From Blautia sp. (lineage in GTDB: Bacteria; Bacillota; Clostridia; Lachnospirales; Lachnospiraceae), in the NCBI GenBank assembly GCA_022770365.1, contig JALEHU010000099.1:1-64000 (forward strand): 64,000 nt of DNA, written 5' to 3'. The notes beneath the pieces are model-generated. The model saw only the letters and a program-made list of their open reading frames with translations, was not told the DNA's origin and ran no database searches. Below, in pieces: positions 1-64,000 of this stretch. The position numbers were made by a program, and so were the translations under genes. Position 1 is the first letter of the stretch. The number at the start of each line of letters is the position of its first letter.

Positions 1-443
1 GCAAAAAGGATATCTCCCGCTTCCATAGCGCTGACTGCATCATCAATATACCAGCCGTTTGCCTGTGTTCCGGAAAGGCGGATCTGATCAATCGCATCCA
101 GCGAATCATACAGAGACATTACGGAAGTAGCGGTCAGATAAACTCTGTCCAGAGGCATCTGAAGAACAGTGATATCACTGTCCAGGTTTTCCGGGGCTTC
201 CTTTCCCTCAGGAACCACCAGATATTGTGTTCCATCATTGATATCCAGCAGCCGGTAATCATCTGAATAATTGTATATTTTAAATTTCTGCGCATACTCC
301 AGCGGCATCTCTGACTCAAATGTCAGACCATCAATCTCCGGGGCTTCCTCCGCCCATACTGACTGGCACGGTACTGTTCCAAACATCATTACTGTAACAG
401 TCGCAGCTGCCAGAATTTTCTTCGTTAAGTATTTCCTGTTCAT
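1..443 (-). CDS. BtuF/FhuD-like periplasmic-binding-protein, N-terminal part (runs off the window)
   Basis: The first 147 residues are visible; the gene continues past the left edge. It starts with a signal peptide (positively charged start, hydrophobic core, cleavage near VWA-EE). There is no lipobox: the only Cys lies in TVPC. After the signal comes APEIDGL, then FKIYNYSDDYRLLDI and YLVVPEGKEAPENLD, the pattern of the first lobe of class III metal/corrinoid/siderophore binding proteins. The same segments recur in the C-terminal domain of the 994-residue protein upstream (540-3524), so the two are paralogous. It is the fourth visible gene of the cobalamin-riboswitch operon. The likely job is binding a tetrapyrrole, corrinoid or metal chelate for an ABC importer. 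The ligand is inferred only from the riboswitch and the CbiK neighbour. Confidence 0.7.
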   Translation of the reverse strand, partial: MNRKYLTKKILAAATVTVMMFGTVPCQSVWAEEAPEIDGLTFESEMPLEYAQKFKIYNYSDDYRLLDINDGTQYLVVPEGKEAPENLDSDITVLQMPLDRVYLTATSVMSLYDSLDAIDQIRLSGTQANGWYIDDAVSAMEAGDILF

Positions 444-497
444 TCTTTTATCATCTCCGATTACCAGTACATCGTTATTTAAGAAACAAGGAATCAG

Positions 498-522
498 GAA
501 AGCTGCCATTACAGCAGCTTTC
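498..522 (-). other. Intercistronic hairpin
   Basis: GAAAGCTGC and GCAGCTTTC arms around a 7-base loop lie in the 96-bp gap between the 994-residue gene and the next binding-protein gene. No T-run follows on the minus strand, so it is more likely an mRNA processing or stability element than a terminator. Confidence 0.5.
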
Positions 523-539
523 ACTTAATAACCTGTTTC

Positions 540-3524
540 TTATTTTTCTTCACTGATCAGTTCTGCTGCAAGGTCACTGCAATCAAACAGTACGCCATAC
601 GCTTTCAGCCATTCTGCTTTTGCCATTTCATTCTCTTCGTCTTCGGAACGGTCCACGATCATTGGGATATTAAGAAGTGACATTTTCCGGGCCGTTTCTT
701 TCAGAATCTGCTCTCCCTCTTCACTTTTCAGAACATCTGCCGGAAGAATCACAAGATCACATTCATTCTGAATAATGTCACGGAATTCCATATCTGTATA
801 ATCACCTTCCGAAGCGATGAAATCCTGAAGTTTCAGCTGTTCCAGGGTATCCCTGCCTGCCTCGGAAGTGCTGTAAATTTTCTCCAGCGGCTGTCTCACA
901 ATAATGGTATCCTTGTCAAGTCCTGCCGGTACTTCCTGATTTTCCGGAACGATCAGATATTTTACTACATTTCCGCTGTACAGTTCTTCTGTTGTATCAG
1001 TTGCTGTGGCAGCTTCTTCTGAAGAACCGTCTTCTGCATGCTGCTCCTCTGTTTCTGAAACATCAGAAGCCGCAGTGGAATCCTGTTCTGTATCCTCCAG
1101 AGTTTCTGCGGTACGTTCGGTATCACTTACCATATCAATTTCCAGAAGAGTAATATCATTTTCATAATGGAAAATCTTAAAATATTCCGCATATTCCAGT
1201 TTCTCTTCTGATTCCAGATTCAGACCGATAATTTCCGGTGCCGTTTCATCAAGCTTCAGATTACCGGTAGAGATCATACTGTCCTCGGAAGATGGATTAG
1301 AAGAATCTGTGCTGTCCGTTCCTTTTTTATCAGCACCTGCCAGATATACAAAAATATGATAAGTAATCTCGTGAGGTACGGACATCTTGGTAGTCATACC
1401 GATAATCGTATTATTCTGATTCAATGTTACCGGAATGGTAAACGTTCCGGCTCCTGTATACTGATTTCCGGCTGCCTTTACATAGACAAAAGATGTACTG
1501 CTGAAGGAAATCGTTGCATACGCTTTTCCGCCGCTGATGGTTACCTTACTGCAGGAAATACTGGTACGTCCGCTTCCTCCTGACCAGGTGAAACGATCCG
1601 GAGTATACACACCATCCGGCAGGCTTGTGGAATTATCCACTGCAGATGTGGAACCGCTCAGATCGGATTCGTGTGCGGATTCACTCTCCGGTTTATCATC
1701 CGGAACCGGCGTTGGAGAAGGTGTCGGTGCTGCAGTTGGAGTAACCGGTTTCTCCGGATTTTCGGTATCAATTTTTACCATGCCTTCTGTTTTAAAGGTA
1801 AGAGTTCTGTCATACCAGGTATCATTTTTTACGGAATGTGCTGCAATGCTGATTCCCTCATCAAGAGTACTGACCGGAATCCGGAATGTATACTGTCCCT
1901 CTTCGTTTTCTTTGAATTTAACCCAGGAAGACTCTCCGGCTGCAGCGGCCTGAGCGGCAGTTCCTGCAAACAGATAATCATATCCGACACCGCTGAGAGT
2001 AACAACCGCTGTCATTTTTCCTTTTTGGGATGTCAGTTCACAGTTTACTACACGAAACATAGAAGAACTGGATTCTACATTAACCGTATATTTTCCATCT
2101 TCCAGTATTTCCGGTTTCTGTGCAGGAACAGGTGTCGGCGTTGCTTGTGGTGTCACAGTCGGTGCTTCTGTCGGTACCGGAGTTACAGTTGGTGTTTCTT
2201 CCGGCGTTTTTGTCGGTACCGGAGTTACAGTTGGTGTTTCTTCCGGCGTTTTTGTCAATTCCGGAATGGTAAGCGTCAGTTCCCCCTTGGCATACCAGTT
2301 GCCGCTGGACAGAGCACAGATTGCAACGTTCACCTTCTGACCACCTTTCTCTGCAGGGACGGTAAAGGTATAGGTGTAACCACCTTTTTCATTCGGCACA
2401 CCGGTAATGATATTTTCTTTATTTTCGTCTGTATAGCTTCCCAGATAAAGCTTATCATAGTTCTGCTTTTCTGTAGAAATGGTCACTTCAATCTGATCCC
2501 CATATAATTTTGCGGAAGAATCTGTAATGACAAACATCTTAAACTCGTTTCCGTCTTCCTTTTCCAGTTTCATTCCCGCATCGTCCACAGATGCATCCGG
2601 TTCTATGGAGGGTGCTTCCGTAGGAGTCGGATCAGGTGCTTCTGTTGGAACAGGGGTTGGTGCCTGCGTAGGCTCCACGGTGGGCGCAGGTGTAGGCTCT
2701 GTCTCATCTTTTGTCATAACCTTCGGAACCGTCAGGAAACATTCTTTGGTTGTATACCAGCTTCCGTCTGCTGATTTTCCGGGAACAAAAGTAATCGTCT
2801 GTCCCATTTTCTCAACAGGAAGCTCAAAAACATAACGATATCCGTCTCCATTAGAGGTTCCCTGAATAAAACTGCTCTTTTCCGCATCGGCTGCAGATCC
2901 AAGATAAATCCTGTCATACGTTGCATTGGCACTGTCAAGAGTAACTGTGATTTTCTCACCACTTACCGTTGCGGTTACTTTTGCAATTCGAAACATACGG
3001 AAAGAACTGGTAATGTCAATGTTGTAATCTCCGTCTTCATATACAGCATCATCGACAACAATGCTCTGAAGCATGGGGGTATCCGCACTCCCGGCTTCTT
3101 CCGCCGCCTCTTCCTTATTTCCTTCCGCTTCCGATTTTTCATCCGCTGCATTATTTCCATCCGCTTCCGATTCTTCATCCGCATCATTATTTTCTTCCGC
3201 TTCCGATGTTTCATTCGCAGAATCAGGCTTTTCTTTATCGTCTTTTTCACTGTCTGTATCTGCTGAATCTTCTTTTTCTTTCGAATCCTCTGCGGTATTT
3301 TTTTCGGTATTATCGTCCTGATCTACGGAAGCTTCCTCTGCATTACTCCCCTCAACGGATGTATTACTTTTGATCTGTGTCCCTTCTGTTTTTTCATTCT
3401 GTTCCTGTGTTTGTTTTTCCTCAGCAGTTACTTCCTGATCCGAAGCATAAGAATAAGCTGCCGGAGTAATGGACACCGCTGCTGTCAGAAACAGCGCCAG
3501 GAACTTTCTGGAATTTCTTTTCAT
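540..3524 (-). CDS. Secreted multidomain protein: four beta-type (NEAT-like?) domains plus one binding-protein lobe
   Basis: 994 residues, starting at an ATGA overlap with the previous gene. Layout: signal peptide (1-28), a very acidic Ser/Glu/Asp-rich stretch (29-150), domain 1 (about 161-267), Thr/Pro linker, domain 2 (315-421), Thr/Pro linker with a repeated TPEETPTVTPVP unit (424-470), domain 3 (474-577), Pro linker, domain 4 (636-728), and a C-terminal domain (762-994). Domains 1-3 share an early MF pair (RMF, KMF, SMF), a YD-x-(I/L/Y)-(Y/F)-x-G strand and a late W-Y pair. Domain 4 is a different type (GSGRTSIS ... VPHEITYHI). The C-terminal domain resembles one lobe of a BtuF/FhuD-type binding protein, interrupted by a Ser/Glu-rich insert at 800-850. 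No LPXTG motif, SLH domain or C-terminal membrane helix is seen. The NEAT comparison is tentative. A role in capturing a corrinoid, haem or metal chelate at the cell surface is inferred from the operon. Confidence 0.75.
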   Translation of the reverse strand: MKRNSRKFLALFLTAAVSITPAAYSYASDQEVTAEEKQTQEQNEKTEGTQIKSNTSVEGSNAEEASVDQDDNTEKNTAEDSKEKEDSADTDSEKDDKEKPDSANETSEAEENNDADEESEADGNNAADEKSEAEGNKEEAAEEAGSADTPMLQSIVVDDAVYEDGDYNIDITSSFRMFRIAKVTATVSGEKITVTLDSANATYDRIYLGSAADAEKSSFIQGTSNGDGYRYVFELPVEKMGQTITFVPGKSADGSWYTTKECFLTVPKVMTKDETEPTPAPTVEPTQAPTPVPTEAPDPTPTEAPSIEPDASVDDAGMKLEKEDGNEFKMFVITDSSAKLYGDQIEVTISTEKQNYDKLYLGSYTDENKENIITGVPNEKGGYTYTFTVPAEKGGQKVNVAICALSSGNWYAKGELTLTIPELTKTPEETPTVTPVPTKTPEETPTVTPVPTEAPTVTPQATPTPVPAQKPEILEDGKYTVNVESSSSMFRVVNCELTSQKGKMTAVVTLSGVGYDYLFAGTAAQAAAAGESSWVKFKENEEGQYTFRIPVSTLDEGISIAAHSVKNDTWYDRTLTFKTEGMVKIDTENPEKPVTPTAAPTPSPTPVPDDKPESESAHESDLSGSTSAVDNSTSLPDGVYTPDRFTWSGGSGRTSISCSKVTISGGKAYATISFSSTSFVYVKAAGNQYTGAGTFTIPVTLNQNNTIIGMTTKMSVPHEITYHIFVYLAGADKKGTDSTDSSNPSSEDSMISTGNLKLDETAPEIIGLNLESEEKLEYAEYFKIFHYENDITLLEIDMVSDTERTAETLEDTEQDSTAASDVSETEEQHAEDGSSEEAATATDTTEELYSGNVVKYLIVPENQEVPAGLDKDTIIVRQPLEKIYSTSEAGRDTLEQLKLQDFIASEGDYTDMEFRDIIQNECDLVILPADVLKSEEGEQILKETARKMSLLNIPMIVDRSEDEENEMAKAEWLKAYGVLFDCSDLAAELISEEK

Positions 3525-4159
3525 TTTTCTTCTCCTGACTCAATTACTCTGTATTTTGAATCTTTGACTTCAATTGTATAGATTCCATCTTCCAGATTCA
3601 GTTCTTCCTGAAATTCTGCTTCCCCTGTCTCCGCAGATTCTTCCGGCTTGGGATCTGTAACGCTGACTTTATGGTCATACCATTTCCCCTTTGTCCCAAT
3701 CAATGCCAGGTCAAATTCCTCATCAAGAGCCTGGACCGGGATATCAAAGCCATACACTTCTTCTGTGATTCCGTCACTGTATGTAACGGTATCGGTAGTC
3801 GGCTTAAGAAGCTCTGCCCCATCTTTCTGTGCATCTTCTGCCAGTCCGACAAAAAGATTCACAATACTTTTCGAAGCAAGGCTTACATGCAGAGTCATCT
3901 TTCCATCTTTTACAGTCAGAATGCCCCGTCCTTCATTAGCCTCGTTTACATGGAACATACTGCTGTCTGTATCAAATTCCGCACTGTAAACACCGTCTTC
4001 CAATACACCATCCTCCGCTTTTGCCTCTTCCGTCTCCTCCGGAGATACTTCCGCAGTTTCTTCCTGAGCATCTTCTGCCAGAACAGTATGATAACCTCCC
4101 GTTACAGCAGAAATGCACACAGCAAATACAGTAAACAACATCACGCATCTTCTTTTCAT
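3521..4159 (-). CDS. Secreted single-domain protein, same domain family as the 994-residue protein
   Basis: 212 residues behind AGGAGG (4168-4173). It has a signal peptide (cleavage near VLAED), an acidic linker and one domain at about 51-167 with the family signature DSSMF near the start and KWYDHKV at the end. The last 24 residues read LEDGIYTIEVKDSKYRV, which is the opening strand of a second copy of the domain, and then the gene stops. Its stop overlaps the start of the 994-residue gene (ATGA), implying translational coupling. It has no membrane anchor or sorting signal. It may pass a ligand between surface proteins, by analogy with NEAT relays. No function is proven by the sequence. Confidence 0.7.
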   Translation of the reverse strand: MKRRCVMLFTVFAVCISAVTGGYHTVLAEDAQEETAEVSPEETEEAKAEDGVLEDGVYSAEFDTDSSMFHVNEANEGRGILTVKDGKMTLHVSLASKSIVNLFVGLAEDAQKDGAELLKPTTDTVTYSDGITEEVYGFDIPVQALDEEFDLALIGTKGKWYDHKVSVTDPKPEESAETGEAEFQEELNLEDGIYTIEVKDSKYRVIESGEEK

Positions 4160-4180
4160 TCATTTATCCTCCTACAACAA

Positions 4181-4213
4181 CTGCCCGGAAATCAGCAGAT
4201 TGATTCCGGGCAG
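4181..4213 (-). other. Hairpin between the chelatase gene and the next gene
   Basis: CTGCCCGGAA and TTCCGGGCAG arms lie between cbiK and the 212-residue gene. On the minus (coding) strand no T-run follows. On the plus strand it is followed by ATTTTTTATT, so it could stop antisense transcripts. On the coding strand it more likely affects mRNA stability. Confidence 0.5.
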
Positions 4214-4313
4214 TATTTTTTATTGTTCACAGTCGTATTTTCTCATTATGTGACCGTTTTCCTATCCGGTATCTTTATCAGAAAACAGCCGCAGCATCTT
4301 ATAACAACTTCCT

Positions 4314-5555
4314 TTACTCTGCCAGAGAATCGATTGCTGCTTTTGCATGGTCTACATAAAGCTGTTTTACTGCATCAATTCTTCCAAGACCAGCAATCTG
4401 AGCATTTACACTGTCAAAATTTCCGGATGCCTCAAACAAGCTCTTCCAGGAATCTTCTTCAACACCTGCCATGTCGTTGTTTGCATGATCACCTGCTACT
4501 ACCATAAGAGGACGAAGAATAACCTTTGTGTATCCGGCTTCTTTTACTTTGTCAATGACTGCTTCACATGCCGTATCTTCAGGTTCACCCTCTACAGTAC
4601 CAATGAATGCATTGGCAAATCCCAGTTCATCCATCTGTGTCTGCATCTGGCTGTAGCTTATCTTTGCTGTATGAGAAGTTCCGTGTCCCATAAATACAAA
4701 TGCCACACCGTCTTCTGCTGCTTTTTCCATACTCTCATATCCTGCATCTGCAACTGCTGCATCTGTAACAGCTTTGGCTACTGCTTCTTTATCAGCATTG
4801 ATAACCGTTGCGTCATCGCCAACCTCACCAAGAAGAGGTTCTGCAATGGCGATTGATTCAAACTGATCCTGATATTCTTCCAGAGCTTCTCTCATTTCAT
4901 CATACTCTGCACCATGCATCAGATGAGTCGGCTGTACTACCAGATTCTTAACACCATTTGCTGCTGCGCGGTCCAGTGCCTGCTGCATATTATCAATGGC
5001 CTCACCATCTCTTGCCTGTACGTGGTTGATGATAATCTGTGCAGTGAATGCTCTTCTTACAGACCAGTCCGGATAAGCTTCCTTCAGAGCATCTTCAATT
5101 CCTTTGATATCTTCTACACGGCTGTCATTATAGGAAGTACCAAAGCTTACTACCAGAAGCTCATTTTCACCGATTTCATCCTGGTTCAGTGCATCATCAG
5201 CAGACGCATCACCGGTATCCAGTCCGAAATAATCCGGGCTTGCTTCTTCGCCTTCTACCAGTTCTTTCTGAGCATCTGTCAGAGCATCCCAGGCTTCTTT
5301 TGCAGCTACACAGTCCTCGTCTGTAGTTTCCGTTCTTTCCTGAACATAAATCTTATCGATCAGTGCTGCAACATTGTCAGCTGCTTCCTGGTCTGCGTCT
5401 GCGCCTTCCTCTGCTGTCTCTTCTCCTGTTTCCTCAGTATCAGCCTCTGCCTCTACAGCTGTTTCTTCCTCTGCAAAAGTCGGTACAGTTCCCATCATCA
5501 TCAGGGTAGTTGCAGAAAGTCCTAATGCCAGTGCTCTAAATGCTTTGTTTCTCAT
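4314..5555 (-). CDS. cbiK: Exported CbiK-type sirohydrochlorin cobaltochelatase
   Basis: 413 residues from the ATG behind AAGGAGGAG; upstream in-frame codons lack a ribosome site. A clear signal peptide (cleavage near TFA-EEE) is followed by an acidic linker, then a small helical segment (about 60-108) with the KEAWDALTDAQKELV pattern often found in secreted proteins, then a complete CbiK domain (130-413). The three metal/catalytic residues of the family are present: His291 in MGHGT, Glu322 in GTVEGEP and His357 in AGDHANNDM. CbiK normally inserts Co2+ into sirohydrochlorin in the cytoplasm during anaerobic B12 synthesis. Exported family members are known in Desulfovibrio (CbiK-P), where haem binding was described. 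Here it is the first gene after a cobalamin riboswitch and is followed by surface-binding proteins, so a role in metal or tetrapyrrole handling outside the membrane is likely. A cytoplasmic paralogue lies at 33409-34194. Confidence 0.88.
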   Translation of the reverse strand: MRNKAFRALALGLSATTLMMMGTVPTFAEEETAVEAEADTEETGEETAEEGADADQEAADNVAALIDKIYVQERTETTDEDCVAAKEAWDALTDAQKELVEGEEASPDYFGLDTGDASADDALNQDEIGENELLVVSFGTSYNDSRVEDIKGIEDALKEAYPDWSVRRAFTAQIIINHVQARDGEAIDNMQQALDRAAANGVKNLVVQPTHLMHGAEYDEMREALEEYQDQFESIAIAEPLLGEVGDDATVINADKEAVAKAVTDAAVADAGYESMEKAAEDGVAFVFMGHGTSHTAKISYSQMQTQMDELGFANAFIGTVEGEPEDTACEAVIDKVKEAGYTKVILRPLMVVAGDHANNDMAGVEEDSWKSLFEASGNFDSVNAQIAGLGRIDAVKQLYVDHAKAAIDSLAE

Positions 5556-5728
5556 GTTTTGTCTCCTCCTTACCTGTGAGAAAAATAATGTTTCTGATGT
5601 ATGTTCAAATTTTGCATCAGCAATTTTGTAAGGTACGACAACATGAGCAGATATTTTCATCTTGTCCTACAAGTTGTGAAAGTATCTCCATTTCACCTTT
5701 CTATACTCCAGTACATCAAATAATGTAT

Positions 5729-5753
5729 TAAAAAGAATCCCACCAGAAGGATT
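5729..5753 (-). terminator. Possible second terminator after the cobalamin riboswitch
   Basis: On the minus strand AATCC and GGATT arms are followed by CTTTTTAA, downstream of the stronger hairpin at 5794-5827. The stem is short, so it is either a weak second terminator or part of an alternative fold. Confidence 0.4.
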
Positions 5754-5793
5754 TTTTTATATTACAGGAAAATGCTTCGTATTTTCTTATGAT

Positions 5794-5827
5794 ATAAAAA
5801 AAATCCTCTCACCATAGGTAAAAGGAT
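5794..5827 (-). terminator. Intrinsic terminator, expression platform of the cobalamin riboswitch
   Basis: On the minus strand an 11-bp stem (ATCCTTTTACC against GGTGAGAGGAT, with G-U pairs) and a 3-base loop are followed by eight T residues. It lies about 80 bases after the aptamer and 240 bases before cbiK, the expected place for B12-dependent termination. Confidence 0.8.
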
Positions 5828-5906
5828 CGTATCAGGAAAAACAGATTCATGCTCTTCCACTCGGTACAATCAATTACTCGTGATCTGAAACATCATGTTC
5901 CCGTAC

Positions 5907-6096
5907 CAACAACAGGCAGGTTTCCTGGCTTATAAATCATCATACAAGACTGCCTTCCCGGTTTCCCAGTGACTGTGCACATACACGTGTCTTGTACTCC
6001 TTAAATACAGTGACGAGATCGTACAGGATTCTCACCTGTTTCCCTATTATACAAAAATTGTTCTTCTTGCTTAAACAAAGTCTGTCACCTGTTGTT
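5907..6096 (-). promoter_or_regulatory. Cobalamin (AdoCbl-type) riboswitch, first copy
   Basis: Read on the minus strand, it shows the family landmarks in order: a P1 arm (AACAACAGG) at 6088-6096, GGGAAACAGGTGAGAATCC, GTCACTG, GGGAAACCGGGAAGGC, then GCCAGGAAACCTGCC (the B12 box), closing with CCTGTTGTT, which pairs with the first arm. A terminator hairpin follows. It should switch off the exported cbiK / surface-protein operon when cobalamin is plentiful. Confidence 0.92.
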
Positions 6097-6116
6097 TTCT
6101 TTATTTAATTTTTTTT

Positions 6117-6145
6117 AGAATATCATATTTTTCTGTAAAGCTCAA
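6117..6145 (-). promoter_or_regulatory. Promoter of the cobalamin-riboswitch surface operon
   Basis: TTGAGC (6140-6145) and TATTCT (6117-6122) with a 17-base spacer on the minus strand, about 20 bases ahead of the riboswitch P1 arm. Confidence 0.65.
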
Positions 6146-6358
6146 GTACTTTTTACAGAATGCCTGACAATGATTTTTACATATACATACAAAAAGCTGT
6201 CGCTACTTAATTCACTAAAAAGTGATCATATTCAACGTGCCACGCCCCTGCATTTTCCTGCTTTACACCATCCCCGAGATAATGTATATTCTTATATGTA
6301 CATTTTAAAAGGAGGAAGAACTGCATCAGACATCTTCAGTCAACGCAGACAAATTTAT

Positions 6359-6838
6359 ATGAACAAAAAAATCGCATACCTCGGCCTCTTTTCCGCAGTA
6401 GCTATTATATTCGGATATGTAGAAACCCTGATTCCGGTATTCGCAGGAATCCCGGGTATCAAGCTGGGGCTGGCAAATCTGGCAGTGCTTTTTATCCTGG
6501 CACGGTATACATGGAAAGAGGCGGCTCTTGTTTCACTGATTCGAATCCTGGTCATTGGATTCATGTTCGGAAATCTTTTCAGCATTGCTTACAGCATTGC
6601 CGGAGCATCCCTAAGCCTTCTGGTTATGACATTATTAAAACGACAGAAAGGATTCAGCATCGTGGGAATCAGCATCGCAGGAGGTGTCAGCCATAATGTC
6701 GGGCAGCTTCTCGTAGCCATGCTCATTGTAGAAAATACCAGTCTCATTTATTACACTCCTGCGCTTCTGGTTTCCGGGGTCATTACAGGACTGCTCATCG
6801 GTATCCTTACTTCAGAAACTGTCAGAAGAATCCCATAA
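6359..6838 (+). CDS. Gx transporter family membrane protein (Hpre_diP_synt_I type)
   Basis: 159 residues, about five hydrophobic segments. The sequence MNKKIAYLGLFSAVAIIFGYVET, then IPGIKLGLANLAVLF and GGVSHNVGQLLVA, is typical of the family once named heptaprenyl diphosphate synthase component I, now grouped with ECF-type S components (Gx transporter family). It probably imports a small molecule, perhaps a thiamine or flavin-like precursor; the substrate is unknown. I chose the ATG at 6359 because it gives the conserved start, although no good ribosome site is adjacent (a GGAGG lies 44 bases upstream). The reading frame stays open further upstream but does not match the family. It is convergent with the next gene and divergent from the riboswitch. 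Confidence 0.75.
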   Translation: MNKKIAYLGLFSAVAIIFGYVETLIPVFAGIPGIKLGLANLAVLFILARYTWKEAALVSLIRILVIGFMFGNLFSIAYSIAGASLSLLVMTLLKRQKGFSIVGISIAGGVSHNVGQLLVAMLIVENTSLIYYTPALLVSGVITGLLIGILTSETVRRIP

Positions 6839-6872
6839 TCTTCAAAGCTTCCATTGCGTGTCTTCGAATACC

Positions 6873-6899
6873 AAGTAACTCAAGCCATGTTACTTTTTT
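6873..6899 (+). terminator. Intrinsic terminator after the Gx transporter gene
   Basis: AAGTAAC and GTTACTT arms around a 9-base loop, followed by a T-run, 35 bases after the stop codon. Confidence 0.75.
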
Positions 6900-6910
6900 C
6901 AGATAATTGA

Positions 6911-7969
6911 TCAAACTGTCGTCAGTTCTTTTATCAGATCCGGTACTGTCGTCATCTGTTTTAAACGAGCAGCATTGCTTCCGCAGAAAATCAGTCCATT
7001 CTCCGTATCTCCCTGAACTGCAGCAATCAGCGCCTGTGTAATACAGTACGGCGCTTTTGCAGGATTGCAGGCACTCAGGCAGGAAAGGCAGCGTTTTACC
7101 GGCACCTGCCCCTGTGCCACTTTTTCCAGGAAAGCATTATGAACCGCCCGTCCGGGCATTCCCACCGGGCTCTTGATGATCTCAATAGAAGATGCATCTG
7201 CATCCAGATAAGCCTGTTTAAATTCAGGTGATGCATCGCACTCTTTTGTCACTACAAATCTGGTTGCCATCTGCACACCATCCGCTCCCAGTTCCAGCAC
7301 ATGAAGGATATCCTGCCTGTCATAAATTCCTCCGGCAACAGCCACAGGAATGGCACATCCGTACTTTTCTCCATATTCTTTCACAACAGCAATAATCGCC
7401 TGGATTTCCCTGTCATATTCTTCGGATGTCACCGTGCTCAGCTGCTCACGGGAAAATCCCAGATGCCCGCCTGCCTTCGGTCCTTCTATGACAACCATAT
7501 CAGCCGTTCTATGGTGATGTCTGTCCCAGAGCTTCAGAATGACTCTTGCAGATTTTGAAGAGGAAACAATCGGAGCTATTTTTGTCTGTTCCTCATATCC
7601 TTTTACAAGTTCCGGAAGTTCTGCTGGAAGTCCTGCTCCACTGATGATCAGGTCGGCTCCGGCCTCACAGGAAGCTCGAACCTGCGCCGCATATTCCCTG
7701 GTTGCAACCATAATATTTACACCTACCAGACCATCTTTTGCCTGTTCTTTTGCTTTTCCGATATGTTTTTTCAGAGCACGCAGGTTCGCCTCATGACAGT
7801 TTGTATAAAAATTCGGTTCCTGAAATCCTATCTGCGCTGCTGATATCACACCGACTCCTCCGGCTCCGGCAACTGCCCCGGCAAGCCCGGAAAGACTGAC
7901 TCCTACTCCCATTCCTCCCTGAATAACGGGAATACATGCTGTTTTATTTCCAATCACTAATGTCTTCAT
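6911..7969 (-). CDS. FMN-dependent NAD(P)H oxidoreductase (nitronate monooxygenase / FabK-like)
   Basis: 352 residues, TIM-barrel family of 2-nitropropane dioxygenase and enoyl-ACP reductase II. Visible marks are IPVIQGGMGVGVS at the start, VGVNIMVATREY, the flavin-phosphate loop IEGPKAGGHLG, VAGGIYDRQD and ADGVQMATRFV. The C-terminal part has a cysteine cluster, RCLSCLSACNPAKAPYC, which true FabK lacks; it may bind a metal or Fe-S centre. ATG 7969 is taken as the start; a GTG one codon upstream is equally spaced from AGGAG. The promoter carries a perfect palindrome resembling a FabT/MarR operator (8016-8032), hinting at a lipid or redox role. The substrate is not known. Confidence 0.8.
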   Translation of the reverse strand: MKTLVIGNKTACIPVIQGGMGVGVSLSGLAGAVAGAGGVGVISAAQIGFQEPNFYTNCHEANLRALKKHIGKAKEQAKDGLVGVNIMVATREYAAQVRASCEAGADLIISGAGLPAELPELVKGYEEQTKIAPIVSSSKSARVILKLWDRHHHRTADMVVIEGPKAGGHLGFSREQLSTVTSEEYDREIQAIIAVVKEYGEKYGCAIPVAVAGGIYDRQDILHVLELGADGVQMATRFVVTKECDASPEFKQAYLDADASSIEIIKSPVGMPGRAVHNAFLEKVAQGQVPVKRCLSCLSACNPAKAPYCITQALIAAVQGDTENGLIFCGSNAARLKQMTTVPDLIKELTTV

Positions 7970-8015
7970 CACAAAAATATTCTCCTTATCATTCTATTTG
8001 TATAAATACTATTTT

Positions 8016-8032
8016 ATTTTGATTATCAAAAT
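8016..8032 (-). promoter_or_regulatory. Perfect 17-bp palindrome, FabT/MarR-like operator
   Basis: ATTTTGAT-T-ATCAAAAT lies just downstream of a promoter with TTGACT (8068-8073) and TATATA (8045-8050). Binding here would block early transcription of the flavin oxidoreductase. The sequence resembles operators of FabT-type MarR regulators of fatty-acid genes; no such regulator is in this window. Confidence 0.6.
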
Positions 8033-8044
8033 ATTTTCTTTTAT

Positions 8045-8073
8045 TATATACAACATATTCATTGCAAAGTCAA
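8045..8073 (-). promoter_or_regulatory. Promoter of the flavin oxidoreductase gene
   Basis: TTGACT, 17-base spacer, TATATA (or TATAAT at 8042-8047 with a longer spacer) on the minus strand. Confidence 0.55.
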
Positions 8074-8144
8074 TATATTATAGAAATAATTATCATAAAA
8101 TATAGTATTCAAAACTACCTTGTTTCATCACCGGATACGAATAA

Positions 8145-8189
8145 TCCATGACAATTCTAAAAAGTAGTCCATGACGATTCTCCAAAAAG
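8145..8189. repeat. Short direct repeat in the gap between two genes
   Basis: TCCATGACAATTCTAAAAAG (8145-8164) is repeated with small changes at 8168-8189, a 23-bp period. The rest of the 330-bp gap holds the oxidoreductase promoter and the terminator at 8182-8231. Confidence 0.5.
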
Positions 8190-8231
8190 AAAACAGGGGT
8201 CTTTCCTGGTACTCTGCCAGCGAAAGACCCC
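8182..8231 (-). terminator. Intrinsic terminator of the aldo-keto reductase gene
   Basis: GGGGTCTTTC and GAAAGACCCC arms with an inner CTGG/CCAG pair. On the minus strand TGTTTTCTTTTT follows. Confidence 0.8.
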
Positions 8232-8301
8232 GTTTCCGAAAATAGAAAGCAGGTAATTCATATAATTCTTTTACACTGTTTCCTCAAGAACACATTTCTT
8301 G

Positions 8302-9414
8302 TCATTCTTTATATTCCGCAATTTCCTTCAGACGTTCAATAATCGGCAGATGCTGGGTACATTTCTTTTCACAACTTCCGCACGCAATACATTCCTCTGC
8401 GATATTTCTCGGAATGCACCAGTGATTATCCAGACGATCCGCCATTTCCTTCTTCTTTCCTGTAAGAATCATCTGATTGTAGGCATCCATGAATTTCGGT
8501 ATTTCAATTCCTTTCGGACAGCCCTTGCAGTAAGAACAACCGGTACAAAGGTTATTCAGCGCAACACCTTTTCTGTTGTATTTCTCAGCTACCACTTCAG
8601 CCGGCTCTTCTACCAGATTTTCCACTGCTTTTACCGCATCATCCACATGTTCTTTGGTCGTACATCCTGCCAGAGTAACAGTAATTTCCCGATGAGATGC
8701 AACAAAACGCAGCGCAGCCTGTGCTACGGTAAGATCAGATCCTTCTGTCAGATAAGAAAATGCTTCCGGATTCTGCGGAATCAGACCTCCTCCCAGAGGA
8801 TTCATAACAACAACGCCCATACCGTTTTCGTATGCTTTGCGGATACCGCTCTGACGGAACTGATAATTAAGTGCATTATAACCAATCAGCATTCCTTTGA
8901 ATTTACCGGTCTCCACTACTTTTTCAATGTCATTTCCCTGCATATGGGAAGAAAAAACGATATTACGGATCAGTCCCTCGGATTCTGCATCCTCAAAAAA
9001 TCCGTACAGGGCTTCCATGTGTTTTTCCCAGGAATCCAGATTCAGCATACACCACATGTGATAAAAATCTATGTAGTCTGTTTTCAGACGGTCCAGGGAT
9101 GTTTCCAGCCGGCGTCTGAAAATGTCCTTGTCCGGTTTTTCTGTTTTTAATGTTGTAAAGTTTGTCTTGGATGTAACGTAAACCTTTTTACGATCTACCT
9201 GAGACAGAGCGATTCCTGTTACGATCTCGCTCTTATCATCGCAGTAAAACGGAGCGGTATCCCAGTAATTGATGCCCTTCTCAAAAGCATATAACGGGAT
9301 TTCCGCACATTTCTCCAGTCGTCCTGCCCTGATATCTTCTTCATCATAACGCATCGTTCCCAGCCCAACCGCTGAAACTTTCATGTCTGTATTGCCGTAC
9401 TGCTTGTAGTACAT
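8302..9414 (-). CDS. Aldo-keto reductase with C-terminal 4Fe-4S ferredoxin domain
   Basis: 370 residues, ATG behind AAGGAGG. The N-terminal 280 residues form an AKR barrel: start VGLGTMRYD, DTAPFYCDDKSE for the catalytic Asp/Tyr region, VTSKTNF for the Lys and FYHMW for the His. The last 90 residues carry two cysteine clusters, CTGCSYCKGCP and CIACGSCEKKC, the pattern of a dicluster ferredoxin. This architecture is common in anaerobic Firmicutes and suggests that electrons reach the active site from ferredoxin or NAD(P)H. The substrate is unknown. A second member lies at 48897-50024. Confidence 0.85.
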   Translation of the reverse strand: MYYKQYGNTDMKVSAVGLGTMRYDEEDIRAGRLEKCAEIPLYAFEKGINYWDTAPFYCDDKSEIVTGIALSQVDRKKVYVTSKTNFTTLKTEKPDKDIFRRRLETSLDRLKTDYIDFYHMWCMLNLDSWEKHMEALYGFFEDAESEGLIRNIVFSSHMQGNDIEKVVETGKFKGMLIGYNALNYQFRQSGIRKAYENGMGVVVMNPLGGGLIPQNPEAFSYLTEGSDLTVAQAALRFVASHREITVTLAGCTTKEHVDDAVKAVENLVEEPAEVVAEKYNRKGVALNNLCTGCSYCKGCPKGIEIPKFMDAYNQMILTGKKKEMADRLDNHWCIPRNIAEECIACGSCEKKCTQHLPIIERLKEIAEYKE

Positions 9415-9594
9415 GTTTTATCCTCCTTCTAGCCTGTTTCCAATGTACCGGTCGTGTAAATATCATGATTCATGATTCTTTGACGTTCCATATAGATATA
9501 TATTAGCATAGAACCACAAAAAACTGGAGTATTATTTCAAAATAAATTGACAATTTTTCGAAAACAATGTACTGGCGCAGAGCTTCTCTGAGTA

Positions 9595-10551
9595 TCAGGC
9601 AACAGAATCATCCAGAATCTCGAGCACATTTTCGACGGTAATATCACACTGACGTGCAATATCATCAACGGAAGTATTCTGAGCATTAAGCCGGAAAACT
9701 CTTTTGGCAAGTTGAATACCTTCTTTGTGACCTTCTTTCCGTCCGTCTTCGATCATGTCATCGATAGCTTTGCACATGTTTATTTCACCTCCATGAGTCT
9801 GATATTTCTGTTTGAGCGTTTGTAATTTACCGGAATCGGACATGATTTCAATCATATCATAGGTATCCTGAGGCAGATTTTCAAATTCCTGGCGATGCTG
9901 GCTGACATACTCACGCAGGTTTTCCTTGTTTTCTGCATTCTGCAGAAACCCGAACACCAGCTGAAGATCCGTATGAAAATAATGGATGTTCCTGTATCTC
10001 CGTACTTCCAGTACATGGATAGGATAATCTGCAACCAGTTCACGGAGCTCTCCGGGGATGCCATCCAGATTCAGCATTTCTCTGAGAGTAACCGGCCCAT
10101 CCCACGGTTTTTCACCGAAATACAATACCAGAGACACAATGGCAGTCAAACGATCCTCTCTGGAAAAACCGGAAAGAAATTCATCGCTCCTCAGATCCTT
10201 TTTTCTTTTGTGTTTTGCGGCTATCTCCCGCCATTGCCTATGGTAACCTGTGGCTTCTTCATTCATGATACGCACCGGCATGGCATAATGGACATTTGTC
10301 TGGTTCTGCAGCACGATGAGCATTACTTTCATGTGCAAGTGCAGATACTTCACCACATCACGTATCATAGCCTGGATATTTTTATCCTGTCCTCCGGGCA
10401 TCTTTTGTATTCTTAAAACACCGCTGTCCGCTTCCCGAAAATCATCCGGCTGTATGATCTGCCGGCCTTCAAATAAATAACCGTTGAGCAGATCAGCAAA
10501 ACGTTCCTTATCTTCAAAGTAATTAATGGAAATGATATCTCTGTCTGACAT
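9595..10551 (-). CDS. Rpn family PD-(D/E)XK nuclease-like / transposase_31 protein
   Basis: 318 residues, ATG behind AAGGAGGT. It matches the Rpn/YhgA-like family common in Lachnospiraceae: an opening FADLLNGYLFEGRQ, a nuclease-core segment ending NQTNVHYAMPVRIM, and a C-terminal tail with a DMIEDGRKEGHKEG coiled segment and a small helical domain (SVDDIARQCDITVENVL). Family members normally read IENQ just before the HYAMP segment; here it is VLQNQ, so the catalytic Glu seems to be Gln. RecA-independent recombination was shown for E. coli Rpn proteins. Whether this one cuts DNA is doubtful. It stands alone. Confidence 0.8.
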   Translation of the reverse strand: MSDRDIISINYFEDKERFADLLNGYLFEGRQIIQPDDFREADSGVLRIQKMPGGQDKNIQAMIRDVVKYLHLHMKVMLIVLQNQTNVHYAMPVRIMNEEATGYHRQWREIAAKHKRKKDLRSDEFLSGFSREDRLTAIVSLVLYFGEKPWDGPVTLREMLNLDGIPGELRELVADYPIHVLEVRRYRNIHYFHTDLQLVFGFLQNAENKENLREYVSQHRQEFENLPQDTYDMIEIMSDSGKLQTLKQKYQTHGGEINMCKAIDDMIEDGRKEGHKEGIQLAKRVFRLNAQNTSVDDIARQCDITVENVLEILDDSVA

Positions 10552-10795
10552 GATACCTCCTTTGGGTAGGGAAACATGCCGGAAGCCGATAATTCCATGA
10601 ACAATCTGTTCTGATAATTATTATACAGATGCTTCCGGAAGAATGCAACGCAAACATGTTTCCTGGTATGATAATTCATAAAGCTGCGGGTAAGTATGGT
10701 CGAATGACCTGTGACACAGAAAAAAAGACCTGTGGTGATTGCTTTATTATACTAACTAACCCAGGAGAATGTCAATAAAAAGAAAAATATAAGTC

Positions 10796-11527
10796 TCATC
10801 TCTGCAGACATAGCGGCAGTTCCAGGTGATTCCGTTCCAGCAGTTCCCGGTCAGTAAGAATCTCCTTTGTCGGTCCGTCAGCCACAATCACTCCGTCCGC
10901 CATCAAAATCGTTCTCTCGCAGGTATCCAGTATCATATCAAGATCATGAGACGCGATCACTTTCAGATGATCAAAGGAGTTTAAAATATGGATTAAATTT
11001 CTCCGGTTTCTTGGATCCAGCGCAATGGATGGCTCGTCCATCAGGATAATATCCGGAGTCATCGACAGAATCGTAGCTATGGAAACCAGTTTCTTCTCAC
11101 CGCCTGACATCTTATAAATCTGGCGTTCTTTCAGATAGGTAATCCCTGTCATCGCAAGAGCCTGATTTACCCGACGTTCCACTTCTTCTTCCGACAACCC
11201 GTAATTTCTCGGCGCAAAGGCAATGTCATCATAAGCGGTATTCATAAAAAGCTGGCTGTCCGAATCCTGAAACACATAACCGATTCTGGAACGGATTTCT
11301 GCAAGCGTATTCTTTTCCACCGGTATGTTTTCAACCCGTATGGTTCCTGAAAACTGCAGATTTAATCCCACGAGCATTTTCAGCATAGTCGATTTCCCCA
11401 CACCGTTTGCCCCGATGAGTCCGACAGACTCCCCTTCCCCTGCATGGAAAGAGATCTCCTTCAAAACCTCTTTTCCTGTTTCATAACCAAAAGATACATT
11501 TTCCACATCAATGCGTATATGACTCAT
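10796..11527 (-). CDS. cbiO: ECF transporter ATPase, CbiO/NikO type (first copy)
   Basis: 243 residues. Start chosen at ATG 11527, eight bases after GGAGG (11536-11540); an ATG five codons earlier overlaps the ribosome site. Walker A is GANGVGKST, the signature is MSGGEKKLVS, Walker B is IILMDEPSIALD, and the H-loop is ASHD. It powers the CbiM/CbiQ membrane complex for Co2+ or Ni2+ uptake. One base separates it from the cbiQ stop (TGA-T-ATG), so it is translationally coupled. It is the third and last gene of the operon whose leader starts at the motif-bearing promoter near 13640. Confidence 0.88.
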   Translation of the reverse strand: MSHIRIDVENVSFGYETGKEVLKEISFHAGEGESVGLIGANGVGKSTMLKMLVGLNLQFSGTIRVENIPVEKNTLAEIRSRIGYVFQDSDSQLFMNTAYDDIAFAPRNYGLSEEEVERRVNQALAMTGITYLKERQIYKMSGGEKKLVSIATILSMTPDIILMDEPSIALDPRNRRNLIHILNSFDHLKVIASHDLDMILDTCERTILMADGVIVADGPTKEILTDRELLERNHLELPLCLQR

Positions 11528-11528
11528 A

Positions 11529-12335
11529 TCAAAATCCTCCAAACAAACTGCCGATCACCAGTATTACAGGGCAGAACCGGAACAGCAGAAATACAGCCGC
11601 CCAGAAAAGAAAATACAAAAGATCTTTTCCCCGGAAAACCATCCGGCTTTTCATATAACGGAAATCCCCCTGATATCCACGAAGCAGCATACTTTCATAT
11701 ACTTCATTTGCCCGGTCCACACTTCGAAGCAGCAGCTGCCCCGCAAGAGATCCCCATGCTTTAAAATGAATCCCGTTCTGATGGGGAGCCCGCAGCATGT
11801 ATGCCTGCGTAATGCGGTCAGTCTCCTCCAGCAGAACAGTAATGTACCGGTACATCAGCATGAACTGTGTCACCACAGGTTTTGGAATATGCAGCATACG
11901 AAATGCATAACAAAGATGATCAATGGACGTTGTAGCGACCAGAAGATAGGATGCCAGTACACTGAAAACACCCTTCATAATCAACGTGATCATAGACAAT
12001 ATCCCGGCACTGACTCTGATGTCATTCACAAGAAAATAATTTTTGTCAAAAAACGGATTAAAAATACCGATAAAGCATACCAGCGGCAGCACGATTTTCA
12101 GGCGTTTCAAACTGTCCGCAAATGATAAATCCGCCAGCAGAAAAACCGCGATCGGGTACACAGCCATGCCTGCAGTCCCGGCAATATCGTATTTATGGAA
12201 GGATACGAGTACAGCAATATACCCAACCGTTAAAACAAGTTTAACCAGTGGGTGAATTCGATTCACCCACTGGTCCCTTGACGCCAAAGTATCCATATAA
12301 TGTATTTCATGAATAGCGCTGTTTATTTTGCTCAT
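11529..12335 (-). CDS. cbiQ: ECF transporter transmembrane protein, CbiQ/NikQ type (first copy)
   Basis: 268 residues with about five or six hydrophobic segments. It shows the family opening D-x-x-A-S-R-D-x-W-V-N-R-I-H-P-L-V-K-L and the cytoplasmic coupling helices: LRAPHQNG, RSVDRANEVYESMLLRGY with the A/E-R-x-x-x-x-R-G pattern. It joins the ATPase CbiO to the substrate-binding CbiM. Its start overlaps the cbiM stop by an ATGA junction. Confidence 0.87.
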   Translation of the reverse strand: MSKINSAIHEIHYMDTLASRDQWVNRIHPLVKLVLTVGYIAVLVSFHKYDIAGTAGMAVYPIAVFLLADLSFADSLKRLKIVLPLVCFIGIFNPFFDKNYFLVNDIRVSAGILSMITLIMKGVFSVLASYLLVATTSIDHLCYAFRMLHIPKPVVTQFMLMYRYITVLLEETDRITQAYMLRAPHQNGIHFKAWGSLAGQLLLRSVDRANEVYESMLLRGYQGDFRYMKSRMVFRGKDLLYFLFWAAVFLLFRFCPVILVIGSLFGGF

Positions 12336-13333
12336 GACTTCGTATTCTTTCTGAAAAATTTAAACAGATAACATGCTCCCACACATACCGCAACCACGAT
12401 CAGACTTCCGACAATACCGGAAAAAGTTGTTCCCAGCATGGAATCTGATCCTTTAAAAGCATAATCCGGAAGAACGGAGGTAACATCCTGTATGGACTGC
12501 GCAGCCTGGTAAACGCCGGTTGCCGCACTTTCAATTTCTGTAGAACCTGTGATTCTCTCAATAGACCATTCCAGTCCATCCGGATAGGAAGAAGCAACAA
12601 GAGAGAGGACTCCTCCGATGAAAACTGCCGCTGCAGCAAGAACCGTCATTGTTTTCTTAAACGACATTTTTTCCTTTTTCGCTTCTGTTTCAGTACTGTA
12701 AAACAGCAGTTCCGGTCTTGCCTCGTATACAAATATCAGAACCGCAGCTGTGATCAGCCCCTCTACCAGGCCGATTGCCAGATGGATCGGCTGCATTGTT
12801 CCTACAAAAACAGAAAATGGCAGATCCGTGATTCCGGATGCCAGTGTCTCCAGTGTCACACTGAAAGCGCCCATCTGCAGAGTCAGAATACAACCCAAAA
12901 CTGACGCTCCGGCAATTTTTGCTCTGGACATTCCATTCTTCATAACAGGTTTCCAGATAAGGAGCGAACCGACAAAGCATCCATAAAACGCCATATTCCA
13001 GATATTACAGCCCAGTGCCAGAAGCCCACCGTCTGCAAACAGAAGCCCCTGGATCAGAAGAACTCCGATCATGGTCAAAAATCCGGCATAAGGCCCAAGC
13101 AGTGCAGATAAAAGCATACCCCCGCATAAATGTCCGCTGGAACCGGTTCCGGGAATTGTAAAATTGATCATCTGTGCGGCAAAAACAAATGCGCCCATAA
13201 TTCCCATAACCGGAACCTTTTTGGTATCTGTTTCCAGCCGTACCTTCTTTACAGAATAAGCTGCAGCCGCAGCCGAACAAATATACATTGTACCTGCCAC
13301 TGCAGGTGCAACCAGTGCATCCGCCATATGCAT
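12332..13333 (-). CDS. cbiM: CbiM/NikM substrate-specific component with fused PDGLE (N-type) domain
   Basis: 333 residues. ATG 13333 follows GGAGGGAGG (13342-13350) and gives MHMADALVAP; the N-terminal Met-His is needed for metal binding in this family. The body has GSSGHLCGGMLLSALLGPYAGF (split here as GSSGHLCGG and LLGPYAGF). The C-terminal third carries an extracytoplasmic SSYPDGLEWS segment and a last membrane helix, the PDGLE domain that replaces separate CbiN or NikN. Such CbiM-N fusions occur in both Ni and Co transporters, so the metal is open. A 295-base leader with a long inverted repeat precedes it. Confidence 0.88.
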   Translation of the reverse strand: MHMADALVAPAVAGTMYICSAAAAAYSVKKVRLETDTKKVPVMGIMGAFVFAAQMINFTIPGTGSSGHLCGGMLLSALLGPYAGFLTMIGVLLIQGLLFADGGLLALGCNIWNMAFYGCFVGSLLIWKPVMKNGMSRAKIAGASVLGCILTLQMGAFSVTLETLASGITDLPFSVFVGTMQPIHLAIGLVEGLITAAVLIFVYEARPELLFYSTETEAKKEKMSFKKTMTVLAAAAVFIGGVLSLVASSYPDGLEWSIERITGSTEIESAATGVYQAAQSIQDVTSVLPDYAFKGSDSMLGTTFSGIVGSLIVVAVCVGACYLFKFFRKNTKS

Positions 13334-13634
13334 AATGCATTCCTCCCTCCGTTCAAAGGTAGTGTCTACTTTATACATCCAAAATCGGCTCAGCCCCAGT
13401 AAAATCAAGGCTTCCAGGGTCTATGAGCCTTTACCTCCCCTTTCTTTGGCTTGATTGACCAAAATTTTACTTCGGTAATCCAGTCAAGGCCGGGCGAAAA
13501 GCCCGTAAAATTCAGCCTTGACGGGATTTCCGTAAGTAAAATATAATCGCTCAGTCCAAAGGAAAAGGGGGTGATTTTTTCATATCGTACTTTACACTAC
13601 CCGTTCAAATCCGCATTTGAACTTTTTTCTTTTA
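13334..13634 (-). promoter_or_regulatory. Long structured 5' leader of the cbiMQO operon
   Basis: About 295 untranslated bases lie between the motif promoter (13635-13663) and cbiM. A 79-bp imperfect inverted repeat at 13464-13542 has arms opening ATTTTACTT-CGG-TAATCC and closing GGATTTCCGTAAGTAAAAT, an inner GTCAAGGC/GCCTTGAC stem and a GGGC-gaaaa-GCCC tip. A third copy of the arm (AAGCCTTGATTTTACT, read on minus, near 13398-13413) can compete for the first arm. I do not recognise a known riboswitch. No T-run follows the hairpin. Confidence 0.6.
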
Positions 13635-13678
13635 ATCATAGCAAAATACTGTGTATATACAAGCCCCCCAGGGGGATA
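13635..13678 (-). promoter_or_regulatory. Promoter with 21-bp shared motif, copy A (cbiMQO)
   Basis: The motif at 13658-13678 reads TATCCCCC-TGGGG-GGCTTGTA on the minus strand. Its end forms the -35 (TTGTAT); TATGAT (13635-13640) is the -10 with a 16-base spacer. Three other copies lie at 28787, 29099 and 36878, each at the same place relative to a -10. Confidence 0.75.
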
Positions 13679-13728
13679 TTTCACTATTCATATACTGCAT
13701 ACATATCCATTCCTGTCTGCAGTCTTTT

Positions 13729-14487
13729 TTACAAAACAGAATCTATAAGTTTTCTTGTATATTCTGTTTTTGGGTGATTGATAATTTCATCCGGTGTTCC
13801 TGTTTCCACCACCTGACCATGATACAGCACAAGAACCCTGTCACAGAAAGCCTGTACCAGCGCCAGGTCATGACAGATCAGAAGAAAGGAAAGATTCTTT
13901 TTCTCTTTCAGCTCGATCATCAATTCGAGAACCTGCTTCTGAACAGTGACATCCAGAGCACTGGTAGCCTCGTCACAGATCAGAAGCAGCGGGGCTACCG
14001 CAAGAGCCCGTGCGATTGCTGCTCTCTGGCACTGTCCGCCGCTGACCTCATGAGGATATCGGTCAGCATACTCAGGAGTAAGTCCACAGGTAACCAGAAG
14101 TTCTTCCACCTTTTTTCCGGTTTCTCTTTTACTGAGTCCCATATTTCTGAGACTTTCCCCAATACCGTCACCAAGAGTGCGGCGGGGATCAAAAGACTCC
14201 GCAGGCATCTGAAAAACCATCTGCATTTTCTGATATGCTCTGCGTAGTTCCTTTCCTTTTATATGTGTAATATCTTCGCCAAGCAATATCACCTTCCCCT
14301 CTGTAGTCTCCAGAAGGCGGGTAATCATCCTTGCAATGGTACTTTTTCCGGAACCTGATTCTCCTACGATACCAAGGCATTCCCCCTGCTTCAGGGTAAA
14401 ACTTACATCATCCACTGCTGTAAAGGATTTCTTTCCGGAAGCAAATACTTTTTTCAGGTGTTCCACCTGTAATAATGTATCAGACAT
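13729..14487 (-). CDS. Nik/Dpp/Opp-type ABC importer ATPase (second ATPase)
   Basis: 252 residues. Walker A is GESGSGKST (about 39-47), signature VSGGQCQRAAIARAL, Walker B LLICDEATSALD, H-loop ICHD. The C-terminal segment FCDRVLVLYHGQVVETGTPDEII is typical of the NikE/DppF side. It pairs with the ATPase encoded just upstream to drive the two permeases. Last gene of a five-gene operon (permease, permease, binding protein, ATPase, ATPase). A peptide, nickel or metallophore substrate is possible; its metal-rich surroundings favour nickel or a metal chelate. Confidence 0.85.
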   Translation of the reverse strand: MSDTLLQVEHLKKVFASGKKSFTAVDDVSFTLKQGECLGIVGESGSGKSTIARMITRLLETTEGKVILLGEDITHIKGKELRRAYQKMQMVFQMPAESFDPRRTLGDGIGESLRNMGLSKRETGKKVEELLVTCGLTPEYADRYPHEVSGGQCQRAAIARALAVAPLLLICDEATSALDVTVQKQVLELMIELKEKKNLSFLLICHDLALVQAFCDRVLVLYHGQVVETGTPDEIINHPKTEYTRKLIDSVL

Positions 14488-14507
14488 AATTCTCTCCCAA
14501 CAGCCTC

Positions 14508-15290
14508 TCAGCCGCGTTTTAAATGAAGTACAGAATCCATGAGTTTTCTCGTATAGGCATTCTCTGAATGATTCAGTACACGGTCCGTCGGACCGTAATC
14601 CATGGTTTTGCCATTCTGAAGAACCAGAACCTGATCAGCCATGACTCCTACTACACCGATATTGTGAGTAACCAGTATCATCGCCGTCCCATACTCTTTC
14701 CTCATCAGCTTCATCTCTTCCACTACCTGTTTCTGCACTGTTACATCCAGTGCGCTGGTAGGCTCATCTGCAAGGAGAAGAGAAGGTTTCATCATCATCG
14801 CAGTGCAGATACCCACACGCTGATTCATACCGCCGGATAATTCAAAAGGATAGCTGTCCAGGACACGTTTATAATCATCCAGGCCTATTTTTTTCATAAG
14901 GGTACCGGCTCGTTCATACGCTTCCGATTTTGTGATGCTTTCATGTTCCGAAAGACTTTCATAAATTTGGGCTCCCACTGTACGGATAGGACATAAAGCA
15001 GCTTTACAGTCCTGAAATACCATGCCTATCTCCGGTCCAAGCAGTCTTCGCTGCTCCTTCTGCGGCATATCAACGACATTGCACCCTTTGTAATAAATGT
15101 CACCCCGGGTAACAAGTCCGCCTCCGCCAAGAAGTCCCATGATTGCCCTGATAATTGTGCTCTTGCCGCTTCCGGATTCTCCCACAACCCCCAGGATTTC
15201 CCCCTGCTTCAGATCAAAGCTCACATCCTCCACGACCGGCTTTCCGTTATAGCATATGGTAATATGTTCTACCCGCAGCAATGGTTCCAT
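14508..15290 (-). CDS. Nik/Dpp/Opp-type ABC importer ATPase (first ATPase)
   Basis: 260 residues, ATG behind GGGAGA. Walker A is GESGSGKST, signature LSGGMNQRVGICTAM, Walker B LLLADEPTSALD, H-loop VTHN. GMVFQDCKAALCPIRTVG is the Q-loop region typical of the DppD/NikD subfamily. The unusual VTHN in place of the common VTHD keeps the H-loop His. It lies 20 bases from the second ATPase gene and 18 bases from the binding-protein gene, consistent with one transcript. Confidence 0.85.
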   Translation of the reverse strand: MEPLLRVEHITICYNGKPVVEDVSFDLKQGEILGVVGESGSGKSTIIRAIMGLLGGGGLVTRGDIYYKGCNVVDMPQKEQRRLLGPEIGMVFQDCKAALCPIRTVGAQIYESLSEHESITKSEAYERAGTLMKKIGLDDYKRVLDSYPFELSGGMNQRVGICTAMMMKPSLLLADEPTSALDVTVQKQVVEEMKLMRKEYGTAMILVTHNIGVVGVMADQVLVLQNGKTMDYGPTDRVLNHSENAYTRKLMDSVLHLKRG

Positions 15291-15308
15291 AATCTGTAAT
15301 CTCCCTGT

Positions 15309-16862
15309 TTATTCCACATCCAATTCTGCTGTTATCTCGTAGTAATCACATGGGTGCGCAGCCATGCCTTTTACATTTGCTTTTGTAACAATCCCCATAT
15401 TCAGATGAGATACAAAGAAAATGGCACTTTCATCCAGCATTGCCTTCTGCATTTCAACAGCCAGCTGCCCTCTCTTATCTTTGTCGAATTCCTGATGAAG
15501 CTCTTCAAACAGGTTTTCCACTTTCTCGATGCTGTGGTGAGAACGGTTCTTTGCAGAAGTCCCAAGGCAGGTACTCGCAAAGAAATATTCCGGATCTCCG
15601 GTAGGAGCAGTTGTAAGAGAGCTTACGTATACGTCATATGCTCCTGTTTCAAGAATACTCAGATGATCCTGTGTACAATTTACATCTACTTCAATACCAA
15701 TATCCTTCAAAGTTGCCTGGGCATATTCAGCAAGTTTCGGCTGCTCCAGACGTCCCGGATAAGTCAGCCAACGAACAGTCAGTTTCTGTCCGTCTTTATC
15801 AACATATCCGTCACCATCCGTATCTGCCCATCCTGCCTCTTCCAGAAGAGCCTTTGCACCTTCCGGATCATAATCAGGAGCTGTCACTGCCTCATTACCA
15901 TAGCTGAAGCTGCTCGGGAACGCTGCTTTGGCAGGAATACCGCGACCTTCCATCAGTACACTGCAGAACCCTTCCTTATCAATTCCCATACAGATCGCTT
16001 TACGCACCGCTTCATCCTGCATAATTTCCGAATCATAATTAAACTGTCCGAAGAAACAGCGGCTGGTAGCACAGGAATTGATGGTATAATCTGGATTTCC
16101 GTCAAACAAAGCATAACTGTCATAGGAAAGTCCATATGTTCCCTGAATATCACCGGTCTGAAGGGAAGCAGCAAGAGAGCTTGCATCACTGAATGTCTTG
16201 ACAATTACCTTGTCCACATTCACATCACCGCCCCAGTAATTCTCATTTTTTACAAGATCGATCTGAGTTTCGGTAACGTTGTTTGCCACATACGGACCGG
16301 TACCTGCCACATTGGCTGTACCTGTGGAAGTTCCTTCCACACCGTCTGTACCATAAGACATATCAATAATAGCACCATACGGGTCACCAAGATAGTTAAT
16401 AATTGCAGGACATGGTTCTGTCGTATAAATCATAACAGTCATGCCGTCTGCCTCAATATGATCCACCTTCAAATCTCCCGGTGCGCGGTCATGTACTGCC
16501 AGAAGATGATCCAGACATTCTTTTACAGCTTCACCGTCCATGGTACGTCCGCTTGAAAACTGTACACCGTCCCGAAGTGTGATCTTAACCGTTGTATCAT
16601 CCACAAACTCATAATCCATTGCCAGCCATGGCTCAATTTCCATGTTGTCATTGTATTTGAAAAGTGTCTCTCCAACACCGTAGCGAAGTGCACTCCATCC
16701 GGAATAGTTATTGTGGGGATTGAGACCTTCGTCTCCCATTTCCACGCCATATCCTGTAGTACCATAAACAAATGTTTTCTCACCCTCTGCCAGTACAGGA
16801 GTAACTGCCATAGAAACAGTCATCGCACCGGTAAGCAATGCTGCCAGTATCTTCTTTTTCAT
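15309..16862 (-). CDS. Family 5 solute-binding protein (NikA/DppA/CntA-like)
   Basis: 517 residues, ATG behind GAGGGAT. Signal peptide with a SPase I-type site (VLA-EG); no Cys and therefore no lipobox. SBP_bac_5 features: ETLFKYNDNMEIEPWLA, VKITLRDGVQFSSG, GTGPYVANNV, then NENYWGGDVNVDKV, VRKAICMGIDKEGF and DPEGAKALLEEAGW. A His-rich spot, NRSHHSIEKVE, near 445 could sit near the ligand site, as His does in NikA. It supplies ligand to the permeases encoded at 16993-19115. Gene order and metal neighbours favour Ni2+ or a metal chelate over peptides, but this is inference. Confidence 0.85.
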   Translation of the reverse strand: MKKKILAALLTGAMTVSMAVTPVLAEGEKTFVYGTTGYGVEMGDEGLNPHNNYSGWSALRYGVGETLFKYNDNMEIEPWLAMDYEFVDDTTVKITLRDGVQFSSGRTMDGEAVKECLDHLLAVHDRAPGDLKVDHIEADGMTVMIYTTEPCPAIINYLGDPYGAIIDMSYGTDGVEGTSTGTANVAGTGPYVANNVTETQIDLVKNENYWGGDVNVDKVIVKTFSDASSLAASLQTGDIQGTYGLSYDSYALFDGNPDYTINSCATSRCFFGQFNYDSEIMQDEAVRKAICMGIDKEGFCSVLMEGRGIPAKAAFPSSFSYGNEAVTAPDYDPEGAKALLEEAGWADTDGDGYVDKDGQKLTVRWLTYPGRLEQPKLAEYAQATLKDIGIEVDVNCTQDHLSILETGAYDVYVSSLTTAPTGDPEYFFASTCLGTSAKNRSHHSIEKVENLFEELHQEFDKDKRGQLAVEMQKAMLDESAIFFVSHLNMGIVTKANVKGMAAHPCDYYEITAELDVE

Positions 16863-16992
16863 AAATATCCCTCAACTTTCTTTAATTTAAATCTATAAGC
16901 TGACCTGTCTCACGCTTTCCTGCAGCCAAAGCCAAGAGCAGGTTCTTATATTCTCAGACTTTTGTATTTCTATTTCTAATATTCTCAGTCTT

Positions 16993-17853
16993 TTATTTAT
17001 TTCTCTGTTTGGGATCCATGTAATCCCGAACCGTGTCTCCCAGAAGATTAAAAATCATAACCGTAATAAAAATGGCTCCTCCGGGCGCAAGCACCATCCA
17101 CGGTGCTGTCTGAAGCATCACTCGTCCGTCGCTGATCATGCTTCCCCACTCAGCCATCGGAGGTTTTACACCAAGTCCCAGGAAGGACAGGCCTGCCAGT
17201 TCCATCATCATCGTACCAATGTCAAGGACAGATGTTACCAGGATCGGTCCTGCAATATTCGGCAGAATATGCTTGAACAGAAGCCTGGAAGTGCTGCTTC
17301 CTGACAGCCTTGCAGCCATCAGATAGGAAGAATCCTTCTGTGCCAGGGTCAGTCCCCTTGACAAACGGGCAAATTTCGGCCAACTTATCGCTCCCAGTGC
17401 GATAATCGCATTCTGCACGCCGCCGCCCAGCACACCTGCTACTGCAAGCGCAAATACCAGACCCGGGAATGCCAGAAAAACATCGAAAATACGCATCAGA
17501 ACCGTATCCACCTTTCCTCCGCACCATCCGCAGATCATTCCGATTGCGGTTCCCACAACCGTAATGATCGCAACAAGAAGCAATGTGGCAAAAATACTGG
17601 TAGTACTTCCAATGATCACCCGTGACAGCATGTCCCTGCCATAACGGTCAGTTCCGAGAGGGTGCGCCATACTCGGTGGCTGCTGTGCCTGTGCAAGATT
17701 CTGGACATAAGGATCATACGGACAGAGATACTCTGCAAACACTGCAATCAGAAGCAGTATAACCGCCAGTACAAGGAAAAAAATCAATTTCGCTCTCGTA
17801 TGATTCTTTTTTATCTTCTGCTCACGGACAGTAATCTTTTTTTCTTCACTCAT
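16993..17853 (-). CDS. ABC importer permease, DppC/NikC type
   Basis: 286 residues, ATG behind GGAGGTG. About six membrane segments, the OppC-N start (RAKLIFFLVLAVILL), PHPLGTDRYGRDMLSR-like text (AHPLGTDRYGRDMLSR), and the EAA loop YLMAARLSGSSTSRLLFKHILPN. SFLGLGVKPPMAEWGSMI is the conserved C-terminal loop. It pairs with the permease encoded at 18171-19115, but 317 bases of repeat-rich DNA separate the two genes, which is unusual for this operon type. Confidence 0.87.
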   Translation of the reverse strand: MSEEKKITVREQKIKKNHTRAKLIFFLVLAVILLLIAVFAEYLCPYDPYVQNLAQAQQPPSMAHPLGTDRYGRDMLSRVIIGSTTSIFATLLLVAIITVVGTAIGMICGWCGGKVDTVLMRIFDVFLAFPGLVFALAVAGVLGGGVQNAIIALGAISWPKFARLSRGLTLAQKDSSYLMAARLSGSSTSRLLFKHILPNIAGPILVTSVLDIGTMMMELAGLSFLGLGVKPPMAEWGSMISDGRVMLQTAPWMVLAPGGAIFITVMIFNLLGDTVRDYMDPKQRNK

Positions 17854-18170
17854 GCTCTTTCACCTCCATTTTATAACTCGTGTATGTTGCCTCAAAAGCG
17901 CGTGAATTGAGCATATCTCGTTAGTGTACATATACACGAACGAATTCTTTTTCTCTAGATATAGTATATTTGTCTTCATATGGCTTATAAAGGGTGCTAT
18001 GCATCGCTTACGCGACAAGCCCTTGACAAGCCATATTCCGTCAAATATGGGGCAACTAAGAGAAAATGAATAACTGTGTTACACCACAATATCTAGTTCG
18101 TGTACTATTTTCCCTTATACCGTACACGAAAGGGGAAAACAACCCATTCGTGTACTATGACTACTATGAT
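17854..18170. repeat. Gap with TTCGTGTA/TACACGAA repeats inside the ABC operon
   Basis: The octamer TTCGTGTA or its complement (allowing one end change) occurs seven times: 17878, 17933, 18097, 18123, 18147, 18176 and 18195. The last two are inside the end of the upstream permease gene. One pair forms GTGTACATATACAC. A separate hairpin, ATATGGCTT ... AAGCCATAT, lies at about 17978-18036. No coding sequence is seen. Confidence 0.65.
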
Positions 18171-19115
18171 TTAAATACACGAGTTTTCCAGACGTACACG
18201 AGGATCCAGATAATGGTAAATGATATCCGTCACCAGATTCACTGCAACATAAATAATCGCCATCCAGGCAACATACGCCTGAATGATCGGATAATCACGC
18301 ATATTGATCGCATCGACCGCCATTTTTCCAACGCCGTCCCACATAAAAATATTTTCAACGATCGTGGTACCGCCCAGAAGACTTCCGACAGATAACGCCA
18401 GAAGAGTGATAATTGTAAGCATAGAGGATTTCATAACACTTTTCCAGATAATGATTTTTCCCCTGACACCTCTAGCCCTTGCACCTGCAACATAATCTTT
18501 ATTCAGTTCTTCAAGGACTGTCGCCCGAACCTGTCTGGTATACTTGGAAGCCATGGAAATCGCCAGAGTCAGAGTTGGCAGAATGAGACTGAGTGCTGTA
18601 TTATCTGTGGTAATCACCGGCAGCAGTTTCATACGGATGGACAGAAAATACATCAATACCAGTGCTGCAAAGAAATTCGGCATGGAATTCCCGATAAAAC
18701 TGAAAAAACGAATCAGATAATCCACCCATTTATTATGCCTGATTGCAGAGAGTATCCCCAGCGGGATGGCAATCATGACAGTCATAATAATGGAAGACAG
18801 TGTAAGCAGCAAGGTTGCCGGAAGCTTTGACACAAACGTCTCAAATACATCCTTATGAGAAACATAACTTTCTCCCATGTCGCCACGGAGCATTCCTCCC
18901 AGCCAGTTGGCATACTGTACAAGAAACGGCTTGTCAAGCCCGTATTCTGCCTTTGCCGCATCAATGATCTCCTGGGAAACCGCTGCGCCTGCATTCTCAT
19001 ACATATAAGTCACAGCATCTCCTCCGGCCAGTCTCATCATTGCAAAGGACAGAAAAGTGATTCCAATCAGAATCGGAATTAATTGCAGCAACCGTTTGAA
19101 AATATACTTAACCAT
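18171..19115 (-). CDS. ABC importer permease, DppB/NikB type
   Basis: 314 residues from ATG 19115 (MVKYIFKRLLQLIPIL, the family start). Six membrane segments; the EAA loop reads KDYVAGARARGVRGKIIIWKSVMK (loop core ARARGV). WDGVGKMAVDAINMRDYPIIQAYV is the usual C-terminal region. The last residues, after the family's usual DPR, are VRLENSCI, encoded partly by two of the TACACGA repeats that fill the following gap, so the C-terminus may have been changed by that element. First gene of the operon; a -10-like TATAAT lies near 19155-19160. Confidence 0.86.
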   Translation of the reverse strand: MVKYIFKRLLQLIPILIGITFLSFAMMRLAGGDAVTYMYENAGAAVSQEIIDAAKAEYGLDKPFLVQYANWLGGMLRGDMGESYVSHKDVFETFVSKLPATLLLTLSSIIMTVMIAIPLGILSAIRHNKWVDYLIRFFSFIGNSMPNFFAALVLMYFLSIRMKLLPVITTDNTALSLILPTLTLAISMASKYTRQVRATVLEELNKDYVAGARARGVRGKIIIWKSVMKSSMLTIITLLALSVGSLLGGTTIVENIFMWDGVGKMAVDAINMRDYPIIQAYVAWMAIIYVAVNLVTDIIYHYLDPRVRLENSCI

Positions 19116-19205
19116 AGTAACTATCTCTTGTTCCTTCCTGAAATAACCGCAGCACTGCATTATACAGCTGATACGACATTTTTAGATCTTTTTTATTTTA
19201 ACAGG

Positions 19206-19246
19206 GAAAAAACAGCACCACAACCCTGGCAGGGGGTTGTGGTGCT
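19206..19246 (-). terminator. Intrinsic terminator after the metal ATPase gene
   Basis: AGCACCACAACCC and GGGTTGTGGTGCT arms. On the minus strand TGTTTTTT follows. It separates the ATPase gene from the ABC operon. Confidence 0.85.
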
Positions 19247-19347
19247 ATTCCTTTTCGGAATGGATATCCATTCCATCATTTCATTTATCTTTTATAATTT
19301 TTGAAGATTCGTTTCTTATTCAGTTGCTCTCATCGCTCTCAGTTTTT

Positions 19348-21225
19348 CTATTCATTCTTCCATTTCAGCAAAAGCGCAGAGTTAATTATTACCAGCACGG
19401 AGCCCCCGTTGTGGATAAGCGCTCCGGCAACGGGAAGAAGCATGCCTGCCATAGCCAGTACAATCGCAATGGTATTCACACTCATGGCGAAAATCATATT
19501 CAGCTTTATGGTTTTCATCATCTTTCTGGAAAGTGCTGCAATATGGGGAATTGCAAAAATATCATCCCGGACAAGCGCGATATCTGCTGCCTCTATGGCA
19601 ATATCACTTCCAATACCTCCCATAGCAATTCCCACATATGCTTTTTTCAGCGCAGGAGCATCATTCACTCCGTCCCCCACCATACAGACATATTCTTTGC
19701 CGTCTGCATAACTTTCTATAATATCCATTTTATCCTGAGGAAGACAATCGGCATAAATTTCAGATATTCCTACCTTTTCCCCAATATACCCGGCGGCTTC
19801 CCTGTGATCTCCGGTAAGTAATACCGGAACTACTCCCTGGTTTCTGATACTGCTTACCATTTCACTGGCATTTTCTCTCAGTGTATCAGAAAGTGCCAGA
19901 AAGCCTGCCGGTCTTCCATCAATGGCAATATAAATAATCGTACAGCCTTTATTCAGATAATCAGTAAGTTCACCGCCGTTCCATGGATTGTTTTCTCCGG
20001 CTGTATCTTTTCTCGCACCTGTTTCTGTTTCTTCAAACCTTGCCCCGCACTGCTTCATAAAGCGCAGGTTTCCGGCTTCCACTCTGTATCCGTCAACAAC
20101 TGCAGAAACACCAAAACCCGGAAGCATCTGGAAATACAGGACATCTTCCGGCATGCACTGGTACTTTTTCTGGTAGCTGGATAAAACCGCTTTTCCAAGC
20201 GGATGCTCACTTCTGCTCTCTGACGCTGCCATAATCCCGAAAAGCCGTTCGTCACTGAATTCTGTCAGAAAGCTTTTCACAGCAGCCACCTGCGGCTTTC
20301 CATAAGTAAGCGTTCCTGTTTTATCAAATGTGATTTTCTGTACCTGTGCCATTCTCTCAAGAGCGTCTCCCTGCCTTACCAGAACACCGTGTCCTGTCAG
20401 GTTGCCAATTGCTGCCATGATTGCAGTTGGTGTCGCAAGCACCAGAGCACATGGGCAAAATACTACCAGAATAGTAACAGAACGTATAACCTCCCCCTTG
20501 ATCAGATATGTAAGAACAGCGGCAGTTAGCGCAATTACAACGATCCAGGTCGCCCACCTGTCTGCAATTCCTACGATTTTAGCTTTATCTGCATCTGTTG
20601 ACTGCACCAGTTTTACCATTCTTTGCATGGAACTGTCCTCACCGTCACAGGAAGCTTTCATTTCAAAAGCACCGTACTGGTTCATTGTTCCGCTTTTTAC
20701 TTTATCGCCCGGTAATTTATCCACAGGAACAGATTCCCCCGTCATAACCGACTGGTCCACAGAAGTTTCTCCGCTAATGATCACACCGTCTGCCGGAATC
20801 ATCTCTCCGGGAAGTACACGGAGAAGATCTCCTTTACGGACCATTTCGGCTTCAATTGTTTCTTCTGACTCTCCCAGAATACGTCTTGCAGTACGCGGTG
20901 TCAGATGAATCAGCTTTTCAATCCCTGAACGGGCTCTGGCTACTGTAATATCCTCCAGCAGAGCACCAATCTGCATAATAAATGCAATTTCACCTGCTGC
21001 AAAATATTCGCCGATAATCAGAGATGCAATCAGGGCCAGAGATACCAGTACATCTGCTTTTATATCAAATTCCGTCACCAGACCGATCACTGCCTCCAGA
21101 ATAATCGGAAGACCGCAGAGAATCACTGCAATCCAGGCTGCATCGATCTCAAACATATCCACGTCAAGCATACTGCATAAAAGTCCAATCCCCGCTAAAA
21201 CCAGGAAGGTAATATCTTTCTTCAT
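19348..21225 (-). CDS. P1B-type heavy-metal-transporting ATPase (CPC motif)
   Basis: About 625 residues from ATG 21225. Motifs: actuator TGES, the metal-binding CPC in FCPCALVLATP, phosphorylation DKTGT, HP dipeptide in SEHPLGKAV and GDGVNDAPAL. There is no N-terminal CxxC metal domain. The last helix has HNGGSVLVIINS, with Asn where Zn/Cd pumps have Asp, so the metal cannot be assigned with confidence; twin CsoR operators in the promoter favour Cu(I). Family members begin about 17 residues earlier (LIEWGG-type start), and that segment is encoded in frame here, but no ATG, GTG or TTG precedes it downstream of the promoter. GGGGAGG is only one base from ATG 21225. The true start is uncertain. 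Confidence 0.85.
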   Translation of the reverse strand: MKKDITFLVLAGIGLLCSMLDVDMFEIDAAWIAVILCGLPIILEAVIGLVTEFDIKADVLVSLALIASLIIGEYFAAGEIAFIMQIGALLEDITVARARSGIEKLIHLTPRTARRILGESEETIEAEMVRKGDLLRVLPGEMIPADGVIISGETSVDQSVMTGESVPVDKLPGDKVKSGTMNQYGAFEMKASCDGEDSSMQRMVKLVQSTDADKAKIVGIADRWATWIVVIALTAAVLTYLIKGEVIRSVTILVVFCPCALVLATPTAIMAAIGNLTGHGVLVRQGDALERMAQVQKITFDKTGTLTYGKPQVAAVKSFLTEFSDERLFGIMAASESRSEHPLGKAVLSSYQKKYQCMPEDVLYFQMLPGFGVSAVVDGYRVEAGNLRFMKQCGARFEETETGARKDTAGENNPWNGGELTDYLNKGCTIIYIAIDGRPAGFLALSDTLRENASEMVSSIRNQGVVPVLLTGDHREAAGYIGEKVGISEIYADCLPQDKMDIIESYADGKEYVCMVGDGVNDAPALKKAYVGIAMGGIGSDIAIEAADIALVRDDIFAIPHIAALSRKMMKTIKLNMIFAMSVNTIAIVLAMAGMLLPVAGALIHNGGSVLVIINSALLLKWKNE

Positions 21226-21285
21226 ACCTCCCCATTCTATAAGTTCTTCAAATTTTTTATTCTCAACTCTCCTTGCTCGCCTTTT

Positions 21286-21301
21286 ATACCTATAGAGGTA
21301 T
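21286..21301. promoter_or_regulatory. CsoR-type operator 2
   Basis: ATACCTATAGAGGTAT, a near-palindrome of the ATACCCC-TATA-GGGGTAT class bound by CsoR-family repressors. It lies downstream of the -10, centred 31 bp from operator 1, about three helical turns. Confidence 0.7.
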
Positions 21302-21313
21302 ATGTTATGTTTC

Positions 21314-21342
21314 ATTATACCTATAGGGGTATTGGTTGTCAA
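21314..21342 (-). promoter_or_regulatory. Promoter of the metal ATPase gene with CsoR operator 1
   Basis: TTGACA (21337-21342), exact 17-base spacer, TATAAT (21314-21319): a consensus promoter. The CsoR-type operator ATACCTATAGGGGTAT (21317-21332) fills the spacer and overlaps the -10. The csoR gene lies 1.2 kb upstream at 22526-22801. Confidence 0.85.
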
Positions 21343-21455
21343 GGTATGAGATCTCTTTAATAAAAATATGTTGTCCATTTGTCGGACGACTCAAAAAAGT
21401 GTGTACTGACTAATCGGGATTCGAATTGAGTAAGCGAAGTCTCATCAGCCGCAAC

Positions 21456-21481
21456 AAAAAGACTCCCTGGGGAGTCTTTTT
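21456..21481. terminator. Bidirectional-looking terminator after csoR-dnaJ
   Basis: AAAAAGACTCC and GGAGTCTTTTT arms with a 4-base loop; T-runs on both strands. Confidence 0.85.
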
Positions 21482-21521
21482 GTAATGTATTCACCTGTCA
21501 TTCATTGTTAGGTATTTATTA

Positions 21522-22460
21522 TTATGTATTAATTTCTTCCGCCTCCATCGCATCCCTCAGCCTGAGCATTGCTGAAAGCTGTTCAAGAGTCAGTTCCTGA
21601 GGAATTCTGATATGAAGTGTGACATACAGATCTCCACGTCCGCCTATTTTCTTTGGTCGGATGAGTCCCTGGTTTACCAGACGCAGCTTTCTTTCAAGAG
21701 TTGTCCCCGCTGGAATTTCATAGAGAAGCTCGCCCTTTATACCTGCAATCTTTATGGTTCCTCCCAGTACCAGGGTATGATAGTCTACGGTACAGTCCGT
21801 ATAAAGATGATAACCCTGTCTTATAAACCCCGGCTTATCCCGCAAAAGTACAATAATGACATATAGCTTCTGTGGATTCTTTTCCCTCTGATGTTCCACG
21901 AATTCCTGACCTTCACATATGACATCATCAAGAATAAAAAACTGATGATCATAGGATCCTTCCGGTATCCGTACCTTAAATTTCCAGTTTTTCTCTACAA
22001 ACTTTTGTCGGGAGTTCGTATCCGTATCAGGAATTCTCTCAGTATAGTAAGCATCTTTGATAACAGTTTCCAGAGTTTCCTCAATTTCCAGCCATACCGC
22101 AATCCTTACAGACTGCGGAGGAGGTCCTTCCTCCTCTGAGGGCTTGCGTCCATGAGCACACGCACCGCAATGTCCGTCACGGGTCTCTGTCTCTCCTTCT
22201 TCAGAATCATCATAAGAAGCTGTGTGCTGAGCCTGATAATTTTTCCGGAATGCTTCATGTCCATAATAGTGATATTTTTTTCTTTTTTCCGGATCTGATA
22301 AGACTGCATAAGCCTCCTGTATTTCCTGGAAGCGTTCCTTGTCCTCTTCAGAATGAGAGGAATCCGGATGATATTTTTTTGCAAGCTTTCGATAAGCCGC
22401 TTTAATCTGCGCCTGTGTGGCATCACGACTGATTCCGAGGATATCATAATAACTTTTCAC
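21522..22460 (-). CDS. J-domain protein, short DnaJ-like with C-terminal substrate domains
   Basis: 312 residues, GTG start nine bases after GGAGGAG. The J domain (1-65) has YHPD for the HPD motif. There is no full zinc-finger region; only GHCGACAHG at about 97-105 remains between the J domain and the C-terminal beta domains (VRIAVWLEIEETLE ... VRIPEGSYDH ... GGRGDLYVTLHIRIP), which match DnaJ/CbpA CTDs. It would stimulate DnaK. It follows csoR after 65 bases, so both may be induced by metal stress. The small Cys/His cluster could bind metal; this is speculative. Confidence 0.82.
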   Translation of the reverse strand: MKSYYDILGISRDATQAQIKAAYRKLAKKYHPDSSHSEEDKERFQEIQEAYAVLSDPEKRKKYHYYGHEAFRKNYQAQHTASYDDSEEGETETRDGHCGACAHGRKPSEEEGPPPQSVRIAVWLEIEETLETVIKDAYYTERIPDTDTNSRQKFVEKNWKFKVRIPEGSYDHQFFILDDVICEGQEFVEHQREKNPQKLYVIIVLLRDKPGFIRQGYHLYTDCTVDYHTLVLGGTIKIAGIKGELLYEIPAGTTLERKLRLVNQGLIRPKKIGGRGDLYVTLHIRIPQELTLEQLSAMLRLRDAMEAEEINT

Positions 22461-22525
22461 TGCAGTTCTCCTCCTCTCCAGAGATCATATTCGAAGTCAG
22501 AAATATTACAGAAACATCCAGCAGA

Positions 22526-22801
22526 TTATCCCATGTTGGAAAAACGCTCCACTGCCTTCGTAAAGCCCTCAATCGTCTTCTCTGCGTCGCCGTGCTCGAT
22601 TCCATCTCTGACACAGTGTCTGATATGTCCTTCCAGTACCACCTGCCCGGCTTTATGAAGCGCAGATTTCGCCGCATTAATCTGTGAAAGAATATCTTCA
22701 CATGGAACATCCTCATCAATCATCCGGTCAATGGCCTGTACCTGACCAATAATCTTTTTTAGTCTTCTGTGCAGATTGTCTGAATCCATACATTGTTTCA
22801 T
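22526..22801 (-). CDS. csoR: CsoR-family copper-sensing repressor
   Basis: 91 residues, ATG behind GGAGGTG. All-helical CsoR/RcnR/FrmR (DUF156) fold: LHRRLKKIIGQVQAIDRMI, then the ligand set Cys (EDVPCEDIL), His and Cys (GHIRHCV), which is the Cu(I) C-H-C pattern of CsoR rather than the Ni/Co RcnR set. It should leave its operators when it binds metal. Twin operators sit in the promoter of the ATPase gene at 19348-21225. No matching operator was seen in its own short upstream region. Confidence 0.9.
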   Translation of the reverse strand: MKQCMDSDNLHRRLKKIIGQVQAIDRMIDEDVPCEDILSQINAAKSALHKAGQVVLEGHIRHCVRDGIEHGDAEKTIEGFTKAVERFSNMG

Positions 22802-22959
22802 ATTACACCTCCAACTATTCCCGGCAGCATCCTATCACTTCATTCCCCACAGAGTACTGCCCTATAATAGTTTCCTGATATTAATACTATTGTATGGATT
22901 GTCCGGACAAAAGTCAAGTTTACATCATACTTCCAAATCAATTTCCTATAATAATTCTA

Positions 22960-23805
22960 TTAAGTTTTTTCCAGCACACAGAACAATACTCCCAGTCTGT
23001 AATTTCCTTTTCTTACGATATAGTTATCTTCGGAAATCTGTTCAATATAAGACTTTAATAGTTCCTCCCAGTTTTCTTCACAGGGATTTAATTGTTTATA
23101 CATTTCTTTCAGTTCAGAAAATGCCTGTTCCATTCTCTCTTTATAATCCCATTTGCAGTCCACTTCTCTGATATATGGTTTAAACCCCTTCGCTTTCAGA
23201 AGTTCATATGGAAATTTTATATCATTGCTTTTTCCGTGCGTTAGTTTTACATGAAAAAGCATTTCCTCTAAAGTCCTTTTATCAGAAGAAGATGACAGCA
23301 ATGATTGTATTACACCGACATAAACTAATAATTTGTTCGCTAATCCAAGCATTTTTTCAAAAGCAAAAGGGTTATATAATGCCGGATTCATACTGCCCAA
23401 TACCAGATCAAACGAATTATTAAATTCATATTGCAGGAAATCAGCAGTTAACGTCCGGACATTTTTTATGTTCATTGCATGCATCTTTTTCTTTAAACAT
23501 GCATTCATTTTTTCCGAGCAGTCAAGGGCAGTCACAGATTCCGCCAAGCCTGCTAACGGAATTGTATAGGTTCCTGTTCCACTTCCAATATCAAGTATAT
23601 TTTTCAAACTTCCCTTATAAAACCCCAGCTTTTCTAATTCTTCCATTACAATCTCAACACGGTCCATGCTTTTACCCATCCCAAGATCATAGGTTGCCGC
23701 TGAGTTATCCCAACAGATTTCCACTTTAGGATAGATATTTGTAAAGGTTGATTTTCCTGCTGCCTCTTCCCATTTCCGGTACCAGTACAGTTCTTTATTA
23801 TTCAT
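22960..23805 (-). CDS. Class I SAM-dependent methyltransferase in the second ABC importer operon
   Basis: 281 residues. The SAM-binding motif LDIGSGTG (71-78) is followed by VTALDCSEKM (motif II acidic residue) and DLVLGSMNPAL in motif IV. Residues beyond 180 have no familiar signature. It starts five bases after the second ATPase gene stops, in the same operon as a complete binding protein / permease / ATPase importer, so it probably acts on the imported compound or a metal chelate; that is inference. The larger protein at 34311-36785, which shares the promoter motif of this operon, also has methyltransferase domains. Confidence 0.75.
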   Translation of the reverse strand: MNNKELYWYRKWEEAAGKSTFTNIYPKVEICWDNSAATYDLGMGKSMDRVEIVMEELEKLGFYKGSLKNILDIGSGTGTYTIPLAGLAESVTALDCSEKMNACLKKKMHAMNIKNVRTLTADFLQYEFNNSFDLVLGSMNPALYNPFAFEKMLGLANKLLVYVGVIQSLLSSSSDKRTLEEMLFHVKLTHGKSNDIKFPYELLKAKGFKPYIREVDCKWDYKERMEQAFSELKEMYKQLNPCEENWEELLKSYIEQISEDNYIVRKGNYRLGVLFCVLEKT

Positions 23806-23810
23806 ATCCT

Positions 23811-24578
23811 CTATTCCATATTCTCTTTTAATTTCCAGAATGCTTCTAAATCAAGGGATGCTGCAAAAAGCATTTTGGTAAATGAATTTTTGGGATCTTC
23901 GAATAATTCTTTTGTCTCTCCATCCTCTAAAAATTTACCTTCATTCATGATATACAAATGATCACACATAATTCTGGCAAATTCTATATCATGGGTAACA
24001 AGAACGACAGCCAGCTGTTCTTCTTCTGCAATTTTCAGAATCTGATTCCCAATCCCGCTTTTTACCTCATAATCCAGCATAGATGTGGGTTCATCCAGAA
24101 TCAAAAGCCTGGGTTTACATACAAGAGCACGGGCGAGACTTACTCTCTGGCGTTCCCCGCCGCTTAACTGGTAAGGATATCGTTCCATGAATTTATCCGG
24201 CGGAAGCTGAACCTGCAGCAGTACTTCCTTTACTCTCCCCTTAATCTGTTCTTTATTCATTTTCTTTCCTGAATAAATTAAAGGTTCCGCAACAATTTTC
24301 CATATCCTGAACCTCGGACAAAGAGAACTGTATGGATCCTGCGCTACAAATCCGGGCTTTCCATCACAGGCAATACTTCCTGAATCTGTATTCGTTAATC
24401 CGAGAATCATTTTCAATAATGTGGTCTTTCCACAGCCACTTGCTCCGATAATGCCTATACGTTCACCAGGACTTACAGATAAGCTGATATGATCTACCGC
24501 TTGTAATATTTCTTTTTTTCCCTCACGGATATTAATAAATTTCTTTGATACTCCGTTTACTGTGAGAACATTATTCAC
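23811..24578 (-). CDS. Opp/Nik/Cnt-type ABC importer ATPase (second ATPase)
   Basis: 255 residues from a GTG that overlaps the previous stop (GTGA), eight bases after GGAGG. Walker A GASGCGKTT, signature LSGGERQRVSLARAL, Walker B LLILDEPTSMLD, H-loop VTHD. CPRFRIWKIVAEPLIYSG is the Q-loop side. It resembles NikE/CntF more than general peptide ATPases in its short length. It works with the ATPase encoded at 24575-25249. Confidence 0.85.
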   Translation of the reverse strand: MNNVLTVNGVSKKFINIREGKKEILQAVDHISLSVSPGERIGIIGASGCGKTTLLKMILGLTNTDSGSIACDGKPGFVAQDPYSSLCPRFRIWKIVAEPLIYSGKKMNKEQIKGRVKEVLLQVQLPPDKFMERYPYQLSGGERQRVSLARALVCKPRLLILDEPTSMLDYEVKSGIGNQILKIAEEEQLAVVLVTHDIEFARIMCDHLYIMNEGKFLEDGETKELFEDPKNSFTKMLFAASLDLEAFWKLKENME

Positions 24579-25249
24579 AGCTGAATCCTCCTGTCACAGA
24601 AACTATTTGCAATTCTTGTATCATGACTGACAACCAGCATGGACATTTCCTGTTCCCGACGTATTCTCTTCAAAGTCCAGAGTATATCCGCTTCAACGAG
24701 CACATCAAGACCGGTAGTAGCTTCGTCAAGAATCAGAATTTCGGGATCTAAGATCAATGCCAGAGCGATTGCTGCTCTCTGTCTCATTCCACCGCTTAGC
24801 TCATGTGGATACTGGTTTAAAATTGTCTCTTTTAACTGGACAATGTCAAGCACTCTGTATATTTTCTCTCTCTTCTGATCTCTGGATATTTTTGCTCTTT
24901 TCAGATTCAGCAATTCCATATAAGTCTTTTTCATCTTGTATACAGGATTAAATGCACACATGGAAGATTGTGGTACAAGTGCAATTTGCTCCCAACGAAT
25001 TTGTTCCATAGCAACAGGATTATTCAGGATTTCTTTTTCCTTAAAATAGATTTCCCCCCGTGCATAGCCTCCGATTTTATCCAGTTTGCCCATAACCGCC
25101 CAGATAACAGTACTTTTTCCACAGCCACTTGCACCATGAAGACATAATGTCTCTCCTTTTTTTAACTGAAAGCTAAAATCACTGATCAGCGGTCTGCTTC
25201 TGTCATATCCCAGTTTCAATGACCTGGCATCCAATATCTCATTGCTCAT
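24575..25249 (-). CDS. Opp/Nik/Cnt-type ABC importer ATPase (first ATPase)
   Basis: 224 residues, ATG behind GGAGGAAGG, overlapping the permease gene by 11 bases. Walker A GASGCGKST, signature LSGGMRQRAAIALAL, Walker B ILILDEATTGLD, H-loop VSHD. It ends at CDRRIQL shortly after the H-loop and lacks the usual C-terminal oligopeptide-binding ATPase extension, a short form as in NikD/CntD. Confidence 0.84.
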   Translation of the reverse strand: MSNEILDARSLKLGYDRSRPLISDFSFQLKKGETLCLHGASGCGKSTVIWAVMGKLDKIGGYARGEIYFKEKEILNNPVAMEQIRWEQIALVPQSSMCAFNPVYKMKKTYMELLNLKRAKISRDQKREKIYRVLDIVQLKETILNQYPHELSGGMRQRAAIALALILDPEILILDEATTGLDVLVEADILWTLKRIRREQEMSMLVVSHDTRIANSFCDRRIQL

Positions 25250-26066
25250 TGCCTTCCTCCAATCTCTGATTTATTATTCCTTCTACACCATAGGCAATCA
25301 TCATCAGACCAAATACAAGCATTACGATCATAAGCCCGGGCGGTAAAATCCACCAAATCCATGCATCTGTCAAAAATGCATTCTTAGCCTGTGCATAATA
25401 TAGAATGCTCCCCCAGCTTTTATTTACAGCAGAGCCAAGTCCAAGGAAACTTAAGGATGATTCTGACAATATAGCAGATTTAAACCTGAGTATCACATGA
25501 TAAACAATCAGAGGCAGAATTTCGGGCAATACATGACGTGTAAGAAGATAAAAATCTCCTGCACCCATTCCATGAATGGAAGTGATATATTCGCTGCTTT
25601 TAATTTTCATTGTCTGCGAACGCAGTACTCTTGCCATTCCGGGCCAGGATGTAACTCCAAGTACAAACGCGGTGGTGAAAAGACTGCTTTTTAGTGATGC
25701 TGATAAAACAATAACCAGCGGAAAATAAGGAATTGTAATAAAAAATGTAGTAACTTTCATCAGGATATCGTCCAGAATTCCGCCAAACCAGCCAGCAAGA
25801 ATACCAACTGTACTTCCAATCAGCCAGGAAACAGCAGTTGCACATAGACCAACCAAAAGTGAATATCTTGTACCATAAATTATTTCACTGAAAATGTCCT
25901 GGCCTATATCATTCGTCCCCAGTAAATGCCTGATACTCGGTTTTGCAAAAGATACATCTACGATTTCTGAGGGCGGGTATAGAACAATCCATGGTGCAAA
26001 TACTGCCAGTAATACAAAAATACTTACAATGATAATACCAATGTAAAAAAATTTCTTATTTTTCAA
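25239..26066 (-). CDS. Opp/Nik/Cnt-type ABC importer permease (C type)
   Basis: 275 residues, apparently from a TTG start (26064-26066) inside the end of the previous gene. RHLLGTNDIGQDIFSEIIYG and SFLGLGSAVNKSWGSILYYA are the NikC/DppC landmarks; the EAA loop holds SIHGMGAGDFYLLTRHVLPE. Six membrane segments. Overlaps on both sides show tight translational coupling. Confidence 0.85.
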   Translation of the reverse strand: MKNKKFFYIGIIIVSIFVLLAVFAPWIVLYPPSEIVDVSFAKPSIRHLLGTNDIGQDIFSEIIYGTRYSLLVGLCATAVSWLIGSTVGILAGWFGGILDDILMKVTTFFITIPYFPLVIVLSASLKSSLFTTAFVLGVTSWPGMARVLRSQTMKIKSSEYITSIHGMGAGDFYLLTRHVLPEILPLIVYHVILRFKSAILSESSLSFLGLGSAVNKSWGSILYYAQAKNAFLTDAWIWWILPPGLMIVMLVFGLMMIAYGVEGIINQRLEEGNEQ

Positions 26067-27024
26067 GAACGCTCACCATCCTTGGGTCAATTTTAGAGTA
26101 TAAAATGTCTGTCAGCCAGGATGCCAGAATTACCATTACAGAAGTAATCAAAAATCCATACTGCATCAATGGGTAATCTCTGGACAGAACTGCATTATAA
26201 AGAAGATGTCCAATTCCCGGATAAGAAAACAGGCTTTCTATGACTACAGAACCACTGAGGACATATCCCACCTCCAGCATAAATACAGTAAATACAGGAA
26301 TAAGCGCATTTCTCATAATATACCAAAAATGGATTCTCTGTTTTGAAATGCCGCGCATTTCAGCAAGAGTCACATAATCCTGATGGATTGTTTCCAATAC
26401 ACTTACACGTGAAGTAGTAAAAAAACTCATCAAGGATACAATTGCCATAGTTGTAACCGGAAGGATCAAATGCCGGACCACATCCAGCACCTTCGCAAAA
26501 CCTGTGTATTTTTTTGTCATAGAATAAGCTCCATAGATTGGAAACCAGCCCAATTTTACTCCAAAGAATGATATCAATACCATACCGATCCAAAAAGACG
26601 GCATTGAGCCCAATACTGTCATCAGTCCGACAATCTTTAGATCTTTTTTCTTTTTCCGCAAAAGAGCAGAGAACGTTCCCAGCAGAGTGCCAAGGATCGT
26701 TGAAATAAATAAATTCGTTCCACAAAGAAGCAAGGTCCATGGTACTGCATTTACAATCAAATCCAGAATCGGTTGTTTTTTAGAATAAGATATTCCCCAG
26801 TCTAATGTGAAAATATTTTTTATGTACATAACAAACTGTTCGCCAACCGAATCATTTAAATGATAGGTTTCAAGAATACGTTCCCGTTCTTCTGGAAGCA
26901 TGCTGCTGATATTTTCTCCGATAATCTGTGCTACAGGTGATCCCGGAAGCCAGCGGGGCAGAAAAAAATTCAATGCAATAACTGCAAAAATCAAGATCAA
27001 ATAATATGATGCTTTATGTTTCAT
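26056..27024 (-). CDS. Opp/Nik/Cnt-type ABC importer permease (B type)
   Basis: 322 residues, ATG behind AAGGAGA. Six membrane segments. DWGISYSKKQPILDLI is the periplasmic part, and the EAA loop reads YVTLAEMRGISKQRIHFWYI. YPGIGHLLYNAVLSRDYPLMQYGFL is the usual C-terminal region. An intrinsic terminator in the 62-base gap upstream should lower permease expression relative to the binding protein. Confidence 0.86.
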   Translation of the reverse strand: MKHKASYYLILIFAVIALNFFLPRWLPGSPVAQIIGENISSMLPEERERILETYHLNDSVGEQFVMYIKNIFTLDWGISYSKKQPILDLIVNAVPWTLLLCGTNLFISTILGTLLGTFSALLRKKKKDLKIVGLMTVLGSMPSFWIGMVLISFFGVKLGWFPIYGAYSMTKKYTGFAKVLDVVRHLILPVTTMAIVSLMSFFTTSRVSVLETIHQDYVTLAEMRGISKQRIHFWYIMRNALIPVFTVFMLEVGYVLSGSVVIESLFSYPGIGHLLYNAVLSRDYPLMQYGFLITSVMVILASWLTDILYSKIDPRMVSVLEK

Positions 27025-27035
27025 CTGTTTCTCCT

Positions 27036-27062
27036 TAAAAAAGCTGCTTCAAAAGAAGCAGC
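27036..27062 (-). terminator. Attenuating terminator between binding-protein and permease genes
   Basis: GCTGCTTC-ttttGAAGCAGC on the minus strand followed by TTTTTT. Partial readthrough would give more binding protein than permease, a common arrangement. Confidence 0.8.
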
Positions 27063-27086
27063 CTTTTGTAAATAAGAATTCTTTCT

Positions 27087-28691
27087 TTATTCAGGAAGGA
27101 ATGAGAATACGTTAAATGCGTAGGTTCCTTTCGCTTCAGCCCATCCATTATACTGTTCTGTATTTACAGCACTGACTGTGTCCATAAAGAACAACGTTAC
27201 AAAGGGTGCTTCTTCTGCTGCAAAAGTCTGCATTTCATGAGATAATTCAATTCTCTCTTCTACATCTTCACTGGAAAGATATTTCTCTGCCATTACATCA
27301 AATTCAGCATTTTTGTATCCGCCCAGATTATCACCTCCCTGAACATAATCACTGTAGCATGCAGTTACGATCGCCCCTGCTTTCTGAATTACAGGTGCCG
27401 ACCATCCCCACATTGCCATGTCATAATCACGACCTTTTGATACATCAAATTCCGGCCATACTTTATCATCTACAGAACCACTTTCCATAGATGTAACTGT
27501 CACTTTTACACCAATTTCTCCAAGCTGCTGGGCGATGAGTTCTGCTGTCCTTGTTCTTGTTGTGTTTCCCGACTGAACAAGTAATTCCAGATCCATTTCT
27601 TTTCCATCTTTTCCAAGACGCATACCATTTTCATCCAGTTCTGTATATCCGATGGAATCAAGCATTTCTATCGCCTTTTCAGGATCGTACACATAATCAA
27701 GGCCTTCTGTATATTCTGCCAGTCCCTCTTTTACATATCCCGCAGTCCCTTTATCTGCATATCCAAGACAAACCTGTTCAATAATTTCATCTAAATCAAT
27801 TCCATATGTAAGAGCTTTACGGAATTCAGCTTCATCAAATGGTGTTCTCTCACAGTTAAACAGCAGAAGTGTGGAAACATAACCCTCTGTCTGAATCAGA
27901 TCAATGTTTTCGATCGAGGAATATGTTTCAATCATCTCCGGAGAGATACTTCCTGTATAGGCTGCAATCTCACCGGAAATCATAGACTGCTGCATAACGG
28001 AGCTGTCAGAAATAATCGGCATCTGCAATGTTTTCACAGTTGGTGTTCCCTTAAAATACTCATCAAACGCCTCAAGAGTATAATACTGATCAGCTGCATA
28101 ATCTGTCATTTTATATGCACCGCTTCCCATACTTGGAACAGTCGTTGCATCCTCAACACCTTCATAAACATGTTTTGCAACAATTCTCATATCTGCAAGA
28201 CCGGAACGGATAAAATCCGGATTCGGTGCATTAAGGCGGAATGTAATTTCATTCCCATTGATGTCAATTGAATCCACTCCGGACGCAATACCGATCCAAC
28301 GTCCATTCTCCTGCGTCAAAACATATTCAAATGTAAATTTAACATCATCTGGTGTCAAAGGTTCACCATCCTGCCATTTAATTCCATCAAGAAGAGTGAC
28401 TTTATATGTTTTATAATCTTCACTTATTTCATAATCATCGGAAACCATCCAGGGAACAGCCTCGTTGTTTTCATCAATCGTAAATAAACTATCGTATATA
28501 AATCTCATAACATCAAAACCGGGAGTACCATTAATATATGTAAATGGTGTAATAGTACTCTGGTCTTTTGTCATACCAATTGTCAATGATTCCACACTGG
28601 TATTCTCTTCCGCCATTACAGGTACACTACATAATGTTCCTGCAACAAGCATAGCTGCTAATAAAACTGCAATTCTTCTCTTGTTTTTCAT
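27087..28691 (-). CDS. Family 5 solute-binding protein of the second importer
   Basis: 534 residues. Signal peptide with likely SPase I cleavage (VMA-EE). The single Cys in the signal (GTLC) does not make a lipobox. SBP_bac_5 features: MRFIYDSLFTIDENNEAVPWM, KVTLLDGIKWQDGEPLTPDDVKF (as DGIKWQDGEPLTPDDV), GSGAYKMTDY, EFRKALTYGIDLDEI, YDPEKAIEMLDSIGY. It resembles peptide/nickel/opine binding proteins. The ligand is unknown. Two tandem promoters upstream carry the same 21-bp motif as the cbiMQO and methyltransferase-fusion genes, which argues for a Ni/Co-related ligand. Confidence 0.84.
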   Translation of the reverse strand: MKNKRRIAVLLAAMLVAGTLCSVPVMAEENTSVESLTIGMTKDQSTITPFTYINGTPGFDVMRFIYDSLFTIDENNEAVPWMVSDDYEISEDYKTYKVTLLDGIKWQDGEPLTPDDVKFTFEYVLTQENGRWIGIASGVDSIDINGNEITFRLNAPNPDFIRSGLADMRIVAKHVYEGVEDATTVPSMGSGAYKMTDYAADQYYTLEAFDEYFKGTPTVKTLQMPIISDSSVMQQSMISGEIAAYTGSISPEMIETYSSIENIDLIQTEGYVSTLLLFNCERTPFDEAEFRKALTYGIDLDEIIEQVCLGYADKGTAGYVKEGLAEYTEGLDYVYDPEKAIEMLDSIGYTELDENGMRLGKDGKEMDLELLVQSGNTTRTRTAELIAQQLGEIGVKVTVTSMESGSVDDKVWPEFDVSKGRDYDMAMWGWSAPVIQKAGAIVTACYSDYVQGGDNLGGYKNAEFDVMAEKYLSSEDVEERIELSHEMQTFAAEEAPFVTLFFMDTVSAVNTEQYNGWAEAKGTYAFNVFSFLPE

Positions 28692-28762
28692 CTTTTCTAC
28701 CCTTCCTTAATAAAAAAATATTAGTTTTTCAGAATAAACAAGTTGTCTCTTCTACAATTTTC

Positions 28763-28807
28763 AGAATACTGTCTTATCATAATATCCGCAAGCCCTATGG
28801 GGGGATG
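28763..28807 (-). promoter_or_regulatory. Promoter with 21-bp shared motif, copy B (second ABC importer)
   Basis: Motif at 28787-28807 reads CATCCCCC-CATAG-GGCTTGCG on the minus strand; TTGCGG serves as -35, TATTCT (28763-28768) as -10 with a 17-base spacer. The expected transcript start is about 65 bases before the binding-protein gene. Confidence 0.7.
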
Positions 28808-28929
28808 TAGAGTCATTCCTTTTTGTCGTATACTTCCATTCAATTTTTGCATATCCTGATATAAAAAGATCAAATCATTCCACCTCGTTTTACACCGTCC
28901 CATAACTATGATGGGAAATCTTTCAGGAT

Positions 28930-28965
28930 AAAAGAAAAGCAGCTATAGAATCTCCTATAACTGCT
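28930..28965 (-). terminator. Terminator between the two tandem motif promoters
   Basis: AGCAGTTATAG and CTATAGCTGCT arms on the minus strand followed by TTTCTTTT. It lies between promoter C (29076-29119) and promoter B (28763-28807), so transcripts from promoter C could end here as a short RNA of about 140 bases. Confidence 0.7.
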
Positions 28966-28969
28966 CTCC

Positions 28970-29069
28970 ATAAGGGGTCTTCAGGACTATTTCTGTCCCT
29001 GCACATCTTTGATTGGTGGAGGTATGATGTGCTTTCATATGAGTGGTTTTGGTACATTTCTGTGACCCT
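28970..29069 (-). ncRNA. Possible short leader RNA between promoter C and its terminator
   Basis: From promoter C to the hairpin at 28930-28965 there is no convincing reading frame. The RNA could form GCACATC/GATGTGC and CAGGGAC/GTCCTG stems. It may be a small RNA or a metal-sensing leader controlling readthrough into the importer operon. I do not recognise a known family. Confidence 0.35.
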
Positions 29070-29075
29070 GATAAT

Positions 29076-29119
29076 ATTTTAGCAATTTATCACGCAAATA
29101 CAAGCCGACCGGGGGGATA
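29076..29119 (-). promoter_or_regulatory. Promoter with 21-bp shared motif, copy C
   Basis: Motif at 29099-29119 reads TATCCCCC-CGGTC-GGCTTGTA on the minus strand; TTGTAT (29098-29103) is the -35, TAAAAT (29076-29081) the -10, 16-base spacer. It lies between the LysR gene and the second importer. Confidence 0.72.
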
Positions 29120-29184
29120 TTTTTTTATTTTTTTTCAGTCCCGGAAAACGCCGGTTTTCAGATCTTCTTTTGTTATTTTAAAAA

Positions 29185-30117
29185 TCACTTATCCCCATCC
29201 CCCGCATCAGATGCTTCATCTTGAGATAAAAAAGAAACAAATTTAGCAGACCACTCTGAAAGCTCCTCATTCTGCCTTTTTACAAAACCGTATAAAACCT
29301 GATTTTCATTTCCGGGAAGGGTGATGGAAACAGTTTCTTTATTCCACGGCTCTCCTGACAGATATCCGCCGCTGATATTTACCAGATCACTGACTTTCAG
29401 AATTCTTTCCATAATGTAATCACTGTTCGTTGTAATAACTGTTTCCGCATCTGCTGCCGAGTTTCCCTGGTCATCCAGTATATTCCAGTAATTATCCGGG
29501 GAAAATTCATCGGGAAATCGCTGGATCAGCTTCAGACCGGACAGTGTAAGGCGTCCTTCCTCATTCTTCAGGCAGTCATGTTCTGCACCGGGATAAACAG
29601 TAATGTCTGTAACTTTCAGCAGCTCAAACTCCAGATAATTTCTATTAAGAAAGTATTGAAATGCAGGCAGCTGATTCTTCATCACATAAACAAATCCCAG
29701 ATCATCCATACGTTCCCGTACCCGCTCCACTATTTCACGGCTGCTGGCGGAATAAATCTGATAATGAAGATGATCCTCCTGATGAATCTTATAAAATTTC
29801 ACAAACATATCCGCAAACCACGAACTCGGGTTACAGGATACAGAAAGTACTTCTGTCTGTTCCTGCTCATGAACCCCTTCAAGCTTTTCCAGATTTTCCA
29901 GGACAGGCTTTGCATACTGATACACCTGCTCTCCCTCCCTCGTCAGGCGGATTCCTCTGGTATACCGCTCAAACAACCTTATTTTCATGGACTCTTCCAT
30001 GGATTTGATCACTTTGCTCACACTGGACTGTGTCGTATACAGAATCTCTGCCGCCTTGCTGAACGAGCCTGTCTTTGCACAGGCTACAAAATACTTCAGC
30101 TGTTTTAAATCAACCAT
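29185..30117 (-). CDS. LysR-family transcription regulator
   Basis: 310 residues, ATG behind CAGGAAA. N-terminal winged helix: LKQLKYFVACAKTGSFSKAAEILYTTQSSVSKVIKSME (core SFSKAAEILYTTQSSVS). An effector domain follows (about 90-290). Its target cannot be read from the sequence. It sits between the second importer and the riboswitch-led cbiMNQO-K operon, and a perfect 10-bp inverted repeat lies 43 bases upstream of its start (30160-30183). It could control either neighbour or itself, and is one candidate for the protein that binds the shared 21-bp motif. Confidence 0.87.
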   Translation of the reverse strand: MVDLKQLKYFVACAKTGSFSKAAEILYTTQSSVSKVIKSMEESMKIRLFERYTRGIRLTREGEQVYQYAKPVLENLEKLEGVHEQEQTEVLSVSCNPSSWFADMFVKFYKIHQEDHLHYQIYSASSREIVERVRERMDDLGFVYVMKNQLPAFQYFLNRNYLEFELLKVTDITVYPGAEHDCLKNEEGRLTLSGLKLIQRFPDEFSPDNYWNILDDQGNSAADAETVITTNSDYIMERILKVSDLVNISGGYLSGEPWNKETVSITLPGNENQVLYGFVKRQNEELSEWSAKFVSFLSQDEASDAGDGDK

Positions 30118-30159
30118 ATTTTCCTGCCTTATCTGATGTTCTTATTATCTCATGATACC

Positions 30160-30183
30160 AGGGGCAAAATACCTTTTGCCCCT
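30160..30183. promoter_or_regulatory. Perfect inverted repeat upstream of the LysR gene
   Basis: AGGGGCAAAA-TACC-TTTTGCCCCT, within the divergent region between lysR and the cbiM operon. Either an operator or a hairpin; no T-run follows. Confidence 0.6.
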
Positions 30184-30227
30184 ATCATTATTAATATACC
30201 ACAAATAGAAAAACCTGTCATTTTTTT

Positions 30228-30260
30228 TATATTTCTTTCAGTATAAGTATATTTCTTTCA
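30228..30260 (+). repeat. 13-bp direct repeat upstream of the cbiMNQ promoter
   Basis: TATATTTCTTTCA occurs at 30228-30240 and 30248-30260, a 20-bp period, ending 10 bases before the -35 box. The spacing suits an activator dimer binding two helical turns apart. Confidence 0.5.
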
Positions 30261-30270
30261 ATGTAGATAA

Positions 30271-30298
30271 TTGACAAAACATCAGAATATGTTACTAT
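30271..30298 (+). promoter_or_regulatory. Promoter of the riboswitch-led cobalt transport operon
   Basis: TTGACA (30271-30276), 16-base spacer, TACTAT (30293-30298), about 20 bases before the riboswitch. Confidence 0.7.
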
Positions 30299-30318
30299 AA
30301 ATGCAGTAGAAAATGTTT

Positions 30319-30485
30319 CAAGGTGCCTGTACTTCACCTTTCGGAGTATAGGAGAATAGGGAAGTGAGTGAAAGGCTCACACGGTCACGCCGCTGTATGG
30401 GAGGAGCTGTGTTTTGAAATGCCACTGGGGGTATCCGGGAAGGCAAAATGCAGCAGGGAGCCCCGAGTCAGAAGACCTGCCTTGT
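30319..30485 (+). promoter_or_regulatory. Cobalamin riboswitch, second copy
   Basis: Landmarks in order: CAAGGTGCC (P1), AATAGGGAAG, ACGGTCACGCCGCTGTA, GCCACTGGGGG, CCGGGAAGGC, then GAGTCAGAAGACCTGCC (B12 box) and CCTTG closing P1. A terminator follows at 30594-30626. It should shut off the CbiMNQO-K operon when cobalamin is abundant. Confidence 0.93.
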
Positions 30486-30593
30486 ACGTGTGATTTGCAC
30501 GGATTACGAACGATGGCCTTGTGTAAGAACAGGTGATTTTCAGTATATCAGACCGTATACGGATAAACAGCTGAAACTGCCTGTTCCTGTAAC

Positions 30594-30626
30594 AGCCTGT
30601 CGGGATCTTCCCTGCAGGCTTTTTTA
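30594..30626 (+). terminator. Intrinsic terminator of the second cobalamin riboswitch
   Basis: AGCCTG and CAGGCT outer arms with an inner GGG/CCC pair, followed by TTTTTT, 66 bases before cbiM. Confidence 0.82.
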
Positions 30627-30691
30627 TTTCATAGCAAAGTGCTGCGCATTTTCCTATGATATAAAACAGATAACCGGAATGGAGAAAAACG

Positions 30692-31438
30692 ATGAACAAA
30701 ACACAAAAAAAGATCATTGCACTAACAGCCGGAATTTCTCTTTCTTTCGGCATTGTCCCCACTGTAAATGCCATGCACATTATGGAAGGTTATCTTCCGG
30801 CCGGATACTGCATCGCATGGGGCGCATTATGCATCCCGTTTCTTTTTGCAGGATTTCTTTCAATTAAAAAAACACTGAACGAACATCGGAATCTGATCAC
30901 TCTGCTGGCCATGTCCGGCGCCTTTGTTTTTGTGATCTCCTCACTGAAGATTCCGTCTGTCACCGGCAGCTGTTCCCATATGACCGGAACAGGACTGGGA
31001 GCAATCCTCTTCGGACCTTCTGCAGTTTCCATACTCGGACTGATCGTGCTGCTGTTTCAGGCAATCCTTCTTGCTCACGGCGGGCTGACCACCATTGGTG
31101 CAAACACCTTTTCCATGGCAATTGCAGGTCCTTTTGTCTCCTATGGAATTTATCTTCTCTGCAAGAAAGCACGGATCAATAAAAAAGCATCTGCTTTTTT
31201 CGCTGCGGCTCTGGGGGATCTTTTTACCTACTGCATCACAGCATTCCAGCTGGCACTTGCACACAATACAGATACCACGTTCGGTGCCGCTCTCGGAAAA
31301 TTTATGCTTGTTTTTGCACCTACCCAGATTCCTCTCGCAGTGATCGAGGGCATCATTACCATGGTGATCGTTATGGGACTGGAATCTTATGCCAGACCGG
31401 AACTGAGGGCTGTGGGATACTTTAAGGAGAATCAATAA
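30692..31438 (+). CDS. cbiM: Cobalt ECF transporter substrate-specific protein CbiM
   Basis: 248 residues, ATG behind GGAGAAAAACG. A cleavable signal (MNKTQKKIIALTAG...VNA) exposes MHIMEGYLP, the Met-His start that binds the metal. Conserved GSCSHMTGTGLGAILFGP and HGGLTTIGANTFSMAIAGPF follow; about six or seven membrane segments. First gene of a B12-riboswitch operon with cbiN, cbiQ, cbiO and cbiK, so Co2+ is the likely substrate. Unlike the copy at 12332-13333 it has no PDGLE domain, because CbiN is separate here. Confidence 0.94.
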   Translation: MNKTQKKIIALTAGISLSFGIVPTVNAMHIMEGYLPAGYCIAWGALCIPFLFAGFLSIKKTLNEHRNLITLLAMSGAFVFVISSLKIPSVTGSCSHMTGTGLGAILFGPSAVSILGLIVLLFQAILLAHGGLTTIGANTFSMAIAGPFVSYGIYLLCKKARINKKASAFFAAALGDLFTYCITAFQLALAHNTDTTFGAALGKFMLVFAPTQIPLAVIEGIITMVIVMGLESYARPELRAVGYFKENQ

Positions 31439-31439
31439 C

Positions 31440-31760
31440 ATGAAAAAAACTGTTTTAATTGCTGTCATTGCTGTTTTACTGATCGCACTGATTCCTTTAT
31501 TTGTATTAAAGGATGCAGATTTCGGCGGCTCTGATGACGCCGGAAGTACGGTTGTGGAAGAAGTGGATTCGTCCTACGAACCATGGGCCACCCCCATACT
31601 GGAAAAGCTTCTGGGAAGAGAACTTCCGGGAGAAGTGGAAAGTCTCTTTTTCTGTATCCAGACCGGAATCGGTGTAGGGATCATCGCCTTTTTCATGGGG
31701 CGTTTTGTAGAACGAAAAAAATGGATGAAAAATGACAATCAGGACAGGAGTGAATCATGA
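31440..31760 (+). CDS. cbiN: Cobalt transport protein CbiN
   Basis: 106 residues: N-terminal helix, GGSDDAGSTVVEEVDSSYEPW in the extracellular loop (key parts GSDD and YEPW), then GEVESLFFCIQTGIGVGIIAF as second helix. This is the complete CbiN pattern; CbiN helps CbiM load metal. It begins one base after the cbiM stop and overlaps cbiQ by four bases (ATGA). Confidence 0.93.
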   Translation: MKKTVLIAVIAVLLIALIPLFVLKDADFGGSDDAGSTVVEEVDSSYEPWATPILEKLLGRELPGEVESLFFCIQTGIGVGIIAFFMGRFVERKKWMKNDNQDRSES

Positions 31761-32533
31761 TTGTAATCGACAAACTCTGCTACCGTTCTCCTCTCCGGTA
31801 TGAAAATGCCGGTGAAAAATTTGCATTTGCGGTCATCACCCTGGGCATCTGTGTAATGAGCCGTTCTATTACGGTCGCCTGTATCGTGCTTCCGGTCATG
31901 GGGATTCTCACTGTCTGGAAAGGGGGCGTCCCGCTTTCCCGCTATCTGCATTTTCTGACGGTTCCTCTGGCGTTTATGCTGCTGAGTACAGCTGCCGTGA
32001 TGTTCCATATCCGCCGTACCCCCATGGATTTATTTGCTGTTCCCATAGGAAACTGGTATTTTACCACAGGCATACACTCACTGCTCTATGGTATCCAGCT
32101 CATCCTCACCGCCGTTGCCTCGGTTTCCTGTTTGTACTTCCTATCTTTCACCACACCCATGCCTGACATTCTGGAGGTCTTAAGGAAACTTCACTGCCCG
32201 AAGCTGCTCATTGAACTGATGCTTCTGATCTACCGGTTCATTTTTGTTCTGCTTGACACAGCTTCCGCTATTACCACCTCACAGAACTGCCGTCTTGGAA
32301 ACAGGAACTACAGGACATCCGTCAAATCTTTCGGCATGCTCGGCTCTTCGCTGATGATCCGGGCCGTGCAGCGCTCCAATAAACTGTACGATGCCATGGA
32401 AGCAAGATGCTATGATGGAACGATCCGGGTTCTGTCAGAAAGCCGTCCGCCCAGAAAAAAAATTGTTGCGGCGATCATCCTGTTTGATACGGCACTGCTT
32501 GTATTTGCCTTATGGAGGAAATTTCTTATATGA
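31757..32533 (+). CDS. cbiQ: Cobalt ECF transporter membrane protein CbiQ
   Basis: 258 residues, ATG inside the end of cbiN behind AGGAG. About five membrane segments; the coupling region reads RAVQRSNKLYDAMEARCYDG, the CbiQ form of the A-R-G helix. It links CbiM/CbiN to the ATPase. Its stop overlaps the cbiO start (ATGA, 32530-32533). Confidence 0.92.
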   Translation: MIVIDKLCYRSPLRYENAGEKFAFAVITLGICVMSRSITVACIVLPVMGILTVWKGGVPLSRYLHFLTVPLAFMLLSTAAVMFHIRRTPMDLFAVPIGNWYFTTGIHSLLYGIQLILTAVASVSCLYFLSFTTPMPDILEVLRKLHCPKLLIELMLLIYRFIFVLLDTASAITTSQNCRLGNRNYRTSVKSFGMLGSSLMIRAVQRSNKLYDAMEARCYDGTIRVLSESRPPRKKIVAAIILFDTALLVFALWRKFLI

Positions 32534-34194
32534 ACACACATGACGATGTTATCCTGAAAGCAGATAATCTGTATTTTTCTTATGATGACGATACATCCCA
32601 CTCTCTTAACGGACTTTCTCTGGAAATCCGCCGAAAAAAGAAAATTGCTTTTATGGGAGCCAACGGCAGCGGAAAATCCACCTTTTTCCTCTGCTGTACC
32701 GGAATCTGCCGTCCTCAGTCCGGAAAACTCTTTTTTAACGGAAAAGAATACTCTTATTCCAAAAAAGAGCTTCTGGAACTTAGAAGCAAAATCGGCATTG
32801 TATTTCAGGATCCCGATAACCAGCTTTTTTCTGCCAGTGTCTATCAGGAAATTTCTTTTGGTATCCTGAATCTCGGCGTACCGGAAGAACAGGCACGCAA
32901 AGAGGTGGAAGAGGTCATTGACACTCTGGAGATCACCCCGTTTCGCCACAAACCCACCCACGCATTAAGCGGCGGTCAGAAAAAACAGGTTTCCATCGCG
33001 GATATTCTTGTAATGCACCCTGACATCATCATCCTGGATGAGCCCTCCGCAGCGCTGGATCCCAGACATACCACCATGGTAAACCAGATCGTCAATCGTA
33101 TGACACAGCAGGGGATTACAGTAATGATGGCTACCCATGACGTCAACTATGCCTATGAGTGGGCAGATGAAGTAGTACTGTTTCACGAAGGAAAAGTTCT
33201 GATACACGGGACTCCCGCTGAGGTTTTTACCAACCGCGCGGCCCTCAGACAGACGAATCTGGAACCCCCCGTGGTTTTAGAATTATTTGAAAGTCTCTGC
33301 CAGAAACAGATTCTCAAAACTTCGCTCCCCCTTCCCAGAAACTTAAAAACTCTTGAAAAATATATTTCAGATATTCACTTAAACCCATGTTACGGAGGAA
33401 AAAATACCATGTCTTCAGAAGCAAAAAAAGCAATCCTGGCAGTCAGCTTCGGCACCAGCCACAATGATACCAGGGAAGTAACCATTGATGCCATTGAACA
33501 GGATATCCGGGATGCATTTCCGGATTATACGCTTTACCGGGCGTGGACCAGCAAAATGATCATCCGGAAACTAAAGACCAGAGACAATGTCCATGTACAT
33601 AATGTAAAAGAGGCAATGGAGCAGATGCGTGCGGATGGAATCACGGATGTTCTGATCCAGCCTACCCATGTGATTAACGGTATCGAAAATGACCTGATGA
33701 AAGAAGATGCACTGGCCTATCGCGATGATTTTCATTCTATTTCCTTCGGCGATCCTCTGCTTACCAGTGAACAGGATAATCTGGATGTGATCCGGGCGAT
33801 CACAGAAGAATTTTCTGATTTGAAGCAGGATGAAGCACTGGTTCTCATGGGGCATGGAACCACCCATTATGCCAACGCCATTTATGCTGCCCTGGACTAT
33901 ACTTTTAAAGATAAAGGCTATCGTAATATCTTCCTCGGCACAGTAGAAGCATATCCGTCTATGGAAAGCCTGATGCGAATGATCAAAGAATACAATCCTC
34001 GCAAAGTCATTCTTGCTCCTTTTATGATTGTTGCCGGTGATCACGCAAAAAATGATATGGCAGGAGATGATCCTGATTCCTGGTACAGTCAGTTCAAAGC
34101 TGCCGGTTTTGAGACGGAAACAAGGATCATTGGACTTGGCCAGTATCCCGGAATCCGCAGAATCTTTGTGAAGCATCTGAAAGCAATACAGTAA
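32530..34194 (+). CDS. cbiO-cbiK: CbiO ATPase fused in frame to CbiK cobaltochelatase
   Basis: 554 residues from ATG 32530 (GGAGG at 32514-32518, ATGA overlap with cbiQ). Residues 1 to about 270 are CbiO: Walker A GANGSGKST, signature LSGGQKKQVSIADIL, Walker B IIILDEPSAALD, H-loop ATHD. A short linker (about 271-293) leads into a complete CbiK (294-554) with its His (MGHGT), Glu (GTVEAYP) and His (AGDHAKNDM). CbiO moves cobalt in; CbiK inserts Co2+ into sirohydrochlorin, so the fusion would place the chelatase at the transporter's cytoplasmic face. The CbiK part keeps its own ribosome site and ATG (33394-33411), so a free 261-residue CbiK may also be made. No stop codon or frameshift separates the parts. 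Confidence 0.88.
   Translation: MNTHDDVILKADNLYFSYDDDTSHSLNGLSLEIRRKKKIAFMGANGSGKSTFFLCCTGICRPQSGKLFFNGKEYSYSKKELLELRSKIGIVFQDPDNQLFSASVYQEISFGILNLGVPEEQARKEVEEVIDTLEITPFRHKPTHALSGGQKKQVSIADILVMHPDIIILDEPSAALDPRHTTMVNQIVNRMTQQGITVMMATHDVNYAYEWADEVVLFHEGKVLIHGTPAEVFTNRAALRQTNLEPPVVLELFESLCQKQILKTSLPLPRNLKTLEKYISDIHLNPCYGGKNTMSSEAKKAILAVSFGTSHNDTREVTIDAIEQDIRDAFPDYTLYRAWTSKMIIRKLKTRDNVHVHNVKEAMEQMRADGITDVLIQPTHVINGIENDLMKEDALAYRDDFHSISFGDPLLTSEQDNLDVIRAITEEFSDLKQDEALVLMGHGTTHYANAIYAALDYTFKDKGYRNIFLGTVEAYPSMESLMRMIKEYNPRKVILAPFMIVAGDHAKNDMAGDDPDSWYSQFKAAGFETETRIIGLGQYPGIRRIFVKHLKAIQ
33394..33411 (+). promoter_or_regulatory. Internal ribosome site and ATG for free CbiK
   Basis: GGAGG at 33394-33398 is followed, ten bases later, by the in-frame ATG at 33409-33411, giving MSSEAKKAILAVSFGTS, the normal start of a cytoplasmic CbiK of 261 residues. 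This suggests two products from one gene. Confidence 0.7.
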
Positions 34195-34230
34195 ATACAC
34201 AGATCTGCAGGAGCAGAGCCCACTATAGTC

Positions 34231-34287
34231 AAAAAGTCCTCAGACTTTCCGATACAGCAGCAGCGGAAATCTGAGGACTTTACTTAT
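34231..34287. terminator. Convergent terminator between cbiK and the fusion enzyme
   Basis: AAGTCCTCAGA and TCTGAGGACTT arms with inner TTTCCG/CGGAAA pairing; T-rich on both sides. Confidence 0.82.
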
Positions 34288-34310
34288 ATTTCTATTTTTA
34301 TTTATATGAT

Positions 34311-36785
34311 TCACTCCGGTTTTACCGCACAGAGCATGAACATGGGAGTTGGATTATAAAATTCATCTTTTTCTATATAAATTCTTGTACTGATACCAAG
34401 GTCAATGTTAAATTTCTCCAGATTCATTTTCCCCAGAGTTTCCAGATCCCATGCAGGACGGCTGTAGGAGCTGATAGGAAGCTGTCTTTTGATTTCCTCA
34501 CATTCACGCATCATCTCATCTCCAACCGTATGATGAGCATGTGTCTCAGGCAGATCAGATGTGTCCGCGAAATCGCTCAGGCCATAATTGGCATCAAAAT
34601 TCAGAAGGATACCGCCTTTTTTCAAAACACGCAGCCATTCCCGGTAAGCCTGAGCGGCATCCGGCAAAGTCCACGTCAGATTCCGTGACACCACCACGTC
34701 AAAACTTTCCGAAGGAAAATCCAGATGTTCCGCATCCATCTCATAAAATTCGCAGTAAACGCCTTCCTCAGCCGCAAGCTTTCTGGAATTCTCCACCATT
34801 TCCGGTGTCAGATCGGTTCCTGTGGCCTCATAGCCCTGCTTTGCCAGCAGTATGGTGAAAAATCCTGTTCCGCATCCCACATCCAGAATCCTCAGAGGCT
34901 CTTCTGTGCCCGATAAGCCCGATTTTTTGATCTGCTGCTCTATTTCCCTGAGCCAGCGTCCTGCCATCGCACTGTGGAGCTCCTGACGGCGCTGTGAAAG
35001 AAAGCTTTCGCTTCGTTTCCCCCAGTATCTCACGATCCGTTCCTTGCGCTCATCATTCTCTTTTACGATCCTGCCATAGGCAACCATCGGGCCGTCTTCC
35101 AGAACCTGCAGCGAACCTGTCTGGTAAAGAATAATGCCGTCATATTCCGCAGTGCTGACTTCCAGTACATGGCCTTCATAATCACGCACTTCTCCAAGAA
35201 ATTCCCCTTTGCGTACAATGTCACCGGCTTTTCTGGCAGGATACCACAAACCGCCCTGTGATGCATCCTGATAGCGTACATCTGCCACATCCAGCGGATA
35301 ATAAGTACGATAATCTTTGATTCCCTGATAAATTCCCAGATGGCATAAAATATTGCGCACATCCCGTCTGGTGGACCGGGCTTCCTCACTTTTCCAGTTT
35401 CCCATTCCTCCCCGTTCGATCAGGATACTGGGAATTCCTGCAGATGCGGCATAATTATAGGCGCCTCCGGATTCCACATTGGACTTTACCATATAAGGCA
35501 CATCCACCTGCTCTGCCATCTGCCGCGACGCTGCAACTACTTCCGGTGCTGCTTTTCCGGCATAATATACATAGGGAGTCAGTTCCTCATAATCATCTCC
35601 GCTGTGCAGATCAATACAATAATCTGCTGCCGGATACAGTTCCTGAACAATCGCATATGCCAGGCGCTCCATTTCCGTTCCGTCTGCCCTGCCCGGAAAT
35701 ACGCGGTTCAGGTTCTTGTCATCACTCAGTCCCATACTGCCGTTCCTCGCCTCAAATGCAGGCCTGTTCACCACTTTCACAAGAATGATCGTTCCTGTCA
35801 CCTTTTCGATTTTCAGCCTCTCGGACAGCTCGATCACGGACTGGATTCCCACATATTCTCCGGCATGAACACCTGCCATGACCAGGGCGGTTTTGCCCGG
35901 CTGCTTCCCGTGAAGAATCGTTGCGGGAAGCGGGAATTCACCATTTCCCAGTTTCAGGCATCCGCTGACCCGTTCTCCGGGAGCCGCTTCCATACCGCAC
36001 AGACGAAAAACGTCCTTCTCCTTAATACCTCTTAGTAAAAATACAGTTGTGGAAGAGTTATTCACAATTTCTTCTTCTGTCCAGACTTCTTTCCACACAT
36101 CTTCATCACAGTCCACCTGTGTAAAACCAGCAGCTCCCATGGCTTCCAGATCCCACTGCGGCCTTTTGAGACGGCTTAATGGAACCTGTCTTGCGATTTC
36201 TTCCATTTTCTCATTATCGGTGTCACCGTAGTAATCTTCAAACTGCTCGTCTGCCACATTCTGACGGTCTGCCTCATAAGCTTCTCTCTTGTGTTCATCG
36301 AATAAATGTCCGTACCAGTCCGCATCAAAATTAAGCAGTACACCACCTTTTTTCAGTACACGGTACCATTCCTTATAAGCTTTTGCCGGATCCGGAAGGT
36401 TCCAGGTAACATTGCGCGTAACAACTGCATCAAACTGCCCATCTTCCAGCTTCAGTTCCTGGGCATCTCCCACCATCCAGCAGATTTTTTCCGCCAGGTT
36501 TCCTGCATTCTGACGGGCTTCTTTAAGCATCTCTGCTGTATAGTCCACAGCTGTTACCTGATATCCGGCTTCTGCAAGGAGAATGGCAAAAAAGCCAGGC
36601 CCCGTGCCCACATCCAGTATATGGATATCTGCCGGCTCCTTTCCAGGAAAATGCTCTGTGAGTAGTGCAAGTAACTTTTCCTTCCACATCGAACGTCTGG
36701 CGTCCGCCATTTCCTGCTGATTATATTCAGAATAACCGGAAGCACGTTTTGTCCAGTATTCATAAATCTCCTCTTTTAAATTCAT
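34311..36785 (-). CDS. Three-part fusion: SAM methyltransferase / M14 (AstE/AspA-like) deacylase / SAM methyltransferase
   Basis: 824 residues, ATG behind CGGAG. Residues 1-250: class I methyltransferase with LDVGTGPG (57-64) and RNVTWNLPDP. Residues about 260-575: M14 zinc hydrolase of the succinylglutamate desuccinylase/aspartoacylase type, with zinc ligands His307 and Glu310 (GVHAGEY) and His394 (DLHSG), substrate Arg in NLNRVFPG (361) and catalytic Glu457 (IERGG), closing with the usual barrel-like tail. Residues 576-824: a second methyltransferase, LDVGCGTG (634-641), RNLTWTLPDA, clearly homologous to the first. All three active sites look intact. Its promoter carries the 21-bp motif shared with the cbiMQO and second ABC operons. 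A role in altering a metal-chelating acyl-amino acid (metallophore) is a hypothesis. I know of no characterised protein with this order. Confidence 0.85.
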   Translation of the reverse strand: MNLKEEIYEYWTKRASGYSEYNQQEMADARRSMWKEKLLALLTEHFPGKEPADIHILDVGTGPGFFAILLAEAGYQVTAVDYTAEMLKEARQNAGNLAEKICWMVGDAQELKLEDGQFDAVVTRNVTWNLPDPAKAYKEWYRVLKKGGVLLNFDADWYGHLFDEHKREAYEADRQNVADEQFEDYYGDTDNEKMEEIARQVPLSRLKRPQWDLEAMGAAGFTQVDCDEDVWKEVWTEEEIVNNSSTTVFLLRGIKEKDVFRLCGMEAAPGERVSGCLKLGNGEFPLPATILHGKQPGKTALVMAGVHAGEYVGIQSVIELSERLKIEKVTGTIILVKVVNRPAFEARNGSMGLSDDKNLNRVFPGRADGTEMERLAYAIVQELYPAADYCIDLHSGDDYEELTPYVYYAGKAAPEVVAASRQMAEQVDVPYMVKSNVESGGAYNYAASAGIPSILIERGGMGNWKSEEARSTRRDVRNILCHLGIYQGIKDYRTYYPLDVADVRYQDASQGGLWYPARKAGDIVRKGEFLGEVRDYEGHVLEVSTAEYDGIILYQTGSLQVLEDGPMVAYGRIVKENDERKERIVRYWGKRSESFLSQRRQELHSAMAGRWLREIEQQIKKSGLSGTEEPLRILDVGCGTGFFTILLAKQGYEATGTDLTPEMVENSRKLAAEEGVYCEFYEMDAEHLDFPSESFDVVVSRNLTWTLPDAAQAYREWLRVLKKGGILLNFDANYGLSDFADTSDLPETHAHHTVGDEMMRECEEIKRQLPISSYSRPAWDLETLGKMNLEKFNIDLGISTRIYIEKDEFYNPTPMFMLCAVKPE

Positions 36786-36853
36786 ATCTCAGCTCCGTTG
36801 ATTCAAAACCAGGCATATCTCTCCCTGCCTGACACATTCCTGTTTCATAGCCA

Positions 36854-36898
36854 ATTATAAGAATCCTGCGTCTTTCGTACAAGCCCCCGGGGGGGATA
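36854..36898 (-). promoter_or_regulatory. Promoter with 21-bp shared motif, copy D (fusion enzyme)
   Basis: Motif at 36878-36898 reads TATCCCCC-CCGGG-GGCTTGTA on the minus strand; TTGTAC (36877-36882) is the -35 and TATAAT (36854-36859) the -10, 17-base spacer. Confidence 0.75.
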
Positions 36899-37026
36899 AA
36901 ATCGCTGCAAAGAAAAAAGATGCATGCTTTAGAGGCCTTTCCGCCTTCTGCAGGTCGCTTCAAAATTGAAAAAAGGAGCCGGTCCCTATGGAACAGCTCC
37001 TTGGTAATCTTACAATATTTTTCTTA

Positions 37027-38502
37027 CTAAACAAGACGTCTTACAGAAAGAATCGTTCTGTAGGTAGCATCATTGCTGATCTTAATACCATCTCTGGAAT
37101 TGGATGCATGAACGATCTGTCCGTTGCCCATGTAAATTGCAACATGTCCGCCATAGCAGATCAGGTCACCAGGCTGCGCATCTGCATAAGACACCTCATA
37201 GCCGGCATTCTGCTGTTCGTAGGAAGTTCTTGGCAGGCTTACGCCAAAATTGGAATATACACTCTGTACAAAGCCGGAGCAGTCAGCACCATTGGTGAGA
37301 CTTGTACCTCCCCATACATATGGGTTGCCTACAAACTGTGTCGCATAATCCACTACAGAAGAACCTGAACCGGATCCGCTGCTTGTGTAGGAAGAAGGAT
37401 CCACAGTATTTCCGCTGTCAATTACATTGCCGTACTCATCCGTTTCATAATTCTCGGAACTTCCGGTTTCACTGCTTCCGGTCTCGGAACTTCCAGACTC
37501 AGAACCGGTGGTATTTCCCAGAAGATAATTGGCATCACGCACATCTCCATCAATGTCATATACGGTAATTCCGTTTGCGGCTGCATATGCCAGGTCTACC
37601 GGATTTCCATCCTCATCATAAAATGTCTCTGCTTCATAACCGTTTTGTTCTTCTGTATCTCCGGCCTCTGCTGCAGCAGCTGCAGCGGCTTCTGCTTCAG
37701 CCTGTGCTCTTGCAGCTTCTTCAGCGGCAATTCTCTCTGCCTCAGCCTCGGCTCTCTCTACTTCCAGACGCTCAATCTCTGCCTGATATTCTACGATCAG
37801 ATTAGAATACTCAGTAGCCATCTGCTGTGCATAGGCAATTTCATCATCACAGTATGCAGATTCTGCACGTTTCTGGTCGATCATGTTCTGCAGGTTTACG
37901 GATTCTGCTTCGTACTCCTGCTTCATTCCTTCCAGTTCTGCTTTTTCCTGTTCGTATCTTTCACTGAGCTGTTTTACCTGCTCAATGGTATTTGCATATT
38001 TCTCAAGGCTCTCTCTGTCGTAATCATACATCTGCTGTGTATATTCAGCTTTGGTAAGAAGATCTGACAGATTATCTGCATTCATCATCATCTGGAACCA
38101 TGCATCATTGCCGCCCTTTTCATAAAGATACTGGATACGCAGCTTCATAGCCTCGTACTGTTTGTCACGGGCTTTCTCAGCTTTGGCCAGGTCTTCTTTC
38201 GTCTGGGCAATGTCTGCTTCTTTATTTGCGATGTCTCCTTCAAGAACCTGAATGGAAACCATTACATTCACCAGGTTCGCATCCAGTGAAGCGATCTCAT
38301 TTTCAAGCTGGGATTTCGCATAATATAAATTGTCAATTTGAGCATAAGCAGCATCAAGCTGTGCACTGGCATCCTGAAGCTGGGAGTAGGTCCATGCCTG
38401 ATCTTCCATAATCTCCTGCTCATCTCTGGCAGCACTGACGCTTACCACCTGTGCGGCGCTCATAATAAATGCTAATGTCAAACATACAAGTCTTTTTTTC
38501 AT
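37027..38502 (-). CDS. Secreted NlpC/P60 peptidoglycan hydrolase with coiled coil (CwlO/PcsB-like)
   Basis: 491 residues from ATG 38502 (MKKRLVCL; GAGGGTGAT is the ribosome site). Signal peptide, a long coiled coil (about 30-250, ending in an Ala/Glu-rich stretch), a low-complexity Ser/Gly linker with SGSSETGSSETGSSE repeats, and a C-terminal NlpC/P60 domain (last ~115 residues) with catalytic Cys in GADCSGFV, His in GGHVAIYMG and third polar residue in VHASN. The layout matches D,L-endopeptidases that need an FtsEX-like partner for growth or division. Single gene. Confidence 0.88.
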   Translation of the reverse strand: MKKRLVCLTLAFIMSAAQVVSVSAARDEQEIMEDQAWTYSQLQDASAQLDAAYAQIDNLYYAKSQLENEIASLDANLVNVMVSIQVLEGDIANKEADIAQTKEDLAKAEKARDKQYEAMKLRIQYLYEKGGNDAWFQMMMNADNLSDLLTKAEYTQQMYDYDRESLEKYANTIEQVKQLSERYEQEKAELEGMKQEYEAESVNLQNMIDQKRAESAYCDDEIAYAQQMATEYSNLIVEYQAEIERLEVERAEAEAERIAAEEAARAQAEAEAAAAAAAEAGDTEEQNGYEAETFYDEDGNPVDLAYAAANGITVYDIDGDVRDANYLLGNTTGSESGSSETGSSETGSSENYETDEYGNVIDSGNTVDPSSYTSSGSGSGSSVVDYATQFVGNPYVWGGTSLTNGADCSGFVQSVYSNFGVSLPRTSYEQQNAGYEVSYADAQPGDLICYGGHVAIYMGNGQIVHASNSRDGIKISNDATYRTILSVRRLV

Positions 38503-38654
38503 GTTTATCACCCTCATAATTTCGTGTTTATTATGTAATATTTTCGAAATATTTATTTCAAGTTCTTTTACATATTAACACATGATCACAAGGAATGCAA
38601 GTATAAATCTATAAAAAGTTTAATATTTTGTAACATCTGTTAAAGTAAGTGCAA

Positions 38655-38690
38655 CAAAAAGAGGATTGTCGGCTTTCTGGACAATCCTCT
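38655..38690 (-). terminator. Terminator of the repeat-bearing cell-wall hydrolase gene
   Basis: GAGGATTGTC and GACAATCCTC arms; TTTTTGTTG follows on the minus strand. Confidence 0.8.
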
Positions 38691-38768
38691 TCTGTTTATT
38701 TTAATAGAATTATTACATTTTCATGCCTGATATATACAGATAACTTTTCAAAATTTCTGCCATGAAAC

Positions 38769-40451
38769 TCAGCTGAACAGATCAGCCAGAATCTGTTTTG
38801 CAGACTTATTCAGATATCCGTCCGGATCTGCAAGGGTACTTCTGTTCCATCTGAAGTAGTTGCCGTTGCGGATGTAGTTTCCGCTGGATGTATGATAATC
38901 ATACTTGGTATATCCTGAGAACTTGGACATATACTGTTTTGCAAGCGCTATCGCCTCGCTGGAATAATCGCCGTTCGGAGTAGGAGTACCGGAAATCTGA
39001 CATCCCGCCTGCGGAGTAGAATGAACAATCACCACACTCTTATCGGAACACTGACCAACAACGATCCATGTATGACCGCTGTTATAGCCAACATCACCAG
39101 GCTGAAGCTTATAATTGTTTTTAGATAATGAAGCCTGTGTAATAATAGATCCCCAGCCTCTGGATTTGTAAGAAGAACCAACATCTGATGCTACAACCGT
39201 ATATCCGCTGCCTACGCCGGATTTCGTCTGCATTACCTGATAAGCTGCCCAGCCTACAAAACCGGAGCAGTCAAGGCCCTTTGCTCTGTTCGCAGTACTC
39301 AGATCACGGTAATTGTTGTAATCATAGCTGCTGCTCTGACTGTTATACCATTGCTGCCATGTAGGGCTTACACCCTTACGTGTGGAATCATTCCATCCGC
39401 CGCCCCATACATATAAAGCTCTTCCTACCGGCTGTATTGCACCCAGCAGATAATTCTTTATTGTCTTGGAAGAAGATGGCTGGCTGATATCAGCTCCTGT
39501 GTCCGTATTCACAACCATAATTCCATCACTTCCGAATGTATAGCTTTTACCGTCAATGGTTTTGGTTCCTGTTGCCATCTTACCGGTGGATGTATCAAAA
39601 TAACGTTTGTTGCCCTTGCTGTCTGTCAGCCAGCCTGTTGCCATGACTCCGCTTCCGGAATAGAAATAATAGGTTGCACCGCTTAGCGTTTTGAATCCGG
39701 TTGCCATTACACAGGTGGATGTATCAAAATAACGTTTCTGTTTCTTACTGTCCGTCAGCCAGCCTGTTGCTGCTGCTCCGGAACCGCTGTAAAAATAATA
39801 CTTCTTACCGCTCAGAGTCACCCAGCCCGTCTTCATAACTCCGGCTGAATCAAAATAGTACTTCTTATCGCTCAGGGTCATCCAGCCTTTCTTCGCAGCG
39901 CCACTGGTCTTGTCAAAATAATACTTCTTTTTGCTCAGTGTCGCCCAGCCGGTTTTCATAGCACCAGTGGTCTTGTCAAAATAACGTTTCTGTTTCTTAC
40001 TGTCTGTCAGCCACCCGGTCGCCGCAATACCTGACTTACTGTACAGATAATACTTCTTTCCGCTTAAAGTCAGCCAGCCCGTCTTCATAACACCTGTGGT
40101 TTTATCGAAATAGCGTCTCTGGCCCTTGCTGTTAGCCAGCCAGCCGGTCACCATGACACCGGCCTTGCTGGTGAAATAGTATTTTCTTCCCTTGCTGTCT
40201 GTCAGCCACCCTTTCTGCTGAACGCCGGTCTTGGTATTAAAATAATATTTCTTTCCGTTTAAAGTAAGCCAGCCCTTTTGTTTGCTGCCATCTTGCCTTA
40301 TGTAGTATGTTTTTCCGTTAATGGTCTGGAATCCGGTCTTTGTTGCTGCCTGTACATCCCCGGCTGTCACAACATTAACTGTTCCTGCCACACAAAGTAC
40401 CAGCAGAAACAATATCCCCCAATTCTTCAGCTTCTTATATACGTTTCGCAT
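38769..40451 (-). CDS. Secreted cell-wall hydrolase with 13 choline/glucan-binding-type repeats and NlpC/P60-like domain
   Basis: 560 residues. Signal peptide (cleavage near VQA-AT). Residues about 38-325 hold 13 repeats of about 20 residues with the GW ... KKYYF ... TG pattern (cell wall-binding repeats, Pfam CW_binding type). Then an NlpC/P60-like catalytic domain: Cys in GLDCSGFVGWAAY, His in NSGHTWIVVG, third residue in VHSTPQ. It probably attaches non-covalently to the wall and cleaves stem peptides. Some repeats (KKQKRYFDKTTGAMKTGW and the like) are nearly identical, so copy number may vary between strains. Confidence 0.87.
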   Translation of the reverse strand: MRNVYKKLKNWGILFLLVLCVAGTVNVVTAGDVQAATKTGFQTINGKTYYIRQDGSKQKGWLTLNGKKYYFNTKTGVQQKGWLTDSKGRKYYFTSKAGVMVTGWLANSKGQRRYFDKTTGVMKTGWLTLSGKKYYLYSKSGIAATGWLTDSKKQKRYFDKTTGAMKTGWATLSKKKYYFDKTSGAAKKGWMTLSDKKYYFDSAGVMKTGWVTLSGKKYYFYSGSGAAATGWLTDSKKQKRYFDTSTCVMATGFKTLSGATYYFYSGSGVMATGWLTDSKGNKRYFDTSTGKMATGTKTIDGKSYTFGSDGIMVVNTDTGADISQPSSSKTIKNYLLGAIQPVGRALYVWGGGWNDSTRKGVSPTWQQWYNSQSSSYDYNNYRDLSTANRAKGLDCSGFVGWAAYQVMQTKSGVGSGYTVVASDVGSSYKSRGWGSIITQASLSKNNYKLQPGDVGYNSGHTWIVVGQCSDKSVVIVHSTPQAGCQISGTPTPNGDYSSEAIALAKQYMSKFSGYTKYDYHTSSGNYIRNGNYFRWNRSTLADPDGYLNKSAKQILADLFS

Positions 40452-40643
40452 ACATACCTTCCTTTTTCATTTTCATTACTGATTGTATTCATAATCCTGT
40501 GATGCAGGGCATGTGGATTCTTTACACAGACAGCCCTCCAATATTTACAATTTAAGATTATTTTTTACAATCTTGTTACAAGTTTATGTCCACATTATAT
40601 ACCAATAACTTTTCCCCGTCAACATCAAAGTCGTAATTCCGCA

Positions 40644-40685
40644 ACAAAAAAGGATGATTCTGCAAACAGCATCTTCATCCTTTTG
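40644..40685 (-). terminator. Terminator of the ddh gene
   Basis: AGGATGA and TCATCCT arms; TTTTTTGTTG follows on the minus strand. Confidence 0.75.
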
Positions 40686-40723
40686 AAATTCAATTAAATT
40701 ATTTGTAATATTTCACCACCAGA

Positions 40724-41710
40724 TTACAGCAGGTGTTTTCTCAGTTCTGCTCCGTCCAGCGCACTTAAATATGCCGGTGGTACATCAAATACAGTCTTAC
40801 AGCCTTTCTGGCCTTCCTGACTCAGACGATATGCAGCTCTTGCATAGGCAACAATGACAGAAGAAGTAAATTCCGGATTGGAATCCAGTTTCAGGCTGTA
40901 TTCGATCACATGGCTGTTCTCATCATTCCAGCCGGTCCTGCCGCTTCTGATCACAAAACCACCGTGAGGAATTCCGCTGTGATCACGCTTCATTTCCTCT
41001 TCGGAGATAAAATGAACAGTTGTGTCATATTCGTCAAAATAGTTCGGCATAGTCTTGATTTCCTGCTCGATGCGGGCCAGATCTGCACCTTCTTCGGCTA
41101 CCACAAAACACTCCCTCGTATGTTTCTGACGGGTTGTCAGTTCCGGATTCTCACCATTACGCACTGCCGTAAGTGCAGATTCCACAGGGATTGTATACTG
41201 CTTGCCGTCTTTTACTCCAGCAATACGGCGGATTGCATCGGAATGTCCCTGGCTTACGCCTTTGCCCCAGAACGTATAATCTTTGCCATTGGTCAGAATC
41301 GCATTTGCATACATACGGTTCAGGGAGAACATTCCCGGATCCCAGCCAACGGAAATAATTCCTACATGACCGCTCTCGGAAGCTGCCTTATCTACATTCT
41401 CAAAATGCTGCGGGATTTTGGCATGAGTATCAAAACTGTCTACGACATTAAACCATTGTGCAAATTTCGGAGTCTGTATCGGAAGGTCTGTAGCACTTCC
41501 ACCGCACATGATCATGACATCAATCTGATCCTTCATGCTTTCTGCCTCATCTACTCGGCAGACTTTTGCTGTCTCTGTAAGAATTTTTACCGTTTCAGGT
41601 GCCCGACGGGTAAAAACAGCAACCAGCTCAAGATCAGGATTATGTTTGATTGCGCACTCAATCCCGCGTCCCAGATTGCCGTATCCCATAATACCAATAC
41701 GAATACTCAT
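40724..41710 (-). CDS. ddh: meso-Diaminopimelate dehydrogenase
   Basis: 328 residues; ATG 41710 lies eight bases after GGAGG (the ATG two codons earlier is too close). NADPH-binding GYGNLGRG (9-16), then FTRRAPETV, MIMCGGSATDLPIQ, NVVDSFDTHAKIP, SVGWDPGMFSLNRM and GKGVSQGHSDAIRRI, all hallmarks of Ddh. It converts tetrahydrodipicolinate, ammonia and NADPH to meso-DAP in one step for lysine and peptidoglycan synthesis. Found as a single gene in many Lachnospiraceae. Confidence 0.95.
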   Translation of the reverse strand: MSIRIGIMGYGNLGRGIECAIKHNPDLELVAVFTRRAPETVKILTETAKVCRVDEAESMKDQIDVMIMCGGSATDLPIQTPKFAQWFNVVDSFDTHAKIPQHFENVDKAASESGHVGIISVGWDPGMFSLNRMYANAILTNGKDYTFWGKGVSQGHSDAIRRIAGVKDGKQYTIPVESALTAVRNGENPELTTRQKHTRECFVVAEEGADLARIEQEIKTMPNYFDEYDTTVHFISEEEMKRDHSGIPHGGFVIRSGRTGWNDENSHVIEYSLKLDSNPEFTSSVIVAYARAAYRLSQEGQKGCKTVFDVPPAYLSALDGAELRKHLL

Positions 41711-41941
41711 TATCATTTCCTCCTGTATTTCTGTGTCAGATATAACATTTTGCAGTTTTCATCGCACTCTATCACACTAGTGCATTGAAAACATGCAGTC
41801 TTTATTATCTTATTATGTCCAGGGAAAAATGTCAATTCTACATAAGTAAATATACAAAAAAAATGCTGCAGCATAACAGTTCCGCTTTCGTCAGAACTGT
41901 TACAGCTGCAAGCCGGGTTAAAGTTCGCATTTTACATTCTG

Positions 41942-42574
41942 TCAGATACAGAAGAACCCGCCGCCCGGACAGCACAGATTGCATGCCAGATTTGCAAGAC
42001 AGAGTTTCATGCAGAAATCACCGCCCTCCGTCGGCATCCCGCCAAATGGACTCTGCATTTCCTGGTACCAGGTACCGCCGCCTTCCATCCTCTGAAGCAG
42101 CATCCGATACTGGGAATTATCTGGTTCCAGACGTACAGCTTCACGAATATCATTCAGTGCTTTTACATTATTTCCCATTCCCATATTGGCCATGGCTGAC
42201 AGATAGTACCACTGCCCGTTCCTCTGTCCCAATGAAGAAAGTACATTCAAAGCTTCCTGATAATGACCGCTCTGTATATAATTAGCCGCCGCCTGCCTGC
42301 GCAGAGACTCCTCATCCTGATACGTACTGCTGTTCTGCGCTCTGCCATAACCGCCATAACTTCCGCTTCCGGCTCCCGGACCATATTCTCTTTCTTTCAT
42401 GATCTGGTCATATGCCTGCTGTACTTCCTTAAACTTCTCTTCGGCCTGCGCTTTATTGGGGTTATTGATGTTTGCATCCGGGTGATATTTTCTGCTCAAA
42501 CGCCTGTAGGCTCTTTTTATTTCTTCATCAGAGGCATCTCTGGATACGCCAAGTATGCTATATGGATCTAACAT
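41942..42574 (-). CDS. J-domain protein with TPR-like repeats and Cys-rich tail
   Basis: 210 residues from ATG 42574 behind AGGAG; the frame is open upstream but inside the previous gene. J domain at 1-65 ([16 protein letters not shown] in KYHPDAN), a Gly/Tyr/Ser linker, two TPR-type helices ([34 protein letters not shown]), and a tail [23 protein letters not shown] with seven Cys (core CNLCC). It overlaps the DUF5685 gene by 17 bases. It is probably a DnaK co-chaperone specific to this gene pair. This pairing is common in Lachnospiraceae. Confidence 0.85.
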
Positions 42575-43412
42575 GATTTTTCTCCTGTTCTTCTCTGCGC
42601 TTCTTCGATACCGTCTGAAAACGGCACCACACGCCAGAGTACAAAATATTACGCAGAATGTCCGCATATTTTATAATAGGAAGTTTCTCAAATTCCCGGC
42701 ATGCTTCCGCCATCATCATCATCAGAAGCTGACGGACACGCTCTTCAAACCCTTCCATTATATAATCCTCTGAAAAGGGATTGTAATTTCCAGTTTCTGC
42801 GTCTTTTTCCACATCATCATAAGCATCCAGAAGATAAATGAATTTGCCCAGATAAAATCCCAGTCTCCGAAGCGTTGGTTCCCAGTTATCGTGCCTGTAT
42901 GCAAAAATTTCTTCCATGATTCTGCCAAAACAACCGGACATTTTGTCGATGTCCGTCTCTCCGTCTTCTTCCCATCTGGAAAGCTGGTTCAAAAGAGACA
43001 GGATTTTTTGTGATTTTTCAGAATACGCAGCTTCCGCCTTCTTATCACCATTCTCCAAAAGCTTAGCATAGGCCAAACGAAGCAGCTTTTTTTCATCCGA
43101 CCAGTCGTCCATACATTTATAATAGGTAAGAAGCAGATTCATATCAGCTGCATATTCAGTAATCTCATTCTTTCTTACTGCCTGTTTTACTATTGGATGA
43201 ACGATACATCTCGTAGTCCCCTTTTGTACAGGCGGTTCATATAATCCGCTGAGCAGCAGAATAACAAACGTCATATCATAATTCAGGCTGATCTGCCCCG
43301 CAATTCCGTATTTTTCACGGAGTTCCCGGCACAATCCGCAGTAAAATGAACGATAGACATCAAAATCTTTAAATTTCATCTCCGGTTTATTTATCACTAC
43401 ATAACCGAACAT
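42558..43412 (-). CDS. DUF5685 family protein
   Basis: 284 residues from ATG 43412 behind [26 protein letters not shown] and [13 protein letters not shown] are the conserved start of this family, with a CxxC. The rest is alpha-helical with [17 protein letters not shown] and [21 protein letters not shown], an Asp-rich pattern recalling all-helical prenyl-synthase-like folds. Function unknown. It is coupled to the following J-domain gene by an overlap. Confidence 0.8.
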
Positions 43413-43494
43413 ATTCCCTCCATGCTGCATCTCATACAGCATTCTCGCCTCTTATTCTGCATGTTCATCATGCAGACAGTTACCGCAGCATATT

Positions 43495-43535
43495 TGTTCG
43501 GTCAGAGCAGTAAATGGGCAATTCCGACCGAACAT
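43495..43535. other. Inverted repeat between two genes
   Basis: TGTTCGGTC (43495-) and GACCGAACA (to ~43535) arms with a 22-base loop, upstream of the DUF5685 gene and downstream of the zinc-ribbon gene. No T-run; possibly an operator or a processing hairpin. Confidence 0.4.
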
Positions 43536-43555
43536 TAACACACACTCTTAAGTAC

Positions 43556-43966
43556 TCAGCTTTTCTTAACAAACTTCGTATGACATTTCGGACAGTCTAT
43601 TTCAATCTTTCCCTTGCCTCTGGGAATACGGATCTTCTGACCACAGCCCGGACAGGTATAGATATGATGTGTTTTACGCTGCTGCATCATATTTTTTTCG
43701 CGCTGAAAACGTGCGCGGACTTTATCTGTCATCTGCAGATACTTCTGATTTTCCTCATAACGTTTCGGGATATCCTTCGACAAAATCCTGTAATATGTAT
43801 AAACAATCGCCAAAAGTCCTATCGTATCAAGCAGTGAACCGAGGAAACTGCCACTCCCTGCAAAAATCGCCAAAATAATTGCCGCAAACGCTACGCCCAT
43901 GGTAAATCTGGACAAATTATCTACTCCGTTACGCCCCTGCATGAATTTGATAAACTTTTCTCTCAT
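43556..43966 (-). CDS. Small membrane protein with C-terminal zinc ribbon
   Basis: 136 residues, ATG behind GAAGGT. Two hydrophobic segments at about 20-60, a charged linker, then CPGCGQKIRIPRGKGKIEIDCPKC, a four-Cys zinc ribbon (CPGC and CPKC). Known in Lachnospiraceae as a hypothetical protein; function unknown. Confidence 0.75.
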   Translation of the reverse strand: MREKFIKFMQGRNGVDNLSRFTMGVAFAAIILAIFAGSGSFLGSLLDTIGLLAIVYTYYRILSKDIPKRYEENQKYLQMTDKVRARFQREKNMMQQRKTHHIYTCPGCGQKIRIPRGKGKIEIDCPKCHTKFVKKS

Positions 43967-44009
43967 GAAATACCTTCTTTCTTTTTTTCTTCAGAGCAGT
44001 TTTCTTTCA

Positions 44010-44516
44010 TTATTCCTTTACCAGAACTTTCAGTACTTCTGCAATGTACATGGTATGATAATCCTTATCAGGATACCATTTTGTATCATTTTCCACTGTG
44101 ATAAAACACTCCGGCCTGATCGTATCATGATACATTTTCCTGCAGACCATAATCATCTCCGCTTCTGCAATGCCTTCTGTTCCATCTACCGGATAAGGCG
44201 TCAGACCCGCTTCTCTGATCTTGTCAATCCCACGTCCGGTAACTGTACCACAGTAGTTCAGTGCTTTCCTATACTCAGTGCCAAGCACGGAGATAGTAAA
44301 TGTATCCTCCTGATCCACAAATTCCTTAGTGTACCGCTGAGGGCGGATATAAACCGTCACAGCATTTTTACCCCACATAACTCCCATTGCACCCCAACTC
44401 GCAGTCATGGTATTACATTTTTCCTGCGTACCGGCTGTAATCAGAAGCCAGTCTTTGCCAATCGTGGTAAACGGATTCAGATTCAGCTCTTCCGCTTTTA
44501 CTTCACGAAAACTCAT
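44010..44516 (-). CDS. Flavin reductase-like domain protein
   Basis: 168 residues, ATG behind GAGAGG. LNPFTTIGKDWLLITAG, NTMTASWGAMGVMWGKN and VYIRPQRYTKEFVD are the FMN-binding split-barrel landmarks of this clostridial branch. It probably reduces or carries FMN; the partner is unknown. Confidence 0.85.
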   Translation of the reverse strand: MSFREVKAEELNLNPFTTIGKDWLLITAGTQEKCNTMTASWGAMGVMWGKNAVTVYIRPQRYTKEFVDQEDTFTISVLGTEYRKALNYCGTVTGRGIDKIREAGLTPYPVDGTEGIAEAEMIMVCRKMYHDTIRPECFITVENDTKWYPDKDYHTMYIAEVLKVLVKE

Positions 44517-44603
44517 AGTATTACCTCTCTTTCTTTTATTTCAATTCCTCATGGATCACTGTACTAGCTCTTTTACTGTGTCATCAATATTCATACGGTC
44601 ATC

Positions 44604-45806
44604 TCATCGATCGCTGCATACCTGGAAAATGTAAAACTTCAGATAATAGGATTCATCATTTGCCCAGAGAATCGGATGATCCGGTGCCTGAGTTCTGTAC
44701 TCAACCTGGCGAAGGCGCTTGTGCACATTTCTGGCAGCCTGTCCGATCGTCTGCGTAAACAGTTCATATGTCATAAAATGGGAACAGGAACATGTGGCAA
44801 GAAAACCCCCGTCTTTGACAAGTTTCATAGCCCGCAGATTAATCTCCCGGTATCCCTTGACTGCATTTTTCACAGAACTTCTGGATTTCGTAAATGCCGG
44901 CGGATCCAGAATAACCACATCAAATTTTTCACCCTTCTCCTCCAGTTCCGGCAAAAGTTCGAAAACATCCTCACAGATGAATTTCACTCTGTCATCCAGT
45001 TTATTCAATTTTGCATTTGCGGTTGCCTGATCCACGGCAAGCTGTGACGCATCCACGCCCAGCACACTCCCGGCACCTGCGATTCCCGCATTCAGTGCAA
45101 AGGAGCCTGTATGAGTAAAACAGTCCAGAACTTTCGCATTTCTGCACAGCTTCTGGATTGCAAGACGGTTATATTTCTGATCAAGGAAAAATCCTGTTTT
45201 CTGACCATCTTTTATATCCACCTGATATTTCACACCATTCTCCGTAATTTCCACAAGAGTAGGAAACTCAGGTCCGATAAATCCCTTCTGGAGTTCCATT
45301 CCTTCCTGACGGCGAACCTTCGCATCGCTTCGTTCATATACACCACGGATCCGGATTCCGTCTTCCGCAAGTACTTTTTTCAGAAGATCAATGATCACTT
45401 CTTTCCAACGGTCTATTCCAAGAGCCAGCGACTGAACTACAAGTACATCAGAAAACTTGTCTACTACAATTCCGGGAAGGAAATCTGCTTCTCCAAAAAT
45501 CAGCCTGCAGCTTCCGGTATCCACAACCTTTTTCCTGTATTCCCAGGCATCACGCACACGCGACTCAAAAAAGTCTCTGTCAATCTCCTGACGTTCTTCT
45601 CTGGTAAGCAGACGCACTGTGATTTTGGAATTGGTATTGATATACCCCCGTCCCAGCGGATATCCGTCAAAATCTCTGATCAGTACGATATCCCCATTCA
45701 CAAAACTTCCCATAATACTGGCAATCTCATTATCAAAAATCCACATTCCGCCTGATTTCAGAAGACGTCCTTCTCCTTTTTTCAGTGTTACCACTGCCAA
45801 ACTCAT
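44604..45806 (-). CDS. rlmI: RlmI-like 23S rRNA (cytosine-C5) methyltransferase
   Basis: 400 residues from ATG 45806 behind GGAGG. N-terminal PUA-type domain (LKKGEGRLLKSGGMWIF, GYPLGRGYINTNS), then GQKTGFFLDQKYNR, DCFTHTGSFALNAG and motif IV ILDPPAFTKS with catalytic Cys in LATCSCSHFM. Family members methylate C1962 of 23S rRNA. The symbol is by family resemblance. Confidence 0.85.
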   Translation of the reverse strand: MSLAVVTLKKGEGRLLKSGGMWIFDNEIASIMGSFVNGDIVLIRDFDGYPLGRGYINTNSKITVRLLTREERQEIDRDFFESRVRDAWEYRKKVVDTGSCRLIFGEADFLPGIVVDKFSDVLVVQSLALGIDRWKEVIIDLLKKVLAEDGIRIRGVYERSDAKVRRQEGMELQKGFIGPEFPTLVEITENGVKYQVDIKDGQKTGFFLDQKYNRLAIQKLCRNAKVLDCFTHTGSFALNAGIAGAGSVLGVDASQLAVDQATANAKLNKLDDRVKFICEDVFELLPELEEKGEKFDVVILDPPAFTKSRSSVKNAVKGYREINLRAMKLVKDGGFLATCSCSHFMTYELFTQTIGQAARNVHKRLRQVEYRTQAPDHPILWANDESYYLKFYIFQVCSDR

Positions 45807-45969
45807 GATTCTTTCCTCCCGGTCTTTACACCAATTGTTACTGTTCACTCCGTTCTCAGCAACCAGCAATTTCTATACATTCTATCACAGAATACTTATG
45901 ATTTCCAGTGATTCCCGCTTTCCACCGCTCAAATCACAAAAAATTCATGATTTAACCGAATAACAGCGA

Positions 45970-46000
45970 AACAGGACGCTGCATTATGCAGCGTCCTGTT
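45970..46000 (-). terminator. Terminator of the DUF1002 gene
   Basis: AACAGGACGCTGCAT and ATGCAGCGTCCTGTT form a near-perfect stem with almost no loop, 18 bases after the stop codon. Confidence 0.75.
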
Positions 46001-46017
46001 TACTGTTCTGTTATAAA

Positions 46018-47682
46018 TTATTCGTATGTTTCTTCTACTGCTGTTTCTTCCTCATAAGTCTCTTCGGGCATTTCTTCGGTAGACTCTACCACTTCATCGT
46101 AAGATTTTACGCTTTCTCCATAAAGGCTTTCAAAGAAAATCATAGTATCGTCATAAAGAGTCTGTTTGTCCTCTGCCGGTACACTTGCAAGAATATCTTC
46201 CGTTCCGGTTTCATCCACAGCCAGACCGAAGATTCTCATCATCTTATCATTCAGCTGATTCAGCTGCGGTGTCATGTAAAGATCTGTTTCTGCAGGTGTG
46301 TAAGAAGCACCATCATCAATGAGGATCTGCAGGTATTCTTTAAGAACTCTTTCTTTTAATTTGGATCCTGTTTCACTATCCAGTACTACAGTCGCAACTG
46401 CTCCGTCCATAGCTTCCTGAAGTGCTGCTGCATCACCTTCATATTCACCTTTGCAGAACTTCTCTGCACGGTCATAAAGACTTCTGGAATCTGCATCCAG
46501 AGAATCCGGGCTCATAGCCTCTTCTCCGCCTTCTGCGGTCATTTCATCTACAGAGCCTTCACCTTCAACAACTGCGTCTGTTTCCTCATCGTATGGAATT
46601 TCTTCGCCATAATCTCCTTCGGAAACAGCCTCTTCACCACTTCCATCAGCGGTCTCTTCTGTATAGCCCCATTCTTCTTCTGCTACTTCACCGGCATCGT
46701 CACCTGTCTCTTCTGTGTAATCCCATTCCTCTTCTGAGGATTCTGCCGGGGCTTCTTCGGAAAGAGACGGATCCTCTGTGGATCCTGCAATGACATCCTC
46801 TCCAAGAATGCTCTCATCCAGGTCTTCTACAATACTGTCTCCGTCGCTGGAATCTTCACCGCTGTCTTCTACAAATTCTTCATCTTCATTATCATCTTCA
46901 ATCGGTTCTCCGGAAACATTTTCTTCCACTGTTTCCAGTGTCTCTTTCATTTCGTCATAATCATAATCCTGCTGTGCGATCTGCTCCAGAAGGGATACGA
47001 TCTTGTCAAGCTGCTCACTGCTTAAGCTGGTATTATTCTGTTCTGCAATGTTTACAACAATATTATAAATCTCATTTGCATCCTGGACATTACCGGAGAG
47101 CACCTGCATCTTCGCTTCATTAATAACACTTGTTGCATCATTCTGTCCAACATCCTGTGCAACTTCACCGGTCACGACCATTTCCTGTGTAGCAAGATCT
47201 TTTTTGGTTTCATCCAGCTTTTCTCCGCTTGCTGTCTCATACGCCATCAGAATACCAGTCAGAGCACCCGTACCGGACACCTCAAACGGGCAGGCAGCAA
47301 CTACTTCACAGTTCGTAACTCCGGAAGTGGACAGTGTCGTTGCGATCATGTTGCAGGTTACCCAGTTCAGATTAGCTGTACGAACCTTGATACCGCCGGA
47401 CTGGGTCGGTTTTACATAAGCGCAGCTGACGGTTCTGGTTCCGATCTGCTCAAGCGGAACATAGGCGCTTAAATGATTTCTCTCATCCTGATTGGTAATG
47501 GTGAGAACCTGCACCTGACTGCTGTCAACCTTAAAATATCTCATCATGGTGTTCTTCTGATCATCTGTAAGATCTGCACCAAGAGTTACTACTTTTACTG
47601 CATCTGCCATAGCTGGAACCGCATTAGATGCGATCAGGCAGATACTGCACACGATAGCGCTGATGATTCCTCTTTTTTTCAT
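46018..47682 (-). CDS. Secreted DUF1002 protein with long acidic tail
   Basis: 554 residues from ATG 47682, nine bases after GGAGG. Signal peptide (AMA-DAV). DUF1002 core at about 30-265: VVTLGADLTDDQKNTMMRYF, TVSCAYVKPTQSGGIKV, TGILMAYETASGEKLDE. A 150-residue Glu/Asp/Ser-rich low-complexity stretch with EEWDYTEET/EEWGYTEET repeats follows (about 265-400), then a second helical region (400-530) and a Glu-rich end. The function of DUF1002 is unknown; it is typical of sporulating and non-sporulating Firmicutes. Confidence 0.8.
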   Translation of the reverse strand: MKKRGIISAIVCSICLIASNAVPAMADAVKVVTLGADLTDDQKNTMMRYFKVDSSQVQVLTITNQDERNHLSAYVPLEQIGTRTVSCAYVKPTQSGGIKVRTANLNWVTCNMIATTLSTSGVTNCEVVAACPFEVSGTGALTGILMAYETASGEKLDETKKDLATQEMVVTGEVAQDVGQNDATSVINEAKMQVLSGNVQDANEIYNIVVNIAEQNNTSLSSEQLDKIVSLLEQIAQQDYDYDEMKETLETVEENVSGEPIEDDNEDEEFVEDSGEDSSDGDSIVEDLDESILGEDVIAGSTEDPSLSEEAPAESSEEEWDYTEETGDDAGEVAEEEWGYTEETADGSGEEAVSEGDYGEEIPYDEETDAVVEGEGSVDEMTAEGGEEAMSPDSLDADSRSLYDRAEKFCKGEYEGDAAALQEAMDGAVATVVLDSETGSKLKERVLKEYLQILIDDGASYTPAETDLYMTPQLNQLNDKMMRIFGLAVDETGTEDILASVPAEDKQTLYDDTMIFFESLYGESVKSYDEVVESTEEMPEETYEEETAVEETYE

Positions 47683-47826
47683 AATCTTCATCCTCCATTT
47701 TGATTTTCATATTTCTTTTCTGATTCACCGGCAGACATTCAGGGCCGGCCGGGATCGTGATATGTACATATTATAGCACACTTTTTTCCATATTTGTAAT
47801 TTTAGCTTGAATTTGCTGTATATTTT

Positions 47827-48207
47827 TTATTCGTGAATCTCCAGCGGCTGGCCGTCCGGGTCAAAAAAGAATGTCATTTTTTTATTTGTAAACTCATCGA
47901 CTCTCACCGGTTCTGTTTCAATGCCAAGAGCATTCAAATCTCTGACGGTGTCATCCACACTGTCAACCTGAAAAGCCAGATGCCGCAGCCCCATGGCTTC
48001 AGGATAACTCGGCCGCTTCGGCCGTCCCGGGATAATGAACAATTCGATCTCACATCCCTCCAGCTGCAGATCGATTTTATAATCTCCCCGCTCTTCCCGG
48101 TAATTCTCACGAATTACTTCAAATCCGAGCAGATCCGCATAAAAATGCCGTGATGCCGCATAGTCACTGCCAATAATGGCAATATGATGTACCTTTTTTA
48201 GATTCAT
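47827..48207 (-). CDS. VOC family (glyoxalase I-like, YaeR/SMU1112c type) metalloprotein
   Basis: 126 residues. Metal ligands appear as His in KVHHIAI, Glu in EIELF, His in GLRHLAFQV and Glu in PLEIHE. DLLGFEVIRENYREERGDYKIDLQL and FFFDPDGQPLE are the subgroup marks. Substrate unknown; detoxification of an aldehyde adduct is possible. Confidence 0.87.
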   Translation of the reverse strand: MNLKKVHHIAIIGSDYAASRHFYADLLGFEVIRENYREERGDYKIDLQLEGCEIELFIIPGRPKRPSYPEAMGLRHLAFQVDSVDDTVRDLNALGIETEPVRVDEFTNKKMTFFFDPDGQPLEIHE

Positions 48208-48360
48208 GTCTTCTCCACCATCCTCTCCGTTTCCCTATATCTTCAATAATACCGAATATTTTTGGATTCTTTCAGTATACCTTTCCTTCAACGCAAAGTC
48301 AATCAGAGAGAACATCTGCCACTAATTACAAATTAATATCAATTAATTGTCTCAAAGGTA

Positions 48361-48391
48361 TTGACCTGTAGTAAGCTCCAGGTGATATACT
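48361..48391 (+). promoter_or_regulatory. MerR-type promoter with 19-base spacer
   Basis: TTGACC (48361-48366) and TATACT (48386-48391) with a 19-base spacer that contains the dyad ACCTG ... CAGGT. This overlong spacer is the mark of MerR-regulated promoters. Confidence 0.75.
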
Positions 48392-48424
48392 GAAATCAAT
48401 AAAAAACATGTGTCAGGAGATTTT

Positions 48425-48794
48425 ATGACTATATCTGAAGTAAGCAAAAAATACAATCTGACCCAGGATACCCTGCGGTATTATGAGCGGATCGGCGTCA
48501 TTCCCCAGGTGCACCGGACTGCAGCCGGACTGCGCGATTATACAGAAGAAGACTGCAGTTGGGTAGAACTGGTCAAATGCATGCGCAGGGCTTCCCATAG
48601 ATGCCATAGCCGAATATGTAAAACTGACTCAGGAAGGAAACGATACCATTCCTGCCAGGAGACAGCTTCTTCTTGAACAGAAGGAACAGCTGCAGAAACA
48701 GCTCACAAGCATTACACAGGCTATGGAACGGCTTGATTATAAAATATCCCGCTACGACGAAGCAATCAAAACCGGCATACTGACATGGGAATAA
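48425..48794 (+). pseudogene. MerR-family regulator, frameshifted
   Basis: ATG 48425 (AGGAG five bases before) opens MTISEVSKKYNLTQDTLRYYERIGVIP, a MerR DNA-binding domain (core TQDTLRYYERIGVIP). After VELVKCMR the frame is lost at about 48588; the expected continuation IDAIAEYVKLTQEGNDT ... ERLDYKISRYDEAIKTGI is present in another frame up to TAA at 48792-48794. Loss of five bases from a GCAGGG-type repeat would explain it. Either a true pseudogene, a natural shift or a sequence error. Its own-type promoter and the next aldo-keto reductase gene suggest redox or aldehyde control. Confidence 0.82.
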
Positions 48795-48896
48795 TTCCTT
48801 ATGCCTAATCCGTACATATGTATTTCACACCTGACAGGGTCAGCCAGACTTTATCATTTATACACAGCATAACAAATATCAGAAGGAAGAATCACT

Positions 48897-50024
48897 ATGA
48901 TTTACAAAAAATTTCAGGATATCGAATTATCCGCACTGGGAATGGGAACCATGCGTCTTCCTCTCATCAGCCAGAACGAGGCTGAGATAGACGAAGCCGC
49001 ATCTGCAGAGATGGTAGAATACGCCATCCGTCATGGTGTCAATTATTTTGATACCGCATGGGGCTATCACAGCGGCAATTCCGAGCTTGTCATGGGCAAA
49101 ATTTTATCAGAATATCCCCGCGACAGCTTCTATCTTGCCACCAAATTCCCCGGATACGATGTGTCCAATATGGATAAAGTAGAAGAAATCTTTGAAAAGC
49201 AGCTGGAAAAATGCCGCGTGGAATATTTTGATTTTTACTTATTCCACAATGTCTGTGAGAAAAACATCAACGAATACCTCGACCCAAAATACGGTATTCT
49301 GGATTATCTGATAAAGCAGAAAGAAAACGGCCGTATCCGTCACCTGGGCTTTTCCGCCCACGGAAGCTACGATGTTATGAAACGTTTCCTGGAAGCTTAC
49401 GGAGAGCATATGGAATTTTGCCAGATACAGCTTAACTACATAGACTGGTCCTTCCAGGATGCAAAGGAAAAAGTAGAACTTCTGGACGAATACCATATTC
49501 CTGTATGGGTCATGGAGCCTCTTCGCGGCGGAAAACTGGCTTCTCTTTCCGATGAAAACACTGCCGCCCTCAAAGCACTGCGTCCGGATGAGGGAATTCC
49601 CGCATGGGCTTTCCGTTTCCTGCAGAGTATCCCCAGCGTTACCATGATCCTTTCCGGAATGTCCAATTTTGCTCAGGTTCAGGATAATATTCATACTTTT
49701 GAGACAGAAGAACCTCTGAACGAAACAGAAATGAAAACCATCCTGAATATCGCAGATAAAATGGCAAACGGTGTTCCGTGTACCGCCTGCCGCTACTGCA
49801 CAGATCACTGTCCGCAGGGTATTGATATTCCTTCATTGATCAAAATGTACAACGAGCACACCTTCACCGGCGGCGGATTCCTTGCGCCGATGCTGATTGA
49901 GTCCCTTCCGGAAGACAAACGTCCGTCAGCCTGTCTCGCCTGCCGAAGCTGTGAAGCAGTCTGTCCGCAGGAAATCAAAATATCCGAGATTCTTGCAGAC
50001 TTCACAGAAAAACTCAAAGCATGA
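48897..50024 (+). CDS. Aldo-keto reductase with C-terminal 4Fe-4S ferredoxin domain (second copy)
   Basis: 375 residues, ATG behind AGAAGGAAG. AKR barrel with LGMGTMRLP, DTAWGYHSGNSE, LATKFPG and FYLFHNV. C-terminal clusters CTACRYCTDHCP and CLACRSCEAVCP make a dicluster ferredoxin. Same layout as 8302-9414, but clearly diverged, and here it follows a MerR-type regulator, which usually controls such genes. Substrate unknown. Confidence 0.86.
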   Translation: MIYKKFQDIELSALGMGTMRLPLISQNEAEIDEAASAEMVEYAIRHGVNYFDTAWGYHSGNSELVMGKILSEYPRDSFYLATKFPGYDVSNMDKVEEIFEKQLEKCRVEYFDFYLFHNVCEKNINEYLDPKYGILDYLIKQKENGRIRHLGFSAHGSYDVMKRFLEAYGEHMEFCQIQLNYIDWSFQDAKEKVELLDEYHIPVWVMEPLRGGKLASLSDENTAALKALRPDEGIPAWAFRFLQSIPSVTMILSGMSNFAQVQDNIHTFETEEPLNETEMKTILNIADKMANGVPCTACRYCTDHCPQGIDIPSLIKMYNEHTFTGGGFLAPMLIESLPEDKRPSACLACRSCEAVCPQEIKISEILADFTEKLKA

Positions 50025-50084
50025 GACCGGTAATTCATTATTAAATATGTGAGGATAATTTTACCGGAACTCGATGCACAGACA

Positions 50085-50142
50085 AAAATCCCCTCAGGAA
50101 AGTCTTTCAGACATTTTTCAGACTCTCCTGTACGGGGATTTT
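50085..50142. terminator. Convergent terminator
   Basis: AAAATCCCC ... GGGGATTTT outer arms with inner AGGA/TCCT and AGTCT/AGACT pairs; lies between the aldo-keto reductase (plus) and the HAD gene (minus). Confidence 0.8.
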
Positions 50143-50179
50143 ACGTTATTACAGATTTCATGTTGTCACAGATTTCATT

Positions 50180-51004
50180 TCATCGGATGAATTTCAAAAT
50201 TTCTTTCGCCACACCATCTTCGTTATTATTACCTGCAACAGCGTATGCAGCTTTTTTGCAGTTTTCCATCCCGTTATTCATGGCAAATCCATATCTGACT
50301 GCCGCAAGCATATCGATATCATTATCCGCATCACCGAAAGCCATTGCTTCCTCCCGCGAAATCCCGAGAAGCTCCATCAGATGCAGAAGTGTCCTTCCTT
50401 TTCCCGCATCTGCATGTCCCACTTCCAGCATATGGGAAACGGAAGAAGTCACATAAACTCCCGGAATGGTTTCTTCAAGGATCCTCTTCAGTTCTCTGCG
50501 TTTCTTTTCATCTGCACAGGTAAATGCCAGGCTGTCAATGGTACCTGCATGTTCACAGATAAAAGACCGGATGCTTTTTACCGGGCACCGGGTTCTTTTT
50601 ACATATGCCGCTCCATACGCAGTTGCGCCGAATTTCTCAGGATCTGCAATGTAGCTCTCCTCAGAATAAGGAGTACCCTGCCAGAAGGCTTCCAGTGCAA
50701 CCTCCGGAGCAAGATCAAGTTCCAGCACTTTTTTTACGGATTCTTCAGCTAGAAGACATTCGTATATACGCTTTTTCTTTGAAACAGAATAAATAGCGGC
50801 ACCGTTGGAGGTGATCACATATTCCGTATGTGCAAGTGACAGCACTTCCTTCGGCACAGCACTAAAAGCACGTCCTGTCGCCGGAACAAAACAAATTCCC
50901 TTCATTACTGCCTCTTCAACTACACTTCTGGTAAATGGCGTAATTTCTTTTTTGTCTGTCAGAAAAGTACCATCCAGATCAGTAGCAATCAGCTTAATTT
51001 TCAT
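50180..51004 (-). CDS. Cof-type HAD-IIB phosphatase
   Basis: 274 residues from ATG 51004 (MKIKLIATDLDGTFL); an ATG three codons earlier is possible. HAD motif I DLDGT, motif II TSNGA, motif III Lys region and motif IV GDADNDIDML. The C2B cap is typical of Cof proteins that act on sugar phosphates or pyridoxal phosphate. Overlaps the end of the diguanylate cyclase gene by 11 bases, so the two are co-transcribed. Confidence 0.86.
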   Translation of the reverse strand: MKIKLIATDLDGTFLTDKKEITPFTRSVVEEAVMKGICFVPATGRAFSAVPKEVLSLAHTEYVITSNGAAIYSVSKKKRIYECLLAEESVKKVLELDLAPEVALEAFWQGTPYSEESYIADPEKFGATAYGAAYVKRTRCPVKSIRSFICEHAGTIDSLAFTCADEKKRRELKRILEETIPGVYVTSSVSHMLEVGHADAGKGRTLLHLMELLGISREEAMAFGDADNDIDMLAAVRYGFAMNNGMENCKKAAYAVAGNNNEDGVAKEILKFIR

Positions 51005-52700
51005 TTTTTTCATCACTTCTCTCGTTAAAACTGTCCGTATCAGCAAGCTCTTCTTTCAGCCTGCGTTTATTTTCATACATGTTTTGATCCGCGCGCTTCA
51101 TTATATCTGCAACAGTGGTGTCTCCCGGCACAGCCCTGGCATACCCGGCGGCGACGCTGCACAGCGGAGAAATTTCTCTGCACCTCTGACGAACAAGCGA
51201 CTGCAGTTCTGCTTCCATCACTTTCATTTCCATTTCCGAAAGGCCCTTTCCCCAGAATAAAAACTCGTCACCGCCCATTCTGTAGCAGGTTCCCCAGGCA
51301 CCAAGTACCTCCTGCAGGGCTTCTGCACAGTTAAGTATATATTCATCTCCGGCATGATGTCCAAGATTATCATTGATCCGTTTCAGATAATTCAGATCTG
51401 CCATCATCAGTACATCGTCCCCGCCGGGAGTCCAGTTTTTTTCTCTCTCCATAAAAGACCTGCGGTTCATACAATTCGTCATCTGATCTACGTATGACAG
51501 ATTCCGGTAATAAAGACTCCGAAGCCCCTGAGAATAAAGCATCATCGCGTGCCGCATGGAATGAAAAGCGACGATAAAGTAAAAAGCCAGCACGCCCATG
51601 CACAGGAATGTTCCAAGGTGCACTTTCAGATTTATCAGATCCGTGATCAGTTCAACACAGCAAAAAGCACTGAGAACGGTCAGTGCAACGACCATTGAAA
51701 AAATCTTTTTATTTCTATTATGAAGATAATCCCAATATATTAAAAATACCATTGTCACACACATGAAAAGCATGATGTGCAGCGAAATATCCAGCGACTC
51801 CATAAAATCCCGAATCCCCAGTATCTGCATCAGAATAAGTATTCCCAGATAAAACATTGTGAAATACTCCCATCCTCTGCATATTTTTTTGTAAGAAAGA
51901 TCCGACATTTCTTCTATAATCTTCAGAAGCGGAAGCGGTATCAGATGCAGGGAAATCAGAGTAAGATTATACCACCACACAAGCTTTCCGGTAAAAAACT
52001 GGAGCATCTGGCTCTCACCAAGCATCCAGACGCCTGTCAGAATGCCGAAAATACCAAGCATCAGAATCTGGACGCTGAACACTCTCTTCTGCGTGTACAG
52101 AACACATATCACAATCATAACTACCCCGATGATCAGCAGAAGTACTGCCATTAAAAACCGCCATCCCGTAGAGCAGATAATAAAATACAGCAGCGCAGAC
52201 CTGGTGCCCACATATACAGGATTCAAATGTCCTTTGTAATCTTCGTATGGAGAGTAAAGTTCTATTCGTATCTCTTTGCCCGCACTGTCTGTCGGCAGTC
52301 TGAACATGACCCAGCTGCTTGACGGTTCTCCGCCTAATACATTATTCCCCGAATCCAGAAATCCCTGTTCCAGCAAAAGTTCACTGTCGATCCAGATACG
52401 GACTGCCTCCTGTGATGCCCGGAAGCACAAAGTATTTCCATATTCCCAGATACTCTCCGGAATCGTTGTACTCACCACAGTCCTGCTATTCTCATCACAT
52501 GAAAAAAAGGCCGGCAGTTCCTCCCCGGGCACTGACTCATTCTCTGTACGCCATGTGGCATTTAATCTGCATACTTCTTCAGTATTAAAAGCACTTTCAG
52601 TCGGACTTTCTCTCCATACCAGAATCAAAAACCATGCAATCATGATAAAAAATATCGTCGAAATCAAAGTGCCTGTCTTTTTTAATCGTTTTTTATTCAT
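50994..52700 (-). CDS. Membrane diguanylate cyclase (GGDEF)
   Basis: 568 residues. N-terminal anchor helix, an extracytoplasmic sensor (about 35-165), seven or so hydrophobic segments (165-395), and a GGDEF domain at the end with the intact active motif MGGDEFLFW and substrate-side DLNYLKRINDNLGHHAGDEY (Asp, Asn). Layout resembles 7TM-DISM receptors. It should make cyclic di-GMP on an outside signal. No EAL domain. Only c-di-GMP gene in the window. Confidence 0.88.
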   Translation of the reverse strand: MNKKRLKKTGTLISTIFFIMIAWFLILVWRESPTESAFNTEEVCRLNATWRTENESVPGEELPAFFSCDENSRTVVSTTIPESIWEYGNTLCFRASQEAVRIWIDSELLLEQGFLDSGNNVLGGEPSSSWVMFRLPTDSAGKEIRIELYSPYEDYKGHLNPVYVGTRSALLYFIICSTGWRFLMAVLLLIIGVVMIVICVLYTQKRVFSVQILMLGIFGILTGVWMLGESQMLQFFTGKLVWWYNLTLISLHLIPLPLLKIIEEMSDLSYKKICRGWEYFTMFYLGILILMQILGIRDFMESLDISLHIMLFMCVTMVFLIYWDYLHNRNKKIFSMVVALTVLSAFCCVELITDLINLKVHLGTFLCMGVLAFYFIVAFHSMRHAMMLYSQGLRSLYYRNLSYVDQMTNCMNRRSFMEREKNWTPGGDDVLMMADLNYLKRINDNLGHHAGDEYILNCAEALQEVLGAWGTCYRMGGDEFLFWGKGLSEMEMKVMEAELQSLVRQRCREISPLCSVAAGYARAVPGDTTVADIMKRADQNMYENKRRLKEELADTDSFNERSDEKNEN

Positions 52701-52872
52701 ATTTCAAACTATCTCCGTATCATTGATTTCGGCATTAACCCGCCTGACAAAAATAATCCATCTATATAAGACTACTGTCAGACAGCAGGACATTCAGAAA
52801 AATAAATTCTTATCTATGTTCAGTATACAATATTTACAGGCAAAAGAAAATAGAACAAATTGTAGATTTATT

Positions 52873-53640
52873 TCAAAAGCCCCTGATTTCATATGCAGTG
52901 TATGTATGGCTGTAATGATATCCTAACTTTTCTGCAAGTGCAACCGACCACAGATTCTGAGCATCCCAGTTTGGATACAGATCTCTGTCCAGGCATTCCA
53001 GTATAAGTCTGGCTCCACAGACATAAGCAAGTCCTCTTCTTCGGAAAGGCTGTTTTGTACCAATCTCAATCTCTATACCTCCATGATAACTGGAATAAGT
53101 GGATGCACCGGAGACAAGTTCCCCTTCTTTCAGCACAAAAGCTCCAAGCCCCAGTCTTTGGAACGTTTCAAAATCCCTGAACTGTGCCGTGAAATCTCTG
53201 CTCCAGTCTCCTGCTTCACATTTTTTAAATATATCCTCATCCATCAGACGCAGTTCGAATCCTTCCGCAAGGCCGGAAACCACCTGCTCCAGATGCGCTC
53301 TGTCAAAGATTCCCTGTTCTTTTTTAATAGCATATCGGGAAACCTTTTTTGCCTTTTCCCCATAACATTCTTCAATCAAAGAACCCCATTCTTCATTTTG
53401 CGGAACCATGATCACAAAATCCTTCTCACGCCACTGTGGTTTATATAAGACCAGCTCTCTTTCTGGCTTTCCGGCATAATAAGCAAAATCTCCCAGAATT
53501 GCCATAACAGCCCCTGGTTTTTCCGGATGATCCGCATATAATTCTCCCATAACACCCTGCATGCAGGACCACAAAAGGGATTCCTGCCAGTCTCCAAATA
53601 AATTCTCTGCAAGACTTCCGTTATCCAGTTTATAGATCAT
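52873..53640 (-). CDS. GNAT family N-acetyltransferase
   Basis: 255 residues, ATG behind AGGAG. The C-terminal half has IEIEIGTKQPFRRRGLAYVCGARLI (core RRRGLA, the acetyl-CoA-binding Q/R-x-x-G-x-G/A site) and a final LAEKLGYHYSHTYTAYEI. The N-terminal half belongs to the GNAT_acetyltr_2 type. Substrate unknown. Confidence 0.82.
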   Translation of the reverse strand: MIYKLDNGSLAENLFGDWQESLLWSCMQGVMGELYADHPEKPGAVMAILGDFAYYAGKPERELVLYKPQWREKDFVIMVPQNEEWGSLIEECYGEKAKKVSRYAIKKEQGIFDRAHLEQVVSGLAEGFELRLMDEDIFKKCEAGDWSRDFTAQFRDFETFQRLGLGAFVLKEGELVSGASTYSSYHGGIEIEIGTKQPFRRRGLAYVCGARLILECLDRDLYPNWDAQNLWSVALAEKLGYHYSHTYTAYEIRGF

Positions 53641-53663
53641 TCCTCTTCTCCTTTACATTTTTC

Positions 53664-53779
53664 GTGTTGTCATATTTATCCGTATTACATTCTTGTAATC
53701 ATATTAATTTGTATTATATCCTTGTTGTCATATTCATTCGTAGTATATCTTTGTCGTCACATCTATCTGTATTATATCC
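53664..53779. repeat. Four tandem degenerate 29-bp repeats
   Basis: Units at 53664-53692, 53693-53721, 53722-53750 and 53751-53779 share the frame TTGTNGTCATAT-N3-T-TGTATTATATCC with 65-85% identity by eye. They lie upstream of the GNAT gene (minus) and 300 bases before the next gene (plus). Many TATAT steps; could be multiple binding sites or a decayed minisatellite. Confidence 0.7.
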
Positions 53780-54084
53780 GGATTCTGCTGTGAACTCAAT
53801 ACAGGAACTTCTTCCTGCATCCGGTTATTGTGAATTTCTGTTGCTGCGAACGGAATTCACAGTAACGAATTTCTTACGAGCACATTTATCCAGCCATAAA
53901 CCCCGCAGTTCTTCACAAAAAATTCACACAAAAAATCAAGAAATCAGCCCCAAATTGACCAATACCCTATATAATATAAAAAATACATCTGTTTCGCATC
54001 AGGACTGCCATTTTCTTCATTACACCTCGCGTCACGCAGTTATCCTGTCCGAAACCAAATCAGTACTACATAAAGGAGGAAATT
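53780..54084. other. Gap with inverted repeat upstream of the small membrane protein
   Basis: TGTGAATT ... AATTCACA arms at about 53830-53862 with a 17-base loop. AT-rich sequence with TATAAT-like boxes near 53973 follows. No gene seen. Confidence 0.45.
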
Positions 54085-54795
54085 ATGGACATTAAGTTCA
54101 AAAAGACCACATTAGACGATGATGCTTTAATGTACAATAAATCAAAAGACACCATCACCAGAGAAGAACTCAACCAACTCCCGTTCAAGCAGAAACTGAT
54201 CTATTTCAAAGATTACTATGCCAAGATAACGATCGTTGTGATCGTTATTATAATTGCAGTCATTTCTCTGCTGAACACCACCATTTTTAATCGCTCCACG
54301 TGCATGCTCTCTCTGATCTTACTCAATGGTCAGATGGAAAATTCAGACCCGCTTAGCGAATCTCTCGAAGAATACCTGGAAATCACCAATAAAAATGACT
54401 ATGTATCTGCAGAAGCCTTCAATATTTCCGATTATCAGATGAACATGGCTTATATGACAAGAATCTGGGCCGGAAGTGCCGATATCGTCATCTGTTCCAG
54501 ATCAGATTTTGAAGAACAGTCCGCCAGAGGATATTGTGCAGACTTAAGCGAAACACTTCCTGAAGAAATGTATTCCGCCCTGTCTGATTGTATCATAGAT
54601 GGACAGATAGAAGACATAGATGAAGATGGAAATGTTCTTTCCCGTTCCGACCCGCAGCCTTTCGGCATCGACATTTCTGACAGCAGTGTTCTGGAAGAAT
54701 ACGAAATCTTCTGCCGGGATCCGGTTCTGTTTATTACCGCAAATTCACCAAACCCGGACAATGCGGTGAAGACACTGGCTTATTTTACTGACTGA
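54085..54795 (+). CDS. Single-pass membrane protein of unknown function
   Basis: 236 residues, ATG behind AAGGAGG. Cytoplasmic N-terminus (1-45), one strong helix (about 46-64, ITIVVIVIIIAVISLL), then an extracytoplasmic domain with pairs of acidic residues and the pattern SADIVICSRSDFEEQSARGYCADLSETLP (core ADIVICSRSDFE), which recalls a binding-protein fold in which the protein judges a residue set near the ends. Ends DNAVKTLAYFTD. I do not recognise it; similar proteins are frequent in Lachnospiraceae. Confidence 0.7.
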   Translation: MDIKFKKTTLDDDALMYNKSKDTITREELNQLPFKQKLIYFKDYYAKITIVVIVIIIAVISLLNTTIFNRSTCMLSLILLNGQMENSDPLSESLEEYLEITNKNDYVSAEAFNISDYQMNMAYMTRIWAGSADIVICSRSDFEEQSARGYCADLSETLPEEMYSALSDCIIDGQIEDIDEDGNVLSRSDPQPFGIDISDSSVLEEYEIFCRDPVLFITANSPNPDNAVKTLAYFTD

Positions 54796-54810
54796 ACAAA
54801 CTGAAACCCG

Positions 54811-54856
54811 AAGAGGAGCATGTTTCCCGTTATCTGAGAAACCTGCTCCTCTTTAT
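54811..54856 (+). terminator. Terminator of the small membrane protein gene
   Basis: AAGAGGAGCA and TGCTCCTCTT arms with inner GTTTC/GAAAC pairing, then TTATT. Confidence 0.78.
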
Positions 54857-54948
54857 TCATGATCTATGTGTCGGATACAGTAAGTTATTGCTGTTCTTAT
54901 ACACTGCTGACCTTTGGCTATAATATCCTTCTGTGTACAATCGAAAGC

Positions 54949-56343
54949 TCATGCTCCTGTTTTAGACAATTTACAAATTGTTTCTATATGGACAGTTTCA
55001 CAGAACTGTTCTACGCAGCAGGCCCGTTCCACGCGGTATCCTGCTGCCAGGAATGTTTCCAGATCTCTGGCAAGACTGGTGGCTTTGCAGGAGATATACA
55101 CAATATGATCCACTCCGTATGAGATGATCTTCGGAAGAGCTTTGGGATGGATTCCGTCTCTTGGCGGATCCAGCACGATGACATCCGGCTTTTCGGCAAC
55201 TTCATCCAACACTTTCAGCACATCTCCTGCAATAAAACGGCAGTTCGAAAGCCCGTTGCGCGCAGCGTTTTCTTTTGCTGCTTCCACGGCCTCCTCCACG
55301 ATTTCCACACCGATCACTTCCTTTGCCACAGGTGCCAGAAGCTGGGCTATGGTTCCTGTGCCGCTGTAAAGGTCAAATACTTCCATATCTCTGGTACTTC
55401 CGATATAATCACGAACAATGGAATAAAGCACTTCTGCTGCCAGAGAATTGGGCTGGAAGAAAGAAAATGTACTGATCTTAAACCGCAGCCCGAGGAGTGT
55501 TTCATAAAAATAATCCTGCCCATAAAGAATCCTGGTCTCATCGCTTCTCACCACATCTGAAAGTGAATCGTTGATGATATGCATGATTCCAACAATTCTT
55601 CCCTCCAGCGGAAGGTTCAGCAGCGCTTCCTTCAGAGGCTCCAGGTCATGCTCTTCCTGACTTGTAGTGATCACATGCACCAGAATTTCACCGGTAGTCA
55701 CGCCGCGGCGCAGAAGCAGATGACGAAGATATCCTGTATGCTGCATTTTCCTGTAATAGGAAACACCTCTGTCCCGGAAATAACTCCAGACGCAGGTGAG
55801 GATTTTCGTCATATCCTCGTGAACCAGCCTGCAGTCTCCGGTATTCAGAACATCATAGGTACTTCCCTTCTTGTGAAGCCCCAGGGAAAGTGGTCCGTCT
55901 TTGTACTCATCTCCAAAAGAGAACTCCATCTTATTTCTGTATCCAAACTCGATGGGACTTCCATGGATTCCCTCCCACCAGTAATCCGGCTGACCTTCCC
56001 CATTGGTCTGTCCCCCGGAAATCAGTGCCTGGTCAAGGAGCTCCTTCACCTGCTGTTCCTTCATCTTCAGCTGTTCTTCATAAGGCATGGTCTGATACAT
56101 GCACCCTCCGCAGGCCGGAAAAACACTGCAAACCGGTTCCCGTGTTTCCAGAGGAGACTTTTCCAGTACTTCCAGAAGACGGCCTTCTGCACGACCGGAG
56201 CGTTTTTTATTAATGACAAACCGTATCTTCTGTCCCGGTATTCCGTTTTTAACGATCACTTTCTGTCCATCTATATAAACAAGTCCTTTATTGGGGTACT
56301 CTACTTTTTCTATGATTCCCTCATAAATTTCGCCTTTTTTCAT
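54949..56343 (-). CDS. rlmD: RlmD/TrmA-family RNA (uracil-C5) methyltransferase
   Basis: 464 residues from ATG 56343 behind GGAGG. TRAM domain at 1-60, a [4Fe-4S] Cys set (CSVFPACGGC with a further Cys), SAM motif FDLYSGTGTIAQLLA, motif IV VLDPPRDGIHPKAL and catalytic Cys in YISCKATSLARDL. Family members methylate U747 or U1939 of 23S rRNA, or tRNA U54; the exact target cannot be told from sequence alone. Confidence 0.9.
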   Translation of the reverse strand: MKKGEIYEGIIEKVEYPNKGLVYIDGQKVIVKNGIPGQKIRFVINKKRSGRAEGRLLEVLEKSPLETREPVCSVFPACGGCMYQTMPYEEQLKMKEQQVKELLDQALISGGQTNGEGQPDYWWEGIHGSPIEFGYRNKMEFSFGDEYKDGPLSLGLHKKGSTYDVLNTGDCRLVHEDMTKILTCVWSYFRDRGVSYYRKMQHTGYLRHLLLRRGVTTGEILVHVITTSQEEHDLEPLKEALLNLPLEGRIVGIMHIINDSLSDVVRSDETRILYGQDYFYETLLGLRFKISTFSFFQPNSLAAEVLYSIVRDYIGSTRDMEVFDLYSGTGTIAQLLAPVAKEVIGVEIVEEAVEAAKENAARNGLSNCRFIAGDVLKVLDEVAEKPDVIVLDPPRDGIHPKALPKIISYGVDHIVYISCKATSLARDLETFLAAGYRVERACCVEQFCETVHIETICKLSKTGA

Positions 56344-56408
56344 AATTCCTCCGTTTTCATCCATCGGTTTCACAAAAATAGCTCCGGTATCTGCCGGAGC
56401 CATGTTGT

Positions 56409-56633
56409 TTATTCTTCCTCTTCGTCTTCGAAATAATCATCAAAATCATCATCAAAGTCTTCTTCGAAATCTTCCAGATAATCCGGTGCGAAGAAATGGT
56501 ATACTGCAAATGCGATTCCTGCAACTGCTGCTACAGCACCGATGATTGCCAGCACCCAGAGGACTGTATTTTTCTCTTTTTCTTCTTCTTTTTTCTTTAA
56601 TGCATTCAATAAATCTTCAATTTTAATATTCAT
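56409..56633 (-). CDS. Small single-helix membrane protein with acidic tail
   Basis: 74 residues. Basic/acidic N-terminal helix (LLNALKKKEEEKEK), one membrane helix (VLWVLAIIGAVAAVAGIAFAV), and a tail with 18 Asp/Glu. Common next to rlmD-type genes in Lachnospiraceae; function unknown. Confidence 0.72.
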   Translation of the reverse strand: MNIKIEDLLNALKKKEEEKEKNTVLWVLAIIGAVAAVAGIAFAVYHFFAPDYLEDFEEDFDDDFDDYFEDEEEE

Positions 56634-56830
56634 AACTGCACCATCCTCTCATAATTCTAAACGGCAGAGCATCTGTCAGGTCTTCTATTCTGTTCTGTCT
56701 GCCGCTTGGCGGCCTGACAACCGGCCGATTTGATTATGTTCTATATTATACCACTACCGCACAGATTTTACCATAACTAATCGAATTTTTCATATAATTC
56801 TGATGAGTCTTTCTCCTCCTACTTCGGCAG

Positions 56831-59062
56831 TCAGATTTTTTTCAGCTTCGCAAAACCAGCGAACATTTTTTTCACTCCATATCTGTCAAACTCCACCGTT
56901 ACCTCAAAATCACGTCCGCCTTCCACGATACTCTTCACGATTCCCACACCGAATTTTACATGCCGTACAGTATCCCCTACATCATATTCCAGAGATGAAG
57001 GTTTTGTCACTTTGAACTGCTTCGGATCAAAGGCTTTTGCGTGGAATGCCATTTTCATCTGGGCATAACTGCTCTTTGCCGGGATCACTTCCTCAAGCTT
57101 CGGCTTCTTCTCCTGGATCTTATGTCCCAGATCCACCAGTTCCCGTGGAATTTCCCGCACAAAACGGGATACCCGGTTGTATTGTGTCTCCCCGCGGATC
57201 ATTCTCTGCTGGGCAGCTGTGAGCGTCAGATCCTTCATTGCTCTTGTAATACCCACATAGCACAGCCTGCGCTCCTCTTCCATATCGGAGAGTTCCCCGC
57301 TTGAGATACTCATATAACTTGGAAAAATCCCGTCTTCCATTCCCGCCAGAAATACATGGGGAAACTCCAGTCCCTTGGCGCTGTGGAGTGTCATAAGCAG
57401 CACATAATCCTGATCCGGATCCACGGTATCAATATCCGCGATCAGCGCGATCTCCTCCAGAAATCCGGAAAGAGTCGCAGGCTGGTTCATCTCCTCCATT
57501 GTCTCTGCATAAGTGACAGTCTTGGAGATCAGTTCATCGATATTTTCGATTCTGGCCCTGGATTCGTCCGTATCCTCTGCCTTCAGTTCCTCCACATAAC
57601 CGGTCAGGTCAATGATTTCTTCCAGCAGTTCCTTTACGGAATATGCCTCAGCCTTGCTCTTCAGCGACTGGATAAAGGTCACAAATCCATCAATCTTACT
57701 CAGGCTTCTTCCAATAGACGGAACTTCTTCCGCCACACGCAGAGCATCATAAAAGCTGATATCCATCTGATCCGCATAATCCTGAACTCTGTTCACAGTT
57801 GTGGCTCCGATTCCTCTCTTCGGTACATTAAGGATCCTCTTCACAGCCAGATCATCCTGCACATTATCAATGGTCTTGAGGTAACACAAAAGATCTTTGA
57901 TTTCCTTTCGGGCATAGAAATTTACGCCTCCCACCAGTTTATACGGAATATTGGCAAGCAGGCATTTTTCTTCAAACAGTCGTGACTGGGCATTGGTACG
58001 GTAAAGGATCGCGCAGTCCCGGTAATGATATTTGCCCTCTCTGTGCTCTTTGGATATTTCCCCCACAATATATTCCGCTTCCTCAAATCCATTCAGGAAC
58101 TGGCGGAACTGAACCATGGAACCTTCCTCGTTTTCGGTCCAGAGGCGCTTGGGTTTACGCTCCGTGTTATTGCTGATCACTTCGTTGGCTGCATTCAGGA
58201 TGTTCTGAGTGGAACGGTAATTCTGCTCCAGACGGATCACCTTTGCATCCGGAAAAACACGCTCAAATCCAAGAATATTGCCTATATTTGCTCCGCGGAA
58301 TTTATAAATGGACTGATCATCATCACCTACAACACAAAGATTCTCATACCTGGAGGCAAGCAGACTCACCATCTTGAACTGTACCGTATTGGTATCCTGA
58401 TACTCATCCACCATAATATATCTGAAACGTTCCTGATAATATTCCAGCACGTCCCCGCAATTCTGAAAAAGCTCTACAGTCTTCACCAGCAGATCATCAA
58501 AATCCAGCGCGTTGTTCTTACGCAGGGATGCCTGATATTCCCGGTAAACGCCTGCCACTTTCCGCTGATTGAAGTCACTTCCCGCGTTCATCTCCATCTC
58601 ATCCGGCGTGATCAGTTCATCTTTGGCGTGGGAAATCTGCGCAAGCAGGGACCGTTCTTTATACACCTTGGTGTCAATATCCAGTCGCCTGCAGATGTCT
58701 TTCATCAGCGTCTTCTGGTCATCCGCATCATAGATGGCAAAATTATTGTCATAACCCAGCCTGTCTATGTATCTGCGCAGGATCCGCACACAGGTGGAAT
58801 GAAAAGTGGATACCCAGATGCTCTCCGCACCGAATCCCACGATCTTATCTACTCTCTCCCTCATCTCCTGAGCCGCTTTATTTGTAAAAGTAATTGCCAG
58901 AATGTTCCATGGGTTCACGCCTTTTTCCTCGATCAGATACGCGATCCTGTGAGTCAGCACTCTGGTCTTGCCCGAACCGGCTCCCGCCAGGATCAGCAGC
59001 GGTCCTTCCGTGTGGAAGACCGCTTCCTGCTGCCGGTCATTTAATGTATCATATATGCTCAT
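56831..59062 (-). CDS. pcrA: ATP-dependent DNA helicase PcrA/UvrD
   Basis: 743 residues, ATG behind AAGGAGA. SF1A helicase motifs: Q motif LNDRQQEAV, I GAGSGKTRVL, Ia ITFTNKAAQEMR, II VDEYQDTN, III VGDDDQSIYKFRGA, IV LEQNYRSTQNIL, V MTLHSAKGLEF, VI YVGITRA. A Tudor-like end domain (DVGDTVRHVKFGVGIV) binds RNA polymerase in Bacillus PcrA. Acts in repair and clearing of replication forks. Confidence 0.95.
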   Translation of the reverse strand: MSIYDTLNDRQQEAVFHTEGPLLILAGAGSGKTRVLTHRIAYLIEEKGVNPWNILAITFTNKAAQEMRERVDKIVGFGAESIWVSTFHSTCVRILRRYIDRLGYDNNFAIYDADDQKTLMKDICRRLDIDTKVYKERSLLAQISHAKDELITPDEMEMNAGSDFNQRKVAGVYREYQASLRKNNALDFDDLLVKTVELFQNCGDVLEYYQERFRYIMVDEYQDTNTVQFKMVSLLASRYENLCVVGDDDQSIYKFRGANIGNILGFERVFPDAKVIRLEQNYRSTQNILNAANEVISNNTERKPKRLWTENEEGSMVQFRQFLNGFEEAEYIVGEISKEHREGKYHYRDCAILYRTNAQSRLFEEKCLLANIPYKLVGGVNFYARKEIKDLLCYLKTIDNVQDDLAVKRILNVPKRGIGATTVNRVQDYADQMDISFYDALRVAEEVPSIGRSLSKIDGFVTFIQSLKSKAEAYSVKELLEEIIDLTGYVEELKAEDTDESRARIENIDELISKTVTYAETMEEMNQPATLSGFLEEIALIADIDTVDPDQDYVLLMTLHSAKGLEFPHVFLAGMEDGIFPSYMSISSGELSDMEEERRLCYVGITRAMKDLTLTAAQQRMIRGETQYNRVSRFVREIPRELVDLGHKIQEKKPKLEEVIPAKSSYAQMKMAFHAKAFDPKQFKVTKPSSLEYDVGDTVRHVKFGVGIVKSIVEGGRDFEVTVEFDRYGVKKMFAGFAKLKKI

Positions 59063-59182
59063 ATTTTAAATTCTCCTTATCACAATGCTGCCGAAACAAA
59101 AGCTCATTAATAATTATAACATGGCACGCACACATCTCACAAGCACAACCGCACAGACGTTTTGTTTTTCTTCTCTCCAGCT

Positions 59183-59250
59183 AAAAGGACCCCCATGCAA
59201 AGACAGTATCCCCAATCGGAGAACTCCTGCTTTACACGGAGGTCCTTTTC
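59183..59250. terminator. Terminator-like hairpin between pcrA and the alpha-galactosidase gene
   Basis: AAAAGGACC and GGTCCTTTT arms with a 48-base loop; T-runs on both sides. It would end the alpha-galactosidase transcript. Confidence 0.65.
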
Positions 59251-59303
59251 AACTATATCAAATCTGAGAGAAGGGCTGATTCAATCGGATGCACTTTTTT
59301 GCA

Positions 59304-61496
59304 TCACTTTTCCAGCACAAAATGGAAATTCCAGCTCTGGTATTCACCCCTGAATGCCGGAAGGCGGAAACCTCCGTACATCAGAGCTGCACCCAGATAC
59401 CGTTCACCATTCATCACATAGAACTTATCTTCAAGAAGTCCGCGCAGTTTCACATAAACCGGAGCTGCGTTCGGATATGTCTTCACGGAAACAGCACTCA
59501 CCAGAGCCTCGCTTCCGTCCTCTGCGGCAAATTCCCATACAGTAAATGCTTCATCCCTGTACGGATCTGTAATTCTGTAATACTTTCCATCCTGGATCAG
59601 GTCATAATATCCTTTGTATACCCGGATCTGTTCACGGATTTCCGTTTTCTCTTCTTCGGACAGCTTCATGGGATCCAGCTCATAGCCAAATGTTCCTGCC
59701 ATGGCAACGGTTGCTCTTGTCGCAATTGGTGTCTTTCTTCCTGTCTGATGATTCGGGCTGGCAGATACATGAGAGCCCACTGCACTGATCGGGTAAGCGA
59801 AAGAAGTTCCGTACTGGATCTTCAGTCTCTCAATGGCATCGGTATCGTCGCTGCACCAGATCTGCGGGCTGTAATACAGCATGCCGGCATCGAATCGTCC
59901 GCCGCCGCCGCTGCAGCCTTCCAGCAGTATATTCGGGTAACGGTTTATAAGTTTTTCCAGAAAATCATAAAGTCCCAGCACATATCTGTGGCAGATTTCT
60001 CCCTGTCTGTGTGCAGGAAGCGCTGCACTGAAAATATCCGTAATATTGCGGTTGAAATCCCATTTCAGATAATCAATTTCCGCATGATCCAGAACTTCAC
60101 ACATCTGTGCAAATACATGATCACGCACATCCTGTCTTGAGAAATCCAGCACCAGCTGATATCTGCCGCGGACAGGTTTTCTTCCGGGGATCTGGAACGC
60201 CCAGTCAGGATGCTCACGGTAAAGGTCACTGTCCTCGGAAACGCATTCCGGCTCGAACCAGATTCCGAACTTCAGTCCAAGCCCGTGAATCCGTTCTGAC
60301 AGTTTACCGAGAGTGCAGCCAAGCTTCTTTTCATTGACATACCAATCACCAAGTCCGCTGAAATCGTCATCTCTTTTGCCGAACCAGCCGTCATCCATGA
60401 CAAAAAGCTCCACACCCAGAGCCGCAGCTTCTTTTGCCATTTCCACAAGCTTATCACCGGTAAAATCAAAATACGTGCCCTCCCAGTTATTCATAAGGAC
60501 AGGCCTTCTTGCCTTCTTATATTTACCTCTGCACAGATTATTGCGGTACGCGTAATGATAAATCTGAGACATTTTTTCAAATCCGCCGCAGCTGTATACC
60601 ATAGCTGCTTCCGGTGTCCAGAAATCATCTCCCGCCTTCAGTTCAAAATCAAAATTATCCGGATGAATTCCCATGACCACTCTGGTCTGATTTGCCTGAT
60701 CAAGCTCCGCCTCTGCAAGGAAGTTTCCGCTGTACAGAAGAGAGAATCCGTAGCATTCTCCCTGTGTTTCTCCGGTACGGTGATCTGCAAGGATCACAAA
60801 CGGATTATAGTGATGGCTGGATGCGCCTCTGACACTGCCTACCGACTGCAGACCATGATGTACCGGTGTGCGGGAAAGCTGGCGCTCCATTTCATGTTTT
60901 CCGTAAAAAGTCATCCAGTCATAAGAACCATAAATCTGATCCAGACACATGGATGCAGCTTTTTCCAGATAAACCGGCTGCGCTGTGCGGTTTTCAATTC
61001 GAACAGCTCTGGTGATCATATCCAGATTTTCCATAACGCCGTAATATAAATGTACAAAAATATCTTCTGCTTTATCCTTCAGGGTCACCACAAGAGTCTT
61101 TGCGCTGTCGCCTTCCTGCGCATAAACAGCCGGCATTCCCGGAATTGTATATTTCCCTTCCAGAATTTCACAATTCTCATATCGGAGATCCAGGACACGG
61201 CAGCCACCGGCACCGCGGATTCTAAGTGCACTGGTCCGATAATCACCGGTTCCAAAGCAGGAATACTCCTGCGGCAGAATTTCCGTAGAATACGTTCTGT
61301 TTTTTTCAGCATCATATGGATTTGCGGCAAATCCACGATCTTTGCAGTAAATCAGATATGAATAGTCCGTATTCTCTGTCTTTCTTCCATAATATGTATG
61401 CAACAGAACTCCCAGATCATCTTTTTTCATTTGATACATACTGTTTTTGGTATACAATGTAAACAAAGCTTTTTTCTCATCAAATACTACTGCCAT
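59304..61496 (-). CDS. GH36 alpha-galactosidase
   Basis: 730 residues from ATG 61496 behind AAGGAG. Intracellular, no signal. GH36 landmarks: SSHHYNPFVILADHRTGE, MNNWEGTYFDFT, FVMDDGWFGKRDDD, nucleophile Asp in YLKWDFNRNI and acid/base Asp in WCSDDTDAIERL. It releases galactose from raffinose, stachyose and melibiose taken up by the cell. Divergent from an AraC regulator that probably controls it. Confidence 0.93.
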   Translation of the reverse strand: MAVVFDEKKALFTLYTKNSMYQMKKDDLGVLLHTYYGRKTENTDYSYLIYCKDRGFAANPYDAEKNRTYSTEILPQEYSCFGTGDYRTSALRIRGAGGCRVLDLRYENCEILEGKYTIPGMPAVYAQEGDSAKTLVVTLKDKAEDIFVHLYYGVMENLDMITRAVRIENRTAQPVYLEKAASMCLDQIYGSYDWMTFYGKHEMERQLSRTPVHHGLQSVGSVRGASSHHYNPFVILADHRTGETQGECYGFSLLYSGNFLAEAELDQANQTRVVMGIHPDNFDFELKAGDDFWTPEAAMVYSCGGFEKMSQIYHYAYRNNLCRGKYKKARRPVLMNNWEGTYFDFTGDKLVEMAKEAAALGVELFVMDDGWFGKRDDDFSGLGDWYVNEKKLGCTLGKLSERIHGLGLKFGIWFEPECVSEDSDLYREHPDWAFQIPGRKPVRGRYQLVLDFSRQDVRDHVFAQMCEVLDHAEIDYLKWDFNRNITDIFSAALPAHRQGEICHRYVLGLYDFLEKLINRYPNILLEGCSGGGGRFDAGMLYYSPQIWCSDDTDAIERLKIQYGTSFAYPISAVGSHVSASPNHQTGRKTPIATRATVAMAGTFGYELDPMKLSEEEKTEIREQIRVYKGYYDLIQDGKYYRITDPYRDEAFTVWEFAAEDGSEALVSAVSVKTYPNAAPVYVKLRGLLEDKFYVMNGERYLGAALMYGGFRLPAFRGEYQSWNFHFVLEK

Positions 61497-61539
61497 GATC
61501 CTTCTCCTTTTCTTTATATCATATCGCTCTTTTTGTAAA

Positions 61540-61568
61540 ATTCTACCACGCTTATCCAAAATCGTAAA
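61540..61568 (-). promoter_or_regulatory. Promoter of the alpha-galactosidase gene
   Basis: TTTACG (61563-61568), 17-base spacer, TAGAAT (61540-61545) on the minus strand. The weak -35 fits an activator-dependent promoter. Confidence 0.5.
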
Positions 61569-61619
61569 TACTTGAATGGATTTATTTTTATACCTGTTTG
61601 CTATTTTTCACGAATATAG

Positions 61620-61649
61620 TTGAAGTATGTACTAATTCGGGTATATAAT
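61620..61649 (+). promoter_or_regulatory. Promoter of the AraC regulator gene
   Basis: TTGAAG (61620-61625), 18-base spacer, TATAAT (61644-61649). Confidence 0.65.
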
Positions 61650-61742
61650 GTAGAAAAGCTTTTTATTTTCAGTGATTTTATACAAATACATCATATTTTT
61701 TTATAGAACATTACCATTTTTTTCTCACAGGAGGGCGAAAAT

Positions 61743-62603
61743 ATGCCGGATCTATTATTCCATGTATTTTCTGATGAACGTTTTATGGACCTGACTTTGT
61801 ATCAGTTCGGGTATGAAAAATGCCGTCCGCTCCATTCTTACGGGCCATTTATACGAAACAACTACCTTTTTCACTATGTGATTTCCGGTCATGGAACCCT
61901 GCTCACAGATGATACCCACAATCATTCCAAGGAGTATAAGATCGGCCCGGGCTCCGGTTTTCTCATTGAGCCAGGAAGGATCAACTCCTATTACGCAGAC
62001 CGTGAAGATCCCTGGGAATATACATGGATTGAATTTGGAGGTCTCCGGGCAAAAGAAATACTGGAAAGTTCCGGACTTTCTTCAGAAGAACCGGTTTTTT
62101 GTCCCATTTCCGCTGATGATGGAGAACGTATAAAAAATGAACTTCTCTATCTTTCCACTCACGGGCAGGAATCGTCACTTCACCTCATCGGACATCTGTA
62201 CCTTATTCTGGATGCTGTCCAGCGTGGTTCCTCCAGGAAACGCACCGTTCAGGGCGGCAGTCTGTCCAAATTTTACACAAAAGAGGCAGTCACATTCATT
62301 GAACAGAATTATGCCTTTCCCATCACTGTTGAGGACATGGCAGGCCGCTGTAAACTGGACAGAAGCTATTTCGGCAAAATCTTCAGAGAAACCATGGGAC
62401 AGTCTCCCCAGGAATTCCTTATTCGTTATCGTATGTCCAAAGCTGCGGAACTTTTAAAAATCACAGATCTTTCCATTGGTGAAATAAGTATTCGGGTGGG
62501 CTATCCCAATCAGCTTCATTTTTCCCGTGCATTCAAAAAAGTATTCTGTGAATCTCCAAGAGCATACCGTCAGAATAATAAAATTTTAAAAGAAAATCGT
62601 TGA
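61743..62603 (+). CDS. AraC-family regulator (RafR/MsmR-like)
   Basis: 286 residues, ATG behind AGGAGGG. N-terminal cupin sensor (FHYVISGHGTLLTDD, GFLIEPGRINSYYADREDPWEYTWIEFGG in part) and C-terminal double helix-turn-helix: TVEDMAGRCKLDRSYFGKIFRE and SIGEISIRVGYPNQLHFSRAFKK. Typical of regulators of sugar genes; its partner is the divergent alpha-galactosidase. Confidence 0.88.
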   Translation: MPDLLFHVFSDERFMDLTLYQFGYEKCRPLHSYGPFIRNNYLFHYVISGHGTLLTDDTHNHSKEYKIGPGSGFLIEPGRINSYYADREDPWEYTWIEFGGLRAKEILESSGLSSEEPVFCPISADDGERIKNELLYLSTHGQESSLHLIGHLYLILDAVQRGSSRKRTVQGGSLSKFYTKEAVTFIEQNYAFPITVEDMAGRCKLDRSYFGKIFRETMGQSPQEFLIRYRMSKAAELLKITDLSIGEISIRVGYPNQLHFSRAFKKVFCESPRAYRQNNKILKENR

Positions 62604-62662
62604 CAAAAATATTTACAAGTAGTTTCGAGAACTATATAATAGAGACCAGAGGTGATGAACAG

Positions 62663-63307
62663 ATGACAATCGATACAAAAGACATGATCAACAGTATCCT
62701 GGACAGTGTTTCCAGGATTGACTATATCAAACCGGAGGACCTGCCTAATATTGATCTTTATATGGATCAGGTGACTACTTTTATGGAATCCCAGCTTGCC
62801 TCCACCAAACGTTATCCGGAAGACAAGATTCTAACCAAAACCATGATCAATAATTACGCCAAGAATAATCTGCTGCCTTCCCCGGAGAAGAAACGCTACT
62901 CCAAAGAGCATCTTCTTCTGCTGATTTTCATTTACTATTTCAAAAATATTCTTTCCATTAATGATATCCAGACTCTTCTGAATCCCATTACAGAAAAATA
63001 TTTCAAATCAACAGAAGAAAAAGATCTGACCTATATCTATAATGAAGTATTCAGCCTGGAAAAGAACCGTATTGAATCCCTCAAAAAAGATTTACTGAAA
63101 AGTTATCATATGGCAGAAGGAACCTTTGCAGACGCCTCCGAAGAAGATAAGCAGTTCCTGAAGATATTTTCCTTCATATGTCAGCTCAGCTTCGATGTTT
63201 ATGTCAAGAAAATGCTCATTGAACATCTGATCGATGATATGCGCCCGGATGAGCCTTCCGGCAAACACCGCAAAGAAAAACCTCCAAAACCGCGCAAAGA
63301 AAAATAA
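62663..63307 (+). CDS. DUF1836 domain protein
   Basis: 214 residues from ATG 62663 behind GAGGTGAT. DUF1836 core at about 35-140: TKTMINNYAKNNLLPSPEKKRYSKEHLL resembles a MerR-like winged helix (core NNYAKNNLLP, YSKEHLL). Helical C-terminus ends in a Lys/Pro-rich tail. Likely a DNA-binding or adaptor protein; target unknown. Confidence 0.8.
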   Translation: MTIDTKDMINSILDSVSRIDYIKPEDLPNIDLYMDQVTTFMESQLASTKRYPEDKILTKTMINNYAKNNLLPSPEKKRYSKEHLLLLIFIYYFKNILSINDIQTLLNPITEKYFKSTEEKDLTYIYNEVFSLEKNRIESLKKDLLKSYHMAEGTFADASEEDKQFLKIFSFICQLSFDVYVKKMLIEHLIDDMRPDEPSGKHRKEKPPKPRKEK

Positions 63308-63340
63308 GTGCAGTGCATCCAGGGTGAAACTGTAAGGAAA

Positions 63341-63388
63341 ATAATAAAATCATCAATTTCACAGAAAACAATAAAATCGTCAATTTCA
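63341..63388. repeat. Short direct repeat before the last gene
   Basis: AATAAAATCATCAATTTCA and AATAAAATCGTCAATTTCA, 27 bases apart (63343-63361, 63370-63388); possible regulator sites of the downstream gene. Confidence 0.5.
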
Positions 63389-63472
63389 TATTGATTTGTA
63401 AAAAGAAATATGTTAAACTCCCTTACTGACAAGACAGTTGTAAAATCACTATGTCAAAGAGGGAGTTTTCAT

Positions 63473-64000
63473 ATGGAAAGAATGAAAAAAACACTGAATC
63501 ACATTTTTATTGACGGACTAAGCGGCATGGCACTGGGGCTTTTCTCCACTCTCATCGTGGGAACCATCATCCAGCAGATCGGCAGCCTGATTCCGGGGAA
63601 CTTAGGTGATATTATTTATGTCATCGGTAAGGTGGCTGCTGCTATGACAAGTGCCGGAATCGGCGTTGGCGTTGCCTACAAGTTCAAAGAAAGCCCGCTG
63701 GTTACTTTTTCTGCAGCGACCGCCGGCATGGTAGGCGGATTTGCCAGCAAGCTTCTGGCAGGTACCGTTCTCGTTGACGGAGCTATGGTCTTCTCCGGTC
63801 CGGGAGAGCCCCTGGGAGCTTTCATCGCAGCACTGGTTGGAATCGAACTTGGACATCTTGTTTCAGGAAAAACCAAAGTCGATATTCTGGTCACACCGCT
63901 TGTAACTATCCTGACAGGTTCTGCAGTCGGCCTGGTTCTCGGACCGCCTATTTCTTCATTTATGACCTGGCTGGGAAGTATTATTAACTGGGGTACGGAA
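63473..64000 (+). CDS. PTS IIC-like membrane transporter (PF13303 type), N-terminal part
   Basis: 176 residues visible before the right edge; ATG behind GAGGGAG. MERMKKTLNHIFIDGLSGMALGLF, then AAAMTSAGIGVGVAYKFKESPLVTFSA, FSGPGEPLGAFIAALVGIELG and VTILTGSAVGLVLGPPISSFM are the landmarks of this PTS IIC branch. At least four membrane segments are visible. Substrate unknown. Confidence 0.82.
   Translation, partial: MERMKKTLNHIFIDGLSGMALGLFSTLIVGTIIQQIGSLIPGNLGDIIYVIGKVAAAMTSAGIGVGVAYKFKESPLVTFSAATAGMVGGFASKLLAGTVLVDGAMVFSGPGEPLGAFIAALVGIELGHLVSGKTKVDILVTPLVTILTGSAVGLVLGPPISSFMTWLGSIINWGTE

Follow-up and report, generated by a model that had tools for sequence, protein, structure and literature searches.

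Anaerobic B12 synthesis becomes committed when cobalt is inserted. Why, then, does an operon behind a cobalamin riboswitch in Blautia sp. encode a CbiK chelatase that bears an export signal, alongside secreted beta-domain proteins and a BtuF-like binding protein? The window that we analysed is the whole 64,000-nucleotide stretch at positions 1 to 64,000 of contig JALEHU010000099.1, and the operon lies on the minus strand at its left end. A sequence-only reading had proposed a system for surface capture of tetrapyrroles with a chelatase working outside the membrane. Among open-access titles and abstract openings, a scope outside which most subscription papers and preprints fall, exported CbiK in Firmicutes was not found as a topic.

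The layout begins as that reading described it, with a B12 riboswitch and a terminator ahead of the minus-strand genes. A cobalamin aptamer (RF00174) at 5898–6107 (−) matches over the full model length with 92.4 bits (gathering score, 31.5). It is followed, in the interval before the first gene, by an intrinsic terminator at 5802–5828 (−) with a 12-pair stem and a T tail; one terminator was found between aptamer and CbiK, where shuffled sequences gave a mean of 0.3. With this arrangement the riboswitch would permit reading of the operon when cobalamin is low. The first gene (4314–5555, −) encodes the exported CbiK, in which an N-terminal linker region precedes the chelatase domain. We prefer the ATG at 5555, preceded by AGGAGGAG, which gives 413 aa; a longer ORF of 448 aa starts at 5660. 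Next comes NTD1 (3521–4159, −), the secreted one-domain protein that had been anticipated here, with a conserved WYDHK motif at residues 160–164.

Both the signal peptide and the catalytic residues earlier claimed for CbiK were found. The protein scores 239.1 bits against PF06180 (curated score 26.2) and falls short of the cut-off of NF047852, the NCBIfam equivalog for sirohydrochlorin cobaltochelatase (199.8 bits vs 400); judged by these scores, it is a member of the family and not of the named equivalog. Its catalytic positions are E252, H326 and H392, plus E357. We take E89, H145 and H207 to be the metal-binding residues of Salmonella CbiK, and these positions, together with that of Glu184 in Desulfovibrio vulgaris CbiKP, are kept in 64/64 clade-1 and 18/18 clade-2 exported sequences (for this count and for the CbiK tree, 64 of the 65 clade-1 sequences were taken, one of two same-named L043 copies being dropped). 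By a home-made signal-peptide rule, 60 of the 64 clade-1 frames carry a signal peptide or lipobox. The four misses are the window protein and L012, both with a type-I signal that is visible by eye and falls below threshold, L072, whose frame is cut by an edge, and L194. The same rule makes lipoproteins of 72 of the 82 exported frames, the window CbiK being of type I instead, and it set the CbiK classes, except that the edge-cut L176 was placed by hand in clade 2 and L124 among the cytosolic copies. All 18 clade-2 copies have a weak NTD1 match within 1.5 kb (paired by eye). Two exported proteins hold two CbiK domains each: one of 934 aa with NTD1 between them (L056, 7962–10766) and one of 768 aa, judged from its 1061-bit score (L282, 3534–5840).

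The third gene encodes a secreted protein of 994 aa (540–3524, −) in which the expected four beta domains and binding-protein lobe can be recognized. Beta-domains 1 (2709–3074, −) and 2 (2235–2588, −) resemble domain 3, the former at 38 bits and the latter weakly, at 8.9 bits. Domain 3 (1749–2114, −) is NTD1-like, reached from NTD1 at 29 bits, and domain 4, here Md4 (1320–1604, −), has relatives that match the NEAT family PF05031. The BtuF-like piece (546–1247, −) matches the BtuF-like protein P0005 over residues 760–797 and 826–993 (20 and 37 bits). Of 53 members of the beta-domain alignment, 39 match PF05031 at E ≤ 0.01, the best at 1.2e-9; the best score among the single beta-domain proteins scanned, 28.2, lies under the gathering score of 32.8. 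Structure prediction finds a NEAT fold in a relative from L220, with covering rows that are nearly all Md4. NTD1 alone is a well-predicted beta domain, and the rows behind the predicted NEAT fold cover Md4 almost exclusively. A PDB sequence search with the beta-domain profile gave 3sik (IsdX1) as its sole match, at E 0.2, and one with P0011 gave none. We dropped an adhesin or cell-wall repeat identity, since Big_4 matches 4 of the 53 members vs 39 for NEAT.

The fourth gene is BtuF-like, as had been stated, and incomplete: only its N-terminal part is present (about 443 down to 3, −), cut where window base 1 is also base 1 of the contig (C60). A PDB sequence search with P0005 returned one siderophore-binding protein at E 0.05. 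The operon continues on a second Blautia contig, CAMBAL010000045.1 (L203; titled uncultured Blautia sp.), which aligns to window positions 1–6153 in three pieces of 98.2–99.0% identity and holds a full BtuF-like copy, and on contig C53 of the window's own assembly (L012). Past the edge, both have the order binding protein, FecCD permease, ABC ATPase, the L203 ATPase being partial, as the stretch examined ends inside the gene. The check suggested earlier, a search for ABC permease genes left of the window, thus turned up permease and ATPase in both. The importer genes on C53 score 123.5 (PF01497), 254.5 (FecCD) and 109.9 bits (ABC_tran). The top NCBIfam model for the permease is BtuC at 200.7 bits, below its equivalog cut-off of 334. 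The C53 locus (L012 9373–18726) is a second operon copy, 82–89% identical to the window where aligned, with one extra beta-domain by eye in its multidomain protein; it is either a paralogue or derived from an admixed sister species (assembly contamination is 3%). Its ATPase (P0007, 9373–10473) has a C-terminal extension of ~110 residues (about 255–366) with a GGGTGIPV...GVPIGSCNRR pattern, outside all Pfam matches listed; one NCBIfam corrinoid ATPase model extends to residue 344.

How widespread is this arrangement, and what accompanies it? We surveyed 250 Lachnospiraceae genomes (250 genus codes), of which 90 gave NTD1 matches with P0003 as query, 66 strong and 24 weaker. Flanks were taken for 61 of the 66 strong genomes (G011, G128, G154, G187 and G246 were left out). 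CbiK is present in 58 of these 61 loci, 54 of which have a same-strand RF00174 match no more than 1.5 kb upstream of it; the stretch contains the full set of four components (CbiK, binding protein, permease, ATPase) in 36/61. Fusions are frequent. CbiK and NTD1 share one frame in 22/61 loci, CbiK::NTD1::Md4 occurs in L230 and L254, and NTD1::Md4::BtuF in L210, L213 and L249. The ATPase is fused to the cobyric acid synthase CbiP in five loci (L093, L094, L095, L101, L102) and to CbiD in one (L076). In L071, where no riboswitch was found, the system sits inside a corrin-ring operon, in the order CbiK::NTD1-SBP-CbiP-CbiC-CbiD-CbiF-permease-ATPase. Cobalamin genes lie in the examined flanks of only 28/61 loci. 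CbiK is also present in 77 of the best 80 of at least 502 titled public loci, whose hosts include Blautia, Roseburia hominis, Coprococcus comes, Eubacterium ramulus, Butyrivibrio and Kineothrix. ABC-exporter-like gene pairs adjoin CbiK/NTD1 loci at L225 6871–10406 and L069 11798–15267 (the first of each pair was scanned), and no importer genes were seen in these two stretches; the pairs are possible tetrapyrrole exporters or chance neighbours.

The gene content of whole genomes ties exported CbiK to the corrin ring pathway. CbiD occurs in 147 of the 250 genomes and in 79 of the 80 that are classified as carrying exported CbiK. Among the 103 CbiD-less genomes one has exported CbiK (G063, 89% complete) and six have unclassified copies. 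The 147 CbiD genomes divide into 51 with exported CbiK only, 24 with exported and cytosolic, four with exported and unclassified, 47 with cytosolic only, nine with none and 12 with unclassified copies. In this division the 22 genomes that have unclassified copies form groups of their own (four beside exported ones, 12 with and six without CbiD), G063 and G138 were assigned a class even though each has one unplaced CbiK copy of three, and a single PF06180 match that ranked below those listed was taken as the CbiK of the examined locus. The 51 exported-only genomes have no second PF06180 match.

Most of these 51 genomes are short of functions that precede and supply cobalt insertion. CbiM, told from NikM-type proteins by match end and frame length, is present in 0/51 exported-only vs 34/47 cytosolic-only genomes (Fisher p 5.6e-16, kinship being ignored in this and the next test) and in 6/24 mixed ones. 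HemC is present in 11/51 vs 20/20 cytosolic-only genomes tested (Fisher p 3.8e-10; a weak match of 28.4 bits in G008 was scored present), precorrin-2 dehydrogenase in 15/51 vs 20/20, and CbiL in 29/51 vs 20/20. The tests for these three and for CobN covered 80 genomes, among them 20 of the 47 cytosolic-only and none of the 24 mixed genomes, to which the window's own belongs. Since all 80 have PF13241 matches that reach the Pfam cut-off, a match was counted as precorrin-2 dehydrogenase from 75 bits; this threshold and that of 160 bits for CbiL (NCBI's is 163.25) were set from gaps in the score lists. Of the 22 exported-only genomes without CbiL at that score, 17 also have neither HemC nor precorrin-2 dehydrogenase, and in 19 genomes CbiL and CbiD are present and both of the latter are absent. 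CbiD without HemC, found in 40/51 exported-only genomes (a count that does not extend to the window's own genome), is the pattern that defines tetrapyrrole precursor salvagers, a class reportedly described in 2018. Two candidates for a missing chelatase were dropped: CobN, found in 0/80 genomes tested, and CbiX, as the listed PF01903 matches of the 51 genomes lie on CbiK frames by eye (the one match of G131 is outside those listed, and those of G084 and G186, neither of them exported-only, lie in other long frames).

Assembly gaps are probably not the chief reason for these absences, because the 32 exported-only genomes that are at least 95% complete show the same picture (HemC in 7, dehydrogenase in 10, CbiL in 19). 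On the exported-CbiK tree the HemC label changes nine times, and the class label changes eight times on a 38-row CbiD tree. Across four supported independent pairs, the average number with the opposite direction was 3.2 for CbiM and 2.7 for HemC, and none had the same direction; this is not significant, and with four pairs the test cannot reach significance. Ring enzymes other than CbiD (CbiH, F, G, C, J) were seen in the four loci annotated for them (L049, L071, L076, L099). The nine CbiD genomes without any CbiK (G003, G018, G040, G052, G094, G127, G142, G167, G207) have HemC in one, dehydrogenase in two, CbiL in three and CbiM in one; eight of the nine are thus also without HemC, and G040, G094, G127 and G207, which have CbiD yet neither HemC nor CbiK, are 97–100% complete.

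The window's Blautia has the exported system alongside the classical route of CbiM and cytosolic CbiK. A second cobalamin riboswitch (30304–30498, +; 110.6 bits) precedes the cobalt ECF component CbiM at 30692–31438 (+; PF01891 at 30776–31390, 184.9 bits) and an ABC ATPase, CbiO-like by eye, fused to a cytosolic CbiK at 32512–34194 (+; PF06180 at 33427–34185, 288.9 bits), for which the home-made rule gives no signal peptide. The same interval, 30304–34194 (+), also holds a CbiQ-like gene by eye. This genome is a natural comparison of both cobalt routes. A NikM-type PF01891 match at 12707–13330 (−) makes two ECF metal-transport loci on the contig. By eye, an 824-aa ORF (34311–36785, −) has a carboxypeptidase-like segment between two SAM methyltransferase-like halves.

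We consider it very probable that the operon serves B12-linked import of a tetrapyrrole from outside the cytoplasm, and to this extent the surface-capture proposal of the sequence-only reading is supported. Its other part, a chelatase at work outside the membrane, stands less firmly: whether CbiK inserts cobalt there is in our judgement an even question. We lean towards an early precursor, not a finished corrinoid, as the cargo. For the system as a whole, extracytoplasmic metallation and import for cobamide synthesis has about an even chance of being right. CbiK, exported usually as a lipoprotein and in the window with a type-I signal, would load Co2+ into a compound early in the corrin pathway. 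Sirohydrochlorin (factor II) is the likeliest, and other microbes, the diet or the host may provide it. The cobalt-loaded ring would then pass by way of NTD1 and the NEAT-like domains, which in many loci are in one frame with CbiK or with the binding protein, to the BtuF-like protein, and the FecCD/ABC importer, to judge from its family, would bring it in. Inside the cell, CbiL/CbiH, CbiF, CbiD and the rest would complete the corrin ring. In many genomes the system may replace HemC macrocycle synthesis, precorrin-2 dehydrogenase, CbiM and cytosolic CbiK, as the co-absence of these genes suggests. Import of an early macrocycle after cobalt loading outside would let one operon explain all four losses. 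It would likewise explain why there is a riboswitch, why the active site is intact, why the partner domain has a porphyrin-binding fold and why fusions join the system to corrin enzymes.

Some observations do not fit this proposal simply. The 22 of 51 exported-only genomes without CbiL are the clearest case, as sirohydrochlorin would be a dead end in them, except if their CbiL has diverged or if a later compound (factor III?) is carried. HemC is kept in 11/51, so some genomes make the macrocycle and would need to export it. Counting against replacement, the 24 carriers that also have cytosolic CbiK include the window's genome, and six of them have CbiM. The four nearly complete CbiD genomes with neither HemC nor CbiK are a further misfit, and the scarcity of cobalamin genes in the flanks (28/61 loci) and the low NF047852 score of CbiK weigh on the same side.

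The main rival to precursor import is that the system scavenges late or completed corrinoids (cobalamin, cobinamide, cobyric acid): CbiK and the NEAT-like domains would bind corrinoid and pass it to BtuFCD, the chelatase being idle or cobalt-stripping. The upstream B12 riboswitch and the BtuC match of the permease suit it, as do the late genes CobT, CobS, CbiB and CbiP in the flanks, the ATPase::CbiP fusions and the very existence of CbiL-less genomes. We nevertheless think it unlikely. It leaves unexplained why exported CbiK should occur in only one of the 103 CbiD-less genomes (six more have unclassified copies), why catalytic residues should be conserved in 82/82 sequences, and why CbiM, HemC and cytosolic CbiK should be jointly missing from genomes that keep the ring genes (CbiD in 51/51, with CbiH, F, G, C and J in the four annotated loci).

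That the system acquires haem or iron, as Iht and NEAT proteins are usually described to do, with CbiK removing haem iron or ferrying haem to the importer, strikes us as improbable. The NEAT fold speaks for it, as does the weak similarity of the binding protein to IsdE; haem binding, or a putative reverse-ferrochelatase role, is described for IhtB and for FetB of Porphyromonas gingivalis, a relative. The residues tell otherwise. The NEAT haem-ligand motif is YxxxY, and its first Tyr is replaced by His in 45 of 46 NEAT-like sequences, YxxxY being kept in one; His96 of D. vulgaris CbiKP, presumably the haem ligand, corresponds to Asp in 63 of the 64 clade-1 sequences. Nor would haem uptake account for a B12 riboswitch at 54/58 CbiK loci, for corrin enzymes as operon and fusion partners, or for the near-confinement of exported CbiK to CbiD genomes. 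About as improbable, finally, is a cobalt-ion importer that replaces CbiMNQO, with CbiK merely binding Co2+ for ABC import of the free or chelated ion: the missing CbiM in 51/51 exported-only genomes favours it, but PF01497/FecCD importers carry metal chelates and cobalamin, cobalt in the cytosol would still need a chelatase where searches for a further CbiK, CbiX or CobN gave nothing, and the losses of HemC and precorrin-2 dehydrogenase would go unexplained.

Precursor import can be taken further, and we do so tentatively, rating the following somewhat below an even chance. Cobalt insertion may have moved outside the membrane in dozens of gut Lachnospiraceae genera, where a surface CbiK would load a macrocycle made by others or swap the iron of siroheme for cobalt. 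NEAT-like domains and a BtuFCD-like importer would then take in cobalt-sirohydrochlorin, or cobalt-factor III in CbiL-less genomes, uniting cobalt importer, chelatase and precursor uptake in one, with the iht locus of P. gingivalis as a convergent version. The operon is a candidate, testable uptake system for organisms that have the corrin ring pathway without their own starting ring. If the proposal is true, a metal-insertion step of biosynthesis would take place outside the cytoplasm and gut microbes would cross-feed one another with early B12 precursors; it could also account for the many gut Lachnospiraceae that look like broken B12 producers.

Several known systems bear comparison. Salmonella cytosolic CbiK (1qgo) and the CbiO::CbiK fusion of the window have catalytic residues in common with exported CbiK, and 1qgo also has its fold. 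Both are cytosolic, the one in the window paired with CbiM, whereas exported CbiK is paired with NEAT-like domains. The periplasmic CbiKP of D. vulgaris (PDB 2xvx/2xvz) differs from nearly all clade-1 sequences at the His96 position noted above, and no importer operon or NEAT partner is known for it. NEAT haem-binding domains such as those of IsdX1, Hbp2 and IsdC differ from the window domains and their relatives, whose Pfam scores are sub-cut-off in the single proteins scanned, which have HxxxY in place of YxxxY and which are under B12 control. With BtuG and BtuH of Bacteroides, surface B12-binding lipoproteins, the likeness, as far as the available part of the source goes, is that of surface proteins in B12 uptake; BtuG and BtuH bind finished B12, and their systems are not known to include a chelatase.

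Tetrapyrrole precursor salvagers are described, mostly among Firmicutes, as having the corrin ring pathway without early tetrapyrrole genes; they may take up a precursor, the available part of the paper names no transporter, and the tests there used 5-aminolevulinic acid (Shelton et al., PMC6461909). Salvagers are a physiological class, and the window operon is a candidate macrocycle route. Among gut butyrate producers of the Lachnospiraceae and Ruminococcaceae, the accessible text reports no strain complete for cobalamin genes and more than 70% of signature genes in most (PMC7360928).

The closest known locus is iht of P. gingivalis, filed under haem uptake. We take its IhtB to be the same protein as FetB (PDB 9b86). 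In the portions of the literature available, a B12 riboswitch stands upstream of a TonB receptor that is called a BtuB homologue, the locus also encodes a CbiK-homologous lipoprotein, a substrate-binding protein, a permease and an ATPase, and Iht is described as a haem/iron uptake system (PMC10913741, PMC3764172). Likewise in excerpt, FetB is credited in a review with making Mn-protoporphyrin (PMC13402209), and P. gingivalis is said to be without the steps to precorrin-2 (PMC6461909). Iht (IhtABCDE) thus resembles the window operon, as far as these portions go, in its exported CbiK homologue, binding protein, permease, ATPase and B12 riboswitch. It differs in its Gram-negative host with the TonB receptor IhtA (the genes of the window operon were assigned to families other than that of TonB receptors) and in NEAT-like domains, which the window operon has and which those portions of text do not mention for Iht. 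FetB groups with D. vulgaris CbiKP, separated from the Lachnospiraceae CbiKs by a 97% branch (both are long branches). That a distant phylum has this combination too, and with a CbiK of a separate branch, would by analogy fit import of a precursor, and it suggests another reading of the Iht system itself.
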